A stretch of 25,518 nucleotides of DNA. Origin: a virus. The stretch is from the IMG/VR virus record IMGVR_UViG_3300008267_000988, positions 1-25,518 of that record; one strand, written 5' to 3'. Shown one piece after another: positions 1 through 25,518 of this stretch. The translations under genes were made by a program, and so were the position numbers. Position 1 is the first letter of the stretch, and every line of letters begins with the position of its first letter. The notes beneath the pieces are model-generated. The model had not been told where the DNA came from, searched no databases, and was given only the letters and a program-made list of their open reading frames with translations.

Positions 1-1
1 T

Positions 2-1834
2 AATATAGAAGATATAAAAAAACATTTTAATATTAATTTATTAAATATTTTAAGAAAAGAATACAAAAAAGAAACTAAAGAATATAAACAAAAATTAATT
101 GATAACTCTGAAAAAAATATTATATTTACGACTGAGATAAATGAAAAATTTGTTGAAAAAAATATATTTGATGATAAAACAAATAAATTATTAACAAATA
201 TAAAAGAAATTAATGTCTTTAAAGACATCAAGACTGTGCACTATATGGATACACAATTTATAAATAGAAAAAATATTTCATATCAATTTGGTGTAAAAGT
301 CAATGTATCTAATGGATTCTATACATATATAAAAAATATACTCAATGAACTATCAGTAGTAAAAAATAATATACAAAATTATTACAATACGACATTAAAT
401 TTATTAAACTACAATCCAGTAAGAGAGTCATATACTGATTCTTTTATAGATTCATTTAGCGTATTTTATAGAGAAAATTTATTAAAGTCAATAAATAAAT
501 TTATTGAAATTCTAGAACAAACTTGTCTTCTTGAAAGATTGAATGAGCAAGAAGCGGATGAATTATCGCTTATACTGTCTACATGTTTAGATCCAGTAAT
601 ATCAAACCAATATTTAATAAACAAAGTATTAATGACAATAAGTTCAATCCATTCAGAAATAGAAAAAGAATTAGAAAAAATTAAAAATATAAATTTAAAT
701 AAAGAATTTTGGTTTAATGAAATTGTAAATATTCCAGAAAATTTATCTACCGGATATTCATATTTTCCTAAAAAACAATTAGGATCAGGAATGTTGAGTT
801 TAAATTCATCCGATATATTATCAAGAATTCGTTCCGAGATTGAGTTTTATTCAAGTGATTCTGTGCAAGGTAATATTTTGTTTTGTATATCTCCAAAATA
901 TATATCAATAAATAACAGCGAGTATATTATTGATAAAAATATGACAAATGATAATTATAAAAAATTAGATATACAAATAAAATTATTTAATAAAAAAATG
1001 CTTTATAAAAATAATGACGAAGATTTATTAAATATTTTAAATTCATCTTTTAGTATATTAAATTATTACAGTGAAGGCAATGATTATAAACAACAATATT
1101 TAAAATCTGGTGATTATCAACAAAATAAAAATTTAAATGTACAAATAGAAAATTTATTTTTATCTTTTGTTAAAACAAGTTTTGGAACTAAAAATTTTAA
1201 TATGACTAATGTTCCTTTTCAAGTAAAGTCACTAATAGATCAAAAATCTAATATTTTTTCTAATATCAGTACAGCATTTGATGACTTAAATAATAATTCT
1301 AAATTTTTATTTTTATATAACACATTATGTCATATAGAGTACATGAAAACTAACGGAGACATTGAAGACATAAACACTAACACATGGCATACACTAACAA
1401 CAGATACAATTAATAAACTAAATTTTGAAGAAAAGATATTGTGCAGACTTAAACTTTATCAAATGCCAGATAATAAATATTTTTCTAGATTTTCAGAAAT
1501 AAATCTTTTATCGTATGATAATTATTTTATTCTACACAGCAATGTTCAACCTGTTACAACTCAACAAACATTAATTCAAAATAATGAAACTATTATTTCA
1601 CAAAAAATCGATAAAATAGATGTTAATTTAATAAATCCTATGTTAAATATGTCTCAAAAAATGTATAAAAAAGTTAAAAAAGCAAATTTTAATATAGTTA
1701 AAAAAACAAATAATAAATTAACAAATATAAAATTTAAAAAAATAAAAGAAGCAGCAAAAGTTATAGAAGTTAATAAAAGAAAAAAAGTAAAAAGTCTCAT
1801 AAAAAAGAAAAAAATTATTAGAAAGGTGAAATAG
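2..1834 (+). CDS. Large virion-type protein, 5' end outside the window
   Basis: The reading frame is open from base 2 without a stop to the TAG at 1832-1834, so at least 610 residues are present and the true start lies left of the window. A GTG at 236 is internal: it has no Shine-Dalgarno sequence and the frame upstream reads as normal lysine- and asparagine-rich protein. I do not recognise a catalytic domain. The middle part looks like a helical and beta structural protein, and the neighbours are virion genes, so a baseplate or tail role is an inference. The last 57 residues (1661-1831) are very basic, with 22 lysines and 2 arginines against 2 glutamates, which suggests contact with nucleic acid or an acidic partner. 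Base composition is even poorer in G+C than most of the window. Confidence 0.8.
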   Translation, partial: NIEDIKKHFNINLLNILRKEYKKETKEYKQKLIDNSEKNIIFTTEINEKFVEKNIFDDKTNKLLTNIKEINVFKDIKTVHYMDTQFINRKNISYQFGVKVNVSNGFYTYIKNILNELSVVKNNIQNYYNTTLNLLNYNPVRESYTDSFIDSFSVFYRENLLKSINKFIEILEQTCLLERLNEQEADELSLILSTCLDPVISNQYLINKVLMTISSIHSEIEKELEKIKNINLNKEFWFNEIVNIPENLSTGYSYFPKKQLGSGMLSLNSSDILSRIRSEIEFYSSDSVQGNILFCISPKYISINNSEYIIDKNMTNDNYKKLDIQIKLFNKKMLYKNNDEDLLNILNSSFSILNYYSEGNDYKQQYLKSGDYQQNKNLNVQIENLFLSFVKTSFGTKNFNMTNVPFQVKSLIDQKSNIFSNISTAFDDLNNNSKFLFLYNTLCHIEYMKTNGDIEDINTNTWHTLTTDTINKLNFEEKILCRLKLYQMPDNKYFSRFSEINLLSYDNYFILHSNVQPVTTQQTLIQNNETIISQKIDKIDVNLINPMLNMSQKMYKKVKKANFNIVKKTNNKLTNIKFKKIKEAAKVIEVNKRKKVKSLIKKKKIIRKVK

Positions 1835-1835
1835 T

Positions 1836-3377
1836 ATGTCAAAGTATAAAATTATTTCTGTGGAACAAAATGATGTTTTAATTAGATCTAATATTCTAGT
1901 TCACCAGCCGCCAGAAGGCCAACATAGTGAACCTGCTACATGTGTTATGGAATACAAATATCAAAATAATTTTAATGATAATAATATTTCTTTGGCGTTG
2001 TCTAGCTATTCTAATCAAGAATTATATTTATTGAATGGATATGAAAAAATATTAAATTTGTATAATCAAGAAATAAATAACATCGCATATAATACAATAT
2101 ATAATAATTATGTTCTATCTGACACCGCAAGAGTTCCGTTAACAATTTTTGATAAATCTTTTTTACAGAATCGTAATTTAAAATCTTTAAATAATACAAT
2201 AAAAGATAATTTTGCTACTTTTGCTTACTTAAATTTTAAAGCATTGAATAAAAAACAACATATACTTCATTTTTTAGAGAGTAATAATATTTATGATACA
2301 ATTTTATCTCAATTTTCAGTTTTATTGAATAATCAATATTTATCTTTAAATAAAAATTTATTCAATACAGCAGATTTAGCAGTAAATTACATAGCGGCGC
2401 TTTCAAAATATAGTAATATATTAGATTTGAAGAACTCTGATGATGATTTACCTTATGAAGTAGTTGGATACAAAATTGAAAAATATCAATTTGATAATCC
2501 TAATGCAATAAGAACTTGGATACTACCATACACAGACTCACCTAACAGTGAGCATATACAGTTTTGCGATACAGAAATTATGTATGGTAAAAGATATAAA
2601 TATAAAATATCTTTGTTATTAATATGTTTAGGTATCAAGAATGAAGAAGTTAATCCATTTTTAATATCTACCGATAGTATAGTTTTTGATAATAAAATTT
2701 TAATAAAAAATAGCCCACCATTAAAGCCAAATATTAATATATTAACATATATGGGCGTAGACAATAAAATTTTAATATTAGCTAAAGGAAATGCTGGGGT
2801 TATTAAGGAAGAACCAAAATATTTAAATTCCAATACTAGATCTATATATTCATTATTTAGTGCTCCCGATAATAAAATAAATTTTGAATCTAAAAATGAA
2901 GAAAAATCCTTTAGTTTATATAGATTAGAAAACCCCCCTAAACAATATCTAGATTTTGAAAATGCAAAAAAAATAAATTTTGATGCTTCCTCATACGTAG
3001 ACACAATAGTTCCAAATAAAAAATATTATTATACATTTACCACAAGAGACTTTTTTAATATTGATTCTAATCCAACTGATGTTTATGAAGTGGAAATTTT
3101 AAACGATAATGGAGTTATACAACCAATAGTTAAAAATTATTTTTTTAAACCAATTACACAATATGATTTTAAAAGACATTTTAGAAAAAAAATTAATTTG
3201 TCACCCGCACCCCTAAATTTACTTGTTAATAATAAAACTGTTGATACTATTAAAGATAAAATTGGAGTTGGAGAAAATTTATGTTGGGACAAAGAATTTA
3301 TTGTTGTAATTTCATCTCTTACCACTGGTAAAAAAATTAATTTTAAAATTAAATATACTAAAGAAGAAGAAAAATAA
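1836..3377 (+). CDS. Virion-type protein with fibronectin-III-like stretches
   Basis: This 513-residue protein starts at an ATG preceded by GAAAGGTGAA, one base after the stop of the gene before, so the two are probably cotranslated. Two stretches have the look of fibronectin-type beta domains: residues about 210-262, with a YGKRYKYKI strand, and about 358-423, with the pattern VPNKKYYYTFTTRD. Such domains are common in phage tail and baseplate proteins, where they mediate contacts between subunits or with the cell surface. No enzyme motif, signal peptide or membrane segment is visible. A tail or baseplate structural role is inferred from domains and position. The fold call rests on pattern reading only. 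Confidence 0.7.
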   Translation: MSKYKIISVEQNDVLIRSNILVHQPPEGQHSEPATCVMEYKYQNNFNDNNISLALSSYSNQELYLLNGYEKILNLYNQEINNIAYNTIYNNYVLSDTARVPLTIFDKSFLQNRNLKSLNNTIKDNFATFAYLNFKALNKKQHILHFLESNNIYDTILSQFSVLLNNQYLSLNKNLFNTADLAVNYIAALSKYSNILDLKNSDDDLPYEVVGYKIEKYQFDNPNAIRTWILPYTDSPNSEHIQFCDTEIMYGKRYKYKISLLLICLGIKNEEVNPFLISTDSIVFDNKILIKNSPPLKPNINILTYMGVDNKILILAKGNAGVIKEEPKYLNSNTRSIYSLFSAPDNKINFESKNEEKSFSLYRLENPPKQYLDFENAKKINFDASSYVDTIVPNKKYYYTFTTRDFFNIDSNPTDVYEVEILNDNGVIQPIVKNYFFKPITQYDFKRHFRKKINLSPAPLNLLVNNKTVDTIKDKIGVGENLCWDKEFIVVISSLTTGKKINFKIKYTKEEEK

Positions 3378-3381
3378 TTTT

Positions 3382-3392
3382 AAAACTATTTA
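3382..3392 (+). promoter_or_regulatory. Candidate late-promoter element AAAACTATTTA
   Basis: This 39-base gap carries ACTATTTA at 3385-3392, 25 bases before the next ATG. The same octamer occurs in the gaps before the genes at 7748 and 9340, and a one-mismatch copy lies before the gene at 17849. From memory, the T4 late promoter TATAAATA is often followed by CTATT, so a divergent late promoter is possible. The AT-rich background makes a single copy weak evidence. Confidence 0.3.
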
Positions 3393-3416
3393 AAAAAAGA
3401 TAGAAGGAGATATTAG

Positions 3417-4361
3417 ATGGCATTTTTAGATAATACAGGTGATATAATTTTAGACGCCGTTATAACTGACGAAGGAAGAGTAAGATTAGCAAAAGGAGAT
3501 TTTCAAATTACTAAATTTGCTTTAGGAGACGATGAAATAAATTATAAATTATATTCTTCTACTGATGAAACTACAATTTTAAAAACTCCTATTTTTGAAG
3601 CATTTACAAATAATATCGCTTCTCTTAATAGTAGATTAATTACTCTGACAAATAATAATATTTTATATTTGCCAATTATGCTTGTAAATGATAAAATAAA
3701 CGCAAGTTCTAATTATGCAAATGATAAAATTGTTAAAAATGGATATGTTGTTGCTGTTGATTCTTTAACTGAAGAAATGTTTGGAAATGCTAATTTGTTA
3801 TTTGATGGACAATCTGCAAATAAGGGATATATAAAAGGATTCTCCACTTTATCCGCGCCATTTAAAATTACTATAGATCAAGGCATAAATTCTGATGATA
3901 CATCCAGAACAGGCAATACATTAATGGATGATTTGATAGAGCAAAATTGTTTGATGGAAATGGATGATAGATTTATAGTTCCTGTTTCTCCAAATGGTCA
4001 AATTTTATCTAAAACTTATGTTGATGAAGATTATATGGCTAGTTATTATGTCTCCAATGGTGATGGTACTAATGTAATTTTTGATCACCCAAATCCAACA
4101 TATAATGCATCTGATACCAATGAGTCAATTCTTGGGCCAAGAGGAATAAGGATAGAGTTCTCGCTAGCCTCAGCTCTTAGTGTATCTGCATCAACTTCTT
4201 TATTTTATAAACTAGGATCAAACGTCACCAGTAGATTTACTATAAGTGGTGCTGCTGCTGGTACTAATATTAGACAAATTGTATCATCTGTTAGGGTGAC
4301 TGGATTAACTACCGGTTATGCAATAGACGTTCCAATTGTATTAATAAAAAAGATCTCTTAA
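3417..4361 (+). CDS. Conserved phage structural protein
   Basis: This 314-residue protein has a strong ribosome site, AGAAGGAGA, about 7 bases before the ATG. Its N-terminus (MAFLDNTGDIILDAVITDEG) followed by a KFALGDDEINY stretch matches, as I remember it, a conserved N-terminus of virion proteins in T4-like marine phages, always found with the types of gene that follow here. The rest is beta-rich, with alanine- and serine-rich segments near residues 255-300. There is no signal peptide or catalytic motif. It opens a run of closely spaced virion genes (3417-7690). The exact place in the particle is unknown; tail or neck is the likely region. Confidence 0.7.
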   Translation: MAFLDNTGDIILDAVITDEGRVRLAKGDFQITKFALGDDEINYKLYSSTDETTILKTPIFEAFTNNIASLNSRLITLTNNNILYLPIMLVNDKINASSNYANDKIVKNGYVVAVDSLTEEMFGNANLLFDGQSANKGYIKGFSTLSAPFKITIDQGINSDDTSRTGNTLMDDLIEQNCLMEMDDRFIVPVSPNGQILSKTYVDEDYMASYYVSNGDGTNVIFDHPNPTYNASDTNESILGPRGIRIEFSLASALSVSASTSLFYKLGSNVTSRFTISGAAAGTNIRQIVSSVRVTGLTTGYAIDVPIVLIKKIS

Positions 4362-4375
4362 CAGGAAGGTAAAAA

Positions 4376-5494
4376 ATGGCTACTACTTATAAAGATTTTT
4401 CATCTAACGATATAATAAATTCAAAAACATTATTATACGAAAATATACCGGTAACAGCATCTATTGTTTCAGGAACTTTGTATTCTGGTGCTAATATTAA
4501 ATCATATGCTCATGGAATGTATGAAAGTGTCTATGATTATAATTTTCAAAGTGCTTCTGCAAATCAATTATTTGACATGACAGCTGGTTTAATATCTGGC
4601 TCTCCAGCATACAGTACAGCTGATACAAATTTATCAATAAAAAATAATATTTATAATCAAATGGCACAAGTTTTAGTAGGCTATGATTATCAAGGTAATA
4701 TTCTTAAATTTGACGAAGATGGAGATACAGCAACAGATGCAGCTGAAGAAAAAATTAATTCTTGTTTTATATTAAATCTTAACAGACTTCTTGTTAAAGA
4801 TGAAATAAAAAAAGGAACATTCAACTTACAACTTGGCATACATCCAAGCGACATAACACCATATAGTAGCTCTTGTATCATATCTGATTTATCAGGTAGT
4901 GATAGTTATAGAGTTAATTCTCCAACTGGTGAATATGGTATTCTATACGCAAATGCATTTACCGGCACTAATACAGCTACAGTTAGACGACCAGCTGTTG
5001 GTTTATTGTTTTATCAAGCAGGAGTAGCAGTACTATCGACTGCAATTTTTGCAGCAAGCAGCTCTGCTAATCCAACATCAAGTATGTCTGCCAACACAAG
5101 AGGGCAACTTATAACCGCTTGTTCAATGTCTTCTGGCGATAGCTATTTTAATGTACAACAATTATTTAGAAGTGGATCTGTAGATAAAATAAATGCAGCA
5201 TTAAGACGTAGAGTGATGAATTTAAGCATAAATAATACTACTCAATTAAATTCTACAATACATTTTTGTAGAGTTGGAAACACTGAATTTAACTATAGCT
5301 CAAACCCAACGTATTTGTCTAGTAGCAAAATTATTGTCAAGGCAGATGAGCAGAACAATAATCCTGTTTCATATATAACCACAGTAGGTCTATATAGCTC
5401 CGACAATCAATTACTTGCAGTAGCAAAACTTTCTCAACCAATCAAAAAAACGCCAAGTAATGAAATGATTCTTAGAGTTAGATTAGATTATTAA
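4376..5494 (+). CDS. Virion structural protein, first of two tandem paralogues
   Basis: This 372-residue protein starts at an ATG with the good ribosome site AGGAAGG. It is a paralogue of the next gene. Both begin with F-S-x-N-D-I, both have a central I-x-K-G motif followed by alternating hydrophobic strands, and both end with NYSxNPTY, then a strand with LLA(V/I) and K, then PxKKT and a final basic strand ending in DY. The C-terminal block (roughly residues 300-372) is the best conserved. From memory this block is typical of a structural protein family in uncultured T4-like marine phages. The serine-, threonine- and alanine-rich composition fits a beta-sheet particle protein. The specific role is unknown. 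Confidence 0.72.
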   Translation: MATTYKDFSSNDIINSKTLLYENIPVTASIVSGTLYSGANIKSYAHGMYESVYDYNFQSASANQLFDMTAGLISGSPAYSTADTNLSIKNNIYNQMAQVLVGYDYQGNILKFDEDGDTATDAAEEKINSCFILNLNRLLVKDEIKKGTFNLQLGIHPSDITPYSSSCIISDLSGSDSYRVNSPTGEYGILYANAFTGTNTATVRRPAVGLLFYQAGVAVLSTAIFAASSSANPTSSMSANTRGQLITACSMSSGDSYFNVQQLFRSGSVDKINAALRRRVMNLSINNTTQLNSTIHFCRVGNTEFNYSSNPTYLSSSKIIVKADEQNNNPVSYITTVGLYSSDNQLLAVAKLSQPIKKTPSNEMILRVRLDY

Positions 5495-5503
5495 GATAAA
5501 AAA

Positions 5504-6628
5504 ATGTATTTTCAAGAATTTTCTAAAAATGACATATTTAAAAATATAATAAAAACTCACCCTAAGTATAATATATATTTTTGGTATAAAGATAGTAAAT
5601 TTAAATTTTATTTATTGAATAATAGCCAAAATACCGGCTCTTATTCAATAAATAATTTATTTCTTTATAGTCTTCCTTTAAATAATGCATATTCTGGAAG
5701 TATGCCAATAAGAAATAATATTAATGCATATAAATTAGACTATAATAATCAATCATTAATTTCATGGAATAGTTCAACGACTACTAGTAATGATCAATAC
5801 AGTATTAAATATCCACTTACAACATCAATTGATATTAAATATTATGAGTCTACTGCAGCAAAAGAAGATAATATATTCACAGGATCTTATGAATATAAAA
5901 ATAGACTTTATTCTTTAAAAAATGTTTTAAATAAAAAAGGCGCAAGTAATTTACACTTTTTATTTACATCTAGTATTGGAGATAAACAAAATCAAGAATT
6001 AACACTTATTTCTGTGCCATCTATATTTTATGGAAATACAATAAATAAAGGATCTATTAGTTTAAAAGTAAATATAACTGGCGCTCTTGCATCGGAATTA
6101 CAAGACACAAAATATAATGGAGAATTAATAGTAGTAAGCGGCTCTAACGTTGGCGATACAGCAGGTGTTGTTTTATACGATGAAGGATTTATAATGTTGA
6201 CTGGCAGTTGGCAAATAAATCCTTTATATTCATATAAATGGGGTGATATCTCTACTGTAAATAATACTAATATTAATTTACAGCTAGACTTTGAAGGCAC
6301 AAACATCACTCCAACAATGACTTTATTTGCTCATGCTCCTAAAGGAATGTTTAATTACTCAAATAACCCAACATATATTGAATATGGTCAAGATAAAACA
6401 CCAAGAACCGGTAGTTCGTTTTTTGAAGAAAAACAAGAATTAAAAATAAAAAATACTGTAAAATATGCTTATGATAATTTTTCTGGCAGTTTAGAAAAAC
6501 AAACTTTTATTTCTAAAATAGGAATTTTTGATGAAAATAAAAATTTATTAGCTATAGTAAAAACTTCTAAGCCAATGAAAAAAACTGAAAATAGAGATTT
6601 TACATTTAAGATTAAAATAGATTATTAA
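5504..6628 (+). CDS. Virion structural protein, second of two tandem paralogues
   Basis: This 374-residue protein follows its paralogue by 9 bases and is almost the same length (374 against 372). The shared C-terminal block contains FNYSNNPTY near residues 284-292 and the end pattern LLAIVKTSKPMKKT, finishing in KIKIDY. The N-terminal half differs much more and is rich in tyrosine, asparagine and lysine, so the copies have diverged to different partners or positions. The ribosome site before the ATG is weak (AAGATAAAAA), so translation probably depends on coupling to the gene before. A virion role follows from the family and context; nothing enzymatic is visible. Confidence 0.7.
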   Translation: MYFQEFSKNDIFKNIIKTHPKYNIYFWYKDSKFKFYLLNNSQNTGSYSINNLFLYSLPLNNAYSGSMPIRNNINAYKLDYNNQSLISWNSSTTTSNDQYSIKYPLTTSIDIKYYESTAAKEDNIFTGSYEYKNRLYSLKNVLNKKGASNLHFLFTSSIGDKQNQELTLISVPSIFYGNTINKGSISLKVNITGALASELQDTKYNGELIVVSGSNVGDTAGVVLYDEGFIMLTGSWQINPLYSYKWGDISTVNNTNINLQLDFEGTNITPTMTLFAHAPKGMFNYSNNPTYIEYGQDKTPRTGSSFFEEKQELKIKNTVKYAYDNFSGSLEKQTFISKIGIFDENKNLLAIVKTSKPMKKTENRDFTFKIKIDY

Positions 6629-6637
6629 GAGTATAAT

Positions 6638-7690
6638 ATGTCAGATAAAATACCAAATTATTTACCAAGCACACTTGAGACAATAGATTCTGCTTTATTA
6701 GAATATGTGCAAAATCTTAATTTATTTGTTACTACAGGTAACGGATTTGAAAAAGTTCCAGTAATTTGGAGTTCTGCAGAAAGATCATTTCAAATTAAAG
6801 ATAATAAAGAAATACGTGATAAAAATGGATCTTTAATAGCACCAATAATTTCAATTTCTAGAATCTCTGCCGTTAAAGATCCTAATAAAAAAGGTATTTT
6901 TCAAGCTGGTTTATCTCCAAATCAAGAAAGAATATTATATACGGAAGAATTAAATCAACAAAAAACTTCTAATTTTGCAAATGCTGATTCATTGAAAAAA
7001 ACAGGTCAAATTAATTTCAAAACTTCTAAAAATAATAAAAAAAAAGTTTATAAAAGTAAATATATACCTATTCCTATATACATAACTGTTGAATATAAAA
7101 TAAATATATTAACAAACTATCAATCACAAATGAATGAAATTATTCAACCATTCATGTCAAGAGTGGTTCAAAATTATTTTTTAATAGAAAAAGATGGCTA
7201 TCGATATGAATCTTTTATCAATCAAGAATTTAATCAAGAAAATATAAATTTAGACGAAAATGAAAGAAAATATAAATCCTCTATAACAATAAAAGTTTTA
7301 GGTTATTTAATTGGAGAAGGAAATAATCAAGAAAAACCACAAGTACTTACTAAAGAAAATCCTGTAGAAATTAAATTTCCTAAAGAAAATTTATTTTTAA
7401 TAGAAGAAGAAAAGCAAACTGCTAGAAAAAAACCTTCCAATCAAGGATCACAAGTATCTTCTTCGATATTAATGAAAAAAGTATTTTTAATAGGAGATGG
7501 AGTCAATTCAATATATAATATATCTCATAATTTAAATTCTAGAGATGTAATTATAACTGTTAGACAAAACGAATATCCATATACTTCTACAGATTTAATT
7601 AACATAGAACATACAGACTTAAATAATATATCCGTAGACATGTCGGAAATTATTGGTGTTGATTCTTACGCTGTAATAATTTTAGGATAA
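6638..7690 (+). CDS. Conserved virion protein with fibre-like C-terminal domain
   Basis: This 350-residue protein begins 9 bases after the preceding stop and has only a weak ribosome site. The N-terminal part carries VPVIWSSAERSFQIK near residues 41-55 and then a KDP motif, a pattern I recall from conserved proteins in T4-like marine phages. A middle domain has strands around YIPIPIYITVEYKI and a YQSQMNE helix. The last roughly 70 residues contain HNLNSRDVIITV and a terminal AVIILG, which resembles a small beta domain common at the C-termini of phage tail-fibre proteins. A tail or baseplate function is likely. The assignment rests on remembered patterns, not a search. Confidence 0.65.
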   Translation: MSDKIPNYLPSTLETIDSALLEYVQNLNLFVTTGNGFEKVPVIWSSAERSFQIKDNKEIRDKNGSLIAPIISISRISAVKDPNKKGIFQAGLSPNQERILYTEELNQQKTSNFANADSLKKTGQINFKTSKNNKKKVYKSKYIPIPIYITVEYKINILTNYQSQMNEIIQPFMSRVVQNYFLIEKDGYRYESFINQEFNQENINLDENERKYKSSITIKVLGYLIGEGNNQEKPQVLTKENPVEIKFPKENLFLIEEEKQTARKKPSNQGSQVSSSILMKKVFLIGDGVNSIYNISHNLNSRDVIITVRQNEYPYTSTDLINIEHTDLNNISVDMSEIIGVDSYAVIILG

Positions 7691-7701
7691 TCTTATTTAT
7701 A

Positions 7702-7719
7702 ATACTATTTATTACATAT
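7702..7719 (+). promoter_or_regulatory. Candidate late-promoter element ATACTATTTATTACATAT
   Basis: These 18 bases in the 57-base gap match 16 of 18 positions of 9302-9319, which lies before another fibre gene. AATACTATT (7701-7709) equals the downstream part of the T4 late promoter consensus as I remember it, although the upstream TATAAATA box is only partly kept. The next start codon is 28 bases after the element. Confidence 0.35.
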
Positions 7720-7747
7720 CAGCCTTTATGGCAAGGAAAAAACACAA

Positions 7748-8818
7748 GTGGCAAATCCTTGGAAAATTTTAACATATTTAACAGCTTCATCTGATGCACT
7801 TTTTCAATCAAATGTAACTATTAACGGAAACACAAATCTAGGTAACGCCTCGTCGGATATAGTTAGCATCACTGCTCAGGTAACTGCCTCTGCGGGTATC
7901 GAAGGTAGACTATACGGAACAGCATCTTATGCATTAGATTCAGATAAATTAGATGGCTATCATGCAAATGCTTTTGCCATTTTAGCTGGTAATAATACGT
8001 TTACTGGCCCAATTACTGCATCGGCTGGAATAGAAGGTAGATTATATGGCACTTCTTCTTATGCATTAGATGCCGATAAGCTAGATGGATATGACAGTTC
8101 TGCTTTTGCAAGATTGGCCGCTGATAATACTTTCACAGGTCAGCTCACTGCATCGAATGGCCTATATGTTAACGGCGGTTTAAAAGTAGATGGTGATTTA
8201 ACATATGTAAATACTACTAATCTTACCGTTACAGATAGAAAAATTACTATTGCAAATGGTGCGTCTAACGTAGATGGAGAAGGACCAGCGGGTGTATATG
8301 TTGGTAGCGATTCAACTTCCCTAGCAAGTATCTATGCAAGTGGTGCTACTGCTGGATGGCATGTATCTGGTGCTGCTGGATTATTTATTGCCGCTACAAG
8401 TAGCGCTGATATGACAAATATCGGTTCTGGTATAGTAGCTGGTGGAGAATTCAATGTTGAAGCTGCATTAAGAGCAATCAATAGCACTCTTGGAACTGCC
8501 ACCACTATATCAACCGTTAGAACTGAATATGATAAATTAAGATTTATTCAGACCGGCTCTTTGTCAACAGGTAATGCAGTTGTGTCATTAGCAAAAAATG
8601 CATTTGTTAATGCAAATAAAGATTTTGTCGTTGTCGATGTGATGGTTAGAGATAGTAATTCAAATCCTTGGACTAACGATTTAGTTTCTGTATATATGGC
8701 AAATGGTGCCACTTATGTTGATGTTACTATAGATGCACCTGGTATTGCTGGTGGTTCATGGGAATATAAATTAGTTGCAGTCAATGAGAATACAGGAAGT
8801 CTTGGCCTGATTGCTTAA
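7748..8818 (+). CDS. Tail-fibre / adhesin-like protein with tandem 44-residue repeats
   Basis: I chose the GTG start at 7748, with AAGGAAA about 10 bases upstream; an ATG at 7728 is out of frame. The product has 356 residues and no lysines in long stretches, being rich in A, G, S, T and N. Residues 46-89 and 90-133 are near-identical tandem repeats, each with ASAGIEGRLYG and a DKLDGY..AFA motif, the latter frequent in phage tail fibres. Residues about 150-215 (DRKITIANGAS, then GVYVGSDS) resemble fibre shaft domains. Residues 235-356 form a C-terminal beta domain shared with the gene at 9340. A host-contacting or fibre role is likely. A terminator follows directly. Confidence 0.75.
   Translation: MANPWKILTYLTASSDALFQSNVTINGNTNLGNASSDIVSITAQVTASAGIEGRLYGTASYALDSDKLDGYHANAFAILAGNNTFTGPITASAGIEGRLYGTSSYALDADKLDGYDSSAFARLAADNTFTGQLTASNGLYVNGGLKVDGDLTYVNTTNLTVTDRKITIANGASNVDGEGPAGVYVGSDSTSLASIYASGATAGWHVSGAAGLFIAATSSADMTNIGSGIVAGGEFNVEAALRAINSTLGTATTISTVRTEYDKLRFIQTGSLSTGNAVVSLAKNAFVNANKDFVVVDVMVRDSNSNPWTNDLVSVYMANGATYVDVTIDAPGIAGGSWEYKLVAVNENTGSLGLIA
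7883..8146 (+). repeat. Two in-frame tandem repeats of 132 bp
   Basis: Unit 1 is 7883-8014 and unit 2 is 8015-8146, both in the fibre reading frame. The protein units differ at only a few residues (for example TASYALDS against TSSYALDA), while the DNA differs mainly at third codon positions. A third, degenerate start (TASNGLYV) follows at 8147. This fits an old duplication kept by selection on the protein. Confidence 0.85.
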
Positions 8819-8834
8819 TTAATATAAAATATTA

Positions 8835-8843
8835 TGTTATACT
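8835..8843 (+). promoter_or_regulatory. Candidate extended -10 promoter TGTTATACT
   Basis: TG, one base, then TATACT (8838-8843) forms an extended -10 box. There is no good -35 box 17 bases upstream, which an extended -10 can tolerate. The expected start at about 8850 falls inside the 5' arm of the terminator at 8844-8875, so transcripts beginning here could not form the full stem. It would serve the two small genes at 8879 and 9042. Confidence 0.45.
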
Positions 8844-8875
8844 GAAAGGGCGGCTAAACCGCCCTTTCTTATTTT
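8844..8875 (+). terminator. Rho-independent terminator after the fibre gene
   Basis: The stem GAAAGGGCGG (8844-8853) pairs perfectly with CCGCCCTTTC (8859-8868) around the loop CTAAA, followed by TTATTTT. Ten base pairs with a GC-rich core in a very AT-rich context is a strong terminator. It separates the fibre gene from the two small genes. Confidence 0.9.
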
Positions 8876-8878
8876 AAA

Positions 8879-9052
8879 ATGAAAAGAAAAATAACTTATA
8901 TATTAAAAGATATAGATATCTTGATGAAATTATTATTACAAAATAGTACAGATTTTCAATCTCAAATAAAACTTGTAAAAGAACGAAATAATATTATAAA
9001 AGATATACAAAAAATTATTAAAAAATACGAAAAAATTATAAATGAAAAATAA
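8879..9052 (+). CDS. Small coiled-coil protein, 57 residues
   Basis: An ATG at 8879 opens a 57-residue frame ending in TAA at 9050-9052. The product is rich in lysine and isoleucine (MKRKITYILKDIDILMK, ending KKYEKIINEK) with heptad-like spacing, so it is probably a single long helix. It starts 4 bases after the terminator T-run and overlaps the next gene by 11 bases, the typical overlap of coupled phage genes. No Shine-Dalgarno sequence is visible, which lowers confidence. The function is unknown; a small early accessory gene placed behind its own promoter is my reading. Confidence 0.5.
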   Translation: MKRKITYILKDIDILMKLLLQNSTDFQSQIKLVKERNNIIKDIQKIIKKYEKIINEK

Positions 9053-9299
9053 ATTTAATTTTTTACAAATAGCTAATTGGCTTTATTTTTGCAGAGAAAA
9101 CTTGCAAAAAATAAAAAATAATATAAAAATTGTCAATGATCAAGAAACAAAGGAACAATTATTGCAAGAAATTAATAAATTAAACATACTTATTGATGTT
9201 TTAAATAAGAAAAAAACTATTCATGGTATAAGTCCAAAATTTTTAAAAAACTTGCAACAAATAAAGAAAGATTATGGAATAATAGATGAAACTGAATAA
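9042..9299 (+). CDS. Small helical protein of unknown function, 85 residues
   Basis: This 85-residue protein starts inside the last codons of the 57-residue gene. It has a tryptophan-containing N-terminus (FLQIANWLYFCRENL), then helices with heptad spacing (QEINKLNILIDVLNKKK) and an acidic end. There is no membrane segment or known motif. The two small genes sit between fibre genes whose products share a C-terminal domain, which suggests insertion of an accessory pair into the fibre cluster. No independent ribosome site is evident, so translational coupling is likely. The function is not known. Confidence 0.6.
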   Translation: MKNKFNFLQIANWLYFCRENLQKIKNNIKIVNDQETKEQLLQEINKLNILIDVLNKKKTIHGISPKFLKNLQQIKKDYGIIDETE

Positions 9300-9300
9300 A

Positions 9301-9319
9301 TATACTATTTATGATATAT
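9301..9319 (+). promoter_or_regulatory. Candidate late-promoter element TATACTATTTATGATATAT
   Basis: It matches 16 of 18 positions of the element at 7702-7719 and lies 20 bases before the GTCGGGAG ribosome site region and ATG at 9340. It contains ACTATTTA, also present before the gene at 3417. It could drive the second group of fibre genes after the terminator at 8844-8875. Confidence 0.38.
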
Positions 9320-9339
9320 AAAGTCGGGAGTTAATATTA

Positions 9340-9936
9340 ATGGGAACACGCCCCGTAAAAGTCTTACCAGATTTACAAACTAAAAAACAAATAATAAAAG
9401 TAGATGCAAGCGGAAATGAGCTTTTTAAAGTATCTGGTACATTAGATAATGGATATGTTAGCTCCTCTCTACCAATAAGTGCTTCAAGTGGTTTATTTGT
9501 AGCGTTGGGAACAACGACTTCAAGTTCTTTTAATAGCATAAATGTTCTAACAAGTTCAGTAGAAAGTTACAAAGTATACGATGTAAACCAAGCATTTCAC
9601 GCTGTTGATAATTCAATTACATCTATTGCAGCAGGCGCTAATTCCTATAAAAGATTAAGATATCAACTAACTGGCAATTTTGATTTAAACGGATCTGCAG
9701 ATATTTCTCTTCCATTGATTCAATACGCCGGTAGTGCTTTTCCTATATCTTCAATAGATTACATAAATGTTTCAGTGGCGATAAAAGAAAATAATTCTTG
9801 GTATAACGACATTGTTTCTATTAACCTAACATCTTCTGGTGGGTTTGTACACGTAATAATTGATGCTCCTGCTTTAAATAACACTAATCAATATAGGCTT
9901 TTGGCAGTTAATGAAAATCCAAACGATTATATATAG
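9340..9936 (+). CDS. Fibre-associated virion protein sharing a C-terminal domain
   Basis: This 198-residue protein has a clear ribosome site (GGGAG) before its ATG. The N-terminal part has a lysine-rich segment (LPDLQTKKQIIKVDASG) that may anchor to the particle. Residues about 80-193 form the same domain as residues 235-350 of the protein at 7748: Y-(D/K)-(K/R)-L-R, a TG turn, alternating strands, then W-x-ND-(L/I)-VS, IDAP, and a final (L/R)-L-(V/L)-AVNEN. The shared domain and short length suggest a tail-fibre accessory or tip protein. Virion location is inferred from homology within the window and from the neighbours. Confidence 0.68.
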   Translation: MGTRPVKVLPDLQTKKQIIKVDASGNELFKVSGTLDNGYVSSSLPISASSGLFVALGTTTSSSFNSINVLTSSVESYKVYDVNQAFHAVDNSITSIAAGANSYKRLRYQLTGNFDLNGSADISLPLIQYAGSAFPISSIDYINVSVAIKENNSWYNDIVSINLTSSGGFVHVIIDAPALNNTNQYRLLAVNENPNDYI

Positions 9937-9944
9937 GTAACAAA

Positions 9945-11231
9945 ATGTCATCAAACATACCATATTCAGAATTTTCAAGAATAAGAAACAGAACTGCAAA
10001 TATTGAAAATATCGAAGGTGGAACTAGTATCAATGGTACATTACGTGCTTATAGTACTATTTTAGGTCCAACTCCATATCCATTTTTAAACCCTTATGAA
10101 TATTTACAAATAAGTAATACAATTAATAATGATGCATTTATGACAGTTAGAAACACAAATGTTACTGGTATTTTAGGTGTTTTAAACGATAATGCATTTG
10201 TAGGAACAGTAAACAATAAAGACTTTCATTTTAGAATAAATAATAACGCTGTTGGAATTATTAAAAATACTGGGGATTTTGGTATAGGTAATTTAAATCC
10301 ACAAGTTTCTATGTCAATCGGTCCAACAACTGCTGCAGGAATAAATTCTAATGAAATGCTTCAATTGAATAATACATTAAATAATGATGTATATATGACC
10401 GTTAGAAGTAATGAAGCAATAGGATATTATGGCGCAAATGCAGACACGGTGTATATTGGTTCGTTTAGTAATGATCGTTTTGTTTTATCTTCAAATGGTA
10501 CAACAAGAGCATGTATAACAGCAAATGGTAATTTTGGAATCGGTACTAATTTTCTTTCTGCTGACGCATTATTACATGTCAATGGATCTGCTAAATTTGA
10601 AGGCACTTCTACATTTGGAACGACTATATTAAAAATAGATGTAGACAACCAAGTTGTTGGCATAAATACAAGTACCCCAGATGCATCTTATTGGCTAGAT
10701 GTAAATGGTGCATCAAAATTTAATGGCTCTATTCAACTTAACTCACATTTATATGTAGACAGTGGGTATGGTATAAGATTTGGAAATAGTGAAAACGCGT
10801 CTACATTAGATGATTACGAAGAAGGAACATGGACCCCATCATTTGCTACAGATGGTTCTGGATTAAATATTTCTTCTTATACTGCTCAAAGTGGTAGTTA
10901 TGTAAAAATAGGTAAAATGGTGTTACTGTCTGGAAAGATGGATATTGGTACTTTAGTTGCAACTGGATCTGGAAATGTTCTTATTTCAGGAATACCTGTT
11001 GCGGCAGCATCCGATACGACATATCAATACTATTATAGTGGACTTGTTACTGCATACATAAACATGGGATCATTGCCAGTTGGAGCTGCTGCACCTTATG
11101 AATATAGAGTTCAGACAACAAACGATTCTACTAAATTAGTTATAAGATATTCTAATAATAATACAATCCCAACGTCAGTTTTAAATAGTAATACAATGAT
11201 TTGGTTTAATATAGTCTATAAAACTACATAG
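9945..11231 (+). CDS. Tail-fibre / receptor-binding-type protein
   Basis: This 428-residue protein starts at ATG with ATAGGTAAC upstream. Residues 54-115 and 139-200 are two copies of one 62-residue unit, each running from LQ(I/L)xNT(I/L)NND through MTVR to a final GIG. A third GI(N/G) turn follows at 239-243. Near residue 288 begins LDDYEEGTWTPSF, a motif I know from many phage tail proteins, followed by a YTAQSGSYVKIG stretch leading into a C-terminal beta domain that could be the receptor-binding or trimerising end. Composition is rich in N, G, S and T without cysteine clusters. This is the best candidate for a distal fibre protein in the window. Confidence 0.75.
   Translation: MSSNIPYSEFSRIRNRTANIENIEGGTSINGTLRAYSTILGPTPYPFLNPYEYLQISNTINNDAFMTVRNTNVTGILGVLNDNAFVGTVNNKDFHFRINNNAVGIIKNTGDFGIGNLNPQVSMSIGPTTAAGINSNEMLQLNNTLNNDVYMTVRSNEAIGYYGANADTVYIGSFSNDRFVLSSNGTTRACITANGNFGIGTNFLSADALLHVNGSAKFEGTSTFGTTILKIDVDNQVVGINTSTPDASYWLDVNGASKFNGSIQLNSHLYVDSGYGIRFGNSENASTLDDYEEGTWTPSFATDGSGLNISSYTAQSGSYVKIGKMVLLSGKMDIGTLVATGSGNVLISGIPVAAASDTTYQYYYSGLVTAYINMGSLPVGAAAPYEYRVQTTNDSTKLVIRYSNNNTIPTSVLNSNTMIWFNIVYKTT
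10104..10544 (+). repeat. Two diverged 186-bp in-frame repeats in a fibre gene
   Basis: Copy 1 is about 10104-10289 and copy 2 about 10359-10544, separated by a 23-codon spacer. The aligned protein units share NNT(I/L)NND, MTVR and FGIG with many changes between, so the duplication is old. Such units usually form repeating shaft or knob domains in fibres. Confidence 0.65.
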
Positions 11232-11239
11232 GAAAACAC

Positions 11240-11521
11240 ATGCTAGAAGAAAAAAAAATAGTAGATAAAATTGAAATAATTGGAGATGTTATTCAAGTTA
11301 GAGAAAGAAATTGTATTTTAAAGAATGGTGTTGAGATAGCTTCTAGTTTTCATAGAATTTCTTTTTCTAAGCAAGACGAAATTACTATAAGTGATGAAAA
11401 AGTTTTAAGTATTGCAAAAGCTATCTGGCCAGATAAATTCTTAACAAATATAGAACCACAAGCTAATATCATTCCAGAACCAGAAGTTGTTCCAGAAATA
11501 ACTCCAGAAAGTTTAATATGA
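11240..11521 (+). CDS. Small conserved fibre-neighbour protein
   Basis: This 93-residue protein starts at ATG with ATAGGAAAA upstream. It has the pattern IQVRERNCILKNGVEIASSF, HR, then an AKAIWPDKF segment and a proline- and glutamate-rich tail (residues about 76-91). From memory, many tailed phages encode a similar short protein next to tail-fibre genes, with a beta-hairpin containing VRE, DG-V-E-I and F-H-R. Its last codons overlap the resolvase start (ATGA at 11518-11521), so expression is coupled. The function in the family is not settled to my knowledge; a fibre assembly or attachment role is plausible. Confidence 0.6.
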   Translation: MLEEKKIVDKIEIIGDVIQVRERNCILKNGVEIASSFHRISFSKQDEITISDEKVLSIAKAIWPDKFLTNIEPQANIIPEPEVVPEITPESLI

Positions 11522-12048
11522 TTTTAGGATTAGATATAAGTACTTCAATAACCGGTATTACAGTTCTTAGAGATGATGGATCAATTCTTCACAACGAAGC
11601 GATAGATTTAACATCTAAAAAACTAGACACAGTGTTTAAGAAAGCGTCAACTGTCAAAAATAGACTTACAGAATTAAGTCATCTTTTTGGTATTCGTAAG
11701 GTATATATTGAACAATCATTAAATGCATTTAGACCTGGATTGAGTAGCGCACAAGTAATATTGACGCTTGGTAAGTTTAATGGTATAGTGTCTTGGATTT
11801 GCCATGAAATATTTAACATGGAGCCGGAATATATTGGAGCCTCTACAGCAAGAAAAGCACTTGGTATTAAAGTAGAGAAAGGTCAAAATGCTAAGGAAGT
11901 CGTATTAAATAATATTTTAGCTCTTGAACCTTCCTTCACCGTGGAGTATACTGCTCACAACAACCCAAAAAAGGGTACATACGATCGCGCAGATTCGTAT
12001 GTAATTGCAAAAGCAGGTTACATCCAATGTCAGAAACAAAAAAAATAA
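11518..12048 (+). CDS. RuvC-like Holliday junction resolvase
   Basis: This 176-residue protein has the RNase H-fold pattern of RuvC-type nucleases: GLDIS with Asp6, VYIEQS with Glu65, and YDRADSYVIA with Asp156 and Asp159 on the last helix. These acidic residues would bind the two metal ions that cut branched DNA symmetrically. The length is close to bacterial RuvC. In T4 the same task is done by endonuclease VII (gp49), an unrelated fold, so this would be a functional replacement used to trim branches before packaging. The start overlaps the upstream stop by ATGA, and the primase starts 22 bases before its end. Other RNase H-fold nucleases remain possible. Confidence 0.75.
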   Translation: MILGLDISTSITGITVLRDDGSILHNEAIDLTSKKLDTVFKKASTVKNRLTELSHLFGIRKVYIEQSLNAFRPGLSSAQVILTLGKFNGIVSWICHEIFNMEPEYIGASTARKALGIKVEKGQNAKEVVLNNILALEPSFTVEYTAHNNPKKGTYDRADSYVIAKAGYIQCQKQKK

Positions 12049-12965
12049 ACATTCTTAATAAAATTCTAGGTGATTATTATCGTACAGGATCAGAATTATT
12101 ATTTAAATGTCCATTCTGTAATCACCATAAGAAAAAATTATCATTAAATATCAATAAAAATGCAGCTAAATGCTGGGTTTGTGACTGGTCTACGCCTAAT
12201 TTAACAAGAATAGTTAAGAGACTTGGCGGCTGGGATGACATTCAAGAGTGGAATAATTTATGTGGAATTATAGAAATTTCTGAATACGAAAAAATATTTT
12301 ACGAAGAAGATAAAATAGCTAGTGAGCATACAGTTCTATTACCAGAAGAATTTCAATCTCTGTGCAATAAAGACGTTTCTTTGACATCATTGGCCGCAAG
12401 AAGGTATCTAAAAGATAGAGGTATAACAAAAGAAGATATATTATATTGGAAAATAGGATATGCTGTATCTGGAGAATATTCTGGTAGAGTTATTGTACCT
12501 TCCTTTAACAATAATGGAGATGTAAACTATTACGTTGGTAGAACTTATGAAGATAATTGGAAAAAATATCTTAACCCAGACGTATCAAAAGATATTATTT
12601 TTAACGAATTATATATTGATTGGAGTAAAGATGTTACAATCGTTGAAGGCGTCTTTGATGCAATTAAAGCTAAAAATGCTATCCCTATTCTTGGTTCGAC
12701 GCTTAGAGAAAATTCCTCTCTGTTTAAGCACATCATTAAACACGACCCAGCTATCTACATTGGATTAGATCCAGACGCAGAAAAAAAAGCGGAGAAACTA
12801 ATAAAAGATTTACTTTATTATGATGCCGAGGTCTATAAAATAGATATTCCTCAAAATGTTGATATAGGTGATATGTCTCATGAAGATTTTTTAGTTCATA
12901 AAAATAACGCTAAACTAATTAAGGATACAGATTATTTTTTAATGAACAAAATTATGAGCATATAA
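12027..12965 (+). CDS. DNA primase with zinc finger and Toprim domain
   Basis: This 312-residue protein has an N-terminal zinc finger: Cys28-x2-Cys31, then Cys49-x2-Cys52, with histidines at 33-34, the type that recognises single-stranded template. A Toprim catalytic domain follows: Glu207 in TIVEGVFDAIK and the Asp248-x-Asp250 pair in IGLDPDAE. It would make RNA primers for lagging-strand synthesis, the role of gp61 in T4-like phages. A helicase domain is absent, so it must work with a separate helicase encoded elsewhere. The gene overlaps the resolvase by 22 bases and ends one base before the next ATG. Toprim proteins of other function are possible, but the zinc finger favours primase. Confidence 0.82.
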   Translation: MSETKKINILNKILGDYYRTGSELLFKCPFCNHHKKKLSLNINKNAAKCWVCDWSTPNLTRIVKRLGGWDDIQEWNNLCGIIEISEYEKIFYEEDKIASEHTVLLPEEFQSLCNKDVSLTSLAARRYLKDRGITKEDILYWKIGYAVSGEYSGRVIVPSFNNNGDVNYYVGRTYEDNWKKYLNPDVSKDIIFNELYIDWSKDVTIVEGVFDAIKAKNAIPILGSTLRENSSLFKHIIKHDPAIYIGLDPDAEKKAEKLIKDLLYYDAEVYKIDIPQNVDIGDMSHEDFLVHKNNAKLIKDTDYFLMNKIMSI

Positions 12966-12966
12966 T

Positions 12967-13566
12967 ATGAAAATAAAAATTAAAAGTCTTAAGCAAGAAC
13001 TTAAAGGACCAAATGATGAGTTAAAAACTCAGATTATTCGTGCATTTATCAGAGCAGAACCTGGATCTGATCATTCTGAACTTAAAAGTAAATTATCAAA
13101 ATTAGGTATCCAGCCATGCGAAGCGGTATCTTATTTAAATAAAGAAGAAGTAGCTCCACAGCTATACACGAAAGCATTAGAAATACATAATAGCTTTTGT
13201 GAAAACAAAGTTGAAGTTGATCCTTTCGGAAATGTCCCACAGATGGGACACGATCCAAATCAAACACCAGGCGGAAATAAAAACGCAGAACCAGGTAGGA
13301 ATTTTATGCAGGAGAATACTATGAAAATTAGTCAAGAATACTTAAAACAAATTATACAAGAAGAAATATCTAAAATACTAGAGTCTTCACGCAAAGAAGA
13401 AGATGAAGAATACGACGACCCAGAAGCGGGCAAAAGTATAAAAGATATTACTCCAAATGAACCAACAAGAAATATTGGTAACGCAGGAAGATCTTACGGA
13501 AGAAGATCAAACAGACCTGGTGAAAGAGAATTTCAAAAAAGAAAAAGAGCTAATAATAAAAAATAA
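12967..13566 (+). CDS. Unknown two-part protein with an internal start
   Basis: I do not recognise this 199-residue protein. Residues 1-80 are helical, 80-117 are a glycine-, proline- and asparagine-rich linker, and from Met119 comes MKISQEYLKQIIQEEISKIL, a helix I recall as the N-terminus of many marine phage proteins. After it come an acidic stretch (KEEDEEYDDPEAG) and a very basic tail (GRSYGRRSNRP to the end). Met119 has its own strong ribosome site, so a shorter 81-residue product is likely too. It is the last gene before the terminator at 13610-13637. The upstream ATG at 12967 has only a weak ribosome site and depends on the primase stop. Confidence 0.6.
   Translation: MKIKIKSLKQELKGPNDELKTQIIRAFIRAEPGSDHSELKSKLSKLGIQPCEAVSYLNKEEVAPQLYTKALEIHNSFCENKVEVDPFGNVPQMGHDPNQTPGGNKNAEPGRNFMQENTMKISQEYLKQIIQEEISKILESSRKEEDEEYDDPEAGKSIKDITPNEPTRNIGNAGRSYGRRSNRPGEREFQKRKRANNKK
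13310..13323 (+). promoter_or_regulatory. Internal ribosome site and in-frame start (AGGAG ... ATG)
   Basis: AGGAG at 13310-13314 precedes the in-frame ATG at 13321-13323 by 6 bases, a better site than that of the full-length gene at 12967. Initiation here would give an 81-residue protein ending at 13566. Confidence 0.5.
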
Positions 13567-13579
13567 GTATTTTTTAAGT

Positions 13580-13608
13580 TTGAACATCAAATATTCTTGA
13601 TGTATACT
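13580..13608 (+). promoter_or_regulatory. Candidate sigma70-type promoter for the gp47/gp46 genes
   Basis: TTGAAC (13580-13585) and TATACT (13603-13608) are 17 bases apart, the ideal spacing. The predicted start near 13615 lies inside the 5' arm of the terminator at 13610-13637, so transcripts starting here would escape it. The promoter would give the recombination genes their own early expression. Confidence 0.55.
13584..13603 (+). repeat. Inverted repeat in the promoter spacer
   Basis: ACATCAA (13584-13590) and TTGATGT (13597-13603) form a perfect 7-base inverted repeat with a 6-base centre. It fills the space between the -35 and -10 boxes, the usual place for a repressor site. There is no T-run after it, so it is not a terminator. 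Chance occurrence is possible. Confidence 0.4.
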
Positions 13609-13609
13609 G

Positions 13610-13637
13610 ATCCCGCTGCTAATCCAGCGGGATTTTT
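13610..13637 (+). terminator. Rho-independent terminator before the gp47-like gene
   Basis: CCCGCTG (13612-13618) pairs with CAGCGGG (13625-13631) around CTAATC; the stem extends through AT pairs (13610-13611 with 13632-13633) and is followed by five Ts at 13633-13637. It would stop transcription coming from the primase region. Confidence 0.88.
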
Positions 13638-13649
13638 ATTGGAGAAAAA

Positions 13650-14516
13650 ATGAAATTTGCACATATTGCAGATACACACATCTTAAATCTTAAGCGTCAC
13701 GATGAATTTAATGAAATATTTAATAAAATGTATGAGATTCTACGTCAAGAGAGAGTAGATTATATTATTCATTGTGGAGATATTGCTCACACTAAAACAC
13801 AAATCAGCCCAGAATTTGTTAAAATGGCTACAAATTTCTTACGTTCGCTATCAGAAATTGCACCAACATATGTAATTCTTGGAAATCATGATTGTAATCT
13901 TAAAAACGATAATCGAGAAGACGCAATTTCTCCTATTATTGATGCCATAAACTCTCCATATCTTACACTTTTTAAGTATTCACAAGAGTTCGATCTAAAT
14001 AAATTTGTAAATTTAAATATTTTGAGCCGTCTTGATGAAGAAAATTGGAAAAAACCTTCAAATGCACACAAAATTAATATTGCTCTATATCACGGTGCTA
14101 TTTCTGGTGTTAAAACCGATGGTGGTTATGTTTTAGAGAACGGTGAACATAATATTAAGGCACTAGAAGGTCACGATTATGCCTTTCTAGGCGATATTCA
14201 TATGAGTAATCAGATAGTTGATACTGAAGGCAGAGTGAGATATCCAGGCTCAACTGTTCAAGGTAATTTTGGCGAACACGACGATAAAGGATTTTTAATT
14301 TGGGATATTCAATCCAAGGATGAATTCACCTGCCAGCATTATTCTATTCCAAACCCTAAGCCATATCTTACTATTGACCTTGCGGATGACGGAACTCTGC
14401 CAGAAATTAATGTAAAAGACGGTGCAAGAGTCAGAATAATGGCGTGCTACGGAGATTGTCAAGAATCGTTTCAATCCAGAATCAGTAATGTTTGTAAACA
14501 AAGCTTTAGCAAGTAG
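13650..14516 (+). CDS. sbcD: Mre11/SbcD-like nuclease (gp47 type), C-terminus out of frame
   Basis: This 288-residue protein has a GGAG ribosome site 5 bases before the ATG. It carries the calcineurin-like phosphoesterase motifs of Mre11/SbcD: ADTH with Asp8 and His10, HCGD with Asp44, GNHD at 78-81, YHG with His148, and GDIH with Asp182 and His184, then YPGST near 198-202. With its Rad50-type partner it would process double-strand ends for recombination-dependent replication. T4 gp47 has 339 residues, so this frame is short. The missing C-terminal, Rad50-binding part appears in the next reading frame (residues 3 to about 73 there). The overlap is 29 bases and the last eight residues look like out-of-frame sequence. 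Confidence 0.88.
   Translation: MKFAHIADTHILNLKRHDEFNEIFNKMYEILRQERVDYIIHCGDIAHTKTQISPEFVKMATNFLRSLSEIAPTYVILGNHDCNLKNDNREDAISPIIDAINSPYLTLFKYSQEFDLNKFVNLNILSRLDEENWKKPSNAHKINIALYHGAISGVKTDGGYVLENGEHNIKALEGHDYAFLGDIHMSNQIVDTEGRVRYPGSTVQGNFGEHDDKGFLIWDIQSKDEFTCQHYSIPNPKPYLTIDLADDGTLPEINVKDGARVRIMACYGDCQESFQSRISNVCKQSFSK
14487..14496 (+). other. Possible +1 frameshift joint between Mre11-like and Rad50-like frames
   Basis: The frame of the Mre11-like gene reads AAT GTT here. Skipping T14493 gives GTA AAC and enters the Rad50-like frame, so the joined protein would read SNVVNKALASS and have 1032 residues. Removing one T from the TTT run at 14491-14493 would do the same. No Shine-Dalgarno sequence precedes the ATG at 14488. 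Confidence 0.5.
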
Positions 14517-16749
14517 CTCTGATGCAAAACACGTTTCGGAAATCGTTTCAAATAATGAAAATTTACGCGACCGTTCAGTTCAAGAAAAATTAATGCGTGA
14601 TTTCCTTAAAGATTACAAAGCAGAAGAGGAAGTTATGCAAAAAGTTATAAATCTTAATGATAGATATACTTCTATGGTTGAAGATGCCGATGAAACTAAA
14701 AGAAATGTTAAATGGAGACTAAAAAATCTTAAATGGGATAATCTTTTTAATTATGGAGAAGGTAATTCTATAAATTTTGATAATTTAAGAGGCATCATAG
14801 GAGTATTTGGTAAGAATTATAGTGGAAAATCATCAGTAGTTGATTCTTTATTATACACAATATATAATACAACATCTAAAAACAATCGTAAGAACCTAAA
14901 CGTAATCAATCAAGATAAAGATAAAGGAAACGGCAGTGTAGAGATAGAAATTGAAGGTGAAAATTACGAAATAAATAGAGTATCTGAAAAATATACTAAG
15001 AAACTAAAAGGAGTATTAACCACGGAGGCTAAAACCGATGTGGAATTTACTTCCGATGCTGGTTCACTTAATGGATTAGCGCGTAACGATACAGATAACA
15101 CTATTCGTAAGTACTTTGGTACTGTAGATGACTTCTTTTTGACTTCTATGGCAAGTCAATTTGGATATTTATCTTTTATTACCGAAGGATCAACTAAGCG
15201 CAAGGAAATATTGGCTAAATTTCTTGATTTAGAGATGTTTGAGAACAAATTTAAGCTAGCCAAGGATGAAAGCTCAGAACTAAAGGCACTTCTAAAGAAG
15301 TTAGAGGGTAACAACTTTGAGAAAGATATTTTAGCAACTGAACTTGAATTGTCTACGTTATCAAATGATATTCTAGGACATCAAAAAGGTTTAGAAGATA
15401 CAAAATTAAAAATAGATACTCTAACTGATGAGTTGAAACCAATATCAGAAAAAATTAAAGTTACACCATTGGATATTACTCAATATTTTAAACTTCACAA
15501 TAACTTAATTATGAGTAAAGAGAACCTTGAAACACTTAAAAACTCCAACGATGAGCTAAACGATGAGCATACAAAACTAGAAAATTTAATCATTAAATTA
15601 AACAATTATATTAATCTAGTTAATGAAAAAGAATTGTTAAAAAATGATGCAGAATTAGATAAAATGAGAGAACAGATGATTCCTCTTGAGAAAGAAATTA
15701 GTGCTCTTGAGACTAATATCAAGGGATACTCTCATAAACTAAAACTTCTAGAGGATATTCCCTGTGGCAATCAATTCACCAGTTGCAAGTTCATTAAGGA
15801 CGCCTTCCAAGCTAAAGAAAAAATGGCTGGAGATGAAGGAGTCCTTGCTAATGCTAGGGTCAATTATCAAAATATTAGCGATCATTATGATACTCTTGAT
15901 CAAAAAACTGCTGACGGACTCAATAAATTGGGTGAAGTCAAGAGGAAAAAGCGCGAAACAGAAGATAGAATGATGGCAGTAGAGTTAAAAATTGCCAAAA
16001 ATGAACTAGAAATTGAAAAACTTTCTAAATTGATTGAAGTAAATCAAGAAAAGTTTGATAAGCAAGAAAAAGATCGTGAAGAAATAGAAAAAATTGATGC
16101 TTTAGTCAAACAAAAAAATCAATTAGAGAGGAATTTAGCTCTAACAAAAAGTCAATACGAAATGTATGATCGTGAATTAAGAGAGATGTATAAAAAAGAA
16201 GGATCACTGAAGCAAAAAATTGAATCTCTTAATAAACAAAAAGAAGATCTTGAAAATACACGCAAAGAATACTCAGCCTATGATTTATATCTGAAATGTA
16301 TGCATCCAAGCGGTATAACTTATGAAATTATAAAAAATAAACTACCAGCTATCAACGAAGAAATAGCTAAAATACTTAACGGAGTGGTAAATTTTTCAAT
16401 TTATCTTGAAAACGATGATGATAAACTTGATATTATGATTAAACATGGAGATAATTCTGCAAGACCACTAGAAATGGGAAGCGGAGCAGAAAAAACTCTA
16501 GCTTCAACAGCTATTCGTCTAGCTTTAATCTCAGTTACGTCATTACCAGTTGGCGATATTTTTATTCTTGACGAACCGGGAACTGCACTAGACGAAGAAA
16601 ACATGTCTGGCTTTATTCGTATTCTAGAACTAATTAAGACATACTTCAAAACTGTGATTCTTATCTCACATCTTGATAGTCTTAAAGAATGCGTAGACAA
16701 ACAAATCGTAATCAACAGAAAGGATGGTTACGCATTCGTAGAGGAGTAA
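14488..16749 (+). CDS. sbcC: Rad50/SbcC-like ATPase (gp46 type) with an Mre11-like N-terminal extension
   Basis: The Rad50 body begins near residue 74 (VKWRLKNLKWDNLFNYG). It has the Walker A GKNYSGKSS at 108-116, a Q-loop glutamine at 224, long coiled coils at about 255-420 and 435-600, the signature MGSGAEKT at 663-670, Walker B IFILDEP at 691-697, a D-loop at 700-704 and His728. It would hold DNA ends for the Mre11 subunit. Residues 3-73 look like the Rad50-binding helices of an Mre11 C-terminus. The ATG at 14488 has no ribosome site; an ATG at 14635 has AGAGGA four bases upstream and is an alternative start. The coiled-coil tip has Cys426 and Cys433, not the usual CxxC zinc hook. Confidence 0.88.
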   Translation: MFVNKALASSSDAKHVSEIVSNNENLRDRSVQEKLMRDFLKDYKAEEEVMQKVINLNDRYTSMVEDADETKRNVKWRLKNLKWDNLFNYGEGNSINFDNLRGIIGVFGKNYSGKSSVVDSLLYTIYNTTSKNNRKNLNVINQDKDKGNGSVEIEIEGENYEINRVSEKYTKKLKGVLTTEAKTDVEFTSDAGSLNGLARNDTDNTIRKYFGTVDDFFLTSMASQFGYLSFITEGSTKRKEILAKFLDLEMFENKFKLAKDESSELKALLKKLEGNNFEKDILATELELSTLSNDILGHQKGLEDTKLKIDTLTDELKPISEKIKVTPLDITQYFKLHNNLIMSKENLETLKNSNDELNDEHTKLENLIIKLNNYINLVNEKELLKNDAELDKMREQMIPLEKEISALETNIKGYSHKLKLLEDIPCGNQFTSCKFIKDAFQAKEKMAGDEGVLANARVNYQNISDHYDTLDQKTADGLNKLGEVKRKKRETEDRMMAVELKIAKNELEIEKLSKLIEVNQEKFDKQEKDREEIEKIDALVKQKNQLERNLALTKSQYEMYDRELREMYKKEGSLKQKIESLNKQKEDLENTRKEYSAYDLYLKCMHPSGITYEIIKNKLPAINEEIAKILNGVVNFSIYLENDDDKLDIMIKHGDNSARPLEMGSGAEKTLASTAIRLALISVTSLPVGDIFILDEPGTALDEENMSGFIRILELIKTYFKTVILISHLDSLKECVDKQIVINRKDGYAFVEE

Positions 16750-16753
16750 ACGA

Positions 16754-17020
16754 ATGGCAAAGAAAAAAGAACCATCTGTAATACAAGACGTTGAAAAAGA
16801 AATAGAGGATGAAATGAGAGAGGATGCAAACGATAGAGGATTTCTAGATATAATAACTGAAAAGCTAATCTCTAGAAAATTACTTGTTTGGATTGTATCC
16901 TCTTCATTTCTTGCTCTTGGTAAAATAACACCAGATGAATGGGCCGCTATTTCGCTTGGATATATTGGTATAGAAGGAATAGCAGATATAGCAACTAAAT
17001 GGAAAGGCGCTGGAAGATGA
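16754..17020 (+). CDS. Small membrane protein, holin-like
   Basis: This 88-residue protein has GAGGAG 7 bases before its ATG. A charged N-terminus (residues 1-42, many E and K) is followed by a hydrophobic segment at 43-57, a turn with KITPDEW, and a second moderately hydrophobic segment at about 62-80, with a short basic end. Two short membrane segments and small size fit a holin or another phage membrane protein, but there is no diagnostic motif. It is the first of four consecutive membrane or exported proteins, which supports an envelope or lysis role. The holin call is an inference. Confidence 0.65.
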   Translation: MAKKKEPSVIQDVEKEIEDEMREDANDRGFLDIITEKLISRKLLVWIVSSSFLALGKITPDEWAAISLGYIGIEGIADIATKWKGAGR

Positions 17021-17385
17021 TAAAAGTTGATTGGCCTCTCTTTTTTAAAAGATTTGGAATATTTTTAGGAATTATTATTACAATAGTTTCTATTCAGACA
17101 TATATCAGTAATCAAGTTTCAACTCGTACACAACTTATGCAAGAATTATGTGAAAGTCAAAAAGCAGATATACAACTTGATCTTGAACAAAAAAGGCTTG
17201 AAGAAAAATCTAGATTAGAAAAAGAAATTGTTGAACTTAGAAGCCAACTAGAAAAAGCTAAAATATTATTAGATAAAATAGAACAACAAAAAACATATTC
17301 TGTTATGATTAAAAAAGATGTTAAAAAATTTATGACTGAATTTGATAGTATGTTTGGTGTTCAAGGAAAAAAAGATGATAAATAA
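17017..17385 (+). CDS. Membrane-anchored coiled-coil protein, inner-membrane-spanin-like
   Basis: I place the start at the ATG at 17017, which overlaps the previous stop as ATGA and has GGAAAGG 9 bases upstream; an in-frame ATG at 16999 has no ribosome site. The product has 122 residues: a hydrophobic segment at 13-30, then a long coiled coil at about 38-95 (LEKEIVELRSQLEKAKILL) and a charged end. An N-terminal anchor with a periplasmic coiled coil is the layout of inner-membrane spanins such as lambda Rz, which join the two membranes at lysis. Many unrelated phage proteins share this layout, so this is a structural suggestion only. Confidence 0.6.
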   Translation: MIKVDWPLFFKRFGIFLGIIITIVSIQTYISNQVSTRTQLMQELCESQKADIQLDLEQKRLEEKSRLEKEIVELRSQLEKAKILLDKIEQQKTYSVMIKKDVKKFMTEFDSMFGVQGKKDDK

Positions 17386-17803
17386 ATTCTTTGCTTTACT
17401 TCTTGCAGTTATGTTTATTTTACCTAAAACATTAAATGCCCAAGAAAAAGAATTTGATTATGAGCATTTAACTGCCGGTTCTTGCTTGACGAGCGATGGT
17501 TTCTTTTTTACAGAACAAGGAATGGTCGCATTAGTTGTAAATACTAGAGAAAAAATTAGATTAGCTACCTTAGACGGTCAAAGGCAGATAGATTTATTAA
17601 AAGTAGATTTAAAAACATGCTCAGAGTCAAAAGATTCTGAACTTAGAATACAGAGGCAGATGTTTGAAAAACAATTAGCTATTAAGCAGCAAGCTATCGA
17701 TTCCTATAAATCAGATGCATATTGGTCAAATGTAAAAATTATTGGTGGAGTTGTTATTGGTATTGGAATTGGAGTATTAGCTACAACATTATTTTTAAGA
17801 TAG
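17375..17803 (+). CDS. Exported protein with signal peptide and C-terminal membrane segment
   Basis: I place the start at the ATG at 17375, with AAGGA 7 bases upstream; an earlier in-frame start at 17342 would put a charged stretch before the signal peptide. The 142-residue product has a signal peptide (MINKFFALLLAVMFILP, likely cut after NA at 21-22), a periplasmic part with a helical region at 68-110, and a glycine-rich membrane segment at about 121-140 followed by a single arginine. The mature N-terminus has no lipobox cysteine, so it is not an outer-membrane lipoprotein spanin. It overlaps the preceding gene by 11 bases. I recall similar proteins in marine phages but no known function; lysis or envelope action is plausible. 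Confidence 0.62.
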   Translation: MINKFFALLLAVMFILPKTLNAQEKEFDYEHLTAGSCLTSDGFFFTEQGMVALVVNTREKIRLATLDGQRQIDLLKVDLKTCSESKDSELRIQRQMFEKQLAIKQQAIDSYKSDAYWSNVKIIGGVVIGIGIGVLATTLFLR

Positions 17804-17819
17804 TAGTTACATTTTATAT

Positions 17820-17836
17820 ACAATACTAATTATTGT
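17820..17836 (+). promoter_or_regulatory. Candidate promoter element with small hairpin
   Basis: AATACTAATTAT (17822-17833) resembles the ATACTATTTAT elements at 7702 and 9302. ACAATA (17820-17825) and TATTGT (17831-17836) also form a 6-base AT-only inverted repeat around CTAAT. The GTGAGG ribosome site follows immediately. The hairpin is too weak to be a terminator. Confidence 0.28.
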
Positions 17837-17848
17837 GAGGAATATTAT

Positions 17849-18559
17849 ATGAAAATTAAAATAAATCAATCTAAAGAAGTAAATGAAATATTAGGAAGCC
17901 TTGCAGCAGGTGCATTAGGTGCTATTATAGTTTTAGCTCTAAAATCCTTTTACGGTTTTTTAACGCCAATGCTTGTAGCTAGCGATAAAAGACTTCAAAC
18001 AGCTGATAATAAAATTAGAAATGGATTAAAAGAATTAAAAATTCCCGAAGAGGCAAAACAAGATTTATTACAACAATACGATGATGCGTTAAGGCAATTA
18101 AAAATAAAGTCAAATGAGCTACAAAAAGCTTCGGGCAATAAAGACACTATTTCTAAAATGGGAGATAGACCAAGCACTATAATAGGTAATGAAATAAAAA
18201 AAGTTCTTGTTGTAGTTCAAAATATTATCAAAAAATATCCTTATACTAAAAAAAGTTTTAGAGGAGCTGATGCAGATTTGATGGAAACATATAAAACTAT
18301 TTCTAACTTAGATTTCATTGTCCTATTAGCCAGCAAAACAGAAAAAAATAGTTTATTTACTAGAGTTATAGCACCAGCTGATATTCCTGCATTAAGAAAA
18401 ATAAAACAAAAACTTTCTGATCCACAAGAGCTTTTTAAGTTTGCACAAGCCTTGATTGGTACTAAAACTAAAGCAAGTGTACTACCTCCTTTTGAAGATA
18501 ATGATAAAGAAAAACAATCAGATACTGAAGATGCAGAAATGGCATCTGCGGCAGAATAA
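17849..18559 (+). CDS. Unknown membrane-anchored protein with acidic tail
   Basis: This 236-residue protein has the strong ribosome site GTGAGG before its ATG and a 45-base gap upstream. Residues about 14-42 are hydrophobic and small-residue rich (LGSLAAGALGAIIVLAL), probably one membrane segment or amphipathic hairpin. The remainder is helical and basic, with a charged region at 43-100 and helices around 110-215, and the last 25 residues are acidic (FEDNDKEKQSDTEDAE). I do not recognise the family. It could be a membrane-associated head-region factor or belong to the membrane-protein run upstream. No enzyme motif is visible. Confidence 0.62.
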   Translation: MKIKINQSKEVNEILGSLAAGALGAIIVLALKSFYGFLTPMLVASDKRLQTADNKIRNGLKELKIPEEAKQDLLQQYDDALRQLKIKSNELQKASGNKDTISKMGDRPSTIIGNEIKKVLVVVQNIIKKYPYTKKSFRGADADLMETYKTISNLDFIVLLASKTEKNSLFTRVIAPADIPALRKIKQKLSDPQELFKFAQALIGTKTKASVLPPFEDNDKEKQSDTEDAEMASAAE

Positions 18560-18576
18560 CGGAGTTATCCAAACAG

Positions 18577-19578
18577 ATGGAAAATTTTACATTTAAATTA
18601 AAAAACGGTAAATTTATTATTAAAGAAAGTTATAATTCGGTTAAAGAAGCAATCGGAGATATCAGCCCAGCTGATGATAAAGCATTTAACCCAGCACAGA
18701 ATACACCTAAAGAAGTTAATCCTTCTAAACCAGAAACAAAACAAAACAAAGAAGCACAAAATGTAGTAGAAATGCTTTTAAGTTATGGGCTAGAAATGGA
18801 AGAAGTAAAACAAGTATTACAAAAAATTAAAAATTGGGGCTTAACTGGTATACCAAAAACTAAAATTGTTTTTGATGATACATTATTATATCGTGGCTCT
18901 CAAAATACTGCTGATAAAAATCAGCAAGATACAGCCGGTCAATCTTCTGGTCAAAATCAGCAAACATTAGCATTGCCACCAGGCTCTAAAAGGCCAAATT
19001 TTAAACTATTACCAGGTGGAAAAGCAAAACTTGCCTTACCTGCAACGACAAATAATCCAAACTTAACTCTTATTAATGTAACTAAGGCAGCTGTTGATAA
19101 TTCAAATAATTTGTCTACTTCAAGAGTAGAAAAAATTGATATGGAAGATACTGAGGATGAGCGGTTTGCAAAACAATTAACTGTAAAAACCGCAAATGAA
19201 CTTTTTAACGGTGATTTTAATGCGCTTTCAGATGCTTTTAGTAAATGGCTTTCTCATTCACAGTTTAGCCAAGTAAGAAATCCTCCAAAAGATATTATTA
19301 TAGATATGTTTAAAAAATTTACTGAGGATTTCAAGAAAAAACAGCCAAAACAAAACACTTTAGCATTACCAAAAAAAGGAGATACTGAAAGAGAAAAAGT
19401 CAAACCAGCTTACAGAGCGCCAGATACAAGATCACCAGATCAAAAAGCAGCAGCTAGCGATGCTGATCGTACAAGAGGTAGAACAAATAAAGGCGGCTTA
19501 ACTGAAACTTTTGAAAAAGTTAGACAAGTAAAAAAAACAATTAAACATCCTTCATTAGTTGGCTGGGGTGCGAGGTAA
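18577..19578 (+). CDS. Unknown low-complexity protein with repeated LALP motifs
   Basis: This 333-residue protein has GGAG 12 bases before the ATG, a rather long spacing. It begins MENFTFKLKNGKFIIKES and has long disordered stretches rich in Q, N, P, K and T at about 30-60, 105-165 and 255-310. The motif LALP occurs at 131-134, 152-155 and 262-265, each time in a disordered linker. Two short ordered parts are likely: a helical one at about 60-95 and one at 195-250 containing KWLSHSQFSQV. It ends in a basic region. I do not recognise it. Position just before the packaging genes suggests a head or scaffold-associated role, which is inference. Confidence 0.6.
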   Translation: MENFTFKLKNGKFIIKESYNSVKEAIGDISPADDKAFNPAQNTPKEVNPSKPETKQNKEAQNVVEMLLSYGLEMEEVKQVLQKIKNWGLTGIPKTKIVFDDTLLYRGSQNTADKNQQDTAGQSSGQNQQTLALPPGSKRPNFKLLPGGKAKLALPATTNNPNLTLINVTKAAVDNSNNLSTSRVEKIDMEDTEDERFAKQLTVKTANELFNGDFNALSDAFSKWLSHSQFSQVRNPPKDIIIDMFKKFTEDFKKKQPKQNTLALPKKGDTEREKVKPAYRAPDTRSPDQKAAASDADRTRGRTNKGGLTETFEKVRQVKKTIKHPSLVGWGAR

Positions 19579-19580
19579 AA

Positions 19581-19928
19581 ATGAAAAAAGATATGAATTA
19601 TATTCAGGCTTTAGAAAAAGCTGTAAAAGAAAAATATGGCGAACAAGCAACTCTAAATCCAAAGCAATTATGGGACGAACAATTAGAGGAAGAATATATT
19701 CAAAGTGTAAAAAAAGTTCACAAGAATGAGTACAGTAATCTAATGACTCAAGAAAAAGTTGAAGTTGATGGTTTTTCGATGCCAAAAAAACTACTTAATA
19801 AAAGTAATAAAGAATGTAGTATGTGTAAAGTTTATTCTTTTAATAAAAAAGACGATCTTTATTTAAATAAATTTAAAGTTTGTTACAAATGTTATGTTTG
19901 TAATATAGAGGATAAAAAAAATGGCTAG
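19581..19928 (+). CDS. Small zinc-ribbon protein upstream of terminase
   Basis: This 115-residue protein has GAGG 6 bases before the ATG. The N-terminal half is a charged helix (ALEKAVKEKYGEQA) with an LWDEQ segment. The C-terminal half carries Cys79-x2-Cys82, then YSFNKKDDLYLNKF, then Cys101, Cys104 and Cys107, a zinc-ribbon arrangement. From memory this C-terminal pattern is conserved in T4-like marine phages beside the terminase gene. It might bind DNA or the terminase, possibly taking the place of a small terminase subunit, but nothing in the sequence proves that. It overlaps the next gene by 8 bases. Confidence 0.68.
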   Translation: MKKDMNYIQALEKAVKEKYGEQATLNPKQLWDEQLEEEYIQSVKKVHKNEYSNLMTQEKVEVDGFSMPKKLLNKSNKECSMCKVYSFNKKDDLYLNKFKVCYKCYVCNIEDKKNG

Positions 19929-20436
19929 TGTCATTGAAGTAGTAAATGGAATTCAAGCTGCGATCCACGCAAAACATAACGGTGGAACAAAATTTGGTTT
20001 AAAAAGAGAAGAAATGGACCTATTGCAAGGTTGCTCAATTTATGATCCAAGGGTTATGGATGGTTTTGGTGTACAATATCAAGGTGATAATTTAATATTA
20101 AAATATCATAGTGAAATGCCATTAACAACAATTCATGATAAAAATTTTGAAACTGATGTTCGTAGAACTGTAAAAGATATTACAAATCATATCAAAGAAG
20201 AATATAGAAAAATTATTAAATCTGCATTACAACTTACTGAAATTGGAGATATTCAAATATTAATTCAAACAGTTAATCGTAGAACAGCATTTATTAATGC
20301 GTCTCAAGTTTATAAAATAGGTAATATAGAAATTGATAAAGGCGAAAGCGCAGTAAGCAAAAAAATATATGATACTGAACAAGATAATTTTTCAAATATT
20401 GCTAAAAGATGGCTAATGAATGTAAAGAAGAGTTAA
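19921..20436 (+). CDS. Conserved phage protein next to terminase
   Basis: This 171-residue protein starts with GAGGA upstream and overlaps the zinc-ribbon gene by 8 bases. It contains GLKREEMD and a PRVMDGFGVQYQGDNLILKY stretch, then beta strands and helices around TVKDITNHIKEEYRKI. From memory the RVMDGF region with following strands is typical of a conserved protein in uncultured T4-like phages, found near the terminase. Its function is unknown to me; head completion, neck or small terminase roles fit the position. There is no membrane segment or catalytic motif. It ends one base before the terminase start. Confidence 0.68.
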   Translation: MASVIEVVNGIQAAIHAKHNGGTKFGLKREEMDLLQGCSIYDPRVMDGFGVQYQGDNLILKYHSEMPLTTIHDKNFETDVRRTVKDITNHIKEEYRKIIKSALQLTEIGDIQILIQTVNRRTAFINASQVYKIGNIEIDKGESAVSKKIYDTEQDNFSNIAKRWLMNVKKS

Positions 20437-20437
20437 T

Positions 20438-22009
20438 ATGTCTTTAACGAAAGATGAAATAAAAAAAGAAATTTTAAAATGCGGTAAAGACCCCTCTTAT
20501 TTTTTGGATAATTATGCAAAAATTATTCACCAAGAAAGAGGGGTAATTCCATTTAGAACCTTTAAATTTCAAAAGCAATTATTAAAAGATTTTCATGATT
20601 TTAGATATAACGTTATATTAAAAGGCCGTCAGCTAGGCATTTCTACTATTGTCTCTGGATATGTAGCGTGGATGATGTTGTTTTATAAAGAAAAAAATAT
20701 TCTTGTAATGGCAACTAAACAAAATACTGCTATTGAAATCGTAGATAAAGTTAGAGATATGGTTGAGTCCGTACCTAATTTTTTAAAAATAGCTACAGTT
20801 AGTACAAACAATAGAACAAAATTTGAATTAAGTAATGGATCAAAAATTCAAGGCGTACCAACATCAAAAGATGCTGGTCGTGGTCAAGCATTATCATTAT
20901 TGATAGTTGATGAGGCCGCGTTCGTTGAAAACATGGATGATCTTTGGACTGGTTTATTGCCTACAATATCAACTGGAGGTCGCTGTATTGCTCTTTCAAC
21001 ACCGAATGGTGTTGGAAATTGGTTTCATAAAACTTACATAGATTCAGAAGCCGGCGCTAATAATTTTAAGCCTACAAGATTACCTTGGACAGTACATCCA
21101 GAATATACTCAAGAATGGTTTGACAACATAACAAAAAACATGTCAAAACGTGAAATTGCACAAGAGTTTGAGTGCAATTTTAATGCATCGGGTGAAACTG
21201 TTATTCACGGAGACGATATTATAAGGCTAAAGGCAGTAGTAAAAGAACCAGAATATAAAACTTGGGTAGATAGAAACTATCATGTTTGGAAACCATATCA
21301 ATCTGGAGGTAGCTATCTGTTAGTAGCTGACGTTGCTAGAGGAGATGGTAAAGATTTTTCTGTTTTTCATGTAATTGACGTTAAGGAAATGGAGCAAGTA
21401 GCTGAATATCAAGGAAAGATAGACCCTGATACATTCGCTAAATTAATTAATGATGTTGGCATGGAATTCGGAGGATGCATGGTAGTTGTTGAAAATAATA
21501 ATATTGGATATTCAGTAATAACTAAATTAGTTGATATGAGATATCCTAATATTTATTATTCTACAAAAGCTTCTCACGACTTTGTTGATTCAAGTATGGC
21601 ACAATATACTAGCAATAGCGTGCCTGGATTTACAACAACTCAAAAAACAAGACCACTAATTGTTGCAAAATTAGATGAATTTGTAAGAAATAAGATAATT
21701 AAAATTAATTCATTGAGAACTATTAATGAATTAGATACATTTTTATGGATTAATGGAAGACCAGAGGCTCAAAGAGGATATAACGATGACTTGGTTATGT
21801 CTCTAGCTATTGCTTGCTGGGTAAGAGATACTGCAATAATAAACAATGAAAGATCTATGGAATACTCAAAAGCCATACTATCATCAATGGGAAAAACACA
21901 AAATTACCTTAACACATCTATTGATGGTATGAGACAATATGAAGTTACTCAAAAAATGGAACAATTAAAACAAATTTATACAGAACATGTATGGCTTTTA
22001 AAGGGATAA
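20438..22009 (+). CDS. terL: Large terminase subunit (gp17 type)
   Basis: This 523-residue packaging motor has an ATPase domain and a nuclease domain. The P-loop region is KGRQLGIST (residues 62-70), Walker B is LLIVDEA with Asp158-Glu159, and the coupling motif is STPNG at 187-191. The nuclease acidic residues are Asp298 and Asp303 in VADVARGDGKD, Glu352 in VVVENNNIG, and Asp450-Asp451 in YNDDLVMSLAIA. It would cut concatemers and pump DNA into the prohead through the portal encoded next. T4 gp17 has 610 residues, so this is a shorter version. The usual P-loop lysine is replaced by Ile68; Lys62 or Arg64 may take over its role. The ribosome site is weak (GAAGAG). Confidence 0.96.
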   Translation: MSLTKDEIKKEILKCGKDPSYFLDNYAKIIHQERGVIPFRTFKFQKQLLKDFHDFRYNVILKGRQLGISTIVSGYVAWMMLFYKEKNILVMATKQNTAIEIVDKVRDMVESVPNFLKIATVSTNNRTKFELSNGSKIQGVPTSKDAGRGQALSLLIVDEAAFVENMDDLWTGLLPTISTGGRCIALSTPNGVGNWFHKTYIDSEAGANNFKPTRLPWTVHPEYTQEWFDNITKNMSKREIAQEFECNFNASGETVIHGDDIIRLKAVVKEPEYKTWVDRNYHVWKPYQSGGSYLLVADVARGDGKDFSVFHVIDVKEMEQVAEYQGKIDPDTFAKLINDVGMEFGGCMVVVENNNIGYSVITKLVDMRYPNIYYSTKASHDFVDSSMAQYTSNSVPGFTTTQKTRPLIVAKLDEFVRNKIIKINSLRTINELDTFLWINGRPEAQRGYNDDLVMSLAIACWVRDTAIINNERSMEYSKAILSSMGKTQNYLNTSIDGMRQYEVTQKMEQLKQIYTEHVWLLKG

Positions 22010-22012
22010 AAA

Positions 22013-24019
22013 ATGGCAAACGGACCTAATAATATAAGAGATCCAAATTTAACTAGAAATACAGTTCAAAGTAGAGATGATCTTTCTAAAAAAAATCCTA
22101 GAAATCAAGAATCACCTTTATATGTTGCTCTTACTAGATTATTTTCTGGCCCTCTGTCATCTTATAAAGAACAATCACAAATTAGATATAAAAGAAGAGA
22201 TTTAGATCGTTTTAAGTTTACTTCTGCTAGTGGTAAATCATTTAAAAAGAAAAGCTACAATCCCTTTGATGCCATTCAAAGCAATATTATGGCAAATCAA
22301 AGTCGTGCAGAGCGCTATTCAGATTTTGATCAAATGGAATTTACTCCCGAAATTGCTTCTGCGTTAGATATTTACGCAGATGAGATGACTACTAGTAATG
22401 AATTTAGACCTATTTTAGGTATTGAATGTAAAAATGAAGAAATAAAAAATATATTATATACATTATATTATAAAACTCTAAATTTACCACAAAATTTGTA
22501 TAGCTGGTGTCGTACAATGTGTAAGTTTGGAGATTTATTTTTATATCTTGATGTAGATGAAGAGCTTGGTATTAAAAGTGTACTTGGTTTACCGTCACCT
22601 GAAGTAGAAAAACTTATGGGTGAGGATAAAACAAATGCAAACTATATTCAATTTCAATGGAATACTGCTGGATTGACATTTGAAAATTGGCAAGTTGCAC
22701 ATTTTTGTATAAAGGGTCAAGATAAATATACTCCATATGGTACATCTATTCTTGAACCAGCTCGTCGTATCTGGCGTCAATTAAATTTGATGGAAGATGC
22801 AATGATGGCATACCGTATTGTCAGAAGCCCAGAACGTAGAGTTTTTTATATAGACACTGGCAATATTGCACCAGCTGATGTTGAGCAATATATGCAAAAA
22901 ATAATTACTCAAATGAAGCGTAATCAAATTGTTGATCCAACGACTGGTCGTGTTGATCTTCGCTATAATCCAATGAGTATTGATGAAGATTATTATATAC
23001 CAGTTCGTGGTCAAACAAGCGGAACAAAAATTGAAAACCTTCCAGGTGGTCAATTTACAAGCGCGATTGAAGATGTTAAGTATCTTAGAGATAAATTATT
23101 TTCTGCTCTAAAAATTCCACAAGCATATCTTGCAAGAGGCGAAGGCCAAGCAGAAGATAAAACAATGTTAGCACAAAAAGATATGCGTTTTGCTAAAACT
23201 ATTCAACGGCTTCAAGCTACATTAATTGATGAATTACAAAAAATTGGTATGATTCACTTATATACTCTAGGGTTTAGAAATGATGATTTAATAAAATTTA
23301 GAATAAAATTAAATAATCCTTCTAAGTTAGCAGAAATGCAAGAACTTGAGCATTTTAAAGCTCAATTAGAAATTGCAGGTCTAGCAAAAGAGCAAGGATT
23401 TAGTAAAAGATGGATATTTGAAGGTATATTTAAAATGGATGATAGAGAATTTCTTAGAATTCAAAGAGATTTATTCTATGATGCTTCGTTTACTAAATCT
23501 CTTGAAGCTGCTGGTAATGAAGCAGCAGAATCTTCAGGTGGCGCAACAGGTACATCTGCTATTGGAGGCGAGCCATCAGCAGAAACAACTCCTCAATCTG
23601 GAGAAACACCAGCAGCGGGAGGCGAAGAAAAGTCAGCCGAGGCACCACCTCCACCTGGAGAGCCAGGAAATCCGTTACTAGCGGCACCAGCTCGTCGTGA
23701 AGATATATTTAATGTTAAGCCTCCATATTTAACTGCTGGCTCTAAAGGTAAATGGTATAAGCCAGTAGCTGCTCCAAATTATTCTGGTGGTTCAAGAAGC
23801 AATAGCATTAAAGCTATGGCGGGTATGAGAAGCAATAATGCTTTTAAAGGCACTGGTCTAAGTACACTTGCCGCCGGTATTGCAAATGAATCAAAAGATT
23901 TTGATGTATTTGAACAGGATGAACAACTACTTAATGATGTACAACAAAAATTAGATTCAATGAGTAAATTTTTAACTAAAAAGAAAAAAGTAATTGGAGA
24001 GAATAAAAATGAATCATAA
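22013..24019 (+). CDS. Portal protein (gp20 type) with long C-terminal tail
   Basis: This 668-residue protein follows TerL by three bases. Family hallmarks include FTPEIASALDIYADE at 110-124, PYGTSILEPARRIW at 241-254, RSPERRVFYIDTGN at 271-284, and YYIPVRGQTSGTKIENLPGG at about 327-346. The portal forms the ring at the head vertex through which the terminase pumps DNA and to which the neck attaches. T4 gp20 has 524 residues. The extra length lies after about residue 490: a linker rich in A, G, S, E and P (roughly 500-560) and a charged C-terminus. Upstream of its ATG is AAGGGAT. The last 11 bases overlap the next gene. Confidence 0.95.
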   Translation: MANGPNNIRDPNLTRNTVQSRDDLSKKNPRNQESPLYVALTRLFSGPLSSYKEQSQIRYKRRDLDRFKFTSASGKSFKKKSYNPFDAIQSNIMANQSRAERYSDFDQMEFTPEIASALDIYADEMTTSNEFRPILGIECKNEEIKNILYTLYYKTLNLPQNLYSWCRTMCKFGDLFLYLDVDEELGIKSVLGLPSPEVEKLMGEDKTNANYIQFQWNTAGLTFENWQVAHFCIKGQDKYTPYGTSILEPARRIWRQLNLMEDAMMAYRIVRSPERRVFYIDTGNIAPADVEQYMQKIITQMKRNQIVDPTTGRVDLRYNPMSIDEDYYIPVRGQTSGTKIENLPGGQFTSAIEDVKYLRDKLFSALKIPQAYLARGEGQAEDKTMLAQKDMRFAKTIQRLQATLIDELQKIGMIHLYTLGFRNDDLIKFRIKLNNPSKLAEMQELEHFKAQLEIAGLAKEQGFSKRWIFEGIFKMDDREFLRIQRDLFYDASFTKSLEAAGNEAAESSGGATGTSAIGGEPSAETTPQSGETPAAGGEEKSAEAPPPPGEPGNPLLAAPARREDIFNVKPPYLTAGSKGKWYKPVAAPNYSGGSRSNSIKAMAGMRSNNAFKGTGLSTLAAGIANESKDFDVFEQDEQLLNDVQQKLDSMSKFLTKKKKVIGENKNES

Positions 24020-24821
24020 TAAGAAAAGAAATACCGCTTTTCTTTACGAAATTTTATTAAGAGAAGGTACTAAAGCTACTTTAGAAAAAAATACAAAAAA
24101 AGCTAAAGAAATAAAAAATATGATACTAGAATATTTTAATCCTTCTACAGAAATGAATAAAGAATTACAATTATATAAATGTTTAAAAGAAAATGTTGTT
24201 GAAAAAGAATATGCAGAAAAATATTTAAACGAAGTTAAGAATAGACACGAAAAAATAAATAAAAATAAATTATTCAATGAACAAACTAATATTATTAATA
24301 AAATAAATAAAAATATTGGTCACATAATTTTTGAAACATTTGTACCAGAGTACAAATATTTAGCTACCATATCTCAAATTTTTAATCCAAATACAAAAAT
24401 TAAAGAAAAAATTTTATTAGAAAAAAATATTCTTGATAAAATTGTAATTATAAATGAAACAAAGAATGATAAACTAGAACCAATAGATAATATTGTTTTT
24501 AAAACATTTAGTAAAAAATTTAATGAAAAATATTCTGGGCTTTTAAAAGAGCAAAAAGAGCTTCTTTCAGTATATGTTAATTCATTTTCACAAAATTTAC
24601 TTGAATTTAAAATTTATCTAAATGAAGAAATATCTAGATTAAAAGAAAGTGTATCTAAGTGTTTAGAAGTAGAAGAAATAAAAGATGACAAAAATATGTT
24701 TAATAAAACTCAAGAAACGTTAAAATTTCTTGATAGTTTTAAACAAATTAAAGATTTAAATCAAGATATGTTACAAAAAATATTAAAAATCCAAGAATTT
24801 GTACATGAGGTATCCAAATAA
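24009..24821 (+). CDS. Conserved helical head-region protein
   Basis: I place the start at the ATG at 24009, with GGAGAG 7 bases upstream; the TTG at 23994 lies before that ribosome site. The 270-residue product is almost wholly helical and rich in lysine, glutamate and asparagine. The N-terminal FLYEILLREGTKATLEK, then a second helix ending EYFNP and an LQLYKCLKEN helix, match my memory of a conserved protein that follows the portal in T4-like marine phages. Scaffold-like or prohead functions fit its composition and place. No catalytic motif is visible. It overlaps the portal gene by 11 bases and the next gene by one base. Confidence 0.68.
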   Translation: MNHNKKRNTAFLYEILLREGTKATLEKNTKKAKEIKNMILEYFNPSTEMNKELQLYKCLKENVVEKEYAEKYLNEVKNRHEKINKNKLFNEQTNIINKINKNIGHIIFETFVPEYKYLATISQIFNPNTKIKEKILLEKNILDKIVIINETKNDKLEPIDNIVFKTFSKKFNEKYSGLLKEQKELLSVYVNSFSQNLLEFKIYLNEEISRLKESVSKCLEVEEIKDDKNMFNKTQETLKFLDSFKQIKDLNQDMLQKILKIQEFVHEVSK

Positions 24822-25345
24822 TGATAAGGATAACCATAAAAGATAAAAAAACAGGTATTCAAAAAGAAGTAAATATAAAAAAAACTTTGAATGGAGATTT
24901 TTTACTTCAAGAGCATCCGGAGATAGATATTATAGTTATTCCATCTAAATTTAAAGTCCTTGCTTTACCAAAAGAAGATCAATCTGATCATATTTATAAT
25001 TTACAAGAAAAATTATTTAATTATATGGTAAAAAAGGGTGTAATATTACCTGAATCCATAACTTCTGGTAATATTTATGGGTCTTTGCAGGGCGCATATC
25101 CTCAACAATCTCCAGGTGGAGAAGATGTTTTACAAGTTGTTGTGTATAACATAGCAAATTTTATTGAAGACGAAAGACCTATAGTTGCAAGTGAAAAAGA
25201 ATTTGAAGATAAGATGGAGAAAGCTCTATTAGAGCCATCTGTTGAGGATTCTACCGAACTTGGTGAAGTACCTCATAAAGAATTTAAAGGAAGTGTTCCT
25301 ATGTACGGATTCCCAACTAGAGGAATTTATCGTTATAATTATTAA
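24821..25345 (+). CDS. Conserved small phage protein downstream of portal
   Basis: This 174-residue protein starts with the TAATG stop-start overlap, so its translation is coupled to the preceding gene; GAGG lies 11 bases upstream. It has an N-terminal beta part (MIRITIKDKKTG) and a helical middle, then an SGNIYGSLQGAYP stretch and QQSPGGED leading into a VLQVVVYNIANFIEDE helix. The C-terminus is acidic and then tyrosine- and glycine-rich (MYGFPTRGIYRYNY). The region YGSLQGAYP...GGEDVLQVVVYNI looks conserved, but I cannot name the family with confidence. Position among portal-linked genes suggests a head assembly role. Confidence 0.62.
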   Translation: MIRITIKDKKTGIQKEVNIKKTLNGDFLLQEHPEIDIIVIPSKFKVLALPKEDQSDHIYNLQEKLFNYMVKKGVILPESITSGNIYGSLQGAYPQQSPGGEDVLQVVVYNIANFIEDERPIVASEKEFEDKMEKALLEPSVEDSTELGEVPHKEFKGSVPMYGFPTRGIYRYNY

Positions 25346-25347
25346 TC

Positions 25348-25518
25348 ATGAATTTATTAACTTTTATTTTAATATGTTATGGCATGACGATGATTTTAGT
25401 CTATGGAAAAATATTTGATTCCATAAGACCAAAGCATCACATGTTTAAATGCACAATGTGTATGGGATTTTGGGTAGGAGCATTTGTAAATATATTATTA
25501 TATTTATTAAATAAAGAT
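25348..25518 (+). CDS. Small membrane protein with CxxC, 3' end outside the window
   Basis: An ATG at 25348, two bases after the preceding stop, opens a frame that runs off the right edge after 57 codons. It has a hydrophobic segment at residues 3-20, a short charged loop, then FKCTMCMGFWVG with Cys35 and Cys38, and a second hydrophobic segment at about 39-54. This layout resembles small phage membrane proteins of the DUF1360 type, which carry a Cys-x2-Cys next to GFWVG. The function of that family is not established to my knowledge. No clear ribosome site is present, so coupling to the gene before is likely. Confidence 0.6.
   Translation, partial: MNLLTFILICYGMTMILVYGKIFDSIRPKHHMFKCTMCMGFWVGAFVNILLYLLNKD

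Follow-up and report, generated by a model that had tools for sequence, protein, structure and literature searches.

The two overlapping reading frames at 13650-14516 and 14488-16749 of the window, a stretch of 25,518 bases that by itself makes up a whole linear virus record, are best read as one joined Mre11-Rad50 gene broken by a 32-base deletion, representing neither a programmed frameshift nor a natural division of the gene (probability of about 0.92). The coordinates and lengths given in the initial annotation for the Mre11-like frame (288 aa) and the Rad50-like frame (753 aa) hold, and the overlap of the frames spans 14440-14516. The Rad50-like ORF matches AAA_23 (PF13476, E 2e-10), and the Rad50 body begins, as had been claimed, at about residue 74 of its 753 residues. 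The presence around the locus of genes encoding a T4-like terminase large subunit (20438-22009), a portal protein (22013-24019), a RuvC-like resolvase (11518-12048), and a primase (12027-12965) identifies the window as a tailed phage, and its other genes show no obvious breaks. The features of the locus are as follows.

13650..14441, + strand: Mre11 (SbcD) nuclease domain, with the initial portion of the fusion's cap (motifs; Metallophos PF00149 match of the Mre11-like ORF, E 1e-15)
13671 (DTH), 13776 (GDIAH), 13881 (GNHD), 14088 (YHG), and 14190 (GDIH), + strand: Mre11 motifs
14441..14442: site of the missing 32 nt, which are present in all 8 close relatives compared; placement +/- 1-2 bases
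14442..14508, + strand: codons read in the Rad50 frame, homologs of the final helix and strand of the Mre11 cap (RATEIVKNRFNPESVMFVNKA); some of them precede ATG 14488
14442..14516, + strand: out-of-frame tail of the 288-aa Mre11 ORF (ACYGDC...FSK, stop TAG 14514), homology absent in this frame
14488..16749, + strand: Rad50 (SbcC)-like ORF, 753 aa, with the Rad50 head from about 14707
14572..14688, + strand: two helices (L006 residues 319-357), putative Rad50-binding helix-loop-helix of Mre11, now in the Rad50 frame, assignment suggested by domain order
14625..14637, + strand: AGAGGA (14625-14630) and ATG 14635, inside the frame, not kept as a start in relatives
14809-14832 (Walker A), 15763-15786 (CX6C hook), 16474-16494 (signature), and 16564-16596 (Walker B), + strand: Rad50 motifs

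Alignment with the nearest relatives shows 32 nt missing from the window at 14441/14442, with gap-free flanks on both sides; among all the gaps in the gene, this is the sole one common to all 8 relatives compared. Homology in the Mre11 frame runs only to 14441 (RVRIM); at 14442 (RATEIVKNRFNPESV) it passes into the Rad50 frame, 46 nt before ATG 14488 is reached, while the final 24-25 residues of the 288-aa ORF are out of frame and have no counterpart in relatives. The nearest fused relative, L006, has 1043 aa and the joined form of the window 1032, a shortfall matching the 11 codons that the deletion affects; the 735-aa remainder contains no further stop. The initial annotation had obtained the same 1032 residues by skipping T14493, the last base of a TTT run (14491-14493) that is present as stated, and its arithmetic is correct. 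Since homology switches frame at 14441/14442, T14493 is not where the frames part and a slip there is unneeded; a join at T14493 would insert approximately 17 out-of-frame residues and is ruled out by the alignment. Nor is the change an indel of one base in the TTT run, where a recent indel had been proposed; it is the 32-nt deletion.

The window phage belongs to a large group of aquatic viruses in which the DNA-end repair enzymes Mre11 and Rad50 form a single joined protein. Screening virus contigs with the Rad50-like protein as the query yielded 79 loci, and once the phage records Mel-JY01, LR756501, and LR756508 were added, 77 virus loci were found to hold both the Mre11 and the Rad50 parts. 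The two parts share one open frame in 76 of them; the 77th, L003, carries a foreign ORF within Mre11, farther upstream, yet still has the Mre11 C-terminus and Rad50 in one frame, so that the joint lies in a single open frame in 77/77. A single frame also crosses the joint in three bacterial bins (L087-L089, 3/3). Altogether, the other loci are continuous across the joint in 80/80 cases, the window alone being broken there, which upholds the suspicion that both frames stem from a single protein. Relatives with separate, complete gp47 and gp46 genes were not seen among these 80 loci. The intact fused gene usually comprises about 1,040-1,065 codons.

Insertions and neighboring mobile elements were observed in several of these loci. 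In L077 (3159-7259), the Mre11 active site of the fused protein holds an intein (PF14890 match), inserted directly behind GNHD. The Rad50 Walker A of L074 (5320-5970; GKNYSGK/C) is interrupted by an apparent split intein: its first half, about 29 residues long, stops at 5423, and a second ORF, starting at 5589, encodes an intein C-terminal region (TIGR01443) and then the remainder of Rad50. The ORF interrupting Mre11 in L003 (6665-7579 of the 484-kb phage LR756508) carries a TnsA-like endonuclease domain and is situated just past the GDIH motif, with the remainder of the fusion at 7578-10166. A GIY-YIG/NUMOD3 homing endonuclease-like ORF is located immediately 3′ of the fused gene in L072 (4164-4883). 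Finally, L089 (3956-6049) is a phage fusion gene that sits in the 2.8-Mb 'chromosome' of a bacterial bin (WOR-3) and is interrupted by a stretch of N, indicating that this bin includes a misjoined phage contig.

In the phylogenetic tree, the window nests inside the fused clade as the sister to L006 and L077 (support 100/93), with L038 outside this group. Given this nesting, continuity was lost secondarily and recently, or in assembly. The differences from L006 and L077 within 14442-14516 fall almost only at third positions of the Rad50 frame (1, 0, and 12 at the three codon positions against L077), a bias indicating that, over most of its history, this segment was translated in that frame and that the loss of the frame is late compared with the divergence from L006 and L077, unless it exists in the contig alone. 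A chimera of two phages joined at the gap was rejected, as L006 is the nearest or near-nearest sequence on each side of it and the identity to each relative is even across it. The deletion junction and its flank were sought in other virus contigs and not found, and these contigs held no second copy of the window phage. We give about equal odds to a real deletion and to an amplification or assembly artefact.

To place the missing segment, a structure model of the intact L006 fusion was made (mean pLDDT 84.7, pTM 0.47). Only per-domain Foldseek matches were used, the whole-model TM scores being low because of the long coiled coil. In this model, residues 1-295 form the nuclease and capping domain and match SbcD (7dog, Z 25.0, 275 residues), a weak linker occupies 297-309, two helices span 319-333 and 337-357, and Rad50 begins at residue 365 and matches 7yzo chain D (Z 30.5, 348 residues). 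Mapped onto this model, the deletion takes out L006 residues 265-275, which comprise the end of a strand, a loop, and the first part of the final cap helix. The profile alignment with T4 gp47, whose length of 339 aa had been given correctly, reaches residue 332 and hence the region of the helix pair. By its position and this alignment, the pair is taken as the putative Rad50-binding helix-loop-helix of Mre11; as the lost codons come from the cap, this element now sits in the Rad50 frame. The capping domain and the helix-loop-helix between nuclease and ATPase are present in the window except for the 11 deleted codons. The earlier proposal that residues 3-73 of the second ORF are the Rad50-binding end of Mre11 is therefore supported: the modeled helix-loop-helix and the gp47 alignment mark them as an Mre11 end, with about the first 20 belonging to the cap.

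The characteristic motifs are present in both halves. The Mre11 metal-binding phosphoesterase motifs I-V are all present, with D8, H10, D44, N79, H80, H148, and H184 all invariant, and in GDIH (14190-14201) an Asp replaces His206 of PfMre11 in the window as well as in 54/54 relatives. On the Rad50 side, we found Walker A, the signature, Walker B, the coiled coil, and the cysteine hook, with the motifs occurring in 54/54 relatives. The hook is of the CX6C type (CGNQFTSC, 15763-15786), a form shared by 48 of the 54 relatives, with CX7C in 4.

A real split in the lineage of the window would give two working proteins, a 288-aa nuclease and a Rad50 whose N-terminus bears the end of the Mre11 cap and the Rad50-binding helices, with Rad50 starting either at ATG 14488, coupled to the stop at 14516, or at ATG 14635. 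In favor of this reading, the Rad50 frame is otherwise free of stops, an overlap links ATG 14488 with the upstream stop, and AGAGGA does precede ATG 14635, as had been pointed out. However, ATG 14488 has no Shine-Dalgarno sequence, again as reported, and neither start is conserved: the 14488 site is a start codon in 1/54 relatives and the 14635 site an ATG in 13/54, mostly without a Shine-Dalgarno sequence, so that the suggestion of Rad50 starting at 14635 after a real split is not sustained. We found no evidence for an internal start in the family among the 54 relatives. Starting at 14488 or 14635 would also omit half of the cap or half of the helix pair, and the codons in 14442-14487 would be untranslated, yet the constraint on the Rad50 frame is kept there. 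We consider such a split quite improbable; if true, it would mean that the fusion had been naturally undone at a new cut point, leaving a nuclease on its own and a Rad50 with the binding domain of its partner as an N-terminal extension.

A programmed +1 frameshift joining both frames, which the initial annotation had also raised, is highly improbable. The overlap at 14440-14516 does run in the needed direction, but neither an overlap nor a shift occurs here in any relative, all of which are in one frame, and a prfB-like arrangement of stop plus Shine-Dalgarno is absent; the shared gap accounts for the frame change and the 11-codon shortfall without recoding. The chance that gp47 and gp46 were ancestrally separate genes, as in T4, which has two with small ORFs between them, is close to nil: the window nests within fused sequences and its Rad50 frame opens with Mre11 cap residues, and the tree and the alignment refute this origin.

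We favor the broken fusion: this tailed phage carries a single-chain Mre11-Rad50 (SbcD-SbcC) gene that belongs to the fusion type of PMC3175470. The intact chain comprises the Mre11 nuclease, the capping domain, the Rad50-binding helix-loop-helix, a short linker, and a Rad50 ATPase whose two halves flank a coiled coil bearing a cysteine hook. Judging from the function of the family, it is expected to form a dimer and, like T4 gp46/gp47, to act on DNA ends in recombination-dependent replication and repair. The 32-nt deletion at 14441/14442, within the capping domain, shifts the frame, so that translation from 13650 ends at 14516 and the rest of the gene lies open in the +1 frame without a good start; the deletion may be recent, or a product of amplification or assembly. 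The fusion in the relatives, the deletion, and the change of frame are established observations; that the window copy has lost its function is our inference. The main value of the analysis lies in a correction: what looked like gene splitting or recoding comes down to a deletion, and the gene affected belongs to a fused family. A single-chain fusion fixes a 1:1 ratio of the Mre11 and Rad50 subunits, and its intact copies could serve structural work on Mre11-Rad50.

Mre11/Rad50 fusions were described in 2011 by Yoshida, Claverie, and Ogata in Mimivirus (R555), plasmids, bacteria, eukaryotes, and a Bacillus phage (PMC3175470). According to these authors, close relatives of the R555-type fusions are abundant in aquatic viral size fractions and metagenomes and are probably phage-borne, the fusion was confirmed in only a few metagenome sequences, and an Asp takes the place of His206 (PMC3175470). 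To this, our comparison adds a diverse set of tailed phages in which the fusion is the normal state. Beyond that paper, a search of the literature on phage Mel-JY01 and on single-polypeptide Mre11-Rad50 of phages found nothing, and a review of jumbo phages (PMC7824862) does not discuss the fusion. As far as the published description of R555 allows the comparison, the window fits a broken copy of an R555-type member: its family shares with R555 the Mre11-Rad50 order, the cap and helix-loop-helix in between, the Asp for PfMre11 His206, the abundance in aquatic viral metagenomes, and the probable phage origin, but differs in that the window copy is cut by the 32-nt deletion and its clade has a CX6C hook. 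In Microcystis phage Mel-JY01, the 'AAA domain containing protein' WWT39521.1 similarly holds both domains in one frame of about 1,066 aa, has the GDIH motif, and adjoins a primase gene; in contrast to the window, it is intact, has the hook CKHC, and shows an identity of only about 28% in Rad50 and 40% in Mre11. T4 gp47/gp46 are the same pair of enzymes, with the same presumed role in recombination-dependent replication, but they are encoded by two genes with two small ORFs between them, gp47 having GHFH and gp46 the hook CPTC. The hook is CXXC in T4 gp46, Mel-JY01, and LR756501, compared to CX6C in the window.
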